A DNA stretch of 64,000 nucleotides from Oscillospiraceae bacterium. GTDB lineage: Bacteria; Bacillota; Clostridia; Oscillospirales; Acutalibacteraceae. Positions 1 to 64,000 of this stretch are shown one piece after another. Positions within the stretch are counted from its first letter, which is position 1; each line of letters opens with the position of its first letter. Below the pieces are notes generated by a model that was given only the letters and a program-made list of their open reading frames with translations, made no database searches and was not told the DNA's origin. The stretch covers positions 264,068-328,067 of the forward strand of contig SVOJ01000002.1 in the NCBI GenBank assembly GCA_015066385.1, written 5' to 3'. The position numbers were made by a program, and so were the translations under genes.

Positions 1-35
1 ACAGGTTCGGAATATTTTACAATGGGTTGATTCAT
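1..35 (-). CDS. 5' end of an unidentified gene (truncated by window edge)
   Basis: Only the first 11 codons are inside the window, reading MNQPIVKYSEP. The start is supported by AAAGGAG seven bases upstream of the ATG. It begins 28 bases after the stop of the LCAT-like hydrolase on the same strand, so the two are probably co-transcribed. Too little is present to name a family. Confidence 0.55.
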   Translation of the reverse strand, partial: MNQPIVKYSEP

Positions 36-63
36 AAAATATCTCCTTTCTGCCAAACATCCC

Positions 64-1629
64 TTAATTTGTCAGGTCAAGATTCAACAGGTTATTGAAG
101 ATTTTCAGGAACATATTGATGATGGAACGGAAGAAGTTTACAATTTTTGCCATGATACCGATTTCTTCCCATGAATCCTGACTGTTCTTTTCCGTCATGG
201 GTTCAATAACTTCTTTTTTCTCATCGTAAACGGTGTACTGCGGAAAAACATCATAAGAATCAATGGTCATTTTACCGTCGGTAATAAAGAATGCGGAAAT
301 GAGTTCTTCCGCACATTCGGGGAACACACTGTGTTCAAGCCCCTTGATGATCCATGTGGTGTCGGGGAACAGACAGGTGGACATATCAATCTGCTTATCG
401 GGAGAAATATATTTCCCGTAGCCTGCTCTTACGCGGGAACTGATATAATCTTCGGAAAGAGTCCGGTTGACCGGAGCGGTGGTTGCACCGAGCGTTGTAT
501 TTTCAACCGTGGAAGCACCGTCGGAAATTACTTCATTATTCTGAAACAGCGGAATACTCTGGAAACCGTATTTGGAAACAACGGCAATATCCACACCATT
601 GCGTTCAAAATTTTTAAGATCCGACTCAAATGAAACAGCAACCTTATTGTGGAAGTTGTTGATTTTTCTGATCAGGCCTGCATATTCGCTTTCTCTGCCG
701 CTGAAGTTCAGTTCCATGGCTTCGTCAAAATCTTCCAGATCAACCATGGCCCAGATACCGGGCATAGTGCCGTAAGTGGCAAGAATAAGACGCGGCAGGA
801 TATTGGCACATACTTCTGCATAGATATCATTGACAAAAGACGTGGCAAGGTTCAATCCGTTGGTGATGACTGCCATGTCAATAATGGATTGAAGAAGATC
901 ATTGACGATGGTGTTACTTGTTGTCATATAATAGTCAGCATAACGGTCAACAGAAGCGGCATCAACCTGAATTTTACCGCTGAATGTGCCGCTGACGGTG
1001 TTGACCCCCGACAAAGCTTGACTGTAAAGGCAGTAGTTATTGATTTTGGAAGTGCCGTAGCGGACCATATAAGCCTGCACAACACAAGCACCTTCACATC
1101 TGCCGATGATATTGACCTTCTTAGCACCCGTAACGGCCATGACGGCATCAATATAACCGCTCAGATCGGTAGCAACTACCCAAGGATCCAGACGCCAATC
1201 ATAGTAATACATATAATCCCGCATGGCATAGGTTCCGTTTTTCTTGGTATCTTTCAATGCAGAGCGCGACCATGTCCAATCAATCCCCGAACCGTCGGAT
1301 GCTTCGCCGTTTTTGTCGAGCGCAATTTCTTCAAATACGGGATAAACCGCATTATACAGTGCATCGCAATAGGCATCCCACTCTCCGGTACGAACACCAT
1401 CCATAAAAATCGGAAGACATTCCTTGACGGCATCGCCGAGGTAACCGTCTTCAACATCAAGAGGATAAATCTGTTCGCCGTCTGCATTGTACAGAGGGGT
1501 TCCCTGTCCGCGGACATAAATAACGGGATCGGATGTGCGCACATCTGCAAGTGCAGTCATAGGCAAACAAAGACACACTAACAATACTGCGCACAGAAAA
1601 ACAGATAACATTCGGATTGTTTTTTTCAT
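64..1629 (-). CDS. Secreted LCAT/lipase-like alpha/beta hydrolase with Cys at the nucleophile elbow
   Basis: 521 residues with a signal peptide (residues 1-28, cut after ALA). The motif YDWRLDP (143-149) followed by an elbow G-R-C-E-G (176-180) resembles lecithin:cholesterol acyltransferase and related lipases, where the elbow is G-x-S-x-G. Here the central residue is Cys178. An SDG motif (369-371) and His433 are in suitable places to complete a Cys/Asp/His triad. The last ~30 residues (493-521) form an amphipathic, Ile/Phe-rich helix that could hold the mature protein to the membrane. The function in acyl transfer or lipid/ester hydrolysis is inferred from the fold. A loss of hydrolase activity, or an acyltransferase/thioesterase role, are both possible. 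Confidence 0.65.
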   Translation of the reverse strand: MKKTIRMLSVFLCAVLLVCLCLPMTALADVRTSDPVIYVRGQGTPLYNADGEQIYPLDVEDGYLGDAVKECLPIFMDGVRTGEWDAYCDALYNAVYPVFEEIALDKNGEASDGSGIDWTWSRSALKDTKKNGTYAMRDYMYYYDWRLDPWVVATDLSGYIDAVMAVTGAKKVNIIGRCEGACVVQAYMVRYGTSKINNYCLYSQALSGVNTVSGTFSGKIQVDAASVDRYADYYMTTSNTIVNDLLQSIIDMAVITNGLNLATSFVNDIYAEVCANILPRLILATYGTMPGIWAMVDLEDFDEAMELNFSGRESEYAGLIRKINNFHNKVAVSFESDLKNFERNGVDIAVVSKYGFQSIPLFQNNEVISDGASTVENTTLGATTAPVNRTLSEDYISSRVRAGYGKYISPDKQIDMSTCLFPDTTWIIKGLEHSVFPECAEELISAFFITDGKMTIDSYDVFPQYTVYDEKKEVIEPMTEKNSQDSWEEIGIMAKIVNFFRSIINMFLKIFNNLLNLDLTN

Positions 1630-1690
1630 ACATCAGGACTCCTTGCTGACTGTTTTGGCGGAAACAGAAACAAACCGCCATATTAAAAAT

Positions 1691-1719
1691 ATTATATTAT
1701 AGAGCAAACTAAAAATCAA
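1691..1719 (-). promoter_or_regulatory. Sigma-A promoter for the LCAT-like hydrolase gene
   Basis: On the minus strand TTGATT (1714-1719) is followed after 17 bases by TATAAT (1691-1696). It lies about 60 bases upstream of the ATG at 1629. Confidence 0.65.
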
Positions 1720-1756
1720 TAGACAGTTTGTAAATACTGTAAAAAGTGAGCAACAA

Positions 1757-1792
1757 AAAACGGGCTGTTGCCGATACAACAGTCCGAAAAAA
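1757..1792 (-). terminator. Rho-independent terminator after the phosphopantetheinyl transferase
   Basis: A 10-base stem (1761-1770 with 1777-1786, one wobble pair) and 6-base loop are followed on the minus strand by TTTTTT. It ends the seven-gene acyl ligase/carrier operon. The other side also has a run of A/T, so it could work in both directions. Confidence 0.75.
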
Positions 1793-1830
1793 AAGTTTTT
1801 TCTGAATTTCTTATAAGCGCAGATTTCAAA

Positions 1831-2481
1831 TCAGAGTTCTTGTAAAAAGCAGAGCAATTCATCATTTTTTACATAGATTGCCTGCAATTGTCGTTGCGCA
1901 CAAACAGACAAGGCAAAGGTGTTCTTCAGATCGGTTTGAATGATTACATTTTCCGCTTTATATAAACAGGGAAATTCACTTTTCCCACAAAAACAGGCGC
2001 TTTGCAGATCATAACCGATTCCCTGCCCCGTGTATTTTCCCCACGCTTCTTTACTTGCCCAGAATGCAGCAAAAAACTGTTCGGGATTCGCACATTGCGA
2101 CAGCATTTTTTGTTCCTGCAAAGAGCACACTCTTTGCACTACATTGTCTTTTACGGGACGAAAATCCTGCACATCGATTCCGACAGGGGTATAATCCAAT
2201 GCACAGGCAACCGCTGTATCGCAATGGGAAAGATTGAAAAAATATTCATTTTTAACTTCAAACGGCTTTCCGTTTTCGTCTGTTTCAATCTGCGGCATTG
2301 ATGTGATTCCGTATTCTTTGAACAATGCATAGCGCAACAACAAAAAGGCATATACGCTTGTAATTCTGTCTTTTGCCTGCTTATAAGAAAGGACTTTTTC
2401 ATTGCGTTGCGATGACAGATACTTCTTCCACTGTGCAGGTAAAGCGGGCAATTCATTCTGCCATAAAAAATAATAAACCAT
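1831..2481 (-). CDS. Sfp-type 4'-phosphopantetheinyl transferase
   Basis: 216 residues. The enzyme moves phosphopantetheine from CoA to the serine of carrier proteins in the cytoplasm. The family motifs are present in order: NLSHC (83-87), GIDVQ (101-105, metal ligand Asp103) and WASKEAWGKYTG (141-152, Glu145). In Sfp the second motif ends in Glu; Gln105 here is a variant also seen in other family members. It is the last gene of the operon carrying two acyl carrier proteins, which are its obvious substrates. A terminator-like hairpin sits directly before its GGAG ribosome binding site, so its expression may depend on read-through. Confidence 0.92.
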   Translation of the reverse strand: MVYYFLWQNELPALPAQWKKYLSSQRNEKVLSYKQAKDRITSVYAFLLLRYALFKEYGITSMPQIETDENGKPFEVKNEYFFNLSHCDTAVACALDYTPVGIDVQDFRPVKDNVVQRVCSLQEQKMLSQCANPEQFFAAFWASKEAWGKYTGQGIGYDLQSACFCGKSEFPCLYKAENVIIQTDLKNTFALSVCAQRQLQAIYVKNDELLCFLQEL

Positions 2482-2490
2482 ATATACTCC

Positions 2491-2526
2491 AAAAAAAGGA
2501 GCTGCATTTTTACAGCTCCTTTTTTA
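2491..2526. terminator. Bidirectional hairpin between ACP1 and the PPTase gene
   Basis: AGGAGCTG (2497-2504) pairs with CAGCTCCT (2513-2520), flanked by seven A on the left and six T on the right. On the minus strand it lies between two genes of one operon. It ends about ten bases before the PPTase start and nearly touches its ribosome binding site, so it may attenuate rather than fully stop transcription. Confidence 0.7.
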
Positions 2527-2532
2527 ATTTAA

Positions 2533-2763
2533 TCAGTCTTCCCTGTATTCTTCGAGCAATGCAATGACATCTGCAACCGTTTCAATGCCGACAACGGCAC
2601 GATCGGGAATTTCAAGGTCAAAGGCATCTTCGATTGCAACTGCAAGATTGACAAGTTCCAACGAATTCAGACCGAGATCCGTGCGGATGTTGGTCTGTTC
2701 GGTAATACTCTGCGGGTCGAGTTGAACAAATTCACAAATGATTTCTCTGAGTTTTTCAAGCAT
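2533..2763 (-). CDS. Acyl carrier protein (ACP1)
   Basis: 76 residues with the carrier-protein core DLGLNSLELVNL; Ser34 is the phosphopantetheine attachment site. The motif has Asn where FAS-type ACPs usually have Asp before Ser. It follows the acyl-adenylating ligase with only 12 bases between, which points to a dedicated ligase-carrier pair rather than the general fatty acid synthase ACP. Spacing of the N-terminal part to Ser34 is identical to ACP2 at 6620-6847, so the two are likely duplicates. Confidence 0.93.
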   Translation of the reverse strand: MLEKLREIICEFVQLDPQSITEQTNIRTDLGLNSLELVNLAVAIEDAFDLEIPDRAVVGIETVADVIALLEEYRED

Positions 2764-2775
2764 ATCTCTTTCTCC

Positions 2776-4566
2776 TTATACTTTAGCGACTGTCTTGACA
2801 GTGGCATTGTAAGCATCAATAACTTTCTGACGGATGATTTTTCTTGTCGTTGTCTTTTCAAATTCCTTGAAGACAACAAAAACATCCTGAATCTTCTTGT
2901 AAGAAATCATCTTGCGGTTGACATCGTTGTAAACATCTTCGGCAACTTTTCGCTTGATTTCTTCTTCACTCATACCTTCAAAATCGGCGGGTTCAACATA
3001 AACTGCAACCGCAATGATTTTACGCAGATCGCCTGCGATTTCTTTTTCAGCTTCCAGTGCACAGGCTTCACGGATGTAAGGCAGATTGTCCATCACGGCA
3101 AATTCAATGTCTTCGGGGAAGACGTTCTTGCCGTTATCAAGAATGATAAGAGTCTTCTTTCTGCCGACAACAAACAGCTCGCCTTCTTCGGAGGCGGTGC
3201 CGTAGTCACCCGTCTTGAACCATTCGCCTTCAAAGGATACCGCCGTGGCTTCTTCATCCTTATAATAACCTCTGAATACGTTTGTTCCGCGTACCCAGAT
3301 TTCACCGATACCGTCCGCATCGGGTTCGTGAATCTTGAATTCACAGCGGGGCAATGCAAAACCTGCAGAAGTGGGATCTTTGTCAGCCTGCAGATTCAGT
3401 GTAACCGAAGGAGAGGTTTCGGTCAGTCCGTAGCCGTTGTAAACACGGAAGCCGAGATCACCGAGCCCCGTAACATAATCTTTTCTCGACGGTGCACCGC
3501 CGCAGACAAGAGTCGGAAAACGGTTACCGAAGTTTTTGCTGATGGTTTTGAACAAAACATGGCGAAGGTCAATGCCGTGCTTACGCAGTTTGTTGCTGAC
3601 CTTGACAAGTTTCTTGAGGATATCCGCCTTGCCGCCTTCCTTTGCTTTTGCCCAGATTCCGTTATAAATTCCTTCAAGAACAAGCGGAACGGCATTCATG
3701 GCATCGGGTTGGAACATCTGAATATTGGGAAGAATATTCTTCAGGCTGTCGTTGATGTAAATAACGGCATTCATATAGAATGCGACCATCATGTTGCAAC
3801 TGAGTTCAAATACATGGTTAATGGGAAGCAACGAGAAAGAAGAATATTCGGTCGGAATGGTTTCGATAACATTATCGACGTTTGCACAGAAATTGCGGTG
3901 CGAAATCATAACACCCTTGTTTGCACCCGTTGTGCCGGAGGTGAAGATGATAGCGGCAAGATCCTCGGGATCCACAACAGCATCCACATAAGAATTATCG
4001 CCGGCGGCAATCAACTCTCTGCCCTTTTCGATCAGGGCATCAATCGTGAAATAACGCTCCTCCTCAACTTCCTTATTGAATGCAACACAGCAAATACAAT
4101 CGGAATGGCTGTCCATATGTGCTTTTGCAGCCTTGAAATAGGTTTTGGAGCAGAAAACAGCATCACAATCAGCCTTGTCAATCAGCTTGCTGATTTCCTC
4201 GTCTGTCATTTCCTTATCAAGCGGTACGGCAACACCGACACCGCAGACAATAGCATAAAAAGACAGAATCCAATTGAAAGATGTTTCGCCGATGATGGCT
4301 ATGTGTTTGCCTTTGAGCCCGAGTGCGGTCAGTGCTGTGCCCAAAGCGGCACGCTTTTCCTTGAATTCGCTGACGGTGTGATGCACCACATCAAATTCGC
4401 GGCCCTTTTTCTTCTGCTTTTCAACAAAAGCAACGCGGTCACCATAGGCACCTTCCACACGAAGAACCATATCCTTGATGTGAGCCAACGGCCCGATCAT
4501 GTGAATCTCGTGACGGATGGCATCCAGCACTTTCTTTTCCTGTGCGGTCAATTCAATAGAAGTCAT
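2776..4566 (-). CDS. Acyl-adenylating ligase 1 (long-chain acyl-CoA/ACP synthetase type)
   Basis: 596 residues of the AMP-dependent ligase superfamily. Motifs seen: TSGTTGANKG (209-218, ATP loop), YGLTETSP (379-386), TGDYG (452-456, ribose-binding Asp454) and the C-terminal lobe GRKK (468-471) with NGKNVFPEDIE (478-488). The sequence type matches fatty acyl ligases such as the FadD/LACS branch more than amino-acid-activating DltA. With ACP1 12 bases downstream, the inferred job is to activate a carboxylic acid as its adenylate and load it on that carrier. The substrate cannot be read from the sequence. It is paralogous to the ligase at 6840-8588. Confidence 0.88.
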   Translation of the reverse strand: MTSIELTAQEKKVLDAIRHEIHMIGPLAHIKDMVLRVEGAYGDRVAFVEKQKKKGREFDVVHHTVSEFKEKRAALGTALTALGLKGKHIAIIGETSFNWILSFYAIVCGVGVAVPLDKEMTDEEISKLIDKADCDAVFCSKTYFKAAKAHMDSHSDCICCVAFNKEVEEERYFTIDALIEKGRELIAAGDNSYVDAVVDPEDLAAIIFTSGTTGANKGVMISHRNFCANVDNVIETIPTEYSSFSLLPINHVFELSCNMMVAFYMNAVIYINDSLKNILPNIQMFQPDAMNAVPLVLEGIYNGIWAKAKEGGKADILKKLVKVSNKLRKHGIDLRHVLFKTISKNFGNRFPTLVCGGAPSRKDYVTGLGDLGFRVYNGYGLTETSPSVTLNLQADKDPTSAGFALPRCEFKIHEPDADGIGEIWVRGTNVFRGYYKDEEATAVSFEGEWFKTGDYGTASEEGELFVVGRKKTLIILDNGKNVFPEDIEFAVMDNLPYIREACALEAEKEIAGDLRKIIAVAVYVEPADFEGMSEEEIKRKVAEDVYNDVNRKMISYKKIQDVFVVFKEFEKTTTRKIIRQKVIDAYNATVKTVAKV

Positions 4567-4617
4567 TTTTTTATCTCCTTTTCAGAGGTATTTAAAAACG
4601 GCTTGAAACCGGATTTA

Positions 4618-5628
4618 TTACAGTTTGAATTCGTCAAGATTGTCAAGCGACATCTTGCGTTCTCCTTTTTCGATTTCCTTTACAAGCTGCACCGCAAGGG
4701 AATTTACGGGTGTTGCAACACCGTATTTTGCACCGTTTGCGGCAATGTAGCCGTTGAAGTAATCAATTTCGGTGATTTCGCCTCTTTCAAGTGCCTGCAG
4801 CGTAGAGGGTTTGACAGCACCGAAGCCCTTTTTGCCGATAATACGGAACAAAACGGTGGCACAGGCATCAAACCATGCGGCATCGGTCAAAGTGAGAAGA
4901 TTATAGTCAAGCACTTTCTTGAAAGGCGGCACTTTGAGTCCCATTGCCTTTGCAACATAAATGCCTTCACGGGCAATACCGAGGAAGACCTTGCAGGCTC
5001 TGGGATCATCCAACAGAACGCCGAGCTTTTCACCGCAGATGGCGGCAAGGGCGTTGATGCAGGAGTTGATGATGAGCTTGGAATACTGACGGGCAATGAT
5101 GTCCTTATCGATAATGGTGGGCAGCAGTGCGCTCATCATTTTGCGGACTTCTTCAAGCTTCGGAGAGGACTGACCTTTGAGCATACCGATGTAAAGGTCG
5201 CCCGAGGAGGTCATTTCAACCTCACCGAAGGTGTGCATGGTAGCACCGTAGCCGATGGCGCAGCCGACGGTACGGTTTGCACCGACAACTTCTGCAAGGA
5301 TTTCCGTGCAGATACCGTTTTGCATGGAAATGACAAGTGCATCATCCGTCAATACGGGCAGAACACTCTTTGCCGCAGGTGCCATAGAGAATGTTTTGGT
5401 TGCAATGAAGCAGACGTCATATTTGCCGGGTAGTTCATCTACAGAAGAATAGGCATTGAGTTTCATCGTATGTTCGCCTTTGGCCCCCGTCAAATGGATG
5501 CCCTTATCACGGATAATATCCGCAAATTCGCTCTTGAGTTCAAGCACATCAATATCGTAACCTGCTTCTTTGACAAGTACGGCAATACAAGAACCGATTG
5601 CGCCGGAACCAACTAATAAGATTTTCAT
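4618..5628 (-). CDS. 2-dehydropantoate 2-reductase (ApbA/PanE) family protein
   Basis: 336 residues. The N-terminal Rossmann motif GSGAIG (7-12) binds NADP, and the C-terminal helical domain contains the KLIINSCINALAAICG stretch, which carries the conserved Lys and Asn of ketopantoate reductases. The family reduces ketopantoate to pantoate for CoA synthesis, but many members act on other 2-keto acids. The gene sits inside the ligase-carrier operon, with gaps of 37 and 51 bases to its neighbours. It could therefore supply pantoate for phosphopantetheine or reduce a pathway intermediate. The first is the conservative reading. Confidence 0.82.
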   Translation of the reverse strand: MKILLVGSGAIGSCIAVLVKEAGYDIDVLELKSEFADIIRDKGIHLTGAKGEHTMKLNAYSSVDELPGKYDVCFIATKTFSMAPAAKSVLPVLTDDALVISMQNGICTEILAEVVGANRTVGCAIGYGATMHTFGEVEMTSSGDLYIGMLKGQSSPKLEEVRKMMSALLPTIIDKDIIARQYSKLIINSCINALAAICGEKLGVLLDDPRACKVFLGIAREGIYVAKAMGLKVPPFKKVLDYNLLTLTDAAWFDACATVLFRIIGKKGFGAVKPSTLQALERGEITEIDYFNGYIAANGAKYGVATPVNSLAVQLVKEIEKGERKMSLDNLDEFKL

Positions 5629-5665
5629 TTTTCATATCCCCCATAAAATTATTTTATTTTTGTTT

Positions 5666-6589
5666 TTACCATGTGAAAGTCCATATTTCATGCAAAGCAC
5701 CGCTGATGGTGCCGGATGCCGTAATTCCGAGTGTCCCCTCGCCGAATGCAGAAAGGGGCATATATTCCTCATAGCGGATAATCTGACCGAGTTGATTGAC
5801 GGTAACATTGACCGTAGCCCCGGGATAAGTATACTCGCCCTTGTTGATCCGTGCAATCCCCAAATCCAGGGCATTCATATCCAGATAATCCATGCACAGA
5901 GCATGATAATACGGCGCGGGTGCCTCAAGCGTTGCGGTTTCGGGCACAAGAGAGATGCTGTAGGTGGTGTCATATCCGTTTTTGGACACCACGGCAGAGG
6001 TGATACCGTTGCCGTCAAGCGCAAAAAGCCTGTCCGACGGAGGAATGACAAGACTCGGTGTGACGGGTTCTCCTGATTTAGGGCCGATACAAGAACCGTT
6101 CACAAACTGATAATTGAGCGTTTCTTCGCCCGTGAATTTTTCAATAATGGGATTTGCGATACCGACTGCAAAAGATATGCTGCATTCAATCAGTTTCATG
6201 TCTATGTTCTGATATTTGACAGCACCGAAATTCTGCGCGGTTTTAACGGAATTGACCGCCGCGCACATAGCATTGAGAATTTCTTCCTTGCTTGCTGTCA
6301 CATCCAACACAGTAGCAGGATTGCTGTAAACCTGCGTAGGTTGCTGCACCGTCGGCACGGTCTGCGGATTCTGACTGTAGGTCGGCTGTTCGTAATATGT
6401 CTGCGTGGGTTGCGGTTGCTGCACAACAGGTGGATTCTGTTGTTCATAGGCATTGGAAGCGGCTTCCTGCAAACCGACAAGCAGATTGCCTGCCGCCTCG
6501 TTTGATGTTTGCAGAATCACCACAAAAGACGCGCAGAAAATCACGATCAACATGCCCAACAGCACATACAGTAAAGGCTGTTTTTTCAT
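5666..6589 (-). CDS. Membrane-anchored extracytoplasmic protein of unknown function
   Basis: 307 residues. An N-terminal hydrophobic segment (about 6-27) acts as signal anchor or signal peptide. It is followed by a Gln/Pro/Tyr/Thr-rich linker (about 50-95) that looks like a flexible wall-spanning spacer, then a globular domain of about 210 residues rich in beta-prone stretches. I do not recognise the domain. It lies between ACP2 and the ketopantoate-reductase-like gene with gaps of about 30 bases, so it belongs to the operon and places part of this pathway outside the membrane. Confidence 0.7.
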   Translation of the reverse strand: MKKQPLLYVLLGMLIVIFCASFVVILQTSNEAAGNLLVGLQEAASNAYEQQNPPVVQQPQPTQTYYEQPTYSQNPQTVPTVQQPTQVYSNPATVLDVTASKEEILNAMCAAVNSVKTAQNFGAVKYQNIDMKLIECSISFAVGIANPIIEKFTGEETLNYQFVNGSCIGPKSGEPVTPSLVIPPSDRLFALDGNGITSAVVSKNGYDTTYSISLVPETATLEAPAPYYHALCMDYLDMNALDLGIARINKGEYTYPGATVNVTVNQLGQIIRYEEYMPLSAFGEGTLGITASGTISGALHEIWTFTW

Positions 6590-6619
6590 GTTCTTCCCCC
6601 TGATCGTTTATTTTTGCTT

Positions 6620-6847
6620 TTATTTTTGTGTGCTTTCAATGTGTCGGATCAGATCTCCGACGGTTTTCATCATGGCCAGTTTACGGTCTGAAATTTCAAT
6701 GCCGAATTCATTTTCCACTGACACGGCAAGATTGACCAGATCCAGCGAATTCAAGCCCAGATCCATGCGCAATGATGTATCGTAATCAACTTCGCATCTG
6801 TCGACGGGCACATATTCCCCGACAACAGCAATCAAACGTTCAAGCAT
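6620..6847 (-). CDS. Acyl carrier protein (ACP2)
   Basis: 75 residues with carrier core DLGLNSLDLVNL and Ser34 as attachment site. The start is taken at the ATG at 6847, because it has AAGGGG seven bases upstream and its ATG overlaps the ligase stop by eight bases (ATGCTTGA), a translational coupling arrangement. A further in-frame ATG at 6868 lies well inside the ligase gene and would add seven residues that ACP1 lacks. Dedicated carrier for ligase 2. Confidence 0.92.
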   Translation of the reverse strand: MLERLIAVVGEYVPVDRCEVDYDTSLRMDLGLNSLDLVNLAVSVENEFGIEISDRKLAMMKTVGDLIRHIESTQK

Positions 6848-8588
6848 CGTCTTCCCCCTTGCGTTCACGAATGACTGTATATTCTTCTATTACTTTTCTC
6901 CTCAATATTTTACTTGTGGATGTCTTCTGAAAACCGTGCTGTGCAATCAGCACATGGCTGACCGCCTTATAGCCCGGCAGATCGGCATTGACCGCCATAA
7001 CATCCGCACGCGCCATAGTTTCAATTTCCGACTCTGACATGCCTTCAAAATCAGATACATCCACATACAAAACCGCGGCGATGATTTTTTGCTGAACACC
7101 GAAAATTTCTTTTTCGCTTTCCATCACAACAATTTCCCTTATGTAAGGAATGCGACTGCGAAGAATGTTTTCGATTTCTTCGGGATGTACATTTTTTCCG
7201 TTATCAAGAATAATAAGATTCTTTTTTCTCCCGGTCAGTATCAGGTGTCCGGCTGCGGTCATTTTGCCGATATCGCCCGTTTTGAACCAACCGTTTTCGA
7301 ATGAATCGATGGTTGCGGCGGTATCGTTGTAATAACCGGGACTGATATTTTCACCACGCAGCCAGACTTCTCCTTCTCCGTCCTCATTGGGTGCGTGAAT
7401 GTGAATATCGGTATTGAAAAAGGCGGTACCGACAGTGTCGGGATAGTGTCTTGTATCTGTATTGAGTGCAGCAATGGGAGCCGCTTCCGTCAATCCGTAA
7501 CCGACATAGATATCAAAGCCCAACTCGGTCAACCCTTTTACATATTTCGGTTCAACGGGGGCACCGCCGCAGATGAGTATTTTTAATTCATCACCAAAAT
7601 AAGCATGAATATCTTTGAACAGATTACGTCTGATATCAATTCCGGTTTCGAGCAATTTATTACTCAAAGCAATGGCACGTTCTGTTTTTTTATCTGATCC
7701 GTCTTTGCGCAGTCCCTGCCAGATATGGTTGTAAAAACTTTCCAGAAACAGCGGCACAACCACCGCCATGGAGGGTTTGAAAAAACGGAAATTGCGCATC
7801 AGATTGCGCATACGGTCATTGATGTATATGACCGTATGTATGTAAAGCATGGGCAAAATGTTGCAGTTGAGTTCATAGATATGGTTCATCGGAAGAACCG
7901 AAATGGTCGATTCTTCTACGGGAACATATTCGGCAACGGCATTGATGTTGCTGACAAGATTCCGATGTGTCAACAAGACACCTTTATTCGGACCGGTGGT
8001 TCCCGATGTAAAAATAACAGCAACAATGCTTTCGGGGGTAATGCAAAAATCCTCAAACCGATGATCTCCCTGATTACGCAGGTGTTTTCCTTTGGTCAAC
8101 AGATCATCCCAGCCAAGCAGGCCGTCGGCTTCGTTGTCCATTGCAAAAACAGAACGAAGTCGGGAGTTTTCCGTTTTGTTACGCAGTCCCGTTTCAAAAA
8201 AAGTGGAAGAACAAAACAGAGCCGCAGCATTGCTTTTGCACAACAGCTCGTCAAGTTCATCTTCGGTCAGCTCCTTGTCCAACGGAACGGCTGCACCCAA
8301 TCCGCAGGTTATTGCAAGAAAGGCAACAATCCAACGATATGAATTTTCGCCCAACAGTGCAATGTTGCAACCGCAAAAACCCATTTCCGCAAGTGCAGTA
8401 GCAAGGGAGCGGACATCATCACAAAGTTTTTCTGCCGAATAGCGAATTTTTTGCGAGTCCTTTTTTTCAACGATCACCGTATCGCTTCCGTATGCACCGA
8501 TACGATTGACCAGTTCACGCAAATCGGACAAAGGGCCTTGTGCAAGCATTGCTTTTCGTTGTGCCGAAAAATCCGACCGCATCAGCAT
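6840..8588 (-). CDS. Acyl-adenylating ligase 2 (long-chain acyl-CoA/ACP synthetase type)
   Basis: 582 residues, same architecture as ligase 1: TSGTTGPNKG (194-203), a YGLTEAAP motif, WFKTGDIG, and GRKKNLIILDNGKNVHPEEIE-like C-terminal lobe residues. First gene of the operon, behind a clear promoter at 8628-8656, with AAGGA upstream of the ATG. Its last eight bases overlap the start of ACP2. The presence of two diverged ligases, each joined to its own carrier, suggests that two different acyl groups are activated in the same pathway. Confidence 0.88.
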   Translation of the reverse strand: MLMRSDFSAQRKAMLAQGPLSDLRELVNRIGAYGSDTVIVEKKDSQKIRYSAEKLCDDVRSLATALAEMGFCGCNIALLGENSYRWIVAFLAITCGLGAAVPLDKELTEDELDELLCKSNAAALFCSSTFFETGLRNKTENSRLRSVFAMDNEADGLLGWDDLLTKGKHLRNQGDHRFEDFCITPESIVAVIFTSGTTGPNKGVLLTHRNLVSNINAVAEYVPVEESTISVLPMNHIYELNCNILPMLYIHTVIYINDRMRNLMRNFRFFKPSMAVVVPLFLESFYNHIWQGLRKDGSDKKTERAIALSNKLLETGIDIRRNLFKDIHAYFGDELKILICGGAPVEPKYVKGLTELGFDIYVGYGLTEAAPIAALNTDTRHYPDTVGTAFFNTDIHIHAPNEDGEGEVWLRGENISPGYYNDTAATIDSFENGWFKTGDIGKMTAAGHLILTGRKKNLIILDNGKNVHPEEIENILRSRIPYIREIVVMESEKEIFGVQQKIIAAVLYVDVSDFEGMSESEIETMARADVMAVNADLPGYKAVSHVLIAQHGFQKTSTSKILRRKVIEEYTVIRERKGEDDA

Positions 8589-8627
8589 GACCCCATCCTT
8601 TGCAATTTATTTGATAACACTTTTCAC

Positions 8628-8656
8628 ATTATACACGACATACTGTTGCAAATCAA
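8628..8656 (-). promoter_or_regulatory. Promoter of the ligase-carrier operon
   Basis: Minus strand TTGATT (8651-8656), 17-base spacer, TATAAT (8628-8633). About 40 bases upstream of the ligase 2 start. It would drive the seven genes down to the PPTase. Confidence 0.7.
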
Positions 8657-8707
8657 GAGGAAAAACCTCATCTCTGAATAAATAATGAAGAAATTTTGAA
8701 CAAATCA

Positions 8708-9562
8708 TTAACGAACAAATTCTTTTATTTTATCAATCATTGGTTCGGCATCGGCTCTGCCGAGCAGATACACCTGACGAATGACTTCAGGGTCATGTTC
8801 CACTCTGCCGATATGCAGAGGTTTACTCGGACGAATAACCAACACTTCGCCGTTGAGTTCGGCTTGTTTGAGGTCATCCAGCTGGGCATTGTACATGGCG
8901 GGACGTTCCTGCATACACTTCACAATCGGTGCATCCTTGCCGTAACGCAACGGCATTAGTTTTGCAATCGATTCTTTTTCTTTGCGGTAGCCGTCGTGCT
9001 GTGTACAGACAACAACTGCTTTGTTATAGCCCATTTCCAGGAATTTTCTGAACGGAATGGAATCTGCAATACCGCCGTCAAGCAGCAATTGTCCGTCAAT
9101 TTCAACATTGCGGGACACCATCGGCATGGATGCGGATGCACGCACCCATTCAACACCGTTTTCACGCATGGTTTCACATTTATGATAAACAGGTTCCCCC
9201 GTTTTTACATCGGTGCATACACAATAAAATTCGGTTGAGCTGTTTTCAAAGCTCTCATGTGCAAAGGGTACAAGCGAAGCAGGAATATCATAAAAACAAA
9301 ATTCGGCACCGCAGATATCACCTGTTTTAAAAAAAGAACGAAAGCTCATAAAGCGGGGATCTTTGCAGTATTTTACACTGAAACAATAGGAACGACCAGC
9401 CTGTCGGGAAACATAGCTGATGCCGTGAACAGCACCTGCGGAAACACCCATACAACCGTCAAAGTAAATTTCATTTTCAAGCAAAACATCCAACACACCG
9501 GCGGTATAAATACCTCTCGATGCACCGCCTTCCAATACAAGGCCCGTTTTTTTCATTTTCAT
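8708..9562 (-). CDS. Patatin-like phospholipase
   Basis: 284 residues. The oxyanion motif GGASRG (12-17), nucleophile elbow GVSAG (39-43, Ser41) and catalytic DGG (162-164) make the Ser-Asp dyad of patatin-type lipid acyl hydrolases of the bacterial RssA/YlbK-type. No signal peptide, so it acts in the cytoplasm or at the inner face of the membrane. It is 119 bases upstream of the ligase-carrier operon on the same strand but has a promoter of the operon between. Likely releases or remodels acyl chains; the substrate is unknown. Confidence 0.88.
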   Translation of the reverse strand: MKMKKTGLVLEGGASRGIYTAGVLDVLLENEIYFDGCMGVSAGAVHGISYVSRQAGRSYCFSVKYCKDPRFMSFRSFFKTGDICGAEFCFYDIPASLVPFAHESFENSSTEFYCVCTDVKTGEPVYHKCETMRENGVEWVRASASMPMVSRNVEIDGQLLLDGGIADSIPFRKFLEMGYNKAVVVCTQHDGYRKEKESIAKLMPLRYGKDAPIVKCMQERPAMYNAQLDDLKQAELNGEVLVIRPSKPLHIGRVEHDPEVIRQVYLLGRADAEPMIDKIKEFVR

Positions 9563-9669
9563 TTCCCCTTATAATATCTCATTATAAATTAACATAAACA
9601 GAAAGTGAAGTCAACAAAATCAAAAAAATTGCGACAAATAAACGGAATCTGTTGCAGCATGCAAAACAG

Positions 9670-9699
9670 TTGACAGATGAATATAAATGATGATAAAAT
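9670..9699 (+). promoter_or_regulatory. Promoter for the MFS - ATP-grasp - CapA operon
   Basis: TTGACA (9670-9675), 18-base spacer, TAAAAT (9694-9699), about 30 bases upstream of the GTG start at 9730. Confidence 0.65.
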
Positions 9700-9729
9700 A
9701 TAAATTGAAAAACAGGAAGGAGGATACGC

Positions 9730-11007
9730 GTGGCAGACCAAAAATTAAGACTGAACACGGCTCTTGTTGTGCGTATTTCCGTGATTCAGCTCGCAATCGG
9801 TGTATGGGATGAAATTCTCAATTCAACTCTGCAGAATGTACTTGTAATGGGCTTCGGAAAGACAGAAAGCTTCAAAGGCGGCATCATTGCGGCAAGCCAG
9901 TTGTTGACCATGTTGCTTCTGCCTTTGTGGGGCGGTCTTTCCGACCGTTGCAGAGCAAAAAGAGGCAGACGGACACCGTTTATTCTGACAGGCGGTTTTG
10001 CCTGTGCGGCGGTGCTCGGACTTTCCGTGCTTTTTCTCGAAAAAAATTCCCTTTTGCCGTTTCTGGTCTGCTTTTTCCTTTGTGCGATTGCAATTTGCAT
10101 GATGAACCCCGCCGCAACGGCACTTGTTCCCGACCTGACACCGAAACCGCTGAATGCAAATGCAAGTGTCATCAATCGCATTATCTGTTCCTTGGGCGGT
10201 GCGTGGGTCGTGATCCTCATTTTCTTCTTTGACACCGATTTTACGGTTATTTACTTAACGGCGGCCGGTACGATTCTGAACTGCACGCTCTTTTATTTGT
10301 TTGCAGTTCCCGAAAACCGTTTATTGCAAAAACAAAAGGACATTCTTGCTAAATACAACGGCATAACAGACATCACCCAAACGTCCCTGCGTGTGATGTT
10401 CAAAAATTTTTCAAAAGACAAAAAACGTAGTTTTTCGGGTATTCTGGGCGCCAATTTCTTTGCAAAACTGTCTTACTATGCGTTTTCTTCGGCTTATCTC
10501 AATTATGCCGTTACACAGTGGGGCATGAAATATGCACACACATCCCTGCTGACCATTGCGATCTATCTGTCCGGACTTGTCAGCATTCTGCTGACGGCAA
10601 AAATCGCCGCAAAAATGGGCAGAAAACGTACTTTGGTGCTTTCATACGCATTTATGTTGGCAGGATTTTTGCTTGCCGCGGCAACCTCGCGGTTCGGCAT
10701 TATCGCTGTTTTGTCTTTACTGCTCATCGGTATCGGATGGTCCATGGAAAGCGTTCTGCCATTGCCGATGCTTATGGAAATGACCGATACAGGCACGGTA
10801 GGAATTGTGACTTCCGTTTATACCGATTCCTGCAAACTCGGCAGGGTCATAGGGCCGTTTTTGACGGGATTTCTGTTGGACAGCCGCCGATTCGGCTACA
10901 GATCATTATATCCGTTTGCCGCCCTTTCCATTCTGCCCGCATTCGCAACCATGCCGCTGATTCGCCACGGCAATGTTCAATTGCAGGAGGTGCAAGATGA
11001 TAAATAA
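9730..11007 (+). CDS. MFS transporter (GPH/SLC45-like)
   Basis: 425 residues with about 12 hydrophobic segments. The loop motif SDRCRAKRGRRTPFIL after the second membrane segment is typical of the glycoside-pentoside-hexuronide and sucrose-type branch of the major facilitator superfamily. The start is GTG with AAGGAGG spaced well upstream. Its stop overlaps the start of the next gene by 11 bases. In these families the substrates are sugars or glycosides, but its position with ATP-grasp and CapA-type genes leaves export of an envelope precursor open. Confidence 0.82.
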   Translation: MADQKLRLNTALVVRISVIQLAIGVWDEILNSTLQNVLVMGFGKTESFKGGIIAASQLLTMLLLPLWGGLSDRCRAKRGRRTPFILTGGFACAAVLGLSVLFLEKNSLLPFLVCFFLCAIAICMMNPAATALVPDLTPKPLNANASVINRIICSLGGAWVVILIFFFDTDFTVIYLTAAGTILNCTLFYLFAVPENRLLQKQKDILAKYNGITDITQTSLRVMFKNFSKDKKRSFSGILGANFFAKLSYYAFSSAYLNYAVTQWGMKYAHTSLLTIAIYLSGLVSILLTAKIAAKMGRKRTLVLSYAFMLAGFLLAAATSRFGIIAVLSLLLIGIGWSMESVLPLPMLMEMTDTGTVGIVTSVYTDSCKLGRVIGPFLTGFLLDSRRFGYRSLYPFAALSILPAFATMPLIRHGNVQLQEVQDDK

Positions 11008-12025
11008 ACTGTATCATTATTTTTCGGAAAAAGCATTTATATACCGTTTTACGGTCATTGCATCGGTTTTCCGATTCAACAAACAGATGCAGAGTCGCCG
11101 AATTGACAAACAACACATATCCTACCGTCATTATCTGCACACATTTTGCCTTGTCCGTTGCACGCTCAGCGAATACATGGACTATGAACTGTTTTTAAAA
11201 ACCGATGAAGAAATCCGCACCTATCTTACCATGTACAACAAGCACCGTATTCTTTCGCTTTTGGGTGACCGCCATGCGGCACTGACAATTACAGGCTGCA
11301 AGCACGGTTTCAACAAAAAATATGCTTCTTTTCTCGGAAGAGAATGGATTGCTGTTTCGTTTTGCACGCAAGAAGAATTTCTGCAATTCATCAAAAAACA
11401 CAAGCAAGTCATTTTTAAGCGTCCCGATGCGTTTCAGGGCAACGGAATTGAGCGGTTTGTTTACACGGATGACAACACCGCCCTCAATAAGTATGAACTG
11501 TTGAAAAAAGAAAATGCACTCGTTGAAGAAGTGCTTGTGCAACATGAAAAAATTGCCGCCTTCAACCCGCAGACGGTCAATACACTGCGCGTTTCCACAT
11601 TGTGCATCAACGGACATGTACATCTGATCGGTGCTTGTTTCAAAACGGGCAACGGCAATTCGTCGGTTGACAATCTCGTCAAAGGCGGTGTCGGTTGCGG
11701 TATGGATGCAGACACGGGTTGTATCATAACAGACGGCTTTGACCACGACCTGAACACCGTTATAAACCATCCTGTCAGCGGTTGCACATTCAAAAATTTC
11801 CGCATTCCGAACTGGCAAGCAGTCAAAGAAACCGTACAGAAAGCCGCCGTATTCTGCGAACAAAACGGTGACGGTCACTTCATCGGATGGGATGTTGCCG
11901 TCACACCCGACGGGGCCGCCATTATTGAAGGAAACTGGAATCAGGGGCTGACACTCATTCAGAACAGACAAAGCGGAAAAGCCGCCGTCATTGAATCCGT
12001 TTTAAAAGAAGAAGGAATTTTATGA
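10997..12025 (+). CDS. Sugar-transfer-associated ATP-grasp protein (1)
   Basis: 342 residues from the ATG at 10997, chosen because AGGAGG lies six bases upstream; it overlaps the MFS gene by 11 bases. Motifs include a central IFKRPDAFQGNGI lysine loop, NTLRVSTL, and the C-terminal GWDVAVTPDG...IIEGN, which carries the Mg-binding Glu and Asn of ATP-grasp enzymes. This matches the ATP-grasp family found beside sugar and polysaccharide transfer genes. Such enzymes join a carboxylate to an amine or similar group using ATP. The partner molecules are unknown. A second member lies at 13204-14295. Confidence 0.8.
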   Translation: MINKLYHYFSEKAFIYRFTVIASVFRFNKQMQSRRIDKQHISYRHYLHTFCLVRCTLSEYMDYELFLKTDEEIRTYLTMYNKHRILSLLGDRHAALTITGCKHGFNKKYASFLGREWIAVSFCTQEEFLQFIKKHKQVIFKRPDAFQGNGIERFVYTDDNTALNKYELLKKENALVEEVLVQHEKIAAFNPQTVNTLRVSTLCINGHVHLIGACFKTGNGNSSVDNLVKGGVGCGMDADTGCIITDGFDHDLNTVINHPVSGCTFKNFRIPNWQAVKETVQKAAVFCEQNGDGHFIGWDVAVTPDGAAIIEGNWNQGLTLIQNRQSGKAAVIESVLKEEGIL

Positions 12026-13164
12026 AGCAGTTTTTGCAGATCTTTTTTCTGCTTTTAAAAAACTTAACAGCACGCATTACAGACAAGCCGATGCGATTAC
12101 ATCTGCCTGTCAAAACACATAAAACGGTGAATTCACCGTCTGTTGAAAGTCGATTCAAGCAAACCGAAGCCGGTGTATTTTCCAACGGCAGAATAAGTAA
12201 AAAAGCGACTGTTTTACTGGCAGGCGATCTGTTGTGCCAACGAAAACAGCAAAATGCATACCGCAAAGAAGACGGAAGTTTCGATTTTTCGGAAATGTTC
12301 GAACCTGTTGAAAAACGTTTTAAAGAAGCTGACCTTGTTGTGGGCAATCTCGAAACCATTTGCAATACAGGTCTTGCATACATGCATGAAAGTATCACAG
12401 CGGACGGACTTCCCTTTTTGAATGCACCGCCGCAGTTTCTTACTGCTTTAAAACAAGCGGGATTTGATGCCGTTTGCTCTGCCAACAATCACAATTGTGA
12501 CGGTGGCACACAGGGACTAAAAGCAACTTTACAAGAACTGAAAAAGGCAGATTTACCCGTTACGGGTATTTTTGAAAATGAGAACACAAAGCGGTATTTG
12601 CTGTTCGATGTAAACGGAATCCGCGTTGCACTGCTGGCATATGCAACATTTTATAACTTCAAAAGTGCGGCTATTGCAAATAAAGAAATGCTCAATCTGT
12701 ATTCCGAAGCGAAAGCAAAAAAAGATATTGCAGATGCAAAAAAAGACGAGGCACAGTTTGTGATTAGTTACATCCATTGGGGTACGGAATACACGCACAA
12801 AGTAAGCCGCAAACAAAAACAAATTGCCAAAGAACTGGCAAATGCCGGCTGTGATTTCATTGCAGGCTCCCATTCGCACGTTCTGCAACCGTTTGATGTT
12901 GTAAACGGTGTTCCCTGTTTATATTCGTTCGGCAATTTCATTTCGTCACAATCAAAAGAAGGCACACGCGAAACGGTCATTGTGCAACTGCAGTTAAAAG
13001 AAGAAAACGGCAAAGTGCATCTTGCTGATTTAAGTGCTGTTCCATGCAAAACAAGCGTTGCACAGGATGAATCCGAATTCAGTGCAGAAGCGCTTGACCG
13101 AAAGAATGATACAGATATATTTGAGCAAATCAAAAAAGTGCTCGGGAACAAAATCAAATTATAA
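12022..13164 (+). CDS. CapA-family protein (poly-gamma-glutamate-type metallophosphoesterase)
   Basis: 380 residues. Family motifs in order: LLAGDLLC, VVGNLET, SANNHNCDGG, HWGTEYT, AGSHSHVLQP and YSFGNFISS, the metal-binding residues of the CapA/PgsA calcineurin-like fold. No clear signal peptide or membrane anchor is visible in the first 50 residues, unlike most capsule PgsA proteins, so it may act in the cytoplasm. The start overlaps the ATP-grasp stop by four bases (ATGA). Coupling with an ATP-grasp ligase recalls capsule or amide-linked polymer assembly; the product is unknown. Confidence 0.85.
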   Translation: MKQFLQIFFLLLKNLTARITDKPMRLHLPVKTHKTVNSPSVESRFKQTEAGVFSNGRISKKATVLLAGDLLCQRKQQNAYRKEDGSFDFSEMFEPVEKRFKEADLVVGNLETICNTGLAYMHESITADGLPFLNAPPQFLTALKQAGFDAVCSANNHNCDGGTQGLKATLQELKKADLPVTGIFENENTKRYLLFDVNGIRVALLAYATFYNFKSAAIANKEMLNLYSEAKAKKDIADAKKDEAQFVISYIHWGTEYTHKVSRKQKQIAKELANAGCDFIAGSHSHVLQPFDVVNGVPCLYSFGNFISSQSKEGTRETVIVQLQLKEENGKVHLADLSAVPCKTSVAQDESEFSAEALDRKNDTDIFEQIKKVLGNKIKL

Positions 13165-13167
13165 TGC

Positions 13168-13199
13168 AAAGAGAGAAGCCGCCATCGACTTCTCTCTTT
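13168..13199. terminator. Bidirectional terminator between convergent genes
   Basis: Eleven-base perfect stem (13168-13178 with 13189-13199) and 10-base loop, four bases after the CapA stop and five before the ATP-grasp 2 stop. A/T runs on both sides serve both strands. Confidence 0.85.
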
Positions 13200-13203
13200 T
13201 GTA

Positions 13204-14295
13204 TTATTTACACATTTTTACAAGTTCGTCCATTTCTGCTTTTTTACCTACTCGGTCGCAGATCTGACCGACCAAAAACTGTGCTCTTGCGTTGCCTTCA
13301 ATAAGCACCCAACCGTTTTCGCTGAGTGCCAGATCCCAGCCTGTGTAGCGGTTTTCGGGGCAGGACAAAGCGAGTTTTGTTGCGGTTTCCACTGCTTTTT
13401 CCCATTCGGGGATCACAAGGCCGTCGAAGACGATTCTGCTGTCGGGGTGCGCGGAAAATGCGTGGTTCATTTCATCCCTTGCGGTGTGGAAAACCTTGCC
13501 TGTTGCGGCATCGACCTGCACAAGCAGTCCACCCGAACCTGCATTGTCCACAATACTTCCCTTTCTTCCGACACGCAGACACGGGTAAAAAATATGAACT
13601 TTATACTCCTCGGGTGTTTTGCCTGTCAGCACCGTGGGAATGCGTACGGTGTTCAGAGAGCTTGCATTAAGAGACGCAAAAAACGGATGCTGAACCACAA
13701 ATTCTTCACACAGGAATTTGCCGTCTTTCAGCAAACGGTCAAACAGGTTTTTGGGGTCGGTCTGTTCGTCTGTTTCGAGCAATTCAACCCCGTTGCCGAA
13801 GTAGGAATCCACGGGCTTTTTGATAAATTTTTTATGCTTTTGCACAAATGCGGCAAATGATTCAAAATCATTCTGTGTTTTGCAGAAAACGACTTCGCGA
13901 TTATAAAACGGCTGTAACTTCTGATATGTTTTCCATTTGTCGTCAAATTGCTTCATACCCTTGATGGTATTGAGTTTGTTGTAATAAGAAAACCGCTGTG
14001 TTTCGTTGATGAACGCATCTTTATAGGAACGATCTTTGCCGTAAAAATCGTAATAGAAATACTCATCAAAATGTGTGCCGTGCAACCAGAATTCCCGCTC
14101 CATATCTTTGAGGATTTTGTCTTTTTCATCACTCGGATATCCGGATGTCGGGAAGAATTTTTCAAGATAATCCTCGGGTTCGTTTTTGAGAATACGGTAA
14201 AACAGCATGTTATAAAACGGAATGCGAGAATAAATGCCCAGAATGAATCCGGGCACTTTTGAATATCGTATACTGATTTTAGCCAATTGAATCAC
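13204..14295 (-). CDS. Sugar-transfer-associated ATP-grasp protein (2)
   Basis: 363 residues. It shares the plan of the first ATP-grasp gene: FIKKPVDSYFGNGVELL, NTVRIPT and the C-terminal GWDLALSENGWVLIEGNA. The start is GTG at 14295, five bases after the stop of the GH3-type gene. An alternative TTG at 14286 has better spacing from AAAGG. Being the second gene of a two-gene operon with an acyl-adenylating GH3 enzyme, it may ligate the activated acid or its conjugate. That is inference. Confidence 0.8.
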   Translation of the reverse strand: MIQLAKISIRYSKVPGFILGIYSRIPFYNMLFYRILKNEPEDYLEKFFPTSGYPSDEKDKILKDMEREFWLHGTHFDEYFYYDFYGKDRSYKDAFINETQRFSYYNKLNTIKGMKQFDDKWKTYQKLQPFYNREVVFCKTQNDFESFAAFVQKHKKFIKKPVDSYFGNGVELLETDEQTDPKNLFDRLLKDGKFLCEEFVVQHPFFASLNASSLNTVRIPTVLTGKTPEEYKVHIFYPCLRVGRKGSIVDNAGSGGLLVQVDAATGKVFHTARDEMNHAFSAHPDSRIVFDGLVIPEWEKAVETATKLALSCPENRYTGWDLALSENGWVLIEGNARAQFLVGQICDRVGKKAEMDELVKMCK

Positions 14296-14300
14296 GCCTT

Positions 14301-15992
14301 TCAGTGCGTAATATGCGAAAGAAAAAATTCCTGTCGTTCATTCGTATTGAGGATGGTCACGGGTTTGACCTGACTGATATTGATTCCCTGCTGACGCAAC
14401 GAATCCGTGTAAGCATCAAAGGTGCCTTTTTGCAGAAGATGCACCTGCGTTTTACCGAGCACATCTTCACGGCGGCGCACATCAATGTAGAGATTCGAGT
14501 CACAAAATGCTTTGTCGAGCGCATCGGCAAGCAAGGTCAGATCAACATCCGAGTCATCTTTCGGTTCAATGAGAATGTTGTAATACGGCAACTTCCCGTC
14601 TTCCATACTGCCGTAAGCACAGAAGCGGCTGTAAGGCAAACCGACCTGCGTGCAGGCTTTTTCAACTGCCCAGTCGAGCATCTGCTGGGTGGTCTTTTCC
14701 CCCGTAATGTTCAGAACAAGGTTGCTTCGGTACAAAAATTCCACTTTCGGAGTTTTCTGATAAAATCCCGTTACACGCACCACATCATACATGCGGTAGC
14801 GGTAAAGACCTGCAAGGTTGGTGATGATCACTTCATACTCCTTGCCGACTTCGAGCTGATCCATCAGAAGCGGTCTTGTTCCTGCGGGGGCATCCACGGG
14901 CAGGAATTCAAACAAACAGCTTTTGGGCAACAAAACGGCATCAAGTGCACTCATTTCCAAAGGCATCGCCATCAGGGATTCACTTGCGGCATAGCCAGTG
15001 TTATTAAACGGCAGGTCGCCGCAATATTTTTTCAGTTTCCCGGCATACACAGCGAGTGAACCGCCGCGCATGGCAGATGTCCATGCAAGATCGGGCCAGA
15101 TGCGCGGACCGATGGGAGTATCAAAACCTTTTTCAAATTCCGCACGAAGCTGAGCGGCTCTCTGCGGATTCGGTCTGCACTTTTTAAGAAGTTGTTTGCG
15201 AAGCTCTTCGGGACAACGCACGCTTTCGCTGATAGTGCCCTTTTCAATATCCTCCACAAGCACCTGCCAGTTCTTTTCAAGATATTCAAACATGCTTACA
15301 AGATACATCACAAGTGCCGCAGTCAACGCCGTTACAGAGGGGTTTTCCAAAGCAAAGCGCAGTTTCAGATAATTCATGTCCGTTTCTTCCGGCTGTTCGG
15401 GATAGAGAATCGCTTTGGGGGTAACGGAAAAGAACTGTGCAATGGGGCGAAGCAGATTGAACGGGATGGCAGAAAGACAACTTGCTTTGTTTCCGTTCGG
15501 CAGGTCGCGGTTAATGACCTCAATGGTTAAAAACGAATGCTGTCCGGGCATGGGAAGGCCTTGTTTTTTATAATAATTGAGCGTTGCCGCAAGCGGTGCA
15601 CAAAAGCCCATGATCTGAAAATTCCAGACGGCTTTTCCGCACAAGGGAATCAGTTTCGGTTTGCCGGCACTGCCCGAGGTCTGAATATAATTCTTGATTT
15701 TTTTGTATGTAATAAGGTTCTGCTCCCCGGCGATCATGCGGTCAATAAAAGGCTCATAATCGTCATAATCGGTTATGGGAACATTATCCTGATATTCTTC
15801 AAATGTGGTAATGTCTTTGAAATTATACTTTTTGCCGTATTCCGTATCGGCATTCTTTTTCATCAAAGACAAAAGAAGTTGCTGTTGATTGGGCATGGGG
15901 TCAGCCGTGTAGCGGGATGAAATCGTATAAACAAGATTGCCCAGCAAGCCGCCGAATTGCGAGGTTTTACGCCAAAAAAAATCGCTGCCCAT
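14301..15992 (-). CDS. GH3 (auxin-responsive GH3-fold) acyl-adenylating amide synthetase
   Basis: 563 residues from the ATG at 15992; GGAGG lies upstream of that codon, while the ATG at 16016 has no ribosome binding site. The ATP loop QTSGSAGKPKLIP, the middle-region YAASE and VGKEYEVIITNLAGLYRYRMYDVVRV stretch (quoted in part: NLAGLYRYRMYDV) match the plant JAR1/GH3 family and its bacterial relatives. In plants these adenylate a carboxylic acid hormone and conjugate it to an amino acid. In bacteria the substrates are mostly unknown. It faces the flavoprotein gene across a shared promoter region. Confidence 0.87.
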   Translation of the reverse strand: MGSDFFWRKTSQFGGLLGNLVYTISSRYTADPMPNQQQLLLSLMKKNADTEYGKKYNFKDITTFEEYQDNVPITDYDDYEPFIDRMIAGEQNLITYKKIKNYIQTSGSAGKPKLIPLCGKAVWNFQIMGFCAPLAATLNYYKKQGLPMPGQHSFLTIEVINRDLPNGNKASCLSAIPFNLLRPIAQFFSVTPKAILYPEQPEETDMNYLKLRFALENPSVTALTAALVMYLVSMFEYLEKNWQVLVEDIEKGTISESVRCPEELRKQLLKKCRPNPQRAAQLRAEFEKGFDTPIGPRIWPDLAWTSAMRGGSLAVYAGKLKKYCGDLPFNNTGYAASESLMAMPLEMSALDAVLLPKSCLFEFLPVDAPAGTRPLLMDQLEVGKEYEVIITNLAGLYRYRMYDVVRVTGFYQKTPKVEFLYRSNLVLNITGEKTTQQMLDWAVEKACTQVGLPYSRFCAYGSMEDGKLPYYNILIEPKDDSDVDLTLLADALDKAFCDSNLYIDVRRREDVLGKTQVHLLQKGTFDAYTDSLRQQGINISQVKPVTILNTNERQEFFLSHITH

Positions 15993-16034
15993 CTTTTCAA
16001 CTCCTCCTATACACATAATTACTTATTATTTATA

Positions 16035-16063
16035 AGTTTAACACATTGTATTTTAAAATGCAA
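16035..16063 (-). promoter_or_regulatory. Promoter of the GH3 - ATP-grasp operon
   Basis: Minus strand TTGCAT (16058-16063), 17-base spacer, TAAACT (16035-16040), about 40 bases upstream of the ATG at 15992. Confidence 0.55.
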
Positions 16064-16137
16064 TGTTTAAAACAAACATAATTTATGCAAATGTTTCAAT
16101 GCAACACAAACAAACAAAAATGTTTACAAATAAGCGG

Positions 16138-16167
16138 TTGCAAGTGCAGAAAAACGTGTGATATAAT
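16138..16167 (+). promoter_or_regulatory. Promoter of the flavoprotein gene
   Basis: TTGCAA (16138-16143), 18-base spacer, TATAAT (16162-16167), 34 bases upstream of the ATG at 16202. It diverges from the GH3 promoter. Confidence 0.65.
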
Positions 16168-16201
16168 GAAAGTAACATAAAATGACAAAGGGGATACAGC
16201 T

Positions 16202-17602
16202 ATGAATCAATATGATATTCTCATTGCAGGCGCATCCACAACCGGCAGTTGGTTTGCTCGCAAAATGGCTGAACAAGGATTCAAGGTTCTGCTGATTGAA
16301 AAAGAAGAGCAGAACGATGTGAACCGTGATTATGACATTATCCATTTCGGCAAGGAAGACATGGAAAAGTTCGGCATGGAAATTCCCGCTGTTACGGACA
16401 AAGACTGGGGATTCACCTTTGCATCATCCGTTATCTACTCCCCTTACGGCAATCATCCCAAGATCGGCACACCTGCTCCCGTTGTCGGTGTACACAAACA
16501 TGACTACATCATGCGCATGAACGAACAGGCAAAGAAAGCAGGTGCTGAAATTATTTACGGTGCGGCTTTTGACGATTTTATCTATGATGCAAACAAACGA
16601 ATCATCGGCGCAACTTACAACACCAAAGACGGCAAAAAGGAAGCGTATGCAAAACTTGTTGCCGACTGCACGGGCATTCCCTCGGCTGCAAGAACAAAGC
16701 TTCCCGACACCTCGGTGGTTGAAAACTTCAAACTGACAAACAAGGATATTTTCTTTGTTGTGCTGTATTATGCCGAATACGAAGACAAGAACTTCAAACC
16801 CCGTTCTTTGGACGGATTCTGCATGCAATACAAAGCATGGTCGGCTCCGTCGGGCAATGAGCGCGGTGCAATTTTGGGCATCGGCGCAGGTTACGGCTAT
16901 GACTATGCCGAAGAAGTGTTCAAGGATTATATCAAAAACATCAAAAGACCCGCTTACAGGGTTGAAAAAGTGGAAAAAGGCATGACACCTTATCACCGTA
17001 CACTGTATTCCTGCGTGGATGACTCCTTTATTGCCATGGGTGATGCCGCATTCTTAACCAAACCCACCTGCGGAGAAGGTGTGACATCCTCTCTTGTGCA
17101 AGCTGAAATTGCGGTGGATGTCATTTCAAAACTGCTCAAAGAAAACAAAGATCTTACAAAAGAAGCCCTTTGGCCCATCAACTGCCGTTACATGAAGGCA
17201 CAGGGTAAGGATTTTGATTCACTTCGTCCGTTGCTGTTCGGCGTCATTTCTGCCGATTACAATGAAGCGGAGTATCTGTTCGCCAATGATTGCATTTTCA
17301 GCACCAAGATTTTAGGTGGTATGGGAGAAGAACTTGACCTCACCGCAGGCGACATTGCCAAAATGCTCGCTGTGATCACCAAAGGCATTGCCACGAAAAA
17401 ACTTCGCACCGAAACCGTAGGCAAGATCGTAAAAGGTCTGCTGCAAAGCGGAAAAGTCGGAAAATTGTACGACAATTACCCTGCCACCCCTATGGATTTT
17501 GCAGAATGGAAAAAACAAGCAGATGCACTGTGGGATGAAATCGGCGGCATGGCTGACACCTGCGACCCTGTATTACTTAAGAAATTAGGATACGAAAAGT
17601 AA
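16202..17602 (+). CDS. FAD-dependent oxidoreductase, geranylgeranyl-reductase-like
   Basis: 466 residues. The N-terminal dinucleotide fold GASTTG (10-15) ends in IEKE, and the second FAD motif is MGDAAFLTKPTCGEGVTSS. Both are typical of the geranylgeranyl reductase and p-hydroxybenzoate hydroxylase superfamily. Such enzymes reduce isoprenoid chains or hydroxylate substrates bound at the membrane. The C-terminal 130 residues are helical and without a recognised domain. Divergent from the GH3 operon and close to the acyl-ligase cluster, so a lipid tailoring role is plausible but unproven. It is monocistronic with its own terminator. Confidence 0.78.
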   Translation: MNQYDILIAGASTTGSWFARKMAEQGFKVLLIEKEEQNDVNRDYDIIHFGKEDMEKFGMEIPAVTDKDWGFTFASSVIYSPYGNHPKIGTPAPVVGVHKHDYIMRMNEQAKKAGAEIIYGAAFDDFIYDANKRIIGATYNTKDGKKEAYAKLVADCTGIPSAARTKLPDTSVVENFKLTNKDIFFVVLYYAEYEDKNFKPRSLDGFCMQYKAWSAPSGNERGAILGIGAGYGYDYAEEVFKDYIKNIKRPAYRVEKVEKGMTPYHRTLYSCVDDSFIAMGDAAFLTKPTCGEGVTSSLVQAEIAVDVISKLLKENKDLTKEALWPINCRYMKAQGKDFDSLRPLLFGVISADYNEAEYLFANDCIFSTKILGGMGEELDLTAGDIAKMLAVITKGIATKKLRTETVGKIVKGLLQSGKVGKLYDNYPATPMDFAEWKKQADALWDEIGGMADTCDPVLLKKLGYEK

Positions 17603-17613
17603 AATTGCTTACA

Positions 17614-17650
17614 ACAGACCCACCGTATAATTCGGTGGGTCTGTGTTTTA
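17614..17650. terminator. Bidirectional terminator
   Basis: Twelve-base perfect stem (17614-17625 with 17633-17644), seven-base loop, then GTTTTA. It separates the flavoprotein from the convergent metallophosphoesterase. Confidence 0.85.
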
Positions 17651-17651
17651 C

Positions 17652-18959
17652 TTATTCTTTTACGATTTCATCATACGGAAGATTTTCAAGCACCTGCATG
17701 GTGACTTCTTCTTTTTCGTACTGACTTACATATTTTTCCTGATAATAATTTTCCGCTTTGCAATCGAAACTGCCGTCGGGCGATACAGTAATGACGGTAC
17801 AGCCACGCTGTGTGCCTTCATTTTTGATACCCGGGTAAGCCAGATAGTCCACACTCAGGCTGTAAGTCAGACGGATTCCCTTGTATTCAACAGAGAAGTT
17901 GTTGAGATGATCATGACCGCAGAAAGTACCTTTTGTGGAGCCGAGTTCAAGCATGGTTTCAAACAGATTGTCTTCCTTGATACCGGAGTAAACGACCTTT
18001 TTGCCTTCACCTGCAACACCGTAATGGTATTTTACATTTTCGGTGTCTCTAAATCCGTTTTCGGCATATTTGTACCATGCATCCTTTTGTTCCACAAGCG
18101 GAATGTGCATAAATGCAAGGGATTTGATAGCAGAGTTTTCTTCTCTGCCGAGTTCTTTGAGCACGGCATTGTTCTGTGCATTGAGGGCAAGAACTGTGTT
18201 TTTGTACCATTCTACCTGGTTTTCGTGAATATTATCATACTTCCACATAATGCCGAGGATGTCGCCGTCCACATAGGAATGGCTGTCGAACACGAAAAGG
18301 GACTGCGTGATAATGCCCTCGCTGTTTTTCACATTGATAACCTGATTGCCGTAGCCGTCCACTTCTTCGGGACCGCTTTCAAACAGGCAATATGCAAAAT
18401 CGTCATTGCTGTAGAATTCGGAAATCTGCGCACGGCTGTAATAACTGTAGGCTTCCGTGTCGTGGTTACCGAAGCAAACCGTCCAATACACACCAAGCTG
18501 TTCCATAAGAGTCGCAAAGACCTTTGCGGAAGAAAGGTTATTGAAGGTACCTGCCTGGAACGGTACGGGGTAAGAGATATCGCCCGTCACAACAACAAGG
18601 TCAGGCTTTTCCGCAGTAATCATTGCCGCAACGGCATTAAGAGCCATGGCATCTTTTTTGGCAGTCATGTAACCGCCGCCGATATGCACATCGGTCAGTT
18701 GCAAAATTTTAAACTCCCTGTCTGTCACAAAAGTCCAGTAGCCGTTTTCGTCTTTTTCAGGCACAAGCTGATTTTCAATTTCCACTTTTACAAAGGATGC
18801 GGCTTTTGCTTTTGAAGACTGCAAAAGGGCTGCATTCACCCCTGCTGTGATGCCTGCAATCAGAGCAACACACAAAAAGATGATGCCGAGCACTTTCAGA
18901 GCTTTTTTGCCTTTGGGTGCTTTGACTGCCTGGTCGGCGGGTGCGGTTTTGGTTTTCAT
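17652..18959 (-). CDS. Membrane-anchored calcineurin-like metallophosphoesterase
   Basis: 435 residues. A short basic N-terminus and a hydrophobic anchor (about 22-44) put the catalytic domain outside the cytoplasm. The metal motifs are LTDVHIG (Asp90, His92), TGDIS (Asp127), GNHD (164-167), a later FMHIP and CGHDH. This is the order of purple-acid-type and Icc-type phosphoesterases. AGGAGG is seven bases from the ATG; an upstream ATG is out of frame. The substrate could be a phosphodiester or nucleotide at the cell surface. Confidence 0.87.
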   Translation of the reverse strand: MKTKTAPADQAVKAPKGKKALKVLGIIFLCVALIAGITAGVNAALLQSSKAKAASFVKVEIENQLVPEKDENGYWTFVTDREFKILQLTDVHIGGGYMTAKKDAMALNAVAAMITAEKPDLVVVTGDISYPVPFQAGTFNNLSSAKVFATLMEQLGVYWTVCFGNHDTEAYSYYSRAQISEFYSNDDFAYCLFESGPEEVDGYGNQVINVKNSEGIITQSLFVFDSHSYVDGDILGIMWKYDNIHENQVEWYKNTVLALNAQNNAVLKELGREENSAIKSLAFMHIPLVEQKDAWYKYAENGFRDTENVKYHYGVAGEGKKVVYSGIKEDNLFETMLELGSTKGTFCGHDHLNNFSVEYKGIRLTYSLSVDYLAYPGIKNEGTQRGCTVITVSPDGSFDCKAENYYQEKYVSQYEKEEVTMQVLENLPYDEIVKE

Positions 18960-18988
18960 TTCATTGCCTCCTGATTTGATTTAATTAT

Positions 18989-19017
18989 TTTATAGCATAA
19001 TAAGAGTAAAAAAGCAA
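18989..19017 (-). promoter_or_regulatory. Promoter of the metallophosphoesterase gene
   Basis: Minus strand TTGCTT (19012-19017), 17-base spacer, TATAAA (18989-18994). Confidence 0.6.
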
Positions 19018-19032
19018 TATCAAAATGCCATA

Positions 19033-19091
19033 CAGCTATGCTGATTACATACACGGCTGCGCCGTGATTGCATACCAATCCTTCGGATCGG
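19033..19091. repeat. Short mini-hairpin array (left copy)
   Basis: Three hairpins with three-base loops follow one another: CAGC/GCTG (19033-19043), CACGGC/GCCGTG (19052-19066) and CCAATCC/GGATCGG (19075-19091, one mismatch). The spacers are ATTACATA and ATTGCATA. It ends in GGATAAAAAAA, directly at the U-tract side of the next terminator. It has the same plan as the array at 19843-20039, although the stem sequences differ. Confidence 0.75.
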
Positions 19092-19095
19092 ATAA

Positions 19096-19129
19096 AAAAA
19101 AAGACAAGTCAAAAGACTTGTCTTTTTTT
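19096..19129 (-). terminator. Terminator of the DUF2812-like gene
   Basis: A perfect stem of 10 G/C-containing pairs plus A:T extension (19096-19110 with 19115-19129) around an AAAA loop. On the minus strand it is followed by a T-run that merges into the left mini-hairpin array. Confidence 0.8.
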
Positions 19130-19196
19130 GCGAAAGAGCAGTAAAAAGGTGCGTAAACAAGGCAAAGAAAAGCGAAAAGGTGCGTAAAATGCCGAG

Positions 19197-19784
19197 TTAT
19201 TTGTCAGAAGTAGCATTTTTGTTTGATTGTGAAAATTTATTATATTGTTCTCGTAAGTGAAACAAACCGAACAAATGCCGAAGCGTAAGCGTTAATCCGA
19301 CAAAGCCAACAATGGCTAAAAACAGATGCCTAATATCCCAAAGAGGATTTTTATTAACAATGCAAGATAAGGTTATACCTGCAACCGCTATCGTTGTAAA
19401 AAGAAGCCCGATCAAAACATATTGCATTACCAAGTGTCTTAAGTAGATGTTTCTATATAACTTTCGTTGCAGCAAATCTTCTGTTTTCGTTATACGATAA
19501 ACAGATGTGGTTTTAAGCAGTTCTATAAAACTACCGCCTATTTCGGTGGCATTGAGTTGACTTTTTAATGCTTGCTCGGTTATTATCATTCCACTTTCCT
19601 TGACAAAAGAACAAGTAAAGAAATATTTAACTTCCTTATTTTGTGACCGAATAAATCTAAATTTTCTGAATCCGGAGATTTTATCTAATCTCCACCCATC
19701 TTTCTCCAGTTGTTCCAGTTTGGACTCAATTTCTTCACATTTCCATATTGGAGAGAAGAAACGCATTGACATTGTCTCTTTCAA
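19197..19784 (-). CDS. DUF2812-like membrane protein, TTG start
   Basis: 195 residues. The N-terminal soluble part (MRFFSPIWKCEEIE... and the stretch EKDGWRLDKI) resembles DUF2812 proteins, which pair a small domain reading the stretch x-GW-L with a membrane part. Two membrane segments lie at about 119-144 and 154-174. The start is TTG at 19784, because AAAGGAGG stands seven bases upstream. An earlier ATG at 19898 lies upstream of the promoter, inside the repeat array, and cannot be the start. No function is known to me for the family; members often sit beside PadR-type regulators, which is not so here. Confidence 0.7.
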   Translation of the reverse strand: MKETMSMRFFSPIWKCEEIESKLEQLEKDGWRLDKISGFRKFRFIRSQNKEVKYFFTCSFVKESGMIITEQALKSQLNATEIGGSFIELLKTTSVYRITKTEDLLQRKLYRNIYLRHLVMQYVLIGLLFTTIAVAGITLSCIVNKNPLWDIRHLFLAIVGFVGLTLTLRHLFGLFHLREQYNKFSQSNKNATSDK

Positions 19785-19806
19785 AATGCCACCTCCTTTA
19801 CAATTG

Positions 19807-19835
19807 ATTATATCATAAAACCTTGCGTTTTCCAA
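19807..19835 (-). promoter_or_regulatory. Promoter of the DUF2812-like gene
   Basis: Minus strand TTGGAA (19830-19835), 17-base spacer, TATAAT (19807-19812). It sits right beside the first hairpin of the right array, so the array is immediately upstream of this promoter. Confidence 0.65.
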
Positions 19836-19842
19836 TGATATA

Positions 19843-20040
19843 TCGCTGTCGCGAAATAAATCAACGGCTTGCCGTTGTATATCATCAATGCGAAGCATTG
19901 TATATCATCAACACGCAGTGTTGTATCTCATCAAGCTGCAGGGAGATGCACGCTAAAGCGTGATGAGATACAGCCCCAAAGGGGCTGATGATATGCACCG
20001 CACTTCGTGCGGTGATGATATGCCAAGCCTGCGGCTTGGA
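19843..20040. repeat. Mini-hairpin array with complementary spacers (right copy)
   Basis: Eight short hairpins with two- to four-base loops occur in about 200 bases: stems at 19843-19854, 19862-19877, 19886-19900, 19909-19923, 19949-19962, 19971-19987, 19996-20014 and 20023-20039. Left spacers read TATATCAT, TATATCAT, TATCTCAT; right spacers read ATGAGATA, ATGATATG, ATGATATG. The left ones are complementary to the right ones in nested order, so hairpin pairs would be held on a common 8-base-pair ladder. Stem sequences differ between units while structure is kept. No reading frame runs through it. It ends at the U-tract of the tRNA terminator. Confidence 0.8.
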
Positions 20041-20042
20041 TA

Positions 20043-20085
20043 AAAAAAGAAGTAACTTTTGGTAGACAAAAGTTACTTCTTTTTT
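20043..20085 (-). terminator. Terminator of the tRNA-Ser operon
   Basis: A 19-base stem (20043-20061 with 20067-20085) with loop GTAGA, rich in A:T at its base, starting right at the tRNA 3' end. Confidence 0.85.
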
Positions 20086-20175
20086 GGCGGAGAAGAGGAG
20101 ACTCGAACTCCTGCGCCGGTTACCCGACCTACGCCCTTAGCAGGGGCGCCTCGTCACCAACTTGAGTACTTCTCC
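20085..20175 (-). tRNA. tRNA-Ser(GCT)
   Basis: 91 bases including the encoded CCA. Acceptor stem GGAGAAG/CTTCTCC, anticodon loop CTGCTAA giving GCT, a long variable arm as expected for serine, and the T-loop GTTCGAGTC. It reads AGC/AGU codons. Second in a tandem pair with tRNA-Ser(TGA). Confidence 0.95.
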
Positions 20176-20214
20176 GTATGGTAACAAATAAAGATAAATT
20201 CGATTGTGTTTAAG

Positions 20215-20303
20215 TGGCGGAGAGAGTGGGATTCGAACCCACGGTACTTTGCAGTACGACGGTTTTCAAGACCGTTCCGTTATGACCGCTTCGGTATCTC
20301 TCC
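20215..20303 (-). tRNA. tRNA-Ser(TGA)
   Basis: 89 bases including the encoded CCA. Acceptor GGAGAGA/TCTCTCC, anticodon loop CTTGAAA giving TGA, long variable arm, T-loop GTTCGAATC. It reads UCN codons. 39 bases upstream of tRNA-Ser(GCT), probably transcribed together. Confidence 0.95.
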
Positions 20304-20315
20304 TGATGCACAAGT

Positions 20316-20344
20316 AGTTTACCATAAACAAAGCGCAATGTCAA
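20316..20344 (-). promoter_or_regulatory. Promoter of the tRNA-Ser pair
   Basis: Minus strand TTGACA (20339-20344), 17-base spacer, TAAACT (20316-20321), ending 12 bases before the mature tRNA. Confidence 0.8.
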
Positions 20345-20379
20345 GCAGATTTTTATAGTTTTTAAAATATAAATAAAAA

Positions 20380-20417
20380 ATTATAAAAAGTGTGCCGCGA
20401 ACAACACGACACACTTT
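20380..20417 (-). terminator. Terminator after clpE
   Basis: AAAGTGTG (20387-20394) pairs with CACACTTT (20410-20417), with some inner pairing; minus strand continues TTTTTATAATTTTTT. Ends the long clpE-side gene run. Confidence 0.7.
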
Positions 20418-20426
20418 CTGCTTTTA

Positions 20427-22751
20427 TCAACAAACAACGATTTTGCCGTCAGCCACACTGATGCGGATTTCTTCGAGTCCGTTGTCCCCTGCGGCAATGA
20501 TAAGGTTTGCAATGGGGTCTTCAATATTGCGGCGGATGCAATAGCGGATATCACGAGCACCTCTGGCACCGCCTGCGGATTCTTTTGCAACGAGTTCGGC
20601 AACACCGTCTTCGACGATCAGGCGGATCCCCTTGTCTTCGAGTGCGGGGATGAATTCGTCAATGAGGAGCTTGGCGATTTTCTTGTAATCTTCTTCGGTC
20701 AGTTCATTGAAAACGATGATTTCGTCCACTCTGCCGAGGAACTCGGGACGCAGGAAGTCGCGAAGGGCTTTCATTGCCTTATCCTTGGAAACATCGTTCT
20801 TATCCTGACCGAAGCCGAGCAATGTTTCTTTGCGTTCACTGCCTGCGTTGGAGGTCATAATAATGACACAGTTTGCAAAATTGACAGTTCTTCCCTGTGC
20901 ATCATTGGTTTTGCCTTCATCGAGAATCTGCAACAGGATGTTCATGACATCGGGATGTGCTTTTTCGATTTCGTCAAACAGAACCACGGAATAAGGCTTG
21001 CGGCGGACTTTTTCGGTCAACTGACCTGCTTCGTCATAACCGACATAACCGGGAGGCGATCCGATCAGACGCGACACCGAGTGCTTTTCCATGAATTCGG
21101 ACATATCCAGACGGATGAGGGTCTCGGGCGTATCAAACAATTCATCCGCGAGTCGCTTGACAAGTTCCGTTTTACCGACACCCGTAGGGCCGACAAAGAT
21201 GAATGATGCGGGGCGTTTCTGCGGGCTTAACTGAATACGGCTGCGACGAATGGCGGCACAAACGGCTTCAACGGCTTCGTCCTGACCGATAATGCGCTTT
21301 TTGATGTTGCCTTCCATGCCGGCAAGACGATTGATATCGGTATCAATGATCTTACGCACGGGAATGCCCGTCCAAAGGCTGATGACCTTGCCGATGTCGT
21401 CTTCAATAACGGCATTGTTCTTTGCTTTTTCGGCAAGTTCGGCATTTCTGCCTTCTTCCATGGCGATATCAGCACGCACCTTGGCGATCTTTTCATAATC
21501 CATGTTCTCGCTCGGAGTGCTGAGTTCTTCATCAAGTTTACGAAGTTGGGCTAATTTCTTTTCACTCAGATCATATGCACTGATGGCAGGATTACGAAGA
21601 TTTGCACACGTGCAGGCTTCATCGAGCAGGTCGATTGCCTTATCAGGCAGAAAACGGTCGGTAATGTAGCGTTCGGAAAGAACGACCATTTTATAAAGCA
21701 GATTATCGGAAATGCGCACACGGTGGTAATTTTCATACATATGCTTGATGCCTTTGAGCATTTCGTGCGCTTCTTCCACAGAGGGTTCCTCAACTTTGAC
21801 AGGCTGGAAGCGACGTTCCAATGCGGCATCCTTTTCGATGTGCTTGCGGTATTCGGTAAAGGTGGTTGCGCCGATAACCTGCACTTCACCGCGGGACAGG
21901 GCCGGTTTGAGAATGTTTGCGGCATTCATGGAGCCTTCCGCATCACCCGTACCGACAAGGGTATGCACTTCGTCAATGAACAGTATGATATTACCTTCTG
22001 CTTTGACTTCTTCAATCAGCCCTTTGATGCGGCTTTCAAACTGTCCTCTGAACTGTGTTCCTGCCACAAGTGCGGTCAAGTCAAGCAGATGGATTTCTTT
22101 ATCAGCAAGTTTTGCGGGCACTTCACCTGCAGCAATGCGGATTGCAAGACCTTCCGCAATGGCGGTCTTACCGACACCCGGCTCACCGATCAGACATGGG
22201 TTATTTTTGGAACGACGGCAAAGAATCTGTACCACGCGGGCAATTTCGTTTTCTCTGCCGACAATGGGATCAAGCTTGCCGTCTTTGGCACGTTTTGTAA
22301 GATCCGTACAATACTGACCGAGGAATTTGCGGCGTTCTTCTTTTTTCTTGGCCTTTTCTCGTTTTGCGCCGGGACGGGTGCGGGATTTGTCACCTTCTTC
22401 AACAAGTTCGGCAGGCAGATCCACTTCATCATCTTTCTCTTTGTTATCTTTTGAGGTGATGCCGTGTTCTCCGAACAGATTCTGCAAAAACGGCAAGGTG
22501 GAAGCACCGCCGTTTTCAAACGCATCACCATCTGTCATATTACCGAAGACATCACCGAACTGATCATTGAGTGCATCCAGATCTTCTTCGGTAACGCCCA
22601 TTTTATTCATCATTTCTTTGATGGGGCCGATATTCAACTCCATTGCACATTTGATACAAAGACCTTCCTGGGTAGTTTTATCACCTTCAATTTTGGAGAT
22701 AAACACAGCCGCAGGACGCTGTTTGCAACGGGAACAAAGTTTAAAATTCAT
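20427..22751 (-). CDS. clpE: ATP-dependent Clp unfoldase, ClpE type
   Basis: 774 residues. The N-terminus carries a zinc finger, Cys6-x2-Cys9 and Cys32-x2-Cys35, instead of the double Clp-N domain of ClpC; this is the mark of ClpE. Two AAA+ modules follow: GEPGVGKTAIAEG and later GPTGVGKTELVKRL, each with a Walker B (FIDEVHTL, LFDEIEKAHPD), separated by a short coiled middle segment (roughly 390-450). It unfolds proteins and feeds them to ClpP. No CtsR repeat (GGTCAAA) was noticed upstream, so heat-shock control cannot be claimed. Last gene of the colinear run starting at ruvC. Confidence 0.9.
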   Translation of the reverse strand: MNFKLCSRCKQRPAAVFISKIEGDKTTQEGLCIKCAMELNIGPIKEMMNKMGVTEEDLDALNDQFGDVFGNMTDGDAFENGGASTLPFLQNLFGEHGITSKDNKEKDDEVDLPAELVEEGDKSRTRPGAKREKAKKKEERRKFLGQYCTDLTKRAKDGKLDPIVGRENEIARVVQILCRRSKNNPCLIGEPGVGKTAIAEGLAIRIAAGEVPAKLADKEIHLLDLTALVAGTQFRGQFESRIKGLIEEVKAEGNIILFIDEVHTLVGTGDAEGSMNAANILKPALSRGEVQVIGATTFTEYRKHIEKDAALERRFQPVKVEEPSVEEAHEMLKGIKHMYENYHRVRISDNLLYKMVVLSERYITDRFLPDKAIDLLDEACTCANLRNPAISAYDLSEKKLAQLRKLDEELSTPSENMDYEKIAKVRADIAMEEGRNAELAEKAKNNAVIEDDIGKVISLWTGIPVRKIIDTDINRLAGMEGNIKKRIIGQDEAVEAVCAAIRRSRIQLSPQKRPASFIFVGPTGVGKTELVKRLADELFDTPETLIRLDMSEFMEKHSVSRLIGSPPGYVGYDEAGQLTEKVRRKPYSVVLFDEIEKAHPDVMNILLQILDEGKTNDAQGRTVNFANCVIIMTSNAGSERKETLLGFGQDKNDVSKDKAMKALRDFLRPEFLGRVDEIIVFNELTEEDYKKIAKLLIDEFIPALEDKGIRLIVEDGVAELVAKESAGGARGARDIRYCIRRNIEDPIANLIIAAGDNGLEEIRISVADGKIVVC

Positions 22752-22790
22752 ATAATTTCCTTTCGCGAGGGGGATTATTTTTATTTTCTC

Positions 22791-23438
22791 TTATTTTTTC
22801 TTGGAAAATCTTTCCTTGAACTGACGGAATGTTTCGGGCAGATAAAATGCAAATGCAACAAACGTAAGAATAACGGAAATCACAACAAGCACTTTCATTA
22901 CCATATCGGGCAATGTGAACAGTTCACGGAATGCACCGACTTCGGGACCGAATGCAACAATAACCACCATAACCACATAAAAGACCATGGTTGCGACTTT
23001 GCCGGGCATTTCTGCCGCACCGGGACGAATTTCAAATGCAAGCATGACAGCACCGCCGATGAGCATGATGAGTTCCTTTGCAACAAACAGCAAAAAGACC
23101 CATGCAAAAGCGTGAATGCTTTCATTGTCGGCTTTCCAAAACACATAGAACAGCACAACAGCCAGCGTAATCTGTGTCAGTTTATCAGCAATGGGATCAA
23201 GAATCTTCCCCAGGGCACTGATCTGATTGAATCGGCGGGCAATTTTTCCGTCGAAGAAATCGGAAAGGCCGGAAAGAGCAAGCACGACAACTGCCCATAC
23301 GGCTTCGCCTTTTAAAAACAGGACGGCAATAATGGGCACCATGATGATACGCAGTGCCGAGAGCAGATTGGGAATTGTCCAGACATTATCAAAAAGATCG
23401 CCGGTTTTCTTGTGTTTCTGAGGAGTTGTGTTTGCCAT
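22791..23438 (-). CDS. pgsA: CDP-diacylglycerol-glycerol-3-phosphate 3-phosphatidyltransferase
   Basis: 215 residues, about five membrane segments. The CDP-alcohol phosphotransferase signature runs as DG-x2-AR-x8-G-x3-D-x3-D, seen from DFFDGKIARR to LDPIADK. It makes phosphatidylglycerophosphate from CDP-diacylglycerol and glycerol 3-phosphate at the membrane. The first residues NVWTIPNLLSALRI are typical of PgsA. It lies between cvpA (16-base gap) and clpE (39-base gap). Confidence 0.9.
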   Translation of the reverse strand: MANTTPQKHKKTGDLFDNVWTIPNLLSALRIIMVPIIAVLFLKGEAVWAVVVLALSGLSDFFDGKIARRFNQISALGKILDPIADKLTQITLAVVLFYVFWKADNESIHAFAWVFLLFVAKELIMLIGGAVMLAFEIRPGAAEMPGKVATMVFYVVMVVIVAFGPEVGAFRELFTLPDMVMKVLVVISVILTFVAFAFYLPETFRQFKERFSKKK

Positions 23439-23454
23439 TTTTTATACCTTCCTT

Positions 23455-24186
23455 TCACGCATTCTGCAATTGAGTGTCATCACCGTTTGTCATTCCCGCA
23501 AACAATTCAGGAGAAACGGTTTCGACCCAAGCACAGATTTTAGAATTTTCAACAGCGGCCGTCAGAGAATCATTGATATTGCAGTCAGCCGCAAAATTCA
23601 ACAAAAGCACAACAACCGCCAACGGAATTGCCGCACGGACAATTCCCAGAACCGCACCGAGAAAGCGGTTGACGGGCTGTTTTTTGTTCTTATAGATAAG
23701 TCTGTTGAGCATTCCGGAGAACATACGCAGCACAACAAAAAGAATATAAAAAACAATGATCGTTGCAAGCAAAGCCAATACCGAAAGGCAGAATGGTTTG
23801 ATGTAATTGGCTTCCAGATTGTCCATGCTGAAAAATGCAGTCGCGTCCCCTGCCGCCGCAACAGCCGAATCGAGAATACCGTAGTTTTCAACCATAGCGG
23901 CAACACCGTCGGGCAATTGCTCGAGTATGCCGTTGAGAACGGTCTGCGGATCATTCTCCGTCAGTGTTGCGGGGAGCATGGACTGAACCTTCGCCAGAAC
24001 CGGATTGCGGATAACACTGTTATACACAAACAACGCAACAGGATCAGCCAGGATTTTTGCACCGATCAGCGCACCCACAGCAGAGAAAATGCTCATAAGG
24101 GTCAGAAAAAATCCTTTCCGTGCCGCGACAAGTGCCGATATGACAACAACGGTAATCAACAATATGTCTATAATATATTTTTCCAT
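23455..24186 (-). CDS. cvpA: CvpA family membrane protein
   Basis: 243 residues. The first 35 residues (IIDILLITVVVISALVAARKGF) and the later membrane segments at about 30-50, 110-135 and 165-185 match the CvpA/colicin V production family. The central loop is about 60 residues and probably outside. The family has a poorly defined role in membrane homeostasis. It precedes pgsA with a 16-base gap. Confidence 0.8.
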   Translation of the reverse strand: MEKYIIDILLITVVVISALVAARKGFFLTLMSIFSAVGALIGAKILADPVALFVYNSVIRNPVLAKVQSMLPATLTENDPQTVLNGILEQLPDGVAAMVENYGILDSAVAAAGDATAFFSMDNLEANYIKPFCLSVLALLATIIVFYILFVVLRMFSGMLNRLIYKNKKQPVNRFLGAVLGIVRAAIPLAVVVLLLNFAADCNINDSLTAAVENSKICAWVETVSPELFAGMTNGDDTQLQNA

Positions 24187-24212
24187 TTACAAAAGACCTC
24201 CTCGGATCTTTC

Positions 24213-24240
24213 AGAATAATGTACAGTATAAATGTTGCAA
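24213..24240 (-). promoter_or_regulatory. Possible internal promoter before cvpA
   Basis: Minus strand TTGCAA (24235-24240), 16-base spacer, TATTCT (24213-24218) in the 74-base gap, the widest in this gene run. Confidence 0.4.
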
Positions 24241-24260
24241 ACTTGTTAACTTCTTATAAA

Positions 24261-25439
24261 TCAATTGGCAACATCTTCTGTTTGCGCAAGGCGGCTGTGC
24301 ACAGACCATACGGAAAAACCGTTTTCGTGCAGACAGAACACACGCGCTCCAACCACCTGTAAGCGGTCAATGCTATACGCAGACCGTGCTTCGCCCGTGA
24401 ATGCACCGTTGCGGTCATAAACGGTAATGTTTTTTTCATCCGCCACGGCAAAATATTTTTTTGTAATGCTCAAATGTGTAGCATCCGGAGAAACGGAAGC
24501 AGGATCGAGAATACACTTTCCGTTTTTATCCCACATAAAAACACGGTGATTTACCTCATCCACATAGCCGCTTGACAACAACACGGAAATTTCTTCGGCA
24601 TGCTGCACATCAAAACTGAGCAAGGAAGAAACTGTATACTCCAATTTTGTTTCGGCAACACCGTCCTCAACAAAAGCAACAAAGGAATCGGTTACAAGCG
24701 CAAGGGTATCATCTTTCATAAAATCAATCGCAAGCACGGTAACGTCTTTATATGACAAGGTATAAAGCGGTTGCGTCACCCCGCGTTCAAAAACCTGAAT
24801 CTGACTTACATAGCCTGCACTTTCGCTGCCTGCAAGCGCAACGGCATAGCGGTCTTTGCTGTCTGAAAGTGCTATGTGTGTTATAAAGTGTTTTGCACTT
24901 CCCCATTCAAATTGCAGACTGCCGTCTGCGGCATAAACATACAATTTTGATTGAAAACCGCCGTCTGAGAGTGTTGCAACGGCATACCTGCCGTTTGTTC
25001 CGACTGCCGCTGTCAGCAGATCGGCATTTGCGGTGTATTCATTATATACGGCGGCATTGATTTCAAGGCGATAATTCGGTGTGCCGCGGTCATAAACCAG
25101 AAATTCACGGTCATAAAATGCAAATGCGGGTGATCTGTATTCATGTTGCGCACTGCGGGTAATGCTGCCTGCGGCATCAAAATACAACATATCATTGTCT
25201 GTCAGCACGGCTATTCCCGTTTCATAAGCAGTCATATCCGCAACAGCCTGTGACGGAATTGCATATAAAATCTCTCCCTCCGTATCCACAGTCAATGTTT
25301 CGGAAGAATATTCCGATCCGGAAGATCCGACAATCACCCGTGCCGCAGCAAAGACAAGCAGACCGAACAACAGTACCATGCCGATCGTCTTAACAACCGC
25401 TATGCTCTTTTTTTTGTTATCATCCTGTCGGGTTGCCAC
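24261..25439 (-). CDS. Membrane-anchored beta-propeller protein (DUF5711 type)
   Basis: 392 residues from a GTG at 25439, chosen because AGAGGAG lies eight bases upstream; a TTG overlapping the truA stop at 25457 is the alternative. After a basic N-terminus comes one membrane segment (about 18-40), then repeated short blades with motifs such as IAVLTDNDMLYFDAAG and ISVLLSSGYVDEVNHRVF, a WD40/PQQ-like propeller on the outer face. DUF5711 proteins of Clostridia match this plan. The function is unknown. It ends the truA side of the operon. Confidence 0.7.
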   Translation of the reverse strand: MATRQDDNKKKSIAVVKTIGMVLLFGLLVFAAARVIVGSSGSEYSSETLTVDTEGEILYAIPSQAVADMTAYETGIAVLTDNDMLYFDAAGSITRSAQHEYRSPAFAFYDREFLVYDRGTPNYRLEINAAVYNEYTANADLLTAAVGTNGRYAVATLSDGGFQSKLYVYAADGSLQFEWGSAKHFITHIALSDSKDRYAVALAGSESAGYVSQIQVFERGVTQPLYTLSYKDVTVLAIDFMKDDTLALVTDSFVAFVEDGVAETKLEYTVSSLLSFDVQHAEEISVLLSSGYVDEVNHRVFMWDKNGKCILDPASVSPDATHLSITKKYFAVADEKNITVYDRNGAFTGEARSAYSIDRLQVVGARVFCLHENGFSVWSVHSRLAQTEDVAN

Positions 25440-25453
25440 GATGCCGACTCCTC

Positions 25454-26188
25454 TCAATAATAAATTCGGTTCAGATACAATCCGTCCCCCGGCACGGTGA
25501 TACCTGCCTGCAAACGGTCTTTGGATTCAATGATGGCGGGAATGGTATCGGGTGCAATTTTTCCCGCAGAGATATAAAGCAATGTGCCGGTCATAATGCG
25601 GACCATGTTATACAAAAATCCGTCAGCACCGAAGGTAAAAATAACTTTATCGCCTTCTCTGCGCACATCGGCTCTTGTGATGGTGCGCACAGTGGTTTTG
25701 GCTTCACTTCCCGAAGCCATAAAGCAGGTGAAGTCATGCGTTCCGAGCAAGTCTTTTGCCTGCTTGTCAAGAAACTGCACATCTATCGGATATTTGTAAT
25801 GATAAGCGCGTTTTTGCAAAAACGGATCGCGCACAGGGGCATTCCACACCACGTATTCATACTCTTTTCCTTTGCAGGAAAAACGGGCATGAAAATCGTC
25901 ATCCGCTACCTCACATGCAAGCACGGCAATATCATCGGGCAGGTATGTATTCATTGCCGCGATGACATTTCCACACGGATAAAACCGCGGAGCCTTGAAA
26001 TTGCAACAAAAACGGTTGGCGTGTACACCTGCATCGGTTCGGCTGCAACCGTTGACTACGGTTTTTTCACCGAACATTCTTGCAGCGGCTTCCATGATGC
26101 GCTGTTGCACGGAAATTGCATTTTCCTGAAACTGCCAGCCGTGATAGGAACTACCGTCAAAACGGATGGTAAGCAGATAATTCGTCAT
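25454..26188 (-). CDS. truA: tRNA pseudouridine synthase A
   Basis: 244 residues. The catalytic motif CSRTDAGVHA carries the Asp that attacks uridine; the start IRFDGSSYHGWQFQ is typical. It modifies U38-U40 of tRNAs. It overlaps ecfT by one base (26188), the usual ecfA1-ecfA2-ecfT-truA order of Bacillota. Confidence 0.96.
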   Translation of the reverse strand: MTNYLLTIRFDGSSYHGWQFQENAISVQQRIMEAAARMFGEKTVVNGCSRTDAGVHANRFCCNFKAPRFYPCGNVIAAMNTYLPDDIAVLACEVADDDFHARFSCKGKEYEYVVWNAPVRDPFLQKRAYHYKYPIDVQFLDKQAKDLLGTHDFTCFMASGSEAKTTVRTITRADVRREGDKVIFTFGADGFLYNMVRIMTGTLLYISAGKIAPDTIPAIIESKDRLQAGITVPGDGLYLNRIYY

Positions 26189-27033
26189 CAGATCACCTTC
26201 TCAAACAGGAAAAACGAACCCATGTTCACATAAGAAGTAACAATCACTGCCACAAAGCAGACAAGCGTGATTGCGAGCATTGCAAAATCTCTGCCGCCTA
26301 ATTTCATCACACGCAATCTTGTACGTTTTTCGTCACCGCCGTAACAACGTGCTTCCATAGCAAAGGCAAGTTCATACGCACGACGAAAGGAATTGACAAA
26401 CAGCGGAACCAGAATGGGAACAAGTGCTTTTGCCCTTTGCACGAGTGATCCTGTTTCAAGGTCGGCACCTCTTGCTTTCTGTGCAGACATGATGATGTCG
26501 ATTTCTTCAATCAACGTCGGAATAAAACGCAGGGCAATGGTCATCATCATGGCAAGTGAATGCACTTTGATTTTAAACACTTTCAATGGAGAAAGGAGCC
26601 TCTCGATGGCATCGGTCAACAATGTGGGCGAAGTCGTGTAAGTCAGCAACGTGCTCATCAGAATCAACGCAATGATGCGTACAGCAATGAATATTGCCGA
26701 AAAAACACCTTCTGTGGTAATTTTGAAGTCCCATTTTTCCACAGGATGCCACAGCACCGTTCCGCCGTCATTGTAAAAAATCTGCAAAAAGGCGGTAAAA
26801 ATGAGGATCACAAGAATCATTTTCAACCCTTTGAGGATGGTTGAAAACGGAATACGGGACAAAAGCACCCATGCAACCGACATCACAAACATCAACAGCA
26901 AGGAGAAAAAGTTGCGACACAAAAACAAAGCGGCAATATTCAGTACAAGCAGAACGATCTTCATGCGAGGATCCAGATTATGAATCAAAGACGTGCCGGG
27001 AAAATACTGCCCGATGGTAATATCTCGGATCAT
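26188..27033 (-). CDS. ecfT: Energy-coupling factor transporter transmembrane protein EcfT
   Basis: 281 residues with about five to six membrane segments. The start (GQYFPGTSLIHNLDPRMKI) and the cytoplasmic coupling helices with the AKGARG-like motif (QKARGADLETG) identify EcfT. It joins the two ATPases to exchangeable S-components for vitamin or metal uptake. It overlaps ecfA2 by four bases and truA by one. No S-component is encoded in the window. Confidence 0.94.
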   Translation of the reverse strand: MIRDITIGQYFPGTSLIHNLDPRMKIVLLVLNIAALFLCRNFFSLLLMFVMSVAWVLLSRIPFSTILKGLKMILVILIFTAFLQIFYNDGGTVLWHPVEKWDFKITTEGVFSAIFIAVRIIALILMSTLLTYTTSPTLLTDAIERLLSPLKVFKIKVHSLAMMMTIALRFIPTLIEEIDIIMSAQKARGADLETGSLVQRAKALVPILVPLFVNSFRRAYELAFAMEARCYGGDEKRTRLRVMKLGGRDFAMLAITLVCFVAVIVTSYVNMGSFFLFEKVI

Positions 27034-27896
27034 GCCTGTCCCTCCTTTTTGCCGAGCACTTGCAACAGCATCTGTGCGGCATCCGCCACGGAATAAACGC
27101 CTGTATTGACAGCATAGCCCATTTCTTTCAGGCGTACGGCAATGCGTGTAACGGCGGGTACATCCAATCCCATTTCAATGAGTTCTTTTGCATGGCTGAA
27201 AACACTGTCAACAGTGCCGTCCATGGCAATTGTGCCTTTATTGAGAACAAGAATACGGTCAGCAACAGAGGCAACGGTTTCCATACTGTGCGAAACGAGC
27301 AGGACGGTGGCACCGGTTGCGGCACGGTATTTGTCGATCATATCCATAATGACTTTTCTGCCGATGGGGTCAAGACCTGCCGCAGGCTCGTCCAGAATGA
27401 GCACTTCGGGTTTCATTGCCATAACACCCGCAATGGCGGCACGGCGTTTTTCGCCACCGGAAAGATCAAAGGGAGATTTATCGAGCAATTCCGGAGCAAG
27501 GCCGACAATGTCGGCAGCTTCCAGAACACGCTGTTCAATTTCTTCGGGAGATAATTTCATATTCGTCGGCCCGTAAGCAATATCCTTACGCACCGTTTCT
27601 TCAAACAACTGATATTCGGGATACTGAAAACACAGTCCCACACGAAACCGTGCATCGCGTGCCGAGACCTTATCGGTATTGATGTCTTTTCCGTCCAGAA
27701 AAACTGCACCGCTGTCGGGCTTCTGCAAAGCATTGAGCATCTGCATCAATGTAGATTTACCCGAACCTGTATGTCCGATCACACCGACATACTCTCCTTT
27801 TTCGACAGCAAACGAGCAATCGTGCAGGGCGGCGATTTCAAACGGTGTCCCTTTTGAGTAGGAGTAGTTGATGTTTTTAACTTCTAAAAATGCCAT
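27030..27896 (-). CDS. ecfA2: Energy-coupling factor ATPase EcfA2
   Basis: 288 residues from the ATG at 27896, which has GGAGG upstream and starts one base after the ecfA1 stop; the in-frame codon at 27920 lies inside ecfA1. Walker A GHTGSGKST, ABC signature LSGGEKRR, Walker B VLILDEP. One of the two ATPases of the group II ECF transporter. Confidence 0.94.
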   Translation of the reverse strand: MAFLEVKNINYSYSKGTPFEIAALHDCSFAVEKGEYVGVIGHTGSGKSTLMQMLNALQKPDSGAVFLDGKDINTDKVSARDARFRVGLCFQYPEYQLFEETVRKDIAYGPTNMKLSPEEIEQRVLEAADIVGLAPELLDKSPFDLSGGEKRRAAIAGVMAMKPEVLILDEPAAGLDPIGRKVIMDMIDKYRAATGATVLLVSHSMETVASVADRILVLNKGTIAMDGTVDSVFSHAKELIEMGLDVPAVTRIAVRLKEMGYAVNTGVYSVADAAQMLLQVLGKKEGQA

Positions 27897-27897
27897 A

Positions 27898-28734
27898 TCA
27901 ACCCTCCGTTCTCTTGGCAAAAGCCTGCAAAAAAGCTTCTTCCGTCAGCACATCGCCGAGTTCCACCCCGTTTTCACGCAGCATGGCCGCAAGGCGGGCA
28001 ACTTCCGGCACATCCAGACCGACTTTTTTAAGCAGATCACTTTGTCTGAAAATTTCGGCAGGGGTACCGTCGAGAAGAATCTTACCGTCATCCACAACCA
28101 TAACACGGTCAGCATCCACCGCTTCTTCCATAAAGTGCGTAATAAAAAGCACCGTAATACCTTCTTCGCGGTTGAGTTTTTGCACGGCTTTCATCACTTC
28201 GCGACGACCTTTGGGGTCGAGCATGGCGGTCGGCTCGTCAAGAACAATACACTGCGGCTTCATGGCAAGAATCCCCGCAATGGCAACACGCTGTTTCTGC
28301 CCGCCCGACAACTTATGTGTTTCGTGATGGCGGTAATCATACATACCGACACTGTGCAGTGCTTCATCCACTCGTACACGCAGTTCTTTCTGCGGAATAC
28401 ATAAGTTTTCGGGACCGAATGCCACATCTTCTTCCACAATGGAAGCAACGATCTGATTGTCGGGATTCTGAAACACAACACCGACGGTTTTGCGGCAGTT
28501 CATTTCATTTTCATCCTCTGCCGTATCCATGCCGTTGACAAAAACCTTGCCTTCGTTCGGCAGATAAATGGAATTGGACAGTTTTGCAATGGTGGATTTG
28601 CCTGAGCCGTTGTGCCCTAAAATAACGACAAATTCACCTTTTTCTACGCTGAAGCTGACCCCCTGCAAGGCTGCAGGACCTTCTTCTTCGTAAGAATATG
28701 TTACATTCTGAAATTCTAAAAGTTTATTTTCCAC
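27898..28734 (-). CDS. ecfA1: Energy-coupling factor ATPase EcfA1
   Basis: 278 residues. Walker A GHNGSGKSTIAK, signature LSGGQKQR, Walker B CIVLDEPTAMLD. Pairs with EcfA2. Four bases after the methyltransferase gene upstream. Confidence 0.94.
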   Translation of the reverse strand: MENKLLEFQNVTYSYEEEGPAALQGVSFSVEKGEFVVILGHNGSGKSTIAKLSNSIYLPNEGKVFVNGMDTAEDENEMNCRKTVGVVFQNPDNQIVASIVEEDVAFGPENLCIPQKELRVRVDEALHSVGMYDYRHHETHKLSGGQKQRVAIAGILAMKPQCIVLDEPTAMLDPKGRREVMKAVQKLNREEGITVLFITHFMEEAVDADRVMVVDDGKILLDGTPAEIFRQSDLLKKVGLDVPEVARLAAMLRENGVELGDVLTEEAFLQAFAKRTEG

Positions 28735-28738
28735 TTCT

Positions 28739-29602
28739 TTATCTCTTCCAACAAGCGGTGGAGCCGCAGGGTAAGACCATACCCGTAGCCGTCACCGGCA
28801 ATCCGATTTCGTCGGCGGAGATTTCTCCGCCGTATTTTTTCTGAATGGTAGCACCTAAAATATATTGCATAACCGAGGGAGAAAGCCCCGCTGTGTAGGA
28901 ATTGAGCAGAAACAGCAAGGAATCCTCATGCAACAGTTCGGCGCAACGCTCTACAAGATTATATACTTCTTCTTCGAGTTTCCAGACTTCACCGCCCGGA
29001 CCTCTGCCGTATGACGGCGGATCCATGACTATGATGTCATACTTATTGCCGCGGCGGATTTCGCGCTCGACAAACTTGATACAGTCATCCACGAGCCAAC
29101 GCACACTCTTGTCGGCAACACCGCTGACAACGGCATTTTCTTTTGCCCACTGCACCATACCTTTGGATGCATCCACATGCACAGCCGCCGCACCTGCCGC
29201 CATGGCAGAAACCGTAGCCGCCCCCGTATAGCCGAACAAATTCAGCATTTTAACGGGTCTGCCTGCTTCTTTGATGGTCTTTGCAACAAGATCCCAGTTG
29301 ACAGCCTGTTCGGGGAACACACCCGTGTGTTTGAATCCCATTGTCTTGACACGCAGTTGCATCTGACCGTAAGAAATTGACCAGACATCGGGAATTTTTT
29401 TATAGACTTCCCATTTTCCGCCGCCCGAATTGGAACGCCAATAACGTGCATCGGCTTTTTTCCACAGCGGATGTTCTTTCGGGGTTTTCCAGATGACCTG
29501 CGGATCGGGGCGGATGAGAATAACATTTCCCCAACGTTCAAGACGTTCACCGTCCGAACAATCCAACAGTTCGTAATCTTTCCAATTTTCTGCAGTACGC
29601 AT
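28739..29602 (-). CDS. Class I SAM-dependent methyltransferase, RlmI/rRNA type
   Basis: 287 residues. The SAM-binding stretch LNLFGYTGAATVSAMAAGA and the catalytic-side motif DPPSYGRG place it with the RlmI/RlmK and YxjB-type rRNA cytosine methyltransferases. It lacks the N-terminal PUA domain of RlmI. The target is likely rRNA but unproved. One-base overlap with glmM and four bases before ecfA1 show it is within the operon. Confidence 0.82.
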   Translation of the reverse strand: MRTAENWKDYELLDCSDGERLERWGNVILIRPDPQVIWKTPKEHPLWKKADARYWRSNSGGGKWEVYKKIPDVWSISYGQMQLRVKTMGFKHTGVFPEQAVNWDLVAKTIKEAGRPVKMLNLFGYTGAATVSAMAAGAAAVHVDASKGMVQWAKENAVVSGVADKSVRWLVDDCIKFVEREIRRGNKYDIIVMDPPSYGRGPGGEVWKLEEEVYNLVERCAELLHEDSLLFLLNSYTAGLSPSVMQYILGATIQKKYGGEISADEIGLPVTATGMVLPCGSTACWKR

Positions 29603-30951
29603 CAGATAAGCCTTTCTTTTACAACCTGTGCAATTTCCTGTGCAAGGGTTGCGGTTAATTTTTTATCGCGTCCTTCGAGCATGACCCGCACAAGCGGTTC
29701 CGTGCCCGAGGCTCTGACAAGCACTCTGCCTTCGTTGCCGAGTTTTTCTTCGGCAAAGGCAATGGCGGTTTTTATTTCTTCATCTTCTTCCAAACGCAGT
29801 TTGCCGAGCGCGGAAACACGCACATTGATAAGCACCTGCGGATAGAGTTCAATTTCACCTGCAAGCTGCCCGAGGGTCTTGCCGCTTGCACGGATGATAT
29901 TCAGCAGTTGCACGGCGGTCATTTCGCCGTCGCCCGTTGTTGCATGGTCGGAAAAAATGATGTGCCCGGACTGTTCACCGCCTAAATTGCAACCTGTTTC
30001 AAGCATTCTCTGCAAGACATATCGGTCACCGACTGCGGTTTTTTCGTAACGGATGCCGTTTTGCTCAAGGTATTTCAGCATGCCCATGTTGGTCATCACC
30101 GTAACGGCGACAGTGTTCGCCTTGAGGGCACCTTTATCTTTGAGATATTTTGCACAGACGGCAATCATTTTATCGCCGTCCACTTCGTTGCCGTTTTCAT
30201 CCGCACACAAAAGGCGGTCAGCATCACCGTCAAACGCAAGCCCGAGGTCAAATTTATTTTGGCGTACATATTCGCACAGTTTTTCGAGGTGCATCGAGCC
30301 GCAATCTTTGTTGATGTTCACGCCGTCGGGATGGCAGTTAATAAGTGTGCATTCCGCACCGAGTCTGCCGAACAGTTCGCCTGCCGTTTTGGAAGCAGCA
30401 CCGTTTGCACAGTCAACCGCAATACGCATGCCGAAAAAGTGTGCATCTGCGGCATTTTCGAGATGTTTTATATAATCATTGACGGCAGTGGGGGAATAGG
30501 TGACCGTGCCGACCTGCGCGCCGATCTTGGGGAGAATCGCAGAAACATCATCAAGGATATACGCTTCTATCAGTTCTTCCGTTTCATCGGGCAGTTTGTA
30601 GCCATCAGGCCCGAATATCTTAATGCCGTTGTATTCAAAGGGATTGTGTGATGCGGAAATAACAACACCCGCATCGTAGTTGTATTGTCTGACGAGATAA
30701 GCGACAGCGGGGGTTGGCACCACGCCGATGTGAAGCACATTACACCCTGCCGAACAAAAGCCCGCTATAATGGCATTGGAAAGCATATCCGCAGAACGTC
30801 TTGTGTCTGTTCCGATCAGAATGCGAAGCGGTGTTTCTTTTTCTTTACCGAGAACGACCGCCGTGTATCTGCCGATTTTCATAGCAAGTTCGCAACTGAT
30901 TTCCGTGTTTGCAACACCTCTGGCACCGTCTGTGCCGAACAGTCTGCCCAA
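29602..30951 (-). CDS. glmM: Phosphoglucosamine mutase
   Basis: 449 residues, the usual length. Phosphoserine loop VVISASHNPFEYNGIKIF, metal loop DGDADR, sugar-binding GGEQSGHI and the C-terminal phosphate-binding RASGTEPLVRVM. It converts glucosamine 6-phosphate to the 1-phosphate for peptidoglycan precursors. 25 bases after ruvB. Confidence 0.97.
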   Translation of the reverse strand: MGRLFGTDGARGVANTEISCELAMKIGRYTAVVLGKEKETPLRILIGTDTRRSADMLSNAIIAGFCSAGCNVLHIGVVPTPAVAYLVRQYNYDAGVVISASHNPFEYNGIKIFGPDGYKLPDETEELIEAYILDDVSAILPKIGAQVGTVTYSPTAVNDYIKHLENAADAHFFGMRIAVDCANGAASKTAGELFGRLGAECTLINCHPDGVNINKDCGSMHLEKLCEYVRQNKFDLGLAFDGDADRLLCADENGNEVDGDKMIAVCAKYLKDKGALKANTVAVTVMTNMGMLKYLEQNGIRYEKTAVGDRYVLQRMLETGCNLGGEQSGHIIFSDHATTGDGEMTAVQLLNIIRASGKTLGQLAGEIELYPQVLINVRVSALGKLRLEEDEEIKTAIAFAEEKLGNEGRVLVRASGTEPLVRVMLEGRDKKLTATLAQEIAQVVKERLI

Positions 30952-30976
30952 TCGAACAACTCCTTAAAAAATTCAA

Positions 30977-32011
30977 TTATAACATGGATTGCTGGCCCGG
31001 CATCGGCAAACCGAGATGACGGTAAGCTGCCGGGGTAACCATACGCCCGCGGGGGGTACGGCTCAAAAAGCCGATCTGCATAAGATAAGGCTCATAAACG
31101 TCTTCGATGGTAACCGCTTCCTCGCCAATGGCGGCGGCAAGGGTTTCCAGACCGACAGGCCCGCCGTTGTAATTGCGGATCATGGCGGTGAGCATCAGAC
31201 GGTCAATATTATCAAGTCCGAGATGATCAATTTCCATGCGTTCCAATGCGAGTTGTGCATCCTGCACGGTGATAACACCGCTGCCGACAACCTGTGCAAA
31301 ATCGCGGCATCGCCGCAGAAGTCTGTTTGCAATACGCGGGGTACCTCTTGAACGGGATGCAATTTCCAAGGCACCGTCCGGTTCGATTTCAATACCGAGA
31401 ATGGCAGCACTGCGGCTGACGATGCTTGCAAGTTCTTCGTGCGTGTACAGTTCAAGGCGAAGAATGACACCGAAACGGTCCCGCAAGGGAGCGGTTAACT
31501 GCCCTGCTCTTGTGGTGGCACCGACGAGGGTGAAGGGTTGCAGATCCAGACGGATGGAGCGAGCCGACGGTCCTTTGCCGATGATGATATCAATTACTTT
31601 ATCTTCCATCGCAGGATACAGCACTTCTTCCACCGATCGTGACAGGCGGTGAATTTCGTCTATAAACAGAACATCGCCTGCGTTGAGATTGGTAAGAAGG
31701 GCTGCAAGATCACCCGGTTTTTCGATTGCGGGCCCGGAAGTCACACGGATCTGCACATCCATGGTGTTTGCAATGATACCTGCCAGGGTGGTTTTACCCA
31801 AGCCCGGCGGGCCGTAAAGAAGCACGTGGTCAAGCGTGTCGCCGCGTTGTTTGGCCGCCTCCATATAAATTTTTAAGTTTTCTTTGACTTTTTCCTGCCC
31901 GATGTATTCATCCAGTGTTTTCGGACGAAGACTGATTTCCGTATCCGAATCAAAGGAACTAAACTCGGGCGACGACAAACGGCCGTCAAACAATTCATTT
32001 TCATCAAACAC
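30977..32011 (-). CDS. ruvB: Holliday junction branch migration ATPase RuvB
   Basis: 344 residues. Walker [12 protein letters not shown], Walker B IDEIHRL, arginine-finger GATTRAG region and C-terminal winged helix (FLSRTPRGR). Works with RuvA to drive junction migration. Three bases after ruvA. Confidence 0.98.
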
Positions 32012-32014
32012 GGC

Positions 32015-32626
32015 TTATACTCCTCTCATCAGTTCTCTGAGTGCAAGTTTTATCATTTCTTCAACCGAAAGGCTGATGTCCAGTCTTGCAACCGCACGGG
32101 CGGCGTCCGTCTGACCATAGCCGAGTGCGACCAAAGCACTGACCGCTTCTGCACTTGCGCTTCCCTGCTGTGCGGTCGTTGCAATGCTTTCAAGCTGTGC
32201 AGACGAAACACCGGCCGGTACATTCTTTGCAATTTTATCTTTGAGTTCCAAAACCACGCGCTGTGCAATTTTGGGGCCGACACCGTTCGCGCGGGTAATA
32301 CTTTTGACATCACCGGAAGCGATGCTCATGCTCAGCTGTGACGGCGTGAGTTCCGACAAAATGGCAAGTGCCGCTTTCGGCCCGACTCCCGAAACGCCGA
32401 TGAGCAGTTTAAAGAAATCGAGTTCTTCCGTGTCGGCAAAGCCGTATAGTTCCATGGCATCTTCACGGACGGCAAGATAGGTATACAGCGTGACCGTGGC
32501 ACCCGTCTGTGCGGTGCGTTTGAGTGTATTGAGTGTTGCAAAACAGCGGTAAGCAACCCCGTGACAATCCACGGCAATGCTTGTTGCATCTGCAAAAACG
32601 ACCTTACCTGTCAGACTGTAAAACAT
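32015..32626 (-). CDS. ruvA: Holliday junction branch migration protein RuvA
   Basis: 203 residues. N-terminal OB fold, helix-hairpin-helix motifs (LIGVSGVGPKAAL and ITRANGVGPKIAQR) that bind the junction, and the C-terminal three-helix domain contacting RuvB. Usual length. Between ruvC (42 bases) and ruvB (3 bases). Confidence 0.98.
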   Translation of the reverse strand: MFYSLTGKVVFADATSIAVDCHGVAYRCFATLNTLKRTAQTGATVTLYTYLAVREDAMELYGFADTEELDFFKLLIGVSGVGPKAALAILSELTPSQLSMSIASGDVKSITRANGVGPKIAQRVVLELKDKIAKNVPAGVSSAQLESIATTAQQGSASAEAVSALVALGYGQTDAARAVARLDISLSVEEMIKLALRELMRGV

Positions 32627-32668
32627 ATCCTCACCTCATCAGTTTACTTTATGATTCGTTAATTTATG

Positions 32669-33169
32669 CTATTTATTCTGCAGAAGTCTTCCCAAAGACG
32701 AGCCGCTTGCGTGTCCGTGACAAATGGCAAGTGCCAGTGCATCGGCAGTATCATCGGGCTTTGGCACAGCATTGAGATTGAGAATGATGCGGGTCATTTC
32801 CTGCACCTGTTTTTTTTCCGCTCTGCCGTAGCCGACCACACTTTGTTTGACCTGCAAAGGGGTATATTCAAAAATTTCAACCCTTGCCTTTTTTGCCGCA
32901 AGCAGAATGACTCCTCTTGCCTGCGCAACATCAATGGCCGTTTTCTGATTTGTGTTGAAAAAGAGTTTTTCAATGCTCAAAGCATCGGGTTTGTAAGTAT
33001 TCAGCAAATAATCAATTCCGTCATAAATCTTTTCAAGACGGTCGGAGAAATGCATGCCTGCAGGGGTGGTTACGGCACCGAAATCCAATGTTTTAAAACG
33101 ATTGGCTTCGTAACGTACAATTCCCCATCCTACAATGGCATATCCGGGGTCAATACCGAGAATGACCAT
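32669..33169 (-). CDS. ruvC: Holliday junction resolvase RuvC
   Basis: 166 residues. Catalytic acids in GIDPGYAIVGWG, SIEKLFF and the C-terminal DDTADALALAICHGH stretch. First gene of a colinear minus-strand run (ruvC-ruvA-ruvB-glmM-methyltransferase-ecfA1-ecfA2-ecfT-truA-propeller) with its own consensus promoter. Confidence 0.97.
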   Translation of the reverse strand: MVILGIDPGYAIVGWGIVRYEANRFKTLDFGAVTTPAGMHFSDRLEKIYDGIDYLLNTYKPDALSIEKLFFNTNQKTAIDVAQARGVILLAAKKARVEIFEYTPLQVKQSVVGYGRAEKKQVQEMTRIILNLNAVPKPDDTADALALAICHGHASGSSLGRLLQNK

Positions 33170-33201
33170 GTTCTTCCTCCGTTTACAAAATAAGTCATTT
33201 T

Positions 33202-33230
33202 ATTATATCACACTCGATTTACATTCGCAA
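33202..33230 (-). promoter_or_regulatory. Promoter of the ruvC operon
   Basis: Minus strand TTGCGA (33225-33230), 17-base spacer, TATAAT (33202-33207). No LexA-type box (GAACNNNNGTTC) was noticed beside it. Confidence 0.7.
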
Positions 33231-33284
33231 CCTCTTTTTATATAAACACACGCAAAAATTATAATAACTTTTCTTTAAAAATAT

Positions 33285-33328
33285 TAAAAGACCACACAAA
33301 AAAGCAATCAAATCCTTTTTGCATGGTC
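33285..33328 (-). terminator. Terminator of the valS-folC-PP2C operon
   Basis: Thirteen-base stem with two G:U wobbles (33290-33302 with about 33316-33328); minus strand continues TTTTAAT. Confidence 0.75.
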
Positions 33329-33354
33329 CTCATTCTTTTACGTTTTATCCGACA

Positions 33355-34719
33355 TCAGGAGAACGGATCAAATGTACCGTCATTAGTCGGAGCTTCAATA
33401 AGATCACCGAAATTCGGATCTTCCTCATTGTTATCGGGAGCATCGGTCGGCGCTTCCGTAGGTGTTACAGACGGTGCATCAGTGGGACGCGGGACGGTTT
33501 CAGGAACGGTGGCATCGGAATCATCTTCATAATAACCATCGTCTTGTTCGCCTTCTTCGTAGTAATCGTCTTCTTCGTAGTAATCGTCTTCTTCGTAGTA
33601 ATCGTCTTCTTCGTAGTAATCGTCTTCCGTATCAGGTTCTTCGGTAGGTTCCTCCGTTGCTTCTTCAGAAGTAGGAACTTCCGTCACCGCTTCGGTTGCA
33701 GCTTCAGTCGTAGGCACTTCCGTGGTAAGATCAATATCCACATCATACTGTGCATCACTGCCGGCAATCACAACACCTGCACTCACATCGGAATGATTGC
33801 GCGAAAATGCAATTTTGTAAGCGGCAAAGCCCGTAATGACCATCGCCAAAACCAAAGCCACACACAGAATAATCCAGAGAAGAATATTTCTATGAGCTTT
33901 CTCTTGCTGTTCTTCTTCGTATTCTTCATTTTCGGGTTCATAAACATTTTCGACCGCAACAGGCTCTTCACCGGCAATCACAACCGGTTCTTCACGCACG
34001 GGAGCCTCCGTTTGTGTTTCAGCGGGCGCAACAACGGCAGGGGCTGCCTGCTGTACGACACGGATTACAACAAAGGTATCGGAAACTTCGGGATTGCGCT
34101 TTGCAAATTTTGCGGCAAGCATCTGCACGGCTTTCTTTTCATTGCCGTCCGCGGCATTGAGCGCGACAATAATTTCGCCTTCCGTCATAGCTGACAATGC
34201 GGCTTCGGGACAAAGCACAAACAGATCTCCGTCAACAACCGAATCAATCACATCACAAAAATACGGCTGTTGCGCATCCTGATCGACACCTCCCATATTG
34301 ATAAGATCACCGTCGGTATAACGCAAAATGCAGGCATTGCCCATTTTTGCGGCAACCAACTTGTTTTCATAGCCGATCAATGCAGAAACAGCAAGACCGT
34401 CTTCGCCGCAATTGCACTGTGACAGTGCATGCCTGCTGTCAGAGAAAAAGCCATCCAGAACAGCATCAAAACGGTATTCATCTGCTTTCAGTGTATCAAG
34501 ACGATCACAAAGTGCCGTCAGGGCCGCACCTGCAAATCCGTTGTACGGCGAAGATGCAAACGCAACAACAAAGGGGGCGCGCATACTGCCAGCACCCTTG
34601 AAGCCGTTATTAGCATTTTCAATCGACAGAACTCTGCCGTTGAGATTCAGATTATCGCTGTTGAATTCTCCGTTTGCGCCTTTTTGCGTGACGGCAGCGG
34701 TTTTAATGATATAAGACAA
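33355..34719 (-). CDS. PP2C-like membrane protein with acidic extracellular repeat tail
   Basis: About 454 residues from the TTG at 34719. The start is uncertain: an in-frame ATG at 34833 would overlap folC by 60 bases. The N-terminal ~230 residues read like a PP2C phosphatase fold (IKTAAVTQKGANGEFNSDN, GFFSDSRHAL, VSALIGYENKLVAAKMGNA, VIDSVVDGDLFVLCP), but the usual metal-binding DGMGG and GxxDN motifs are not seen, so activity is doubtful. A membrane segment (about 270-295) is followed by ~159 extracellular residues rich in Thr, Glu and Pro, including four DDYYEE repeats. Probably a sensor or wall-facing protein rather than an enzyme. Confidence 0.65.
   Translation of the reverse strand: MSYIIKTAAVTQKGANGEFNSDNLNLNGRVLSIENANNGFKGAGSMRAPFVVAFASSPYNGFAGAALTALCDRLDTLKADEYRFDAVLDGFFSDSRHALSQCNCGEDGLAVSALIGYENKLVAAKMGNACILRYTDGDLINMGGVDQDAQQPYFCDVIDSVVDGDLFVLCPEAALSAMTEGEIIVALNAADGNEKKAVQMLAAKFAKRNPEVSDTFVVIRVVQQAAPAVVAPAETQTEAPVREEPVVIAGEEPVAVENVYEPENEEYEEEQQEKAHRNILLWIILCVALVLAMVITGFAAYKIAFSRNHSDVSAGVVIAGSDAQYDVDIDLTTEVPTTEAATEAVTEVPTSEEATEEPTEEPDTEDDYYEEDDYYEEDDYYEEDDYYEEGEQDDGYYEDDSDATVPETVPRPTDAPSVTPTEAPTDAPDNNEEDPNFGDLIEAPTNDGTFDPFS
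33553..33624. repeat. Four perfect 18-base tandem repeats inside the PP2C-like gene
   Basis: Four identical 18-base units (33553-33570, 33571-33588, 33589-33606, 33607-33624) encode (DDYYEE)n in the acidic tail. The identity at DNA level, including third codon positions, implies recent slippage expansion. Confidence 0.95.
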
Positions 34720-34771
34720 AAAATCACATCCCGTGTAAAATCTATTGAATTTTGCGCATAATAATTTTATT

Positions 34772-36067
34772 TTACTGATTCTTTGAGAGTTTGTCAATAT
34801 GATAAATAAATTTTTCACGCACATCTGCGGCAAGATACAGTGAACCGCAAATCACCAAGGCATCAAAATTACCAAGCCGTTCCAACGCAGTGTCGATCGC
34901 ATGATCAATACTGCTTGCGGCTTCTGCAGAAGCCCCGAAAGTTCTTATTTTTTCCGCCAGTTCGCAAGTTGTAATCGCCCGTGGATTGGAGGGTGTTACG
35001 GTCAGAACATGAGCAAAGCAAGGCAACAGATTAGAGAGTGCTTTGTCAACTTCCTTATCTGCCATCATGCCCATGAGTGCAAGGATTTTTTTGCCGTCAA
35101 GATTCTTTTTAAGCACCTCGGCCAGTGCTTTTGTGGAGCCGTCATTGTGTGAACCATCAAGAATAATCAGCGGTTTTTCACATAGCCGCTCAAGCCTTGC
35201 GGGAATGCGGGCGGCAGCAATTCCGTCAACAATATGCCGCTGCGAAATGTGCCATTTTTCAGCACAAAGAGTCAGTGTTTTTATGGCAAGACATGCATTT
35301 TCAACCATGTGTGCACCTGCAAACGGAACGGTCAGTTCATATCCGTCCCAATTTACTTTTGTTCCGCCGAGTGTTTCACTGACAACGGGCAAACTGCCGT
35401 GTGCAAGATGCACAGCGGTGTTTTTTGCCTGTGCATCATCTTTGATGACCGACAAAACGGCTTCGGGTTGGTTTTCACTTGTCACTACGGGAACACCGTT
35501 TTTGATAATACCCGCCTTTTCCCCTGCAATTTTTTCGAGGGTATCTCCTAAAACACCGACATGATCAAAAGAAATGCTCGTAATAACACTGCATTCGGGG
35601 TGTTCAATAATATTTGTGGCATCAAATCTGCCGCCGAGTCCCACTTCGAGAATCACAATATCGCAGTTTTTCTGCTTGAAGTATGCGAATGCCGCGGCAG
35701 TGACAACCTCAAATTCAGTCGGAAAAATATTGTTTTCATTGCATTGAACGACGGCATTTTTCACTGTTGCGGCAAGTGAGGACAGTTCGTCTTCTGAGAT
35801 CATTTTTCCGTTGACTTGCATGCGTTCACGGAAGCACAGAACATAGGGTGAAGTATAAAGCCCTACGGTATAACCTGCCGCACGGAACACTTCACTGAGC
35901 ATGGTGCTCGTGGATCCTTTGCCGTTTGTGCCTGCCACATGAATAAAGGACAGGTCTTTTTGCGGGTTGCCTAAAAACGCCGATAAGGCGCACACCCGAT
36001 CTAAACCGGGCTGTACGCCGAATCTGTCAAATGAATGAAAGAAATTTATAGCTTGCTCGTAATTCAT
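34772..36067 (-). CDS. folC: Bifunctional folylpolyglutamate / dihydrofolate synthase
   Basis: 431 residues. P-loop HVAGTNGKGST, the second motif SFDHVGVLG, and DGSHNDGS of the C-terminal domain. It adds glutamate to folates in the cytoplasm. The start overlaps the valS stop by one base (TGATG), the common valS-folC order in Bacillota. Confidence 0.96.
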   Translation of the reverse strand: MNYEQAINFFHSFDRFGVQPGLDRVCALSAFLGNPQKDLSFIHVAGTNGKGSTSTMLSEVFRAAGYTVGLYTSPYVLCFRERMQVNGKMISEDELSSLAATVKNAVVQCNENNIFPTEFEVVTAAAFAYFKQKNCDIVILEVGLGGRFDATNIIEHPECSVITSISFDHVGVLGDTLEKIAGEKAGIIKNGVPVVTSENQPEAVLSVIKDDAQAKNTAVHLAHGSLPVVSETLGGTKVNWDGYELTVPFAGAHMVENACLAIKTLTLCAEKWHISQRHIVDGIAAARIPARLERLCEKPLIILDGSHNDGSTKALAEVLKKNLDGKKILALMGMMADKEVDKALSNLLPCFAHVLTVTPSNPRAITTCELAEKIRTFGASAEAASSIDHAIDTALERLGNFDALVICGSLYLAADVREKFIYHIDKLSKNQ

Positions 36068-38691
36068 CAGTTGAGTTTTTCAAGCTGTGCACGGATGTTT
36101 GCAGCTTTTTCCGCTAATTTTTCGCGGTTTTGTTTCTGCTGTTCCACAACGGCTTCAGGTGCCTTTGCAAGGAAGCCTGCATTGGAAAGCTTGGCATCAA
36201 TCTGTGCGAGCTGTTTTTCGGTGGCTTCAAGTTCTTTGTTCAGACGTTTGCGTTCTGCTTCGAAGTCCACAAGTTCACGCATCGGGATATAAACCGTGCA
36301 TGCATCGGTAACAACACTGACAGCACCTTCAATGGCGAAATCAGCGGCGATCTGCACGTCGGAAGCAGATGCAAGCCGCTTGAAAAATGCGGCACCGATG
36401 GCAAAGGTATCGGCATCGGCGGTGGCAATGAACAATTCTGCTTTCTTGGAGGGAGCAACATTCATTTCCGCTCTGCGGTTACGCACACCCTTGATGGCGG
36501 CCATGATCTTGTTCATCTGTTCTTCTTCAGCGGCGAAGTTGAGTTCTTCGCTGTATTTGCACCAATCGGACAACATGATGGTATCACCGTCGTGCGGCAG
36601 AGTCAACCAGATTTCTTCGGTGATGAACGGCATGAAGGGATGAAGCAGTTTGAGGGTATTGCTCATAACATAAACAAGAACGGCACGGACGGTCTTCTTG
36701 GCGTCTTCATCTTCTGCATTCAGACGGATTTTAGCAAGTTCAATGTACCAGTCGCACAGAATATCCCAGATAAAATCATAGAGTTTCTGCACGGCAATGC
36801 CGAGTTCAAAGCGGTCCAGGGCTTCGGTGACATCACGGACGGTCTTGTTGAAAATGCTGAGAATCCATTTGTCTTCGAGGGCAAGATTTGCGGGAATGTG
36901 GGGTGCGGCTTCGTTTTCATCAAGGTTCATAAGGACGAAACGGGCAGCATTCCACAGTTTGTTTGCAAAGTTACGGCTGGCTTCTACCTTTTCGTTGGAG
37001 AAACGCATATCGTTTCCGGGGCTGTTGCCCGTTGCAAGGGTAAAGCGCAGTGCATCGGCACCATAGGTGTCAATAATTTCAAGCGGATCAATGCCGTTGC
37101 CGAGGGACTTGCTCATTTTGCGTCCTTGGGCATCACGGACAAGACCGTGAATCAGCACAGTGTCAAAGGGTTCTCTGCCCATGTTTTCAATAGAAGAGAA
37201 GATCATTCTGGAAACCCAGAATGTGATAATATCGTAACCCGTTACGAGGGTATTGGTCGGAAAATAATGCTTAAGGTCTTCTGTGTTATCAGGCCAGCCG
37301 AGGGTCGAAAACGGCCACAGAGCAGACGAGAACCATGTGTCAAGTGTATCGGGATCCTGTTCAATATTCTTGGAACCGCACTTGCAACAGGCACAGGGGG
37401 TGTCTTTGGAAACCGTGATTTCACCGCAGTCTGCACAGTACCATGCGGGAATACGATGCCCCCACCACAGCTGACGGGAAATACACCAGTCGCGGATATT
37501 TTCCATCCAATGGAAATAGTTCTTGGAGAAGCGATCGGGAATAAAACGGATGGTACCGTTGCGGACAGCTTCGATGGCGGGTTCTGCAAGGGGTTTCATA
37601 CTGACGAACCACTGCAGGGAAACACGCGGTTCAATGGTGGTATGGCAACGATAGCAGGTACCGACATTGTGGGTGTAGTCTTCGGTCTTGATAAGGTAAC
37701 CGCCTTCTTCAAGATCCCTGACGATGGCTTTTCTTGCGGCGAAACGATCCATACCTGCATACTTGGGATAGTCTTCGGTGATCTTTGCATCATCGGTCAT
37801 GCAGTTGATAATGGGAAGATCGTGACGTGCACCGACTTCAAAGTCATTCGGGTCGTGGGCAGGTGTGATTTTGACAACACCGGTTCCGAAATCCATTTCA
37901 ACATATTCATCGGCTACAACGGGAATTTCTCTGCCGATAAGCGGAAGAACGAGCATTTTGCCGACCTTGTCCGCATAGCGTTCGTCTTTGGGGTTGACTG
38001 CAACCGCAACGTCACCGAGCATGGTTTCGGGACGGGTGGTTGCCAATTCAATATAATCGCTGCCGTCCTTGAACGGATAGCGAAGATGCCAGAAATGGCC
38101 TGCCTGATCTTCATATTCCACTTCCGCATCGGAAATGGTGGTGCGGCATTCGGGACACCAGTTGATGATGCGGTTGCCGCGGTAAATGAGTCCTTTTTCA
38201 TACAGACGGACAAAGACTTCCTTAACAGCCTTGTTGCAGCCTTCGTCCATGGTGAAACGCTCCCTGCTCCAGTCGCAGGAAGAACCTAATTTTTTGAGCT
38301 GTTCGACAATTCTTCCGCCGTACTGTTTTTTCCAATCCCATGCACGAACAAGGAAACCTTCTCTTCCGAGATCATCCTTTGTGATGCCTTCTTCACGCAT
38401 TTTTTCAACGATTTTCACTTCCGTTGCAATGGAAGCATGGTCGGTACCGGGAAGCCACAGCGTATCAAAGCCCTGCATTCTCTTATAACGGATCAGAATA
38501 TCCTGCAGGGTGTTATCGAGTGCATGGCCCATGTGCAACTGCCCCGTGATGTTGGGAGGGGGAATGACGATGGTATAGGTCTTTTTGTTCGGATCGCAGG
38601 GGGCTTTGAAGTAACCGCCGTCGATCCATGCTTTGTATGTTCTGTCCTCAACATTGCGAGGCTCATACTGCTTTGCAAGCTCTTTATACAT
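36067..38691 (-). CDS. valS: Valyl-tRNA synthetase
   Basis: 874 residues from the ATG at 38691; GAGGA lies eight bases upstream, while the in-frame ATG at 38718 sits too close to the promoter. Class I motifs [13 protein letters not shown] (HIGH equivalent) and [12 protein letters not shown] (KMSKS), the editing domain between, a Zn-type CxxC pair in the insertion, and the C-terminal coiled coil ([14 protein letters not shown]). The 5' leader is under 50 bases, so no T-box regulates it. Confidence 0.97.
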
Positions 38692-38725
38692 TTTTATCTT
38701 CCTCTCAGAGAAAATCAATCATTTT

Positions 38726-38754
38726 ATTATTGCACTAAACAAGTCGTTTGTCAA
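38726..38754 (-). promoter_or_regulatory. Promoter of valS-folC
   Basis: Minus strand TTGACA (38749-38754), 17-base spacer, AATAAT (38726-38731). Confidence 0.75.
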
Positions 38755-38788
38755 GTTTTTCGGCATATTTGAGTGTTTTTTCTTCAAA

Positions 38789-40999
38789 TTATTCGCATAA
38801 AAAATCTTTCAAGGCGGAATATCTGCGGTGACTGCGGTCATTTTGCGTAAAAGCGGTGATAACACCTGTTCTGCCGACGAGGATTTCCAGTTTTTTGGCT
38901 CGCGTGACCGCAGTATACAGCAGATTGCGGTAGCAAAGTTGCGGGGGCACTTCGCATACGGGAATGACAACCGCATCAAACTCACTGCCCTGACTTTTAT
39001 GCACGGTCACGGCATAAGCAAGTTCAAGATCACTCAGATGGTCAACGGGATATTGTGCAAGGCGGTCATCAAAACGGATTTTGAGAATGCCTGCGGCATA
39101 GTTTATAAACTCAAGAATGCCTACGTCACCGTTGAAAATCCCCTGTCCCGCTTCTCCATCCTTTTCCCACGGTATATCGTAGTTATTGCGGGTCTGCATA
39201 ACCTTATCCCCTTCACGGAAAAAGCGTGCGGCAGAAACGGTGATCTCATTCTTGATACGGTCTTTGGGATTGAGCAACTCCTGCAACATGCGATTGAGAT
39301 TAAATGTACCGCATGTTCCCTTTTTGGAGGGACACAAGACCTGAATATCGTGAATGGCTGAAAAACCGTAAGCCATCGGCAAGCGACGTGCAACAAGATC
39401 GGCAATGCAATCTGCCGCCGATTGTACTTCATTGCGCTCCATAAAAAAGAAGTCACTGTCCTTTTTATCGGTTACGGGCTGTTCCCCCTGAATAATGCGG
39501 TGTGCATTGGTGACAATCAGACTTTGCTGTGCCTGGCGGAAAATTTCGGTCAGACATACCACGGGTAATTTTTCGGATGCGATCAGATCATTGAGAACAT
39601 TGCCCGGGCCGACACTCGGCAACTGATCGGCATCCCCAACCAGAATCAGCCGACAGCCGAATGGTACTGCATCGAGCAGATTGGCAAACAATGCACAATC
39701 CACCATACTCATTTCATCCACAATCAGTGCTTGCGCATCGAGCGGGTATTCCGCATTTCTGCCGAAAGTCGGCTTATCGTTTTCAGCCCATTCCACTTCC
39801 AAAAGACGGTGGATGGTCTTGGCTTCCCTGCCCGTAACATCACTCATACGCTTGGCAGCTCTGCCGGTCGGTGCAGCAAGAAGAACCTGCAAGCCTCGAC
39901 ATTCAAGTACATCAAGAACCGCTTTGACGGCAGTGGTTTTACCCGTACCGGGACCTCCCGTAAGGATCAGCAGACCTTTTTCACACGCAAGCCGTACCGC
40001 TTCTCTTTGCGCCGGTGCATAGAACATGCCGTTTCGCTGTTCGCTGTTGTCAATCTCTTTTTCAAGGTCGGAAAACCCTGCCGGGGGAAAACGCAGAATC
40101 GTTTTCATACGCTCTGCAATTTCGCGTTCGGCTATATAAATATCGGGTAAAAACAGGAAGTCTTCCCCGTTGAGGATTTCCGAATACAAAAGATTACCGT
40201 CGAGCATGGAATCGATTGCAATTTCGACTTCATCTTCGGTCAGTTCCAGCAATGCCGCACAGGGGGCAAGGAGCTTTCTGCGAGGCAGGCAGGTATGTCC
40301 GTTGTTGTAAAGATTGTGCCTGATCACATGCAGAATACCTGCCGTGTTGCGGTAAGCGGGATCGGGAGAAAGTGCCATGGTCTGCACAAGATCCTCCACA
40401 CGTGAAAATGTAAATCCCTTTTCCATATTGCACAGCACATACGGATTCTGGCGAATGGTATTCATTGCCCCCGCGCCGAAATATTTATAAATAGACGTGC
40501 TTTCACTCGGGGTGATACCGTAGTTTTCAAGTTCAATAAGCACTTTGCGCATGGCAAACTGCCGTATGAATTCCTGCGAGATTTCTTTTGCGAGCCTTTG
40601 TGAAATACCTTTGATTTCGGCAAGACGGTCAGGCTCGGTTTCAAGGATTTCAAAGGTGCGATCTTTGAAGCGTTCCACGATTTTCAATGCAAGTTTCGGT
40701 CCGACCCCCTTGATGGCACCGGACGAAAGGTAAGTAAATAATTTTGCGGTTGTATCGGGCAAGGAGCGTGAAAAAGTTTCGATTTTAAATTGTCTTCCGA
40801 ATGTGCCGTGGGTTGTCCAGTTGCCGCAGATTGTCAGTTCTTCCCCTGCCGCAATCTCGGGCAACTCACCCACAGCCGTAAAGAAATCACCGTCGGTATT
40901 CATTTCCACGACACAAAAACCGTTTTGCGCATTACGGAATGTAACACGTTCAACGGTTGCGGTGATCTGCAATTGTTCACGATTTGTCTGATTCATCAT
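38789..40999 (-). CDS. recD2: RecD2-type SF1B DNA helicase
   Basis: 736 residues. An N-terminal OB-like region and helix-hairpin-helix segment (GAIKGVGPKLALKIVERF), then Walker A LTGGPGTGKTTAVKAV, Walker B VDEMSMVD, GDADQLPSVGPG and the C-terminal VHKSQGSEFD, all typical of RecD2, which works without RecBC. A 5'-3' helicase in DNA repair. Shares a one-base overlap with the MreB paralogue upstream. Confidence 0.93.
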   Translation of the reverse strand: MMNQTNREQLQITATVERVTFRNAQNGFCVVEMNTDGDFFTAVGELPEIAAGEELTICGNWTTHGTFGRQFKIETFSRSLPDTTAKLFTYLSSGAIKGVGPKLALKIVERFKDRTFEILETEPDRLAEIKGISQRLAKEISQEFIRQFAMRKVLIELENYGITPSESTSIYKYFGAGAMNTIRQNPYVLCNMEKGFTFSRVEDLVQTMALSPDPAYRNTAGILHVIRHNLYNNGHTCLPRRKLLAPCAALLELTEDEVEIAIDSMLDGNLLYSEILNGEDFLFLPDIYIAEREIAERMKTILRFPPAGFSDLEKEIDNSEQRNGMFYAPAQREAVRLACEKGLLILTGGPGTGKTTAVKAVLDVLECRGLQVLLAAPTGRAAKRMSDVTGREAKTIHRLLEVEWAENDKPTFGRNAEYPLDAQALIVDEMSMVDCALFANLLDAVPFGCRLILVGDADQLPSVGPGNVLNDLIASEKLPVVCLTEIFRQAQQSLIVTNAHRIIQGEQPVTDKKDSDFFFMERNEVQSAADCIADLVARRLPMAYGFSAIHDIQVLCPSKKGTCGTFNLNRMLQELLNPKDRIKNEITVSAARFFREGDKVMQTRNNYDIPWEKDGEAGQGIFNGDVGILEFINYAAGILKIRFDDRLAQYPVDHLSDLELAYAVTVHKSQGSEFDAVVIPVCEVPPQLCYRNLLYTAVTRAKKLEILVGRTGVITAFTQNDRSHRRYSALKDFLCE

Positions 41000-42027
41000 T
41001 ATTCACTGTCCTGCGTCAGAGAATCCAAATAAACATATTCACCCCGGAAGACTTTGCCGCCGTCACGCAACACAACGGCAAGCCCCTGGGCAACGGCTTT
41101 TTCAGGCTGCCCGGCAATGCGGACGGGCATATCGATTCTTTCACTCAGCCAACGGTCAATACCGTGTAAGTTTGCACCGCCGCCTGTCAGCAAAACACCG
41201 TCGCGGTGCACATCCGCAATCAGTTCGGTCGGTGCCTTTTCGAGCACATTCAGTACTGTCTGCGCAATGGTTTCAAGGTCATTGCGCAATACGGGATACA
41301 ATTCTGAAGAAGTGACTTCAAAATTTTCAGGCACACCGGTTGTAATATTTTTTCCGTTGACAAACATGGCAACTTCCGTTTCTCTTTCAACGGCACTGCA
41401 AATATTCTTTTTGATTTCTTCTGCGGTTAAAAAACCGACACTGTAGTTTCTTGCGTGAGAGAGATAGCGGCGCAGAGCTGTTGTCATATTTCTGCCGCCC
41501 ACGCGCACAAAAGAGGATGCAACAACACTGCCCATGGAAAGCATAGCGGCATCCACACTGCCTGCTCCGAGCTCCACGCACAAAATACCGCCCGGCTTGA
41601 AGCAATTTTCACCTGCGCCGATGGCGGCGGCAAGCGGTTTTTCAATAAAGCAGGCTCTGCCACAACCGCAATCGGTCAAAATGGACAGCAATGCACGCTT
41701 TTCATTTCTGGACACATCAGTCGGAACACTCATAAGAATGTTTGGTTTAAACAAGCGATTGCCGCAAAGACGGGTTATATACGGACGCAATAACTGCTGT
41801 GCGGCTTCAAGATGATCCACAACGCCATCGCGCACAGGATGCACCGCACGCATGGAATTGGGAAGTCTGCCGAGCATTTCAACCGCGGCAGTTCCGATGG
41901 TAAGCGGTTTGCCCGTATCGCTATCACAGACCATGACGGACGGTTCGGACACAACAACACCGCGCCCTGCAACACAGATATGCAGTGAAGCAGAACCCAG
42001 ATCCACGCCTATTCGTAAGCCGAGCAT
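40999..42027 (-). CDS. MreB/Mbl-family actin-like protein
   Basis: 342 residues, as usual for MreB. Phosphate 1 loop DLGSAS (9-14), adenosine motif LTGGGANLHGID near the C-terminus and FIEKPLAAAIGAG (EKP where MreB has EEP). The phosphate 2 loop is ELGAGSVDA (152-160) where MreB has DIGGGT. These changes suggest a diverged paralogue with altered ATP turnover. MreB filaments guide wall synthesis beneath the membrane. It is not in the usual mreBCD context but directly before recD2. Confidence 0.82.
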   Translation of the reverse strand: MLGLRIGVDLGSASLHICVAGRGVVVSEPSVMVCDSDTGKPLTIGTAAVEMLGRLPNSMRAVHPVRDGVVDHLEAAQQLLRPYITRLCGNRLFKPNILMSVPTDVSRNEKRALLSILTDCGCGRACFIEKPLAAAIGAGENCFKPGGILCVELGAGSVDAAMLSMGSVVASSFVRVGGRNMTTALRRYLSHARNYSVGFLTAEEIKKNICSAVERETEVAMFVNGKNITTGVPENFEVTSSELYPVLRNDLETIAQTVLNVLEKAPTELIADVHRDGVLLTGGGANLHGIDRWLSERIDMPVRIAGQPEKAVAQGLAVVLRDGGKVFRGEYVYLDSLTQDSE

Positions 42028-42061
42028 AACAAAACCGTCCTTTCTGATTACATGATAAAAT

Positions 42062-42090
42062 ATTGTACCACATATTTTTCATTTCAACAA
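42062..42090 (-). promoter_or_regulatory. Promoter of the mreB-like - recD2 operon
   Basis: Minus strand TTGTTG (42085-42090), 17-base spacer, TACAAT (42062-42067). Confidence 0.55.
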
Positions 42091-42121
42091 GAGAAAAAAA
42101 AGCAAAAGAAGAAAATTTTTC

Positions 42122-42150
42122 TATACAAATACAATTTTTCATGGTATAAT
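42122..42150 (+). promoter_or_regulatory. Promoter of the alpha/beta hydrolase gene
   Basis: TATACA (42122-42127), 17-base spacer, TATAAT (42145-42150) preceded by TGG, an extended -10 arrangement. Confidence 0.6.
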
Positions 42151-42179
42151 AGTTTCAAATCGGAAAGGAGCTGTTTTTT

Positions 42180-43103
42180 ATGGAATTTCTGCATAATGAA
42201 TACAAAATCCCATCTGCAACCGGTGTTGCCGACATTTATGTGCAGTGTATTGCCCCTGATGCCGAACCTACTGCCATTATTCAGGTCATTCACGGCATGG
42301 CGGAACACACCGACCGCTACATTGAGGTTGCAAATTATTTTGCCGCCGCAGGATTTGCCGTTTTCATGAGTGACCACGCAGGCCACGGCAAGTCGATCAA
42401 CACAGACGATGACCTCGGTTACTTCGGTGAAACGGACGGCGACAAACACCTGGCAGAAGATGCCGCCGCTGTTACAAGACTTGCAAAACAGACCTACCCC
42501 GGCAAAAAGGTAATTCTGTGGGGACACAGCATGGGTTCGTTCGTCACAAGAAATTACCTTGCGCGCAAGCTGGAAACCACGGACGGTGCCGTCATCTGCG
42601 GTACGGCAGGTGCAAACCCCGCCGCGGGCGTGGGAGCAATTCTTGCAAATCTGATTGCAAAGGTCAAGGGAAGCAAATACCGTTCCCCGTTTATCAATTC
42701 CCTCGCATTCGGTGCTTACAACAAAAAGTTCGCGGGCAGAACCGATTTCGATTGGTTGAGCGTGGACGAAAAGAACATTGATGTGTATATTGAAGACCCG
42801 AAATGCGGCTATCTGTTTACGGCGACCGCCTACCGCGATCTGTTTAAACTTCTTGCCGCAGTATCCGACAAAAAGAGTTTTGCAGATACCCCGAAAGATA
42901 TTCCGCTGTATCTGATTGCGGGTGACATGGATCCCGTCGGCAATTTCGGCAAGGGCGTCACGGAAGTTTACAACAACTTCAAAAATGCGGGATGCAATGT
43001 CAGTTGCAAACTATATGAAGGCCTTCGCCACGAAATCCACAACGAAGCTATCAAAAAGGAAGTCTGGGAAGATATTCTTTCCTTTGCACGCAGTATCCTT
43101 TAA
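42180..43103 (+). CDS. Alpha/beta hydrolase, monoacylglycerol-lipase-like
   Basis: 307 residues without a signal peptide. VIHGMAEHTDRY is the oxyanion-hole motif of the monoglyceride lipase / lysophospholipase branch, GHSMG carries the nucleophile Ser, and the C-terminal GDMDPVGNFG and RHEIHNE supply Asp and His. It likely removes fatty acids from monoacylglycerols or lysolipids in the cytoplasm. AAAGGAG precedes the ATG. Monocistronic between its promoter and a terminator. Confidence 0.9.
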   Translation: MEFLHNEYKIPSATGVADIYVQCIAPDAEPTAIIQVIHGMAEHTDRYIEVANYFAAAGFAVFMSDHAGHGKSINTDDDLGYFGETDGDKHLAEDAAAVTRLAKQTYPGKKVILWGHSMGSFVTRNYLARKLETTDGAVICGTAGANPAAGVGAILANLIAKVKGSKYRSPFINSLAFGAYNKKFAGRTDFDWLSVDEKNIDVYIEDPKCGYLFTATAYRDLFKLLAAVSDKKSFADTPKDIPLYLIAGDMDPVGNFGKGVTEVYNNFKNAGCNVSCKLYEGLRHEIHNEAIKKEVWEDILSFARSIL

Positions 43104-43114
43104 AAACATATTCA

Positions 43115-43151
43115 AAAAAATGCGGCTTGCGCGGTGCAAGTCGCATTTTTA
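43115..43151. terminator. Bidirectional terminator between convergent genes
   Basis: An 11-base stem with one wobble (core 43120-43130 with 43136-43146), loop GCGGT, A-run before and T-run after. Confidence 0.85.
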
Positions 43152-43156
43152 TTCGC

Positions 43157-45133
43157 TTAAATACGGCAACCGACGGTGTAGCCCTCGTACACAGCAGTGG
43201 GAATGATACCGCCGCCGTTGGAGTCACCGATGTTATAGAGTTCTTTGACATCATCTTTCAAAGAATCATACAGCGTTGTTTCAGGGGTGTTGCCGATGGC
43301 AATAACCACGGAATCGGCTTTGAGAGCAAACTGTTTTCCGTTTTTATCTTTGCAGATAACTTCATCTGCCGTAATCTGTTCAACCTTGGTTTCGGTGAGC
43401 ATCTGCACGCCGTTGCCCTTCAAATGCCCGAGCAGAATGGTCTGTGCGGTCTTGCCCGTATTGCCTGCAAGGGTGGGAAGCATTTCGACAATACTCACCT
43501 TTTTTCCCTTGCTTGCAAGCAGTTCTGCGGTTTCGCAACCGATGGAACCGCCGCCGATGACAACAACATTTTTGCCGGTCTGTGCGCCTTCAAGAACTGC
43601 ATTTGCAGAAATTGCTCTTTCCGCACCTGCCATATTGAGTTTGCGGGGATTGACACCTGTGGCACAAACAACCACATCGGGTTGAAGTGTGAGCACTTCG
43701 TCCTTGGTGACTTTTTTACCGAGATGCACTTTGACTCCTGTCAGCTCAAGCTGCCTTTCAAGATAGGGCATCATAAGTCCCAGATGTTGTTTATAAGGCG
43801 GAATGTGCGCAAGATTCATCTGTCCGCCGATTTTGGTGTCGGCTTCAAAAAGCGTGACATCATGTCCGCGTTTTGCGGCAATTCTTGCGGCTTCCACACC
43901 TGCAACACCGCCGCCGACGACAACGACTTTTTTCTTGGTTTCGGCAGGGGTAATTGTATAATCATTATCCCCTCTTGCAAGAACGGCATCCCCCGAACAG
44001 ACCGCACGGCAACCATGTTGCAGCTGATGGTCGATGCAATGACCGCAACCGATACAGGGACGAATTTCGTCTTCCCTGTTCTGTTCAATAAGGTTGACAA
44101 GATCGGGCTGTGCAAGAAGTCCGTGACCGATGAAAATCATATCACACTGCCCTGTTGCAAGGGCCTTTTCGGCCTTTACGGGATTCTGTGCTCTGCCGCC
44201 GCCGATGAGCGGAATGGTTTTCTTTTTGCCTGTTGCCATGAAAATTCCGAGTTTCATCACCAAGCAGAGTGCGACCGCCATGCAATCGGGATAAGCGGAT
44301 TCGGGGGCTTCCTTTTTACCGGCTTCGCTGTTCCATTTGCCTGCAAGCACTTCAATGGCATCCACACCTGCTTCCTGCAGTTTTTTACAGTAATAGACAC
44401 CGTCCAACATGGAAATACCGCCGTCTTTGCCCATTTCAATGACGGACAGTTTGACAATGATTGCAAAATCTTCACCGCAAAGTTCACGGATGCGTTTGAT
44501 GATGTTCAGATGAAAACGGATGCGGTTTTCGCGGCTGCCGCCGTATTCATCGGTACGGATATTTGCCTTAGAAGACAAAAACTGCTGACCGAGATAATAC
44601 CCGACCGCATGAATTTCAACACCGTCAAAGCCTGCTTTTTTCGCACGCAGTGCGGCTTGCGCATATTTTTCTTCAATAGCCTTTATTTCGTCAATGGTGA
44701 GTGCACGGGGCGTTTCATTGGCAAGCCCCATCATAAAGGAATAAGGCATTGCAACGGCACTGGGGCCTACGGGCTGATCGCCGATGATGGCACGTCTTGC
44801 ACCTCTGCCCGTGTGGGAAATCTGCAAAAATGCCTTGGAGCCCCCCTCGTGAATGACATCGGCAAGCTGTGTCATGCCGGGTATGTATTTATCATCATCA
44901 ATAACAAGCATTCCCTTTGTGTTCAGCCCCAACGGAGAATCCACACAGGTGACTTCCACGATGATGGCACCGACACCGCCTTTGGCACGTTCAGCATAGT
45001 GATTCAGTACCGCCTGATTGACAAATCCGTTTTCAGCCTGGCTCATACCCATGGCCGCCATAACAGTTTTGTTGCGAAGCTCTACCTTACCGATTTTTGC
45101 GGGAGATAAAAGATGCGGATATTTGCTGTGCAT
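43157..45133 (-). CDS. Old Yellow Enzyme-type NADH:flavin oxidoreductase (2,4-dienoyl-CoA/enoate reductase family)
   Basis: 658 residues in two parts. The first ~340 form an FMN TIM barrel (LRNKTVMAAMG, HTGRGARR). Next comes an Fe-S motif CIGCGHC with later cysteines in HGCRAVC, then a C-terminal FAD/NAD part (VVVGGGVAGVEAARIA and VVIGGGSIGCETAELLASKG). This is the FadH, BaiCD/BaiH and enoate reductase architecture, reducing conjugated C=C bonds. Substrates in gut clostridia include dienoyl-CoA, bile acid enones and cinnamates; which applies is open. Monocistronic, with a consensus promoter. Confidence 0.9.
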   Translation of the reverse strand: MHSKYPHLLSPAKIGKVELRNKTVMAAMGMSQAENGFVNQAVLNHYAERAKGGVGAIIVEVTCVDSPLGLNTKGMLVIDDDKYIPGMTQLADVIHEGGSKAFLQISHTGRGARRAIIGDQPVGPSAVAMPYSFMMGLANETPRALTIDEIKAIEEKYAQAALRAKKAGFDGVEIHAVGYYLGQQFLSSKANIRTDEYGGSRENRIRFHLNIIKRIRELCGEDFAIIVKLSVIEMGKDGGISMLDGVYYCKKLQEAGVDAIEVLAGKWNSEAGKKEAPESAYPDCMAVALCLVMKLGIFMATGKKKTIPLIGGGRAQNPVKAEKALATGQCDMIFIGHGLLAQPDLVNLIEQNREDEIRPCIGCGHCIDHQLQHGCRAVCSGDAVLARGDNDYTITPAETKKKVVVVGGGVAGVEAARIAAKRGHDVTLFEADTKIGGQMNLAHIPPYKQHLGLMMPYLERQLELTGVKVHLGKKVTKDEVLTLQPDVVVCATGVNPRKLNMAGAERAISANAVLEGAQTGKNVVVIGGGSIGCETAELLASKGKKVSIVEMLPTLAGNTGKTAQTILLGHLKGNGVQMLTETKVEQITADEVICKDKNGKQFALKADSVVIAIGNTPETTLYDSLKDDVKELYNIGDSNGGGIIPTAVYEGYTVGCRI

Positions 45134-45165
45134 AAAAACACCTCTTCCTGTTTCATTCCTTTTTC

Positions 45166-45194
45166 AGTATAGTACACCGCAATCTTTTTTGCAA
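45166..45194 (-). promoter_or_regulatory. Promoter of the Old Yellow Enzyme gene
   Basis: Minus strand TTGCAA (45189-45194), 17-base spacer, TATACT (45166-45171). Divergent from the MerR promoter, 35 bases away. Confidence 0.65.
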
Positions 45195-45229
45195 TAGAGA
45201 AAATAGATATATTTTTTTGCAAAAAATGC

Positions 45230-45260
45230 TTGACTTTAACCCCACGTAAAAGATTAAAAT
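45230..45260 (+). promoter_or_regulatory. MerR-type promoter with 19-base spacer
   Basis: TTGACT (45230-45235) and TAAAAT (45255-45260) are 19 bases apart, the overlong spacing that MerR activators correct by twisting DNA. The spacer holds an imperfect dyad, CTTTAAC...CGTAAAAG. It precedes the merR-type gene itself, so autoregulation is likely. Confidence 0.65.
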
Positions 45261-45282
45261 GAGGACAAAAGGAGGGAAACTT

Positions 45283-46485
45283 ATGAAAATCAAGACCGTT
45301 TGCGAACAGACAGGGTTGACAGACCGTGCTGTTCGTTACTATATCGAAGAAGAAATTCTGCATCCGTCCTTTACGGAGAACTACCTCGGCAGAAAGACAT
45401 ATGATTTTTCGGACGAGGACGTGCAGATGCTCAAGGACATTGCCGTGTTACGAAAATTCGGCTTTTCCGTGGCACAAATCAAGGAGATGCAGACCTGCCC
45501 CGAAAAGACATACAGCATTGCCGAGCAACTGAAAGAAGAAAAGAAAGAAGTTATTAAGACCGAGCAGGATCTTTTGGCAGCATTGGAGCAGCTCGATTCC
45601 GCACAGAGCTACACCCTACGGACGCTTGCATCCGCATTGAGTAAGCCTGTAACCGACAAGGCACTGCCCAAAGAAGATACAAAATGGCGGTTGTTGAAAG
45701 CCACATACCGTATCATACGCAACTCGTTGTTTACAATCATTGCTGTGTTGCCGATCCTCATTGTGTTATATAGTTTTGCGGTTGCACATAGCCGGTTTTA
45801 TTATCCGAAATACAATATATATTCAGCTATTCTCATGTTGGTATTGCTGTTGCCGAATTTGATGTCACTGCTTGTTGTTTTCACAAAAACAAAACCGTAT
45901 ATCAAAACAATCATCCGCATTGCTTGTTCTGTTTTATGCCTCGTGTTACTGTTCCCTGTCGTATTCTTTTCAACTGCATTACTCTGTGAATCGGAAACAA
46001 GTGATATTAAAAATTACAAAAGATTGGATGTTACTTGCAATCTTAACAATGATGCGGTATTCCAGGATCTGTTTCCGGATCCGTCCGACTATTATTATAT
46101 TGCACCAAACGAAGGCAAGATCACAATACCCGAAAGTGCAGAATACTATTACAATTATTTAAACACCCACCCGGAGTACAAATACGATATATATGTTGCA
46201 TTTCAGACCGACAAAAACACACTCGACAATGAAATCAACAGAGCTAAATCTGTCTTTGATGATCACCAATTAAGTTACACAACCGGCAATCAAGGCGACT
46301 TCACATATTTATTCTGTTGCGCTGATGCTGCGCCGTTTGAAAAAATCTCTATTGACGAAAAAACAGATCCGTATCAATATCTGTATTACATTTTTGCATA
46401 CAACGAACAATCCATGACAGTGCGTTATATTTGCGGTGCGAGTTTTCTCGGCGGACCTGCATATTTCAATACGCTGGACTGGTAA
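45283..46485 (+). CDS. MerR-family regulator with transmembrane and extracytoplasmic domains
   Basis: 400 residues from the ATG at 45283 (AAAGGAGG seven bases upstream). Residues 1-70 form a MerR winged helix (IKTVCEQTGLTDRAVRYYIEE... GRKTYDFSDEDV), followed by a helical stretch to about 130. Three hydrophobic segments then follow (about 147-167, 181-202, 211-236), and the last ~160 residues form a Tyr/Asp/Asn-rich domain predicted outside. Standard MerR proteins are soluble, so this is a membrane-bound one-component sensor. Divergent from the Old Yellow Enzyme gene, its possible target. Confidence 0.82.
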   Translation: MKIKTVCEQTGLTDRAVRYYIEEEILHPSFTENYLGRKTYDFSDEDVQMLKDIAVLRKFGFSVAQIKEMQTCPEKTYSIAEQLKEEKKEVIKTEQDLLAALEQLDSAQSYTLRTLASALSKPVTDKALPKEDTKWRLLKATYRIIRNSLFTIIAVLPILIVLYSFAVAHSRFYYPKYNIYSAILMLVLLLPNLMSLLVVFTKTKPYIKTIIRIACSVLCLVLLFPVVFFSTALLCESETSDIKNYKRLDVTCNLNNDAVFQDLFPDPSDYYYIAPNEGKITIPESAEYYYNYLNTHPEYKYDIYVAFQTDKNTLDNEINRAKSVFDDHQLSYTTGNQGDFTYLFCCADAAPFEKISIDEKTDPYQYLYYIFAYNEQSMTVRYICGASFLGGPAYFNTLDW

Positions 46486-46499
46486 AAACAGCATACATA

Positions 46500-46546
46500 A
46501 AAACGCCAGCAGATTGCTTTTGCAAAACTGCCGGCTGATTTTTTAT
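46500..46546. terminator. Bidirectional terminator between MerR and glucosidase genes
   Basis: GCCAGCAG (46505-46512) pairs with CTGCCGGC (46528-46535, one mismatch), TTTTTT on the right and AAAAA on the left. Confidence 0.75.
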
Positions 46547-46549
46547 TCG

Positions 46550-49156
46550 TTACAGAATATGGCGGACAACATAAAGGATAATGTTGAGAATGTTGTTCAG
46601 GATATAGCGGATTGCAGAGAAGATATAGGGGAATTCAAAATTCCATTCGGACGGTTTCTGCAAGGCACCGATCAAAGAGCCGTCATATTCATACGGTTCA
46701 AGGAATGCTTTGGTGTGCATTTTGGCGATGCAAAGGTTTTTGCAGGCTTCACGCAATGCCGTACCGAAGCCGATAGGGTCGTTATTATAAGCATTGTGGC
46801 ATGCAATCACGTGGGAAACCACATTGACAGCCCAGATGCCTGTGAGCATGGTATCGTTGCCGTTATAAACCGCAATAACGGGGCTCATGTAACCCGTGCC
46901 CGTAAAGTTCCACGAATAGTCGGAAACAACAAAGCCTTCAAATCCCCATTCACTGCGAAGAACATCTTTGAGAAGTGCAGAGCTTGCACCGCACCAGGTT
47001 GTGCCGATACGGTTGAATGCAGACATAACCCCCTTGCAATTGGTTTCCTTGACGGGAATTTCAAATGCTTTAAGATAAATTTCACGCATGGTCTGTTCGT
47101 CGGCCCATGTAAAAATACCTTCGCGGTGGGATTCCTGATCGTTAAGCACAAAGTGCTTGATGGTAACAACAAGTCCTTCCTTATTGCAGCCCTGAATTAC
47201 GGAAGAAGCCATTCTGCCGGAAAGAACAGGGTCTTCGGAATAGTATTCAAAGTTTCTGCCGCCTGCAGGATTGCGGTGGATGTTGGCACCGGGGGCATAC
47301 CAAATGTCCGTGCCCATATCCCTTGCTTCTTTACCTGCGCCGATACCCATTTTTTCGGCAAGTGCAGTGTTCCATGTGCATGCAAGTGCGGTTGCACATG
47401 GGTAAGCCGTTCCGCTGTCGGTAAAGACAAGACCGTTCTGGCCTTTCACACTCGACGGGCCGTCGTTGTCCCATGTCTGCGGAATACCGAGACGCTCAAC
47501 ACCTCTTGTGCCGTAACCGCCGTCAATAACCATCATGACCATTTCATCAACAGTAAGCTGATCAAGGAATGCATCCCACAGACTTTCGTCTTCGGCAACA
47601 TCCTGCAAAGTGATGACTTCATCATAAACCGCGCCGACAGTGGGGGCTGTGCCTTCCGTAGTCGGTTCGGGCAATTTGTCAACATTTTTGGTTTCTTCCG
47701 TAGCGGTCAATTGACGGAATTCGGGGAAAGCGGCAGCCCCTGTTGCCCTTGAAAGCACAGGGAAGCCGTTATAAACATCGTCAAAACGGTTTTTAATTTC
47801 AGTACCGGTTACATCATCGTATTTAATGATTTTATCTTCCGCTACGGTATAAGTGAAGCTGTCGATATGTTCACGGACATTTTCACCGACAATAATGGAG
47901 TAATCGCCGTGTTCAAGCACCCAGCCTTGGGCATTTTTGTGGTCATAAGATGCCATGTCATCGGCTTCAAAGGTAACGGTCAGATCCTGACTTTCGCCGG
48001 GGTTGAGCAGGTCGGTTTTTGCAAAACCTGCAAGGTTGATGGCACTCTTTTCGATGCCGCCGTCATAGTAAGGTGCACTGTAATAGACCTGCACGGTATC
48101 TTTACCGGCTCTGTCTCCTGTGTTGGTGACACGAACGGTCACGGAAATATTGCCGTCTGTGATATCGTAAGTCAGCATTTCTTTTGCAAAGGTGGTATAA
48201 GAAAGTCCATAGCCGAACGGGAACTGCACTTTGTCCTTTGCAAAGGTTTCAAAATAGCGGTAGCCGACATAAATACCCTCAAGATATTCCACATAATTGC
48301 CGCCGCCGTCATATTCATTCGAGCCGAAGCAGACACTTGACGGATGGTCAGCAACGCTGTAAGCCACGGTATCGGCCAATTTGCCCGAGGGGTTGATTTC
48401 ACCCGTGAGCATTTTTGCAACTGCCGTCATGCCGAATTCACCGGGAATCCAGATGATTGCCGCAGCTTTGATATGTTCATATTCTTCGAGCCAACCCATT
48501 TCCATCACATTGGCAATGTTGAACAGCACAATGATGTTTTCAAAGGTTGCATCGGCTTTTTCGAGCAACTTCTTTTCTTCTTCTTTCAATTGCAGGGTTG
48601 CATGGTCAAGGTCTTCCCCTTCTGCACTTGTGCGGCTGATAACAATAACAGCCGTGTCGGAAAAAGCCTTGGCTTCATCAAGAAGATCCTGCGTCAGCAT
48701 GATGTCGGGCAGTTCTTTGAGCGAACTTTTGGCAAACATCAGGCCGAACAGATTGTTGATAACGGTATTGTCGGTTTTCGGAATTTCATTGGAGCCGCAA
48801 AACAGTTCATAAACATCGCGAAGACAAGTGTTATATTCGATGCCTTCGGCTTCCAACGCATCATAAAAACCGACGGGGTTCTCCGATACGATACAGCCCG
48901 ATCCCGCACCGCCGAAAAACGGACAAACAGAACCTGCACCGAAAACATTGATCTTGTTGTCTGCAAGCGGCAGAACATTGTCTTCATTTTTCAAAAGCAC
49001 AATACCCTCGCCCTCAATGTCAACAGCCGTCTGTGAAGTTTCGGCAATGATGGCTTCGTCAAGATCGCCGCTGAGTGCAACGGCAGGCAGTGCCGCAACA
49101 CCCGTCAGGACAAGCACAAGAAACAGCGAAATTATTTTTTTGAACGTTTTTTTCAT
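46550..49156 (-). CDS. Secreted glycoside hydrolase family 3 enzyme, reversed domain order
   Basis: 868 residues, signal peptide about 1-27. The usual C-terminal GH3 domain comes first (EGIVLLKNEDNVLPL), then a fibronectin III-like domain (DTVQVYYSAPYYDGG...GDYSIIVGENVREH), and the catalytic TIM barrel last (about 530-830) with IKHFVLND and the nucleophile in VVSDYSW (Asp746). This permuted order is known in beta-glucosidases of rumen bacteria such as Ruminococcus and Butyrivibrio. The protein ends in a hydrophobic amphipathic helix (about 843-868). Predicted to cleave beta-glucosides or related sugars at the cell surface. 47 bases downstream of the solute-binding protein. Confidence 0.9.
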   Translation of the reverse strand: MKKTFKKIISLFLVLVLTGVAALPAVALSGDLDEAIIAETSQTAVDIEGEGIVLLKNEDNVLPLADNKINVFGAGSVCPFFGGAGSGCIVSENPVGFYDALEAEGIEYNTCLRDVYELFCGSNEIPKTDNTVINNLFGLMFAKSSLKELPDIMLTQDLLDEAKAFSDTAVIVISRTSAEGEDLDHATLQLKEEEKKLLEKADATFENIIVLFNIANVMEMGWLEEYEHIKAAAIIWIPGEFGMTAVAKMLTGEINPSGKLADTVAYSVADHPSSVCFGSNEYDGGGNYVEYLEGIYVGYRYFETFAKDKVQFPFGYGLSYTTFAKEMLTYDITDGNISVTVRVTNTGDRAGKDTVQVYYSAPYYDGGIEKSAINLAGFAKTDLLNPGESQDLTVTFEADDMASYDHKNAQGWVLEHGDYSIIVGENVREHIDSFTYTVAEDKIIKYDDVTGTEIKNRFDDVYNGFPVLSRATGAAAFPEFRQLTATEETKNVDKLPEPTTEGTAPTVGAVYDEVITLQDVAEDESLWDAFLDQLTVDEMVMMVIDGGYGTRGVERLGIPQTWDNDGPSSVKGQNGLVFTDSGTAYPCATALACTWNTALAEKMGIGAGKEARDMGTDIWYAPGANIHRNPAGGRNFEYYSEDPVLSGRMASSVIQGCNKEGLVVTIKHFVLNDQESHREGIFTWADEQTMREIYLKAFEIPVKETNCKGVMSAFNRIGTTWCGASSALLKDVLRSEWGFEGFVVSDYSWNFTGTGYMSPVIAVYNGNDTMLTGIWAVNVVSHVIACHNAYNNDPIGFGTALREACKNLCIAKMHTKAFLEPYEYDGSLIGALQKPSEWNFEFPYIFSAIRYILNNILNIILYVVRHIL

Positions 49157-49203
49157 AACAAACCCTCCGATTATATACTAAGAGTTAAGTGCAATGAGCA
49201 AAC

Positions 49204-51225
49204 TCAGCGAATGGTTGAGTACATAAAATACTTGATACCGTAGGGAGTGGCATACCAATCCTTTACGGAAGAATCACAGACGAAGGAGTCGGTGTAGTAA
49301 TACAAGGGCATGATGGCACCCGTTGACATCAGCAGATCTTCAGCAAGATGCATCAGTTTATACCGCAGTTCAGTATCAGCGATCTTTTTGATCACGGAAA
49401 TAAGATAGTCATAGGTCTGTGCCCACGTGCCGCTTGCAACCTTGTAATTGATACCGTAGGAGGTAAGGTCGAGTGAATAAGCTTTCAGCGAAGCGTGTGC
49501 ACCTTTGCCGAGCTGTGCATCATTGTTACCGCTGTCGGTTGTCCACATATCAAGGAAGTTGACAGGATCGTTGAAGTCTGCAATCCAACCGTTGCGTGCA
49601 AGTGTATACATCCCCTCCTTGCGGGTATTCAGGAATGTACCCCATTCATATTCATGCAGGGTGACGGGGATTCCGTACAAACCGAGATCATACTGCACAC
49701 ACTGTGCAATATCAGCATGGCCGGTGCCTTCATTGAAAGAAAGCGTAATGGTCGGGAAATTGGTGAATTTGCCTGTGCTGTAATTGTAGTTATAATATTT
49801 TGCAAGCGTAGTTAATGCAGCAATGCAGTTTGCTTCATACGCCTGTGCGGAAGGATCAAAATAGCCGTTGAAGGAATCGGATGAGCCTGCATTTTCATAA
49901 AACTCGGCTTTTCCATCCGCATCCAGAATACCGGATGCAACAAATGAGGATGCGGCATTTTCTGTCGGCATGCCGACCACATTCTGTAAGATATAAGATC
50001 TTTCGACCAATAAGCTCAAAGCATTTCGCACTTCGGCTTCAGCCTTTTCCTTTTCAGCACCCGTCAGGGTGTTGGTGGACGGCAACAGGGATTTGTTGAC
50101 ATTAAAGTGGTAATAATACGTACCCATAGAACCGATGGTGTAAAGCTCTTCTGCGGAAATATCCTCACTGGTCACCCATGCATACGAATCAAGGAAATCC
50201 AGTTCACCGGCACAATAAAGTGCTGTCAGTGCTTCGGCATCATCGGTCAGATTGAATTCGATCGTGTGCATTTTCACACGGGCGGCATCGTGGTAGTTTT
50301 CGTTTTTCACAAGGGTCATCAGCTTATCATGTTCCCATACAATCATGGTGTAGGCACCGTTGCTGACATAGGTATTGGCATTGCCTGCCCAATAGGAATT
50401 CGATTCAACAACAGACTGTTTGACGGGCATACAGACACCCATTGTGAGCAGATCATAGAAATACGGCACTTCACTTGTAGTGACCACGGTCAGTTTATTG
50501 CCGTCTGCATGCACATTGAGTTTTGCATTCGGATTATCGTACATATCGTAATAACCGTCAATGATGTCAAGAAGATAACCGTAATCTGCAAATGTATCGG
50601 GATCGGCGGCACGGTTCCAGGAATAAACAAAATCAGCCGCCGTCAGCGGGGTGCCGTCCGACCATTTCAGGTTGTCTTTGAGTTCGAACACATAGGTAAC
50701 CTTGCCGTCTGCTCCGACCGTACCGACGGGCAGCTCCTTGGCACAATCAGCAACTACCTGCAGAGCACCGTTTTCATCAATTTCGTATTTTGCGAGGCCT
50801 GCAAACAGGTGGGTAAGCAAGGTGAAGGCCCCCACTTCGCTGTTGAGCACGGGATCCATGGTCAGCGGCTCACTGCCGATGCCAACGCGCAGGGTCTGCT
50901 TCAATGCGGGAATGATTTCCAGTCCCACAGATGCGCGCAAAGCAAGGCGGGCATCCCCTGCGGAGAACTTACCGTCTCCGTCAGGATCACATGCCCTTTT
51001 ATAATTATAATTTTCGGCATCCTTGCACTTTGCGGCAATGGTTTCCCATGTTTCAAGTCCGACGGACAAGCGCAGAATATCGCGCGCATCGCCGGCATTG
51101 ACCACTTCATCATTGTTGACATCGCCCGGTAGATAATAGGCAGGTTCATCTTGAGCGGCAGACGTTGTCAATACAAACGGAATCAGCAGAGCAAAACTCA
51201 AAAGAATACACAAAAAACGTTTCAT
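49204..51225 (-). CDS. Family 5 extracellular solute-binding protein with N-terminal dockerin-like repeats
   Basis: 673 residues from the ATG at 51225, with AAAGGAG upstream; an in-frame ATG at 51366 lies upstream of the promoter. Signal peptide 1-24, with no lipobox Cys. Two F-hand calcium loops follow: GDVNNDEVVNAGDARDILR (34-52) and DPDGDGKFSAGDARLALR (80-97), each ending in SVGLE as in dockerin type I repeats. From residue ~112 on, the protein is an oligopeptide-type binding protein (IGSEPLTMDPVLNSE, LKWSDGTPLTAADFVYSW, YLLDIIDGY). No ABC permease genes are adjacent. Co-transcribed with the glucosidase. Confidence 0.87.
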   Translation of the reverse strand: MKRFLCILLSFALLIPFVLTTSAAQDEPAYYLPGDVNNDEVVNAGDARDILRLSVGLETWETIAAKCKDAENYNYKRACDPDGDGKFSAGDARLALRASVGLEIIPALKQTLRVGIGSEPLTMDPVLNSEVGAFTLLTHLFAGLAKYEIDENGALQVVADCAKELPVGTVGADGKVTYVFELKDNLKWSDGTPLTAADFVYSWNRAADPDTFADYGYLLDIIDGYYDMYDNPNAKLNVHADGNKLTVVTTSEVPYFYDLLTMGVCMPVKQSVVESNSYWAGNANTYVSNGAYTMIVWEHDKLMTLVKNENYHDAARVKMHTIEFNLTDDAEALTALYCAGELDFLDSYAWVTSEDISAEELYTIGSMGTYYYHFNVNKSLLPSTNTLTGAEKEKAEAEVRNALSLLVERSYILQNVVGMPTENAASSFVASGILDADGKAEFYENAGSSDSFNGYFDPSAQAYEANCIAALTTLAKYYNYNYSTGKFTNFPTITLSFNEGTGHADIAQCVQYDLGLYGIPVTLHEYEWGTFLNTRKEGMYTLARNGWIADFNDPVNFLDMWTTDSGNNDAQLGKGAHASLKAYSLDLTSYGINYKVASGTWAQTYDYLISVIKKIADTELRYKLMHLAEDLLMSTGAIMPLYYYTDSFVCDSSVKDWYATPYGIKYFMYSTIR

Positions 51226-51267
51226 TGGTCGTTCTCCTTTCCTATAACACAAATGCCTATTTATTTT

Positions 51268-51297
51268 ATTATACCGAAAAAGAATTTTTGCGGTCAA
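51268..51297 (-). promoter_or_regulatory. Promoter of the solute-binding protein - glucosidase operon
   Basis: Minus strand TTGACC (51292-51297), 18-base spacer, TATAAT (51268-51273). The bases just upstream match those upstream of the MFS promoter at 54631-54659. Confidence 0.7.
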
Positions 51298-51312
51298 TTG
51301 GCATAGTAAACA

Positions 51313-51342
51313 AAAATCCGCCTTGCTTTTTGACAAGACGGA
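51313..51342 (-). terminator. Terminator of the MFS - DUF2812 - alkyltransferase-like operon
   Basis: CCGCCTTG (51318-51325) pairs with CAAGACGG (51334-51341), one mismatch; minus strand continues ATTTTTG. Confidence 0.65.
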
Positions 51343-51350
51343 CGGAGATA

Positions 51351-51662
51351 TTATATTTTTTCGCAAAAATATTTTGTCAGGTCTACCCTGCCGTCAGCGA
51401 CAACGATGCCCTCGGCTTCGAGCCTGCGTTGTTGTTCGGCAAGACCACCGAAAGCAAAAGCACTGCTTAACTCCCCTTTGCAGTTGACGACCTTGTAGCA
51501 GGGGTATTTGTCACCGTCGGGGTTTTGGTGCAGGGCATTACCGACCGCACGTGCCCATGCTTTGTTACCTAAGCTTTCGGCAAGACTGCCGTAGGTTGCA
51601 ACCTTTCCGTACGGAATCTGCGTCAGCAGGGCATATAATTTTTGTTTATCAAAGTTACTCAT
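51351..51662 (-). CDS. MGMT/alkyltransferase-like DNA-binding protein
   Basis: 103 residues from the ATG at 51662, five bases after the preceding stop. PYGKVATYGSLAESLG and ARAVGNALHQNP are the DNA-binding signature of O6-alkylguanine alkyltransferases. The active-site motif is PCYKVV (54-59): Cys55 is kept, but the His that follows it in PCHRV is Tyr. Classical alkyltransferase-like proteins have Trp instead of Cys, so this is in between. It may repair poorly or only flag damage. Last gene of a five-gene operon. Confidence 0.85.
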   Translation of the reverse strand: MSNFDKQKLYALLTQIPYGKVATYGSLAESLGNKAWARAVGNALHQNPDGDKYPCYKVVNCKGELSSAFAFGGLAEQQRRLEAEGIVVADGRVDLTKYFCEKI

Positions 51663-51667
51663 TGCTG

Positions 51668-52288
51668 TTATTTCTTTTTTCTGCGTTTTTTGTGTTTTAT
51701 TGTCCATTTTTCCGCTTGTATGTATTCGGAAATATTCAATTCCTGCGCCTTTCCCCTTTTCAATCGGATGCATGCAATCAGATATGAAATTTTGTCAAGC
51801 AAAAAGAAGAAGCCGCCCTGTACCAAAAAACTGATAACAAAAAAGAGAATCACCAACTCAATACGACCCAGACGCCGTTCCTTGTTAAAATCCTGCATGG
51901 TCAGAAAAACATCTTTCTCACTGCGAAGATCCACAATTATTTTCGTATTGATAATGCTGTAAGGCTTCGGCAAAGCGGATACCGTAAGCCTTTGCGTACG
52001 CAGGTCTTCAAACAAGGATTCGCCCTCATATGACAGGTGATTGTGTCGTACCGTGAACTTATAAACGGTGTCATCATGCGTGATGTAGTCTATTGAACCT
52101 CTTCGGCTGTAATAAGTCTCTACAGTATCGGCATAAAAGGTTTCGGTTTCAAGATCTTCGGCAGTCACAGGGCGATATCGCCACAGTGCCAAAGATAAAA
52201 GGACAACCAAAGCCAATTCCACAGCAACGGCTTTCAGTATTTTCTCCCTGCGGAGCATTTTTCGCATTTTTTCAGGTACTTTTTTCAT
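51668..52288 (-). CDS. Small membrane protein, two transmembrane segments, unknown function
   Basis: 206 residues. Membrane segments at about 18-37 and 143-175, with a loop of about 105 residues between that is likely extracytoplasmic, and a very basic C-terminus ending in RKKK. No family recognised. Overlaps the gene upstream by four bases and precedes the alkyltransferase-like gene by five, so it is translationally coupled within the cassette. Confidence 0.65.
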   Translation of the reverse strand: MKKVPEKMRKMLRREKILKAVAVELALVVLLSLALWRYRPVTAEDLETETFYADTVETYYSRRGSIDYITHDDTVYKFTVRHNHLSYEGESLFEDLRTQRLTVSALPKPYSIINTKIIVDLRSEKDVFLTMQDFNKERRLGRIELVILFFVISFLVQGGFFFLLDKISYLIACIRLKRGKAQELNISEYIQAEKWTIKHKKRRKKK

Positions 52289-52674
52289 TTTTTACCTCTT
52301 ACGGCAGGTGCACTTCCGAACTGCCCGAAGGCAATCAATTCAATGCCGCCTTTGACAGCCAGCAGCACAACAAGACAGATCAATGTAGCTTTCATCCCCC
52401 ACAAAAGACCGCACACGGCAACCATACAATAAGCCGGCAACACCAACAAAAGACCCGCTATGTACAATCGGTAATAACGATTGAATGATTTATTATTTTC
52501 CTGCGTTTCTTTTAAATATTGCAAAGTGATTCTGTTTTTCAGCGTTTGAGTGCGATATTCTTTTTTGACCTTATCCCGTTTGCCGACAAAAGAAAACATC
52601 CAATTTTTCACTTCCGTAAAAAATAAAAGATCAAAAACAATATTTGCAAAGATACCAAGACACAAATAAATCAT
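52285..52674 (-). CDS. Small membrane protein, three transmembrane segments, unknown function
   Basis: 129 residues. Hydrophobic segments at about 2-20, 71-92 and 95-115, with a basic cytoplasmic loop (KRDKVKKEYRTQTLKNR). No family recognised. Four-base overlap with the next gene and 15 bases after the DUF2812-like gene. Confidence 0.6.
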   Translation of the reverse strand: MIYLCLGIFANIVFDLLFFTEVKNWMFSFVGKRDKVKKEYRTQTLKNRITLQYLKETQENNKSFNRYYRLYIAGLLLVLPAYCMVAVCGLLWGMKATLICLVVLLAVKGGIELIAFGQFGSAPAVRGKK

Positions 52675-52689
52675 GCCTTTACTCCTTTT

Positions 52690-53208
52690 TCATTTTTCAT
52701 TCTGACTGCGAACCAAAATCAGCAGGCTGACGACATGATAAATAAATATCAAAGCCGATAAGACAATACCAACGATCACTTCCGGTACATACGGCACAAG
52801 GCAACAAAAGCCGATCAGCAACAACAAAAGCACAAGGCACATTTTTACATAATGCGCAACATACACTTGTTTGCGGAATTGTCGTGCGGCATAAAAGGAT
52901 GCATCCGTTTTTGCCGGATCCGCTTCAAAAATCCGTAAAGAAGTATCATTTTTATTGAAATCCGATTTCGATTTTGAAAGTGCGTATTTGTTTTTTAAAT
53001 CAAAAAATTCTTTTCTGTTGCGGTCATTTTTTTGCACCGCCATGTACATATAATATTGCGTTTGTTTCGGCTCGGCTTTTTCAAAATAAAAACTCCACCG
53101 CTTGTGTTTCGTAAGCATGTACCCTGCCGCAGCCTGATCTGCAAGCCACTGCTCAACCCTGTGCACCGTCGCCGGATTATGGGGGTAAATTACTTTTTGT
53201 TCTTTCAT
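52690..53208 (-). CDS. DUF2812-like membrane protein
   Basis: 172 residues. A soluble N-terminal half with VEQWLADQAAAGYMLTKHKR and YYFEKAEPKQTQYYMY-like pattern (residues 18-57) resembles DUF2812, and two membrane segments lie at about 122-140 and 143-167. This matches the plan of the protein at 19197-19784, though the sequences are clearly different. Four-base overlap with the MFS gene. Confidence 0.6.
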   Translation of the reverse strand: MKEQKVIYPHNPATVHRVEQWLADQAAAGYMLTKHKRWSFYFEKAEPKQTQYYMYMAVQKNDRNRKEFFDLKNKYALSKSKSDFNKNDTSLRIFEADPAKTDASFYAARQFRKQVYVAHYVKMCLVLLLLLIGFCCLVPYVPEVIVGIVLSALIFIYHVVSLLILVRSQNEK

Positions 53209-54581
53209 TTTTCTTCCACCTTGAAGCCTTTTTTGATCAGGAAGAACAAGGGGATGAGGACAAACACGGAAATCACGGCAGAATAGGCAAACATACTGCT
53301 CGACGGAACGATCGTTTCCACACCGAATTCGTTGAGATAAGTCACGGCGGAATTGCGGCAGGCAAGGTCGCCGAGTGCAGGTCCGAGCACCATGGGAATG
53401 AGCACCGTAAAAATCATGCGGATGCCCTGGAACAGACCTGCCTTGCCGTCGGGGATAAAGTCCTTGATGGCGGCATTGAGCTGAATGCCCATAACGAGAT
53501 TGCCGACTAAAGTAGGTACAACACCGATGAGAACAACATGAATATTGGTTGTGGTGGACAAAAGCACAAGTCCTGCCGTCATCAGAATGGCAGACGGAAT
53601 CAGCCCTGCCGCCTTGTTTTTGGCAGAGACCTTCAAAAGCGTGACCATGCTAACAATAAGGGCAATAATGACAATAACAGCAGTCACAATTACACTTGTT
53701 GTAATGAAGCTTTCACCGCCGTTGTCGGGAATGACAACATACTGCAAATAGACAAGAAGATAAGGAAAAAAGACCTGATATGCAACACTCGAAAAGCCGA
53801 CGGCAAGCAGGGTGAGATACAGACGGGAATTGTCTTTGATGACAGACGGTCTGAAGCCGTAGAACAAATCTGCCCAATAGCTCGATTTGGGTTCGTTGGT
53901 TTCCTGCGGCTTTTCGGGATTTTTAATCAGGAACAGCCCTGCAGCACCGCAGACGGCAACAATAAGACCGAGCACAAGGAAGAAATTCTGATAAGACACC
54001 GTGCCCGACTGTGCAAGCGAGCCGACACCCATAACCGTAACAACCGACAGGAAGCCGACAAAGGTCAGTGCCGTTTCCATGGTGGGTCTGATTTTCGGCG
54101 TGGTGATGTCCGTCAGCCATGCGTTGAATGCGGCATCGTTGCTCGTGGAGCCCATAAAGGTCATCACAATATCCATCACAATGACGACCCAGACGGTGGT
54201 GGTGAGAATTTTGGCTTCGTCGGTCAGTCCGAACAAAGCGGCAATATTGTCACGGGTGAGGAAGCCGAACACGGCAGTCACAATACCCCACAGCAGGTAG
54301 CCGACGGAAATAAACAGCTTGCGGTTTTTCATTTTGTCGCTGAGGGTGCCCATTAAGAAAGTGGTCAGCACTGCCGCAATTGCAGACAATGCAACCATGC
54401 GGCTGATGGCCGTAGTGGGTGCCATAGAGCCTGCCATTGCCGCTTCAGAGGCATTGGCATAAACGGAATTGTAAAGGAAGGTATTGAAATACATGTTTTC
54501 AATGTTCCACGCAATGCCGCCCATGAAGCTGAACAGGCAGATGGTAAACCAATTCAGTTTGGTAAGTTTCTCTTTGATCAT
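53205..54581 (-). CDS. MFS transporter
   Basis: 458 residues with about 12 membrane segments. The loop MGTLSDKMKNRKLFI after the second segment and NPEKPQETNEPKSSYWADLFYG in the middle loop fit the major facilitator superfamily; related clostridial proteins are annotated as sugar transporters. First gene of the operon, behind a consensus promoter. Substrate unknown. Confidence 0.82.
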   Translation of the reverse strand: MIKEKLTKLNWFTICLFSFMGGIAWNIENMYFNTFLYNSVYANASEAAMAGSMAPTTAISRMVALSAIAAVLTTFLMGTLSDKMKNRKLFISVGYLLWGIVTAVFGFLTRDNIAALFGLTDEAKILTTTVWVVIVMDIVMTFMGSTSNDAAFNAWLTDITTPKIRPTMETALTFVGFLSVVTVMGVGSLAQSGTVSYQNFFLVLGLIVAVCGAAGLFLIKNPEKPQETNEPKSSYWADLFYGFRPSVIKDNSRLYLTLLAVGFSSVAYQVFFPYLLVYLQYVVIPDNGGESFITTSVIVTAVIVIIALIVSMVTLLKVSAKNKAAGLIPSAILMTAGLVLLSTTTNIHVVLIGVVPTLVGNLVMGIQLNAAIKDFIPDGKAGLFQGIRMIFTVLIPMVLGPALGDLACRNSAVTYLNEFGVETIVPSSSMFAYSAVISVFVLIPLFFLIKKGFKVEEK

Positions 54582-54630
54582 TTTCTTATCCTCTTTTCCA
54601 TTCTAAAAGAAATTATATTCCTGCAATTTT

Positions 54631-54659
54631 ATTATACGAAAGCGGACTTTTCTTTTCAA
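54631..54659 (-). promoter_or_regulatory. Promoter of the MFS operon
   Basis: Minus strand TTGAAA (54654-54659), 17-base spacer, TATAAT (54631-54636). Confidence 0.75.
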
Positions 54660-54696
54660 TTGACATTGTACACAAATAAACAAACTCGTTTTTCAT

Positions 54697-54734
54697 CAAA
54701 AAAACAGCACAGGGCTTTTTACCACTGTGCTGTT
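54697..54734 (-). terminator. Terminator of the XRE - SH3 operon
   Basis: AACAGCACAG (54703-54712) pairs with CTGTGCTGTT (54725-54734); minus strand continues TTTTTTGATG. Confidence 0.8.
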
Positions 54735-54752
54735 GATTGTATTTAAATTTGC

Positions 54753-55559
54753 TTATTCAGCCTTTTCAAGGTATGCCATGCAGACATAAGCATCATGGCC
54801 GTCCCATTCGATGTTGCCCCAGTAACGAAGTTCTTCGTTATCTGCATCTTCCCATGTGACAATGGCAAGAACTTCGACTTCGTCGCCGTCATATGCCATG
54901 GAGAGTGCATCGCCGTAGCCGGGTTCGGGCTTGACTTTCAGACCGTATTCACCGGTTCCGCTGACAACATAAGTACCAACCGTGTAGTTGCCGGGGGTGG
55001 CAACGGCTTCTTCACCGAATTCTGCAATGTAATCGGCTTCGGTCATCAGGAACTGCATAGCAACATAGCCGTCCGTTCCCTTGTAGGAAACAGCACCCCA
55101 ATAGGGATAAGCGGCAACGTCGGAAGCAATGATCTGCTTGACTTCGAGTTTTGTGCCGGAGGGAATTTCAACACCCGTGTCAACATCCACACTTGCGGAG
55201 GCACGGAGTTTGAGATTCTTGCCTTCTGCATTGTAGAAGTAGAATGTGCCAGTGGTGTAAGGACCGACTTTAATACCTGCGGTTGCCTGTGTTGCTTCTT
55301 CGGCAGCGGAAGGATCAACAACGGGAACAGAAGGATCCACAACAGGAGCAGAGGGATTTTCGACGGGGTTAGTCGGCGTAACAACATTGCCGGGAGTGAC
55401 ATCATTATTGTTTTCCGCAGGCTGATTTTCCTGGCTGAGACTGCTTGTGTCTTCTTTATTGTTAAAATGAATGGCAATACCTGCGCCTGCAAGTGCAGCA
55501 ACAAGCATCGCAACTACAAGAACAACAACAAAGACGAGATACATTTTTTTCTTTTCCAT
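54753..55559 (-). CDS. Membrane-anchored protein with two SH3b-like domains
   Basis: 268 residues. Membrane anchor about 7-31, then a Pro/Asn/Val-rich linker with VVDPSVPVVDPS repeats (to about 95), then two related domains of about 75 residues. Each has a TTGTF/TVGTY start, a LKLRASA/LKVKPEP strand and a WGAVSYKGTDGYVA / WGNIEWDGHDAYVC end, typical of bacterial SH3 folds that bind wall peptides. 36 bases downstream of the XRE regulator, with a small hairpin in the gap. Confidence 0.78.
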   Translation of the reverse strand: MEKKKMYLVFVVVLVVAMLVAALAGAGIAIHFNNKEDTSSLSQENQPAENNNDVTPGNVVTPTNPVENPSAPVVDPSVPVVDPSAAEEATQATAGIKVGPYTTGTFYFYNAEGKNLKLRASASVDVDTGVEIPSGTKLEVKQIIASDVAAYPYWGAVSYKGTDGYVAMQFLMTEADYIAEFGEEAVATPGNYTVGTYVVSGTGEYGLKVKPEPGYGDALSMAYDGDEVEVLAIVTWEDADNEELRYWGNIEWDGHDAYVCMAYLEKAE

Positions 55560-55595
55560 GTTAAAAAAAACTCCTTTTCGGGTTTTGACCCGATT

Positions 55596-56204
55596 TTAAA
55601 TTTCTCTTGTTATTTGCACGGCTATGCCGTAAAACAAAACAGATTGAGTGCCGACCTCATCCATAGGGACAAACACCGCAGGAAAAGTCGGATTCAGCGG
55701 TTGCAAAACGATACCGCCGTCCTGATAAAGCAATTTACGCAACATACAGACACCAGCACACGAAACGAGCGCAATCTGCCCGTTCAGGCAGGAATCCTGC
55801 TTGCGGATGAGCACAACATCCCCCGCGTTGATCAAAGGGGTCATATCATTCTCTTCGACGGTTATGTAAAGATATGAAAATCCGTCTGAACAAAAAGGAG
55901 ACGGCAATGCGCGCAAACGGGGATAATCCTCCGACATGCCGAATTCGGACATAGTGAAAACCGGCGCATTCATCCTGCCCGGAAGATCGGCAGGTGCATT
56001 TATTTCCCTGCACAATAAGTAGTCCAGGCTGCAAGCAAATAAATTTGCAAGACGGATGAGCGAGGTCATATCCGGTTCATTGCTTCCCAATTCCCACATG
56101 CGCACCGCACTCGGACTTTTTCCTAAAAAGTCCGCAAGTTGCGCCTGGGTCAGGGAACGTTCCTTTCGCAAAGAACGTAATCGGGTGCCGAAATCATTTT
56201 TCAT
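55596..56204 (-). CDS. XRE-family regulator with S24/LexA-like domain lacking the catalytic serine
   Basis: 202 residues from the ATG at 56204. The HTH of the Cro/C1 type lies at about 7-60 (LTQAQLADFLGKSPSAVRMWE). The C-terminal domain has VEENDMTPLINAGDVVLIRK, which aligns with the V-x-GDSMEP-x-I-x-x-GD motif of S24 peptidases; Asp stands where Ser should be, so self-cleavage is not expected. Divergent from copA by about 120 bases, and upstream of the SH3 gene. It may control either. Confidence 0.8.
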   Translation of the reverse strand: MKNDFGTRLRSLRKERSLTQAQLADFLGKSPSAVRMWELGSNEPDMTSLIRLANLFACSLDYLLCREINAPADLPGRMNAPVFTMSEFGMSEDYPRLRALPSPFCSDGFSYLYITVEENDMTPLINAGDVVLIRKQDSCLNGQIALVSCAGVCMLRKLLYQDGGIVLQPLNPTFPAVFVPMDEVGTQSVLFYGIAVQITREI

Positions 56205-56222
56205 ATCAACCACCAATTCTAT

Positions 56223-56250
56223 ATTATAGCAAATAAAAAAATTTTTTCAA
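56223..56250 (-). promoter_or_regulatory. Promoter of the XRE - SH3 operon
   Basis: Minus strand TTGAAA (56245-56250), 16-base spacer, TATAAT (56223-56228). Confidence 0.7.
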
Positions 56251-56258
56251 GTATAATC

Positions 56259-56285
56259 TTGATTAAATTGTAAAAATAGTATAAA
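56259..56285 (+). promoter_or_regulatory. Weak candidate promoter of copA-copZ
   Basis: TTGATT (56259-56264), short 15-base spacer, TATAAA (56280-56285). The poor spacing suggests that an activator is needed or that the true elements differ. No CopY or CsoR operator was recognised. Confidence 0.4.
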
Positions 56286-56325
56286 ATGTTATATGTAACT
56301 AACACACAAAAAGGAATGAAACCTT

Positions 56326-58545
56326 ATGGAACAATATAAATTACTGATAGACGGCATGTCCTGCGCCGCTTGCAGTGCCGCCGTGGAAAAGGCACTCAAG
56401 CGGGTTGACGGCGTTGAAAAAGCAGAAGTAAATTTAGCTACAGGCACCGCAATCGTTACGGCTGACAACATAAAAGCCGATACGGAAAAACTGCAGGTTG
56501 CCATCAAAAAAGCGGGATTTTCATGCCGCATACCCAACACAGATGAAAATTTACAGCCCGAGCAAGACGAAAACAAAGCTTCACCACTCAAGCGGGTGCT
56601 TTTGCTGCTACCGTTTGCATTGCCGCTTTTTTACCTTGCACATGTGTCAAAACTGCCGCTTCCGTTTGCGGATTATCTCGGCAGCGCACAATTTGCCGTT
56701 TACAATGCAACATTGCAACTGCTTCTGCTTATTCCGCTTCTTGCACAGGCACGACACATTTACAAAAAAGGAATTTCTTCCATCCTGCACCGTGCCCCCG
56801 GGATGGATGCACTCGTTTCACTGGGAACCATAACAGCCACTGCATACAGCATTTACTTGTATATTCGTCTGCTGCTTGAAAACGGTTCGGCAGGGCATCT
56901 TTATTTCGGCTCTGCAGGCATGATTCTGTTTTTTGTTATGCTCGGAAAGGCACTGGAAGAAAACAGCCGCCGCAAATCCGCAAAAGCCCTACGATCCCTG
57001 CTCTCTCTGCGCCCGCAGACAGCACACCTTGTGCGTGCAGATGAAATTCTGGATGTATCCGCTTCGGTGTTACAGGCAGAGGATGTCATCCTCGTCAAAC
57101 CGGGTGAAAAATATCCAGCAGACGGCGTTGTCATCAGCGGCACGGGGGATGCAGACGAAGCCCTGTTGACGGGAGAAAGTGTTCCCGTTGAAAAAATGCC
57201 CGACTCCCCTGTTTTCTGCGGTGCGATCAACCTGAACGGTGCATTGCATATTAAAGTTACAAAAAGTGCCGCACAGACCCTGCTTGCGGGCATTATCCGA
57301 ACCGTTGAACAGGCACAGGCAAGCAAGGCTCCGATTGCAAAGCTGGCTGACAAAATATCCGCCATCTTTGCACCGACCGTATTTGTTATTGCTTTGCTGT
57401 CGGGGCTGGGGTGGTGGCTCGGCACAAGGGACATCACAAAAGCACTGACAACCTTCATCAGTGTTCTTGTGGTCGCGTGTCCGTGTGCGTTGGGGCTTGC
57501 AACACCGACCGCTATCATTTCCGCCACGGGACGCGGTGCAAAGGACGGTATTCTGATCCGCAACGGCGAGGCTTTGCAGAAACTGGCAGGCATTGACACG
57601 GTTGTTTTTGACAAAACGGGAACACTGACAAGCGGCAAGTTGTCTGTCCGTTTTGTAAAACCGCATAACATTGACGAAAAGGATTTGCTCATGCTTGCCG
57701 CAGCGGCTGAAAGTGTGAGTGAGCATCCCGCAGCAAAAGCGGTGTACAGTTTTGCACAACAAAACGGGATTACCCCCGTCGTACCCGAAGACTTCATCGC
57801 CGTTCCCGGCAGAGGTGTCAGGGCAAGTGTTGACGATAAAACGGTACTTGCAGGCAATCAACGATTTATGCAGGAAAACGGTGTTACTGTGCCGACAATT
57901 ACAGATTCCGATGGTGCAACACTGATATGGATCGCGTCAGACGGAGCGTACAAGGGTTGCATCGGTGCCGCAGACACCGTCCGTCCCGAAGCCGCCGACG
58001 GATTGAAAGCCCTCGCCGGAATGAATATCAAAACCGCCCTTGTGACGGGTGACAATGCTGCCGCCGCAAAACAAGTCGGTGACACATTACAAATTGACCG
58101 TGTTTTTGCAGGCATTCTGCCTGACGGCAAGCGTGAGGTTATTGCAGATTTGCGAAAACAAGGCAAAAAAACCGTTTTTGTGGGTGACGGCATCAACGAT
58201 GCCCCCGCACTTGCAAGTGCAGATGTCGGCATTGCCATGGGCACGGGTACCGATGTTGCCATGGACACGGCGGATGCGGTTTTACTGCGAAGCGATATTC
58301 GTGGGGTTGCACAGACCCTGTTGCTTGCAAAAAAAACCATACGTATTGTCAAGCAAAATCTTGTATGGGCATTCGGCTACAATGTGCTGATGCTTCCCTC
58401 GGCAGCAGGGATTCTGACCTTATTGGGGCTTCCAATGCCCGACCCGGGACTTGCCGCCGTTGCAATGTCGCTGAGTTCGGTTGCGGTGGTCACCAATTCA
58501 CTTCGGTTGCTGAAAAAAACAAATATAAATGTAAAGGAGAAATAA
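56326..58545 (+). CDS. copA: Copper-exporting P1B-type ATPase
   Basis: 739 residues. One N-terminal heavy-metal domain with GMSCAAC (Cys13, Cys16), eight membrane segments, the CPC metal site in VACPCALGLATPTA, phosphorylation motif DKTGTLT, SEHPAAKAV (HP motif) and GDGINDAPAL. It pumps Cu(I) out of the cytoplasm. AAAAGGA lies upstream of the start. The copper chaperone gene follows five bases after the stop. Confidence 0.95.
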   Translation: MEQYKLLIDGMSCAACSAAVEKALKRVDGVEKAEVNLATGTAIVTADNIKADTEKLQVAIKKAGFSCRIPNTDENLQPEQDENKASPLKRVLLLLPFALPLFYLAHVSKLPLPFADYLGSAQFAVYNATLQLLLLIPLLAQARHIYKKGISSILHRAPGMDALVSLGTITATAYSIYLYIRLLLENGSAGHLYFGSAGMILFFVMLGKALEENSRRKSAKALRSLLSLRPQTAHLVRADEILDVSASVLQAEDVILVKPGEKYPADGVVISGTGDADEALLTGESVPVEKMPDSPVFCGAINLNGALHIKVTKSAAQTLLAGIIRTVEQAQASKAPIAKLADKISAIFAPTVFVIALLSGLGWWLGTRDITKALTTFISVLVVACPCALGLATPTAIISATGRGAKDGILIRNGEALQKLAGIDTVVFDKTGTLTSGKLSVRFVKPHNIDEKDLLMLAAAAESVSEHPAAKAVYSFAQQNGITPVVPEDFIAVPGRGVRASVDDKTVLAGNQRFMQENGVTVPTITDSDGATLIWIASDGAYKGCIGAADTVRPEAADGLKALAGMNIKTALVTGDNAAAAKQVGDTLQIDRVFAGILPDGKREVIADLRKQGKKTVFVGDGINDAPALASADVGIAMGTGTDVAMDTADAVLLRSDIRGVAQTLLLAKKTIRIVKQNLVWAFGYNVLMLPSAAGILTLLGLPMPDPGLAAVAMSLSSVAVVTNSLRLLKKTNINVKEK

Positions 58546-58550
58546 AAAAA

Positions 58551-58754
58551 ATGAAGTATGTATTCCATGTAGACGGACTTATGTGTGAAAAATGTGTTGC
58601 CCGCCTTACCAATGTTCTCACAACGGAGGACGGCATTGTCAGTGCGACGGTATCCCTTGCCGACAAAACGGCAACCGTGGAAACGGATGCACAAGCCGAC
58701 ATTGTAAAAACAATCATCGAAGATGCAGGCTTTGATGCAAGACTTGCACAATAA
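58551..58754 (+). CDS. copZ: Copper chaperone (CopZ-like heavy-metal-associated domain)
   Basis: 67 residues from the ATG at 58551, with AAAGGAG upstream. One ferredoxin-like HMA domain with DGLMCEKC (Cys12, Cys15). It delivers Cu(I) to CopA. The motif has MCEKC rather than the common MxCxxC with a following Val/His, but the spacing is right. Second gene of the copA operon. Confidence 0.88.
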   Translation: MKYVFHVDGLMCEKCVARLTNVLTTEDGIVSATVSLADKTATVETDAQADIVKTIIEDAGFDARLAQ

Positions 58755-58755
58755 A

Positions 58756-58800
58756 GCAAAAGGATTGCCGCTCGTTTCATGTGAGGGCAATCCTTTTTTT
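58756..58800 (+). terminator. Terminator of copA-copZ
   Basis: AAAAGGATTGCC (58758-58769) pairs with GGCAATCCTTTT (58786-58797), then T-run. Also placed to end the convergent gene. Confidence 0.85.
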
Positions 58801-58807
58801 GTTTTTG

Positions 58808-60181
58808 TTAATCTTCAATGTGTTTCATGGTCAGTTCCGCGGCTTCTTCGATATTCACCGTGGGAATGCCGAAAATGGAAGTATGTATTTTGCCGTTGAT
58901 TGGCTTCTGCCAGTATTCGTCGATGCCGTCAATGCCGTTGCGCATACCTAAAATCGAACCGACGGTAGCACCGTTGCAATCGGTGTCAAAAGCCATGCCG
59001 ACGGCGGCGCAGACGGACTTGCCGAAATCACCCTCACCATACAACAAAGCGGCTGTGACAATCATGGCATTGGAAATAACATGGCACCAGCCGTGGTCGG
59101 TGTGTTCATCCCAAAGCGCATGAATCATAGCAAAAGTTTCATCGTATGTCTTCCCTGTCTTGTAAGCATCCATAACATTGACTACAGCTTCGTACAGGCG
59201 GGAGGTATAGGGAATCTGTGCAAGACCGCCGAGGATGATGTCCTCAATATTGTCTGTCACAGCGGCACAGGCAATCATGGCAGCAACAAACATCTCACCG
59301 TAGATGCCGTTTTTGACATGCGAAATGCGGGCATCCGTGTAAGCCATGCGGGCAGCTTCTTCGGGCTTTCCGGGGCAGATATAACCGAAATAATCCCCTC
59401 TGATCTGCGCACCGATCCACTCGCGGCAGACATTTTTATACATAGCGGATGCGGGCGGTTCAAGACAATTCATGAAGTTAACAAAGGCGATGCGTTCTGC
59501 CGTAAAATAGGCATAGACAGACTGACACCGAAGCCACTGCATTACAACATCGTCCGATTCAAAATCTTTTCCGCATTCATTGACGATCTTTTGTGCCAAT
59601 ACAAGATAATTGGTATCGTCATCCACCGGCATACCGTCCATCGTATCGGCATAAGGTTTACCGCACAACATGAATTTATAATGCGAAGCGATTTCTTTGG
59701 TGATTTCGGAAGAGAGCGGATAGCGGTGCAAAGGATAATTGTCGGTTTCCTTGAGAAAAGGAATGAGTTCATCACTGCGGATTCCTTCCAACGGTTTTCC
59801 GAGCAGACAGCCGACCGCACGGCCCGTCCATGCACCGAGGATTTTCTTTCGTAAAGTTTCATTGTCAGGCTGTGTGGGTGCAAAATCATGGGCAGAACGC
59901 AGTGCCTGAATTTCTTCCAAAGCAGACGGTTCATCATATTGATAACCGGGCTGTGTGCCCGCGTTAATGACGAGTTCAAACAGAAGATCACTCATGCGGG
60001 TTTTGATATCCCCTGCTTCAAGGGAAGCGACTTCTTCAAACAGTCCCTTATAGCGTTCGACATCCAGGCCTTCTTCCATGGACTGATTGTATTCGGCAAG
60101 AAGATCCTGGGGATAGCGGTTGAGCCCGTCGGCATTGCTATAATCAGGGCAAATTTCGGTATTATAAATTTTTGCAAACAT
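58808..60181 (-). CDS. ADP-ribosylglycohydrolase family protein
   Basis: 457 residues. After an N-terminal extension of about 110 helical residues, the DraG-type fold begins at LGAWTGRAVGCLLGKPLEG. Metal-binding residues are in MPVDDDTNY and in FDTDCNGATVGSILG. The family hydrolyses ADP-ribosyl or similar N/O-glycosidic bonds using two Mg ions. It is 42 bases after a HAD phosphatase gene. A nucleoside/ADP-ribose salvage pair is possible. Confidence 0.88.
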   Translation of the reverse strand: MFAKIYNTEICPDYSNADGLNRYPQDLLAEYNQSMEEGLDVERYKGLFEEVASLEAGDIKTRMSDLLFELVINAGTQPGYQYDEPSALEEIQALRSAHDFAPTQPDNETLRKKILGAWTGRAVGCLLGKPLEGIRSDELIPFLKETDNYPLHRYPLSSEITKEIASHYKFMLCGKPYADTMDGMPVDDDTNYLVLAQKIVNECGKDFESDDVVMQWLRCQSVYAYFTAERIAFVNFMNCLEPPASAMYKNVCREWIGAQIRGDYFGYICPGKPEEAARMAYTDARISHVKNGIYGEMFVAAMIACAAVTDNIEDIILGGLAQIPYTSRLYEAVVNVMDAYKTGKTYDETFAMIHALWDEHTDHGWCHVISNAMIVTAALLYGEGDFGKSVCAAVGMAFDTDCNGATVGSILGMRNGIDGIDEYWQKPINGKIHTSIFGIPTVNIEEAAELTMKHIED

Positions 60182-60223
60182 ACAATTTCCTCACTGTAAC
60201 AATAATGTATTAAAAAAATCATT

Positions 60224-61003
60224 TTATTCTCTTATAAGAATTTCTCCTACATTGTTGAGGATGTATTTGGGTTTGTAGGGAAAATTGTCAATATCTTCAA
60301 GGGATGTTACACCGCTTAACACAAGCACCGTGTCCACATTCGATTCAATACCTGCTATAATATCGGTATCCATTCTGTCGCCGACGAATGCAATGTCACC
60401 GCTGTGGCAACCCAATTTACGCAGACCGTGGCGCAGCATCAGTGGATTGGGTTTGCCGATAAAATATGCCTTTTTGCCTGTTGAAATTTCAATGGGAGCC
60501 ACAAGAGAGCCTGTTGCGGGCATAATGCCTTTTTCGGTGGGACCCGTTATATCGGGATTGGTACCGATCAGCTTTGCACCCTTTCTGACAAGATCAATTG
60601 CTTTTTCTATTTTTTCAAAATTATAGCTTCTGGTTTCTCCCACAACAACATAGTCGGGGTTTACATCATTCATATAGATTCCCTGATCATACAAAGCCTT
60701 TGACAATGCGGCTTCACCGATCACATAAGCCGTGCATTCCGGTTTCTGGGCAGCCAGGAATGCTGCCGTTGCCATAGCACTTGTATAAAAATGGTCGGCA
60801 TGCACATCAAGCCCCATCCTTGCCAGTTTCATGCTGAGTTCATGCGGCGTTTTCTCGGGGCTGTTTGTAAGAAAAACAAATTTTTTATCATTATCAATAA
60901 GCCAGGTTACAAATTCTTTTACACCGTCCAGAATTTTATCACCATGATATATAACACCGTCCATATCACATATAAAACCGTGTTTCTCCATGATCTGTTT
61001 CAC
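60224..61003 (-). CDS. HAD-IIA family phosphatase (NagD-like)
   Basis: 259 residues from the GTG at 61003. An ATG at 61054 falls in the -35 element and cannot be used; GGAGG lies ten bases before the GTG. Motif I is CDMDGVIYHG, motif II TNS, and motif IV GDRMDTDI, with the IIA cap between. NagD-like enzymes dephosphorylate nucleotides or sugar phosphates. The predicted 5' leader is under 25 bases. Confidence 0.9.
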   Translation of the reverse strand: MKQIMEKHGFICDMDGVIYHGDKILDGVKEFVTWLIDNDKKFVFLTNSPEKTPHELSMKLARMGLDVHADHFYTSAMATAAFLAAQKPECTAYVIGEAALSKALYDQGIYMNDVNPDYVVVGETRSYNFEKIEKAIDLVRKGAKLIGTNPDITGPTEKGIMPATGSLVAPIEISTGKKAYFIGKPNPLMLRHGLRKLGCHSGDIAFVGDRMDTDIIAGIESNVDTVLVLSGVTSLEDIDNFPYKPKYILNNVGEILIRE

Positions 61004-61025
61004 AATATCATCGCCTCCGTGGTAT

Positions 61026-61054
61026 ATAATAACGGATTCAAAAAATAATGTCAA
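61026..61054 (-). promoter_or_regulatory. Promoter of the HAD - ADP-ribosylglycohydrolase operon
   Basis: Minus strand TTGACA (61049-61054), 17-base spacer, TATTAT (61026-61031), a near-consensus sigma-A site. Confidence 0.8.
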
Positions 61055-61080
61055 CTATATAAAAAATGAACAAGAATGCC

Positions 61081-61122
61081 GTGCAAAAAGAAAACACCGC
61101 CTTGCGACAGTGCTTTCTTTTG
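61081..61122 (-). terminator. Terminator of the Gfo/Idh - ThuA operon
   Basis: A 12-base stem with one wobble (61086-61097 with 61110-61121); minus strand ends TTTTTGCAC. It stands 180 bases after the last stop; the stretch 61123-61301 shows no gene I can support. Confidence 0.7.
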
Positions 61123-61301
61123 GAAACCATATCTAATTTTGATACATAGGTTTAGGGGTTGTGCAAAACCGAGAGGGGTTGTGAATCAGTTTAATTTAAG
61201 TAATCTTTTTGATCCCGGACAGATTTCCGCGGATAAAATTCATTTAACCGTTAAAAAGTTTTTATGCAGACCGTGCTTTTATATCCCACGGAAAATGTTT
61301 G

Positions 61302-62399
61302 TTAAAATCTGTAGCCTTGCTCAAGAGCCGGTTGGCGTACAAAACCTTGCTTCAGATTTTTTTCCTTGCCCTCTTGTGCTGATTCGTGAAAAGCACACAT
61401 AAGGTCAAGTACATGAAATGTCTGTTCATGGTTTGCACGGGGCGTTCTGCCCTCACGAAGTGCAGTGCACATATCTGCAACGCCTATACCGCGGCTGTTT
61501 TCGCAGTAATCATATTGAATGGGAATTTCCTCAAAACAATCGGATGAAGCCTTCAACAGTTTAACCGGTCCGCCGAAACCGTTGGGGTCGGGGACGATTA
61601 TGCTGCCCTTGGAGCCAAAAACCTCAACACAAGCCTGATGATCGTCATATACATCAAAGGTTGTGGTAAGTGTGCCGATTGCGCCATTTTCAAACTTAAG
61701 AAGACCGGCAATGTGCGTTGGTACCTCAACGTCAATGATTGTGCCGTTAAGCGGTTCGGATGTAATGAGTCTTTTGGGAAAAGTAATACGGGTATACGCC
61801 ATAACACTTTTTACAGCCCCTGCAAGATTTATCATACAGGTAAGGTAATATGGTCCCATATCAAACATAGGACCGCCGCCCTCTTTATAATAAAAAGCAG
61901 GACCCGGGTGCCATGACTCGTGACCGTGACAACGCATGGATGCATTAACAGCTACCACATCACCGATTGCGCCTTCATCAATAAGTTTTCTGCAGGTCGA
62001 AATACCGCCACCGAGAAACGTATCGGGAGCGCCACCCAATAAAAGTCCCTTTTCCTTTGCGAGATTTACCTGCTTTTCACCATCTTCACGGCAGATTGCA
62101 AGAGGCTTTTCACAGTAAGCGTGTTTGCCTGCTTCCAGTGCCATCATATTGACAATGCAGTGCTGATCGGGAGTGGTGATATTGACAATAAGTTCAATTT
62201 CACTGTCAGCCATGATTTCTTCATCTGTAAAATACGCTTTGGGAATGTTGTATTTTTTCTGTGCGGAAAGTGCTTTTTCGGGAATTAAATCACATACGGC
62301 TACAACATTTACTTTATCAGCGAACATCCCTGTCAGGTTTGTAAGATAAATTCCGCTGATGTTTCCGCAGCCGACGATTCCCACATTGACCTTTTTCAT
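61302..62399 (-). CDS. Gfo/Idh/MocA family NAD(P)-dependent oxidoreductase (1)
   Basis: 365 residues. N-terminal Rossmann motif GIVGCGNISGIY (8-19), the conserved CEKPLAI with catalytic-side Lys, and the C-terminal beta-sheet domain (GGPMFDMGPYYLTCMINLAG). Members oxidise or reduce sugars, inositols and similar polyols. 14 bases after the ThuA gene; part of an operon entering from the right edge. Confidence 0.92.
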   Translation of the reverse strand: MKKVNVGIVGCGNISGIYLTNLTGMFADKVNVVAVCDLIPEKALSAQKKYNIPKAYFTDEEIMADSEIELIVNITTPDQHCIVNMMALEAGKHAYCEKPLAICREDGEKQVNLAKEKGLLLGGAPDTFLGGGISTCRKLIDEGAIGDVVAVNASMRCHGHESWHPGPAFYYKEGGGPMFDMGPYYLTCMINLAGAVKSVMAYTRITFPKRLITSEPLNGTIIDVEVPTHIAGLLKFENGAIGTLTTTFDVYDDHQACVEVFGSKGSIIVPDPNGFGGPVKLLKASSDCFEEIPIQYDYCENSRGIGVADMCTALREGRTPRANHEQTFHVLDLMCAFHESAQEGKEKNLKQGFVRQPALEQGYRF

Positions 62400-62413
62400 A
62401 ACAAATCACCTTA

Positions 62414-63139
62414 TCAATACATTTTTTCTTCACTGGAATATTGTTCGGGATCCGGTTTTGTTTTACGGAAAAGTTCCTTGCCCTCTGCTGCCCAGAGCAT
62501 TCCTCTTCGCATCATTTCCTGTGCCTCGGGAATATCAAAAACATCATTGTGATGACCGAGAGAATTATAATAAACTCTGCCGTGCCCCCATCGTTTGGTC
62601 CATGCAACCGGAACATCAACTTCTCCGTTGGCTGCGTGATAGTAATTAACAACGGGATAGCGGGTCGTGGCAAGCACCTCGTTGGCAGGGTCAATATGTA
62701 CATAATATTGCTCGGAAGAGACTTCAAAATCCTGAATACCCTCTACCAGAGGAGAGGAGCCTCTGCGTATATTGACTTTGTATGGAGTGTTATCTCCGCC
62801 GGGATGAGATACCCACTGTCCGCCTGTCATAAACTGCCATTCAGTGTCATTCCTGAAAGCATCGCACATACCGCCGTGACATCCTGCAAGCCCCACACCG
62901 TATTTTCCTACAGCTTCAGCGGCTGCAACAGACTGCTCGCGTGTTATTTCTCCCATAGTCCATACGGGAATAAGTAAATCAATTTCATTCAATTCTTCCC
63001 GATTGTCAGCGAGAACCTGCAATGTATCAAAAATCCTGACATCAAATCCTTCTTTTCTGAGTATTCCGGCAAAACGCTCCGAAACCAAGTCCGGTTCATG
63101 TCCGTCCCAACCGCCTTTGATGATCCATGCAACTTTCAT
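62414..63139 (-). CDS. ThuA-like domain protein
   Basis: 241 residues. WIIKGGWDGHEP at the start, a central AGCHGGMCDAF, and the C-terminal WTKRWGHGRVYYNSLGHH are the marks of the ThuA (trehalose utilisation) glutamine-amidotransferase-like fold. These proteins occur beside Gfo/Idh oxidoreductases in sugar catabolism, as here, where it lies between two of them with gaps of 13-14 bases. The biochemical reaction of the family is not settled. Confidence 0.9.
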   Translation of the reverse strand: MKVAWIIKGGWDGHEPDLVSERFAGILRKEGFDVRIFDTLQVLADNREELNEIDLLIPVWTMGEITREQSVAAAEAVGKYGVGLAGCHGGMCDAFRNDTEWQFMTGGQWVSHPGGDNTPYKVNIRRGSSPLVEGIQDFEVSSEQYYVHIDPANEVLATTRYPVVNYYHAANGEVDVPVAWTKRWGHGRVYYNSLGHHNDVFDIPEAQEMMRRGMLWAAEGKELFRKTKPDPEQYSSEEKMY

Positions 63140-63152
63140 TTTTATTTCTCCT

Positions 63153-64000
63153 TTATATGTTGCAGGCTAAAGCTGCACCTTCTTTTTCGGATTCAAACAT
63201 CATATCTACCACCTTCATGACACGAAGTGCCTGTTCGGGTGTTACGATCAGAGATTCTTTACCGTTAATAACGTTTACAATATTTTTGTAATAGTCTGCC
63301 CAATCGGTATTGACTTGAGGAAGAGGTATTTCTGTCATGGTGTATTCGGGACGCGGTGCCATGGTTCTTGTGGGGCCTGCTTCCGTGTAAACAATATCAT
63401 CAGACCATTTCATTTCGGCATTTTCTTTAAGCTTCAGAAAACGTCCGTTTCCGTTCCAATCATCTATCTGAATTGTGCCCTCTGTACCCTGAACGTGCCA
63501 ACGCGGAAGATTGATAAGACAGTTTGTGCTCATTTCCATCATATATGAGCAACCGCTTTCAAAACGCAGGAAAAGATGAATGTTATCATCTACACCGGGA
63601 GAATACATACTGAGCAGATGAGCATTTACACCAACAACCTTTTCACTGAACATATTCATTGCTTGGTCTATAAGATGAATCCCCCAGTCAAGAAGCATTC
63701 CGCCGCCGTTTTCCTTGTAGCCTCTCCAGCCGTGCATAGAACCGCGGGAACCCTGCACAATACTTTTGACCATATAAACCTGACCAAGTAAGCCCTCGTC
63801 CTTTGCTTTTTTGACTATGCAGTAATCTTTATCCCAACGGCGGTTCTGATGAATTGAAAAAACCTTGCCGGTTTCATCACGAACAGCAATTATCTCTTCA
63901 AGCTCGGCGGAATTCAGAGTTACGGGCTTTTCACAGATAACATTTTTACCTGCTCTTAATGCCTTTATTGCCAGATCTTTATGAAAATTATTGGGGACGG
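63153..64000 (-). CDS. Gfo/Idh/MocA family oxidoreductase (2), 5' end outside the window
   Basis: The frame stays open from the stop at 63153 to the window edge, so this is a partial gene of at least 282 residues. The part nearest the edge reads VPNNFHKDLAIKALRAGKNV followed by ICEKPVTLNSAEL, the conserved EKP motif, and continues into the C-terminal domain (GGGMLLDWGIHLIDQAMNMF). An internal ATG at 63773 is not the start. Probably works in the same sugar pathway as the first oxidoreductase. Confidence 0.92.
   Translation of the reverse strand, partial: VPNNFHKDLAIKALRAGKNVICEKPVTLNSAELEEIIAVRDETGKVFSIHQNRRWDKDYCIVKKAKDEGLLGQVYMVKSIVQGSRGSMHGWRGYKENGGGMLLDWGIHLIDQAMNMFSEKVVGVNAHLLSMYSPGVDDNIHLFLRFESGCSYMMEMSTNCLINLPRWHVQGTEGTIQIDDWNGNGRFLKLKENAEMKWSDDIVYTEAGPTRTMAPRPEYTMTEIPLPQVNTDWADYYKNIVNVINGKESLIVTPEQALRVMKVVDMMFESEKEGAALACNI

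Follow-up and report, generated by a model that had tools for sequence, protein, structure and literature searches.

Gut-1 RNA, reportedly first described by Weinberg and colleagues in 2009, is listed in Rfam as an sRNA and resembles the elements discussed here in being built of short hairpins joined by short spacers. Group IIC introns insert behind terminators. Likenesses also exist to intervening sequences (IVS) of 23S rRNA, which are insertions at stable-RNA genes, some with a PF05635 gene; in one account, 23S_rRNA_IVP ORFs are placed in insertions of both 16S and 23S rRNA and the domain is called functionally uncharacterised (PMC11270868). PF05635 is in turn described as resembling Avd, which is the likeness to the Avd-dependent diversity-generating retroelements (PMC10053308). 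REP, REPIN and BIME repeats are intergenic inverted hairpins in many copies, and bcr1 and other small bacterial stem-loop repeats are likewise small, intergenic and structured; the latter are set apart by their descriptions, which in the table of PMC2267715 name no ladder behind tRNA genes. Among the titles and abstract openings listed from the open-access literature we found no description of an element such as the one reported here.

In the window, by which we mean the entire 64,000-nt stretch of DNA analysed, we find a hairpin-ladder element of 183 bp on the minus strand, downstream of tRNA-Ser. The genome carrying it, likely that of a gut clostridium, is called G000; G001–G025 are labels of same-genus genomes, C denotes a contig and L a locus. 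The ladder starts with a terminal hairpin X, followed by three left spacers of the ATATCATC type interleaved with two hairpins and then by a central hairpin; a short linker containing the strand X' leads into three right spacers of the GATGATAT type with two hairpins, an end hairpin and GATTT. In the direction of the tRNA genes the features are as follows.

20215–20303, minus strand: tRNA-Ser(TGA), upstream of the ladder and in the same direction (ARAGORN; Rfam RF00005, 57.6 bits)
20085–20175, minus strand: tRNA-Ser(GCT), whose 3' side the ladder adjoins (ARAGORN; Rfam RF00005, 51.2 bits)
20043–20085, minus strand: intrinsic-terminator-like hairpin with T-run, the seat of the ladder (inverted repeat, 19-nt arms, 100%)
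19859–20041, minus strand: ladder element, from ATCC (20041–20038) to GATT (19862–19859) (edges from 783 pairwise copy alignments; fold)
20023–20039, minus strand: terminal hairpin X, CCAAGCCGCAGGCTTGG on the minus strand, its 5' arm also matching the centre
20013–20023, minus strand: left spacer R1, GCATATCATCA
19996–20014, minus strand: hairpin 1
19986–19996, minus strand: left spacer R2, GCATATCATCA
19971–19987, minus strand: hairpin 2
19961–19971, minus strand: left spacer R3, GTATCTCATCA, pairing perfectly with F1
19949–19962, minus strand: central hairpin 3
19932–19941, minus strand: X', strand in the centre that complements the 5' arm of X, with one mismatch in the window copy (own against shuffled partners across copies)
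19923–19933, minus strand: right spacer F1, TGATGAGATAC
19909–19923, minus strand: hairpin 4
19900–19910, minus strand: right spacer F2, TGATGATATAC
19886–19900, minus strand: hairpin 5
19877–19887, minus strand: right spacer F3, TGATGATATAC
19862–19877, minus strand: terminal hairpin 6, followed by ATTTATTT
19197–19787, minus strand: DUF2812 gene, next downstream (PF11193, 28.3 bits at a cut-off of 27.8; start guessed)

The DUF2812 gene differs from the PF05635 gene carried by some other copies. No rRNA was found within the window at the Rfam gathering cut-off, and the ladder sits behind tRNA-Ser, not inside an rRNA. Ladders are also unlike the IVS of 23S rRNA in standing behind tRNA terminators, in having multiple hairpins and many copies, and in mostly lacking a PF05635 gene: this coding trait is found in the ladder family but not in the window copy. 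A CRISPR array was rejected as well, as the repeated parts are 8–11 nt, inverted, and separated by self-complementary hairpins.

The preliminary description, made from the letters of the window, had reported eight hairpins. All eight are present (19843–19854, 19862–19877, 19886–19900, 19909–19923, 19949–19962, 19971–19987, 19996–20014 and 20023–20039), but 19843–19854 falls outside the unit, whose edges are at 19859 and 20041. The perfect pairing claimed for 19924–19932 with 19962–19970 is exact, and a repeat finder returned a 16-nt arm pair at 94%. The two outer rungs contain one T.G wobble each on the plus strand, corresponding to an A.C mismatch on the minus, tRNA-sense strand, and the hairpin at 20023–20039 has a second possible partner in the centre, at 19932–19941. 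Folding on both strands, which had been suggested as a check, beats shuffled sequences: the RNA z is −7.6 on the minus and −7.7 on the plus strand, with 0 of 200 dinucleotide shuffles as good on either strand, and the 183-nt element as RNA folds at −81.5 kcal/mol (minus strand) and −87.0 kcal/mol (plus strand). An RNA z of about −10 is obtained when the folded stretch takes in part of the tRNA terminator hairpin; folded as DNA, the minus strand of the ladder gives a z of −10.3. When only the spacers of the window ladder were scrambled, the energy went from −80.9 to a mean of −72.1 kcal/mol and 6 of 300 scrambles were as good, so the nested spacers contribute about 9 kcal/mol beyond the hairpins alone.

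A lack of other copies in the genome had been named beforehand as an outcome that would speak against a distinct element; G000 contains at least 14 ladders, comprising 11 places of the window's family (on C12, C13, C16, C23, C27, C32, C38, C40, C41, C47 and C51) and three with TGTAATCA spacers, a lone pattern match on C14 without a hairpin being excluded from the count. A pattern for two right-type spacers matches in 8 of the 26 genus genomes and 35 of 200 family genomes (G000 included), and a backwards control pattern gave 0 matches in every row shown for the same genus and family genomes. Since pattern searches see only spacers of the TGATGATAT type, other spacer families are undercounted. 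On named contigs we find at least 117 stretches and, among the matches listed, 124 clusters; the stretches among these matches are mostly metagenome-assembled Clostridia/Oscillospiraceae, many from ruminant gut samples. The guess that similar arrays may exist in gut clostridia is supported, with copies in same-genus genomes, same-family genomes and mostly clostridial named contigs. Removal of identical copies left 119 elements, of which 103 were oriented by their ATCC end and 16 dropped for the analyses of X:X', spacers and hairpins described below. We found no plasmid match, and plasmid carriage was set aside as the main reading. The spacer pattern occurs in six stretches of viral contigs, three of them (L311–L313) resembling the C27 copy of G000; in the other three the ladder is close to where the contig begins. 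None of the six contains a complete tRNA according to ARAGORN. Because the surroundings of the C27 ladder (G000:C27:21312-21422) recur in the viral contigs L311–L313, this copy is likely to lie in a prophage. At L193:3150-3800 two nearly identical ladders stand in tandem; upstream of the second, about 20 nt from the 3' end of tRNA-Arg recur as a direct repeat.

The copies share a place. Among the matches listed, a tRNA 3' end lies within 150 nt in 46 of 124 clusters (44 of these at 50–65 nt) and a tRNA 5' end within 150 nt in 0 of 124, many clusters being at contig ends, where a tRNA would be invisible. The 43 Rfam tRNA matches of G000, a list without the second tRNA-Ser of the window, were grouped by eye into 31 units, ten of which are followed by a ladder; ten of the 14 known ladders of this genome thus stand behind tRNA units, and two of the ten units have a second insert between. 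Directly upstream of ATCC, 99 of 102 oriented copies have a T-run together with a hairpin of 8 or more pairs, a combination present at 44 of 2000 random positions. Among the 100 copies for which 200 nt or more are available upstream, 57 follow a detected tRNA, in a test that overlooked at least one tRNA (that of L056, detected by Rfam in the G000 ortholog), and 40 of the 43 others also have the hairpin and T-run. As these precede nearly all copies (99 of 102), most of those without a detected tRNA included, the ladders seem to dock at terminators, in many cases at the one following a tRNA gene.

The edges were read from 783 pairwise alignments of 89 copies (102 copies were used in the terminator test). 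On the left, 460 alignments start 1–8 nt before ATCC, within the T-run, and 274 start further upstream. On the right, 331 end 0–8 nt past the G of GATT (commonest +4, +3 and +5), 174 end 6–19 nt early, inside the last hairpin, and 167 end more than 19 nt before the right edge. With 341 alignments ending within the ladder, the edges are not sharp for every pair. The unit shared across copies extends from ATCC, directly after a T-run, to GA, directly before another, and the terminator stem belongs to the site, since it differs between most copy pairs. T-runs flank both ends in many of the aligned copies, which looks like a putative target duplication. We saw no transposition event and, at the tRNA-Ser site of the window, no empty site alignable base for base, the terminators of ladder-less species being too different to align.

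Two further structures were seen in the same places. By eye, a second structured insert lies behind 9 of the 31 tRNA units of G000 (L289, L291, L293, L295, L299, L301 with two copies, L304, L307 and L308), and consists of a GC-rich hairpin core between inverted and direct copies of the 3' end of the tRNA resident at that site; L307 and L308 have this insert between tRNA and ladder, and at these second-insert loci Rfam at gathering gives tRNAs only. A degenerate, T-arm-like GGTTCGAAT tail recurs behind ladders of different tRNAs (L152, L184, L064, L221, L062 and L063), followed in L152, L184, L064 and L221 by a CTTTTTTGTAG-like stretch.

Ladders differ between species at the same place. At the window's tRNA-Ser site we compared 17 loci, two of them ending at the tRNA: G004 has the same ladder as the window, G009 one of the same family with a different X, and G007, G012 and G014 have ladders with other spacers; by eye, G001 and G006 have apparent decayed ladders and G005, G008, G011, G013, G015, G021 and G025 none. 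Six orthologous sites of G000 and G004 could be anchored and contain a ladder in both species (C12/C1 and C38/C29, which are rearranged, were excluded), and at these six the ladder is kept in two, has one rung fewer in one, another left half in one and another spacer family in two. The kept ones are the window site, with both halves 100% identical, and C40/C30, with halves 100 and 96% identical. At C32/C25 G004 has one left rung fewer and the right half is 100% identical, and at C47/C46 the left half is 64%, the terminator stretch 79% and the right half 100% identical. At the two sites that switched spacer family the ladders are 56–60% identical; one of them, C21:275.5, has 95% identity over the terminator stretch and 84% on the downstream side, the other, C21:248.8, has 87% over the terminator stretch with more diverged flanks beyond it (51 and 70%), and the alignments of both keep the T-run with ATCC and the last hairpin. 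Since interiors or halves differ at these orthologous sites, the ladders appear to be exchanged as cassettes and half-cassettes.

That the stems vary but stay self-complementary had been taken initially as a sign of selection on structure, and this holds across copies. Among 192 distinct inner hairpins, with 843 guarded stem sites, there are 40 non-Watson-Crick pairs: 23 G.U, 5 A.C and 12 other. The 23:5 excess of G.U over A.C on the tRNA-sense strand has a p of 0.0009, and with the central and right-end hairpins added the left half reaches 24:2 (p 1e-5), both p-values being optimistic, as related hairpins are not independent; right-half hairpins have no strand bias (4 G.U, 6 A.C). Hairpin X (28 distinct X hairpins) and nine bulged hairpins are left out of this count. 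Hairpin arms match their own partners at 87%, against 64% for swapped partners of equal length (maximum 67% in 200 shuffles). The strand X' follows X in the same manner: the mean longest complement in 103 copies is 9.97 for own and 6.49 for shuffled partners, and for the 32 distinct X tails 8.66 and 5.73, with a maximum of 6.75 in 500.

Pairing between the halves has to be considered at two levels. When left and right halves of eight copies from six spacer families were permuted, the true assignment was the best of 40,320, with an own total of −117.9 against a mean of −57.3 kcal/mol (−105.6 against −57.2 with X masked). The own right half is the single best partner for four of the eight left halves; of the other four, two pair best with another copy from their own family and two (L265 and L232) with one from a different family. 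Within the window family, the 62 copies having 3+3 spacers show no covariation of spacer partners at variable positions: where R2 or R3 has C at the variable position (39 cells), the F base is T, a mismatch, in 37 and G, which pairs, in 2, and for R1:F3 there are 23 C.A cells against 2 C.G. The stack of four-way junctions through spacer pairing, as drawn originally, is thus backed across spacer families but not by the variable spacer positions of the window's own family, and the covariation among homologues that had been asked for is present between X and X' and missing in those spacers. None of the three outcomes named beforehand as refuting came about in the form given. Features beyond that first description are the adjoining tRNA-Ser gene with its terminator, the central strand that covaries with the end hairpin, and the PF05635 gene of some other copies. 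In our view the rungs do exist but are only loosely kept, or else are left over from the way in which the halves came about.

How do the ladders relate to Gut-1? At the Rfam cut-off of 50 bits for Gut-1 (RF01706) there is no match in the window at gathering, the window copy reaching 18.0 bits (E 0.9), so by Rfam's rule it is not a Gut-1 member. Three sister ladders at the same tRNA-Ser site (G014 L219, G007 and G012) match in their left halves with 64.4, 59.7 and 55.5 bits, and their right halves, on the other strand, with 35.8, 45.0 and 45.2 bits, below the cut-off; sister ladders L268 and L265 also remain below it (44.8 and 26.7 bits), and an E-value scan of ten loci gave no Gut-1 match for the TGTAATCA ladder L232. 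The remark that no name was known for the array is therefore right for the window copy, which scores below the cut-off, but not for its sister ladders, which match a named RNA. The Gut-1 layout is one of three hairpins with UGAAAU-type spacers on one strand, and the window ladder has hairpins and spacers too, but with a different spacer sequence and order: window-type ladders reverse the half order of Gut-1-type ones, with ATATCATC left and GATGATAT right. The Rfam model spans one half, without the X:X' strand or the second half, and Gut-1 likely corresponds to a single half of such a sister ladder.

G000 has a single PF05635 match, located behind the C16 ladder, which is itself downstream of tRNA-Cys. 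Its protein, P0001, matches Pfam 23S_rRNA_IVP at 64.4 bits and the NCBIfam 'four helix bundle protein', has a relative by sequence in PDB 2rld, and has two relatives among phage records, at 44 and 56% identity. In three same-genus genomes four of five PF05635 genes stand behind a ladder (G000 1/1, G014 3/3, G004 0/1): the three of G014 have a sister-spacer ladder directly upstream, behind tRNA-Arg, tRNA-Leu and another terminator-like hairpin, and the single gene of G004 has no ladder upstream. A profile search of the named stretches gave 21 PF05635 ORFs among the matches listed. Among these matches 12 of 124 clusters have one within 1.5 kb downstream, seven at 34–67 nt after the last spacer, two overlapping it and three at 277–1032 nt (one a weak match), and 112 of 124 clusters have none in this range. 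The remaining ORFs among the matches listed comprise four on the other ladder side and five scored as not near a ladder, one of which, L111, is a frame running across a ladder. Ladder-like arrays are found upstream of PF05635 genes also in L263 (tRNA-Gly), L268 and L269. PF05635 is present in 96 of 200 family genomes and, because many other PF05635 genes among the matches listed have no ladder visible by eye, the link between gene and ladder is one-sided. A promoter-like TTGATT-17/18-TATAAT sequence, seen by eye, begins at the right end of several copies, including the gene-bearing C16 copy of G000; this putative promoter would drive the next gene. At L241–L253 and L317, PF05635 genes are accompanied not by ladders but by short direct repeats (for example AGTGGTTAGTG, GAGGAGTGAGG and AAATGCAAAATGC), which are located upstream or downstream of the gene and sometimes form one long hairpin.

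We propose that the window ladder is one of a dispersed family that stands behind terminator-like hairpins and is likely mobile, docking at terminators; we give this reading a probability of roughly one half. It builds on the place of the ladders, their shared unit, their pairing, their exchange and their gene neighbour, as established by sequence comparison. The ladder would fold as a single strand, as RNA or as exposed DNA, on the tRNA-sense side, and this fold would be what is recognised. Its copies would go into T-runs of other terminators or take the place of resident ladders, and X, pairing alternately with its own arm or with X', could act as a switch. The PF05635 protein, a relative of Avd, may bind the ladder and serve gene-less copies in trans; with its gene next to some copies, it is a candidate partner that perhaps helps in copying. 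The initial suggestion, which favoured a mobile element, a structural one or an RNA over a repeat bound by protein, is supported by the many copies with common edges, by pairing kept despite sequence change, by the strand-specific G.U excess of the left half and by the exchange at orthologous sites. Spread by a reverse transcriptase inside G000 was rejected: there are 0 matches to the reverse transcriptase profile PF00078 in this genome (completeness 97.38), in contrast to diversity-generating retroelements, which use such an enzyme, and no group II intron was matched by Rfam in the window or the scanned ladder loci.

Other explanations have to be weighed against terminator docking. A trailer RNA of Gut-1 type useful to the host, made by read-through from the tRNA and acting as a sponge, stabiliser or decoy, with copies and exchange due to gene conversion, would account for the fixed place and direction behind tRNA genes, for the left-half bias on the tRNA-sense strand and for the Rfam-listed sRNA motif in sister ladders. 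We nevertheless consider it rather unlikely, as only 10 of 31 tRNA units of G000 have a ladder, the site behind the window's tRNA-Ser is occupied in same-genus species by ladders of different spacer families or by no ladder, the edges of the unit are common to different places, and copies also stand behind other terminator-like hairpins (the 40 of 43 without a detected tRNA). Flank-driven exchange has a low probability: homologous recombination and horizontal transfer of tRNA-terminator regions, without any transposition and with some copies carried by tRNA-integrating prophages, agrees with interiors or halves that differ while nearby flanks stay, with the recurrence of terminator sequences at different tRNAs across species (by eye) and with the ladders in six viral contig stretches, but flank homology does not readily explain new places, because 460 of the 783 pairs share no more than the T-run at the left.

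The constant hairpin feet, inverted halves and intergenic spread recall REP or REPIN-like DNA repeats mobilised as single-stranded hairpins by an IS200/IS605-type (Y1, HuH) transposase, and the DNA folding z of −10.3 and the presence of two Y1 genes in G000 would fit as well. Neither gene is flanked by ladder hairpins in this one genome tested, and the resident Y1 genes were rejected as ladder mobilisers; one of them (G000:C23:9231-9569, L310) is a RAYT-like frame with an inner stop and its own flanking repeats of the GGGGACGGTTCT type. The ladders are also unlike REP, REPIN and BIME in having about seven hairpins per unit and in standing behind terminator-like hairpins, and 5' of their hairpin feet the F spacers read TATA or TATG and the R spacers TCAT, not the GT[AG]G that PMC6006769 gives as the REP consensus, from which some REP classes depart. 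This origin is quite unlikely in our opinion. Finally, a cluster of double-strand DNA sites for a protein, with the spacers as sites in inverted order, would be consistent with spacers that are more constant than stems in the window family and lack covariation; a duplex site does not predict that 192 distinct stems keep pairing with a strand-specific G.U excess. Simple protein-binding repeats were rejected as the main reading on these grounds, and we regard such a cluster as very improbable.

Returning to the mobile, terminator-docking ladders, a broader and more tentative proposal is that Gut-1 RNA and the window ladder may represent two lineages within a single, unnamed class of structured mobile elements, with inverted half-modules, a switch strand, docking at tRNA terminators, cassette-like exchange of halves and Avd-like proteins acting in trans, and with no reverse transcriptase or known transposase. 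If this is true, the orphan Rfam motif Gut-1 would become part of a larger element of defined place and edges, with a set of spacer types and a protein as candidate partner, and its role would become testable. The widespread PF05635 proteins, reported in rRNA insertions, would acquire a second context, and tRNA gene terminators would be docking sites for elements far smaller than integrative islands.
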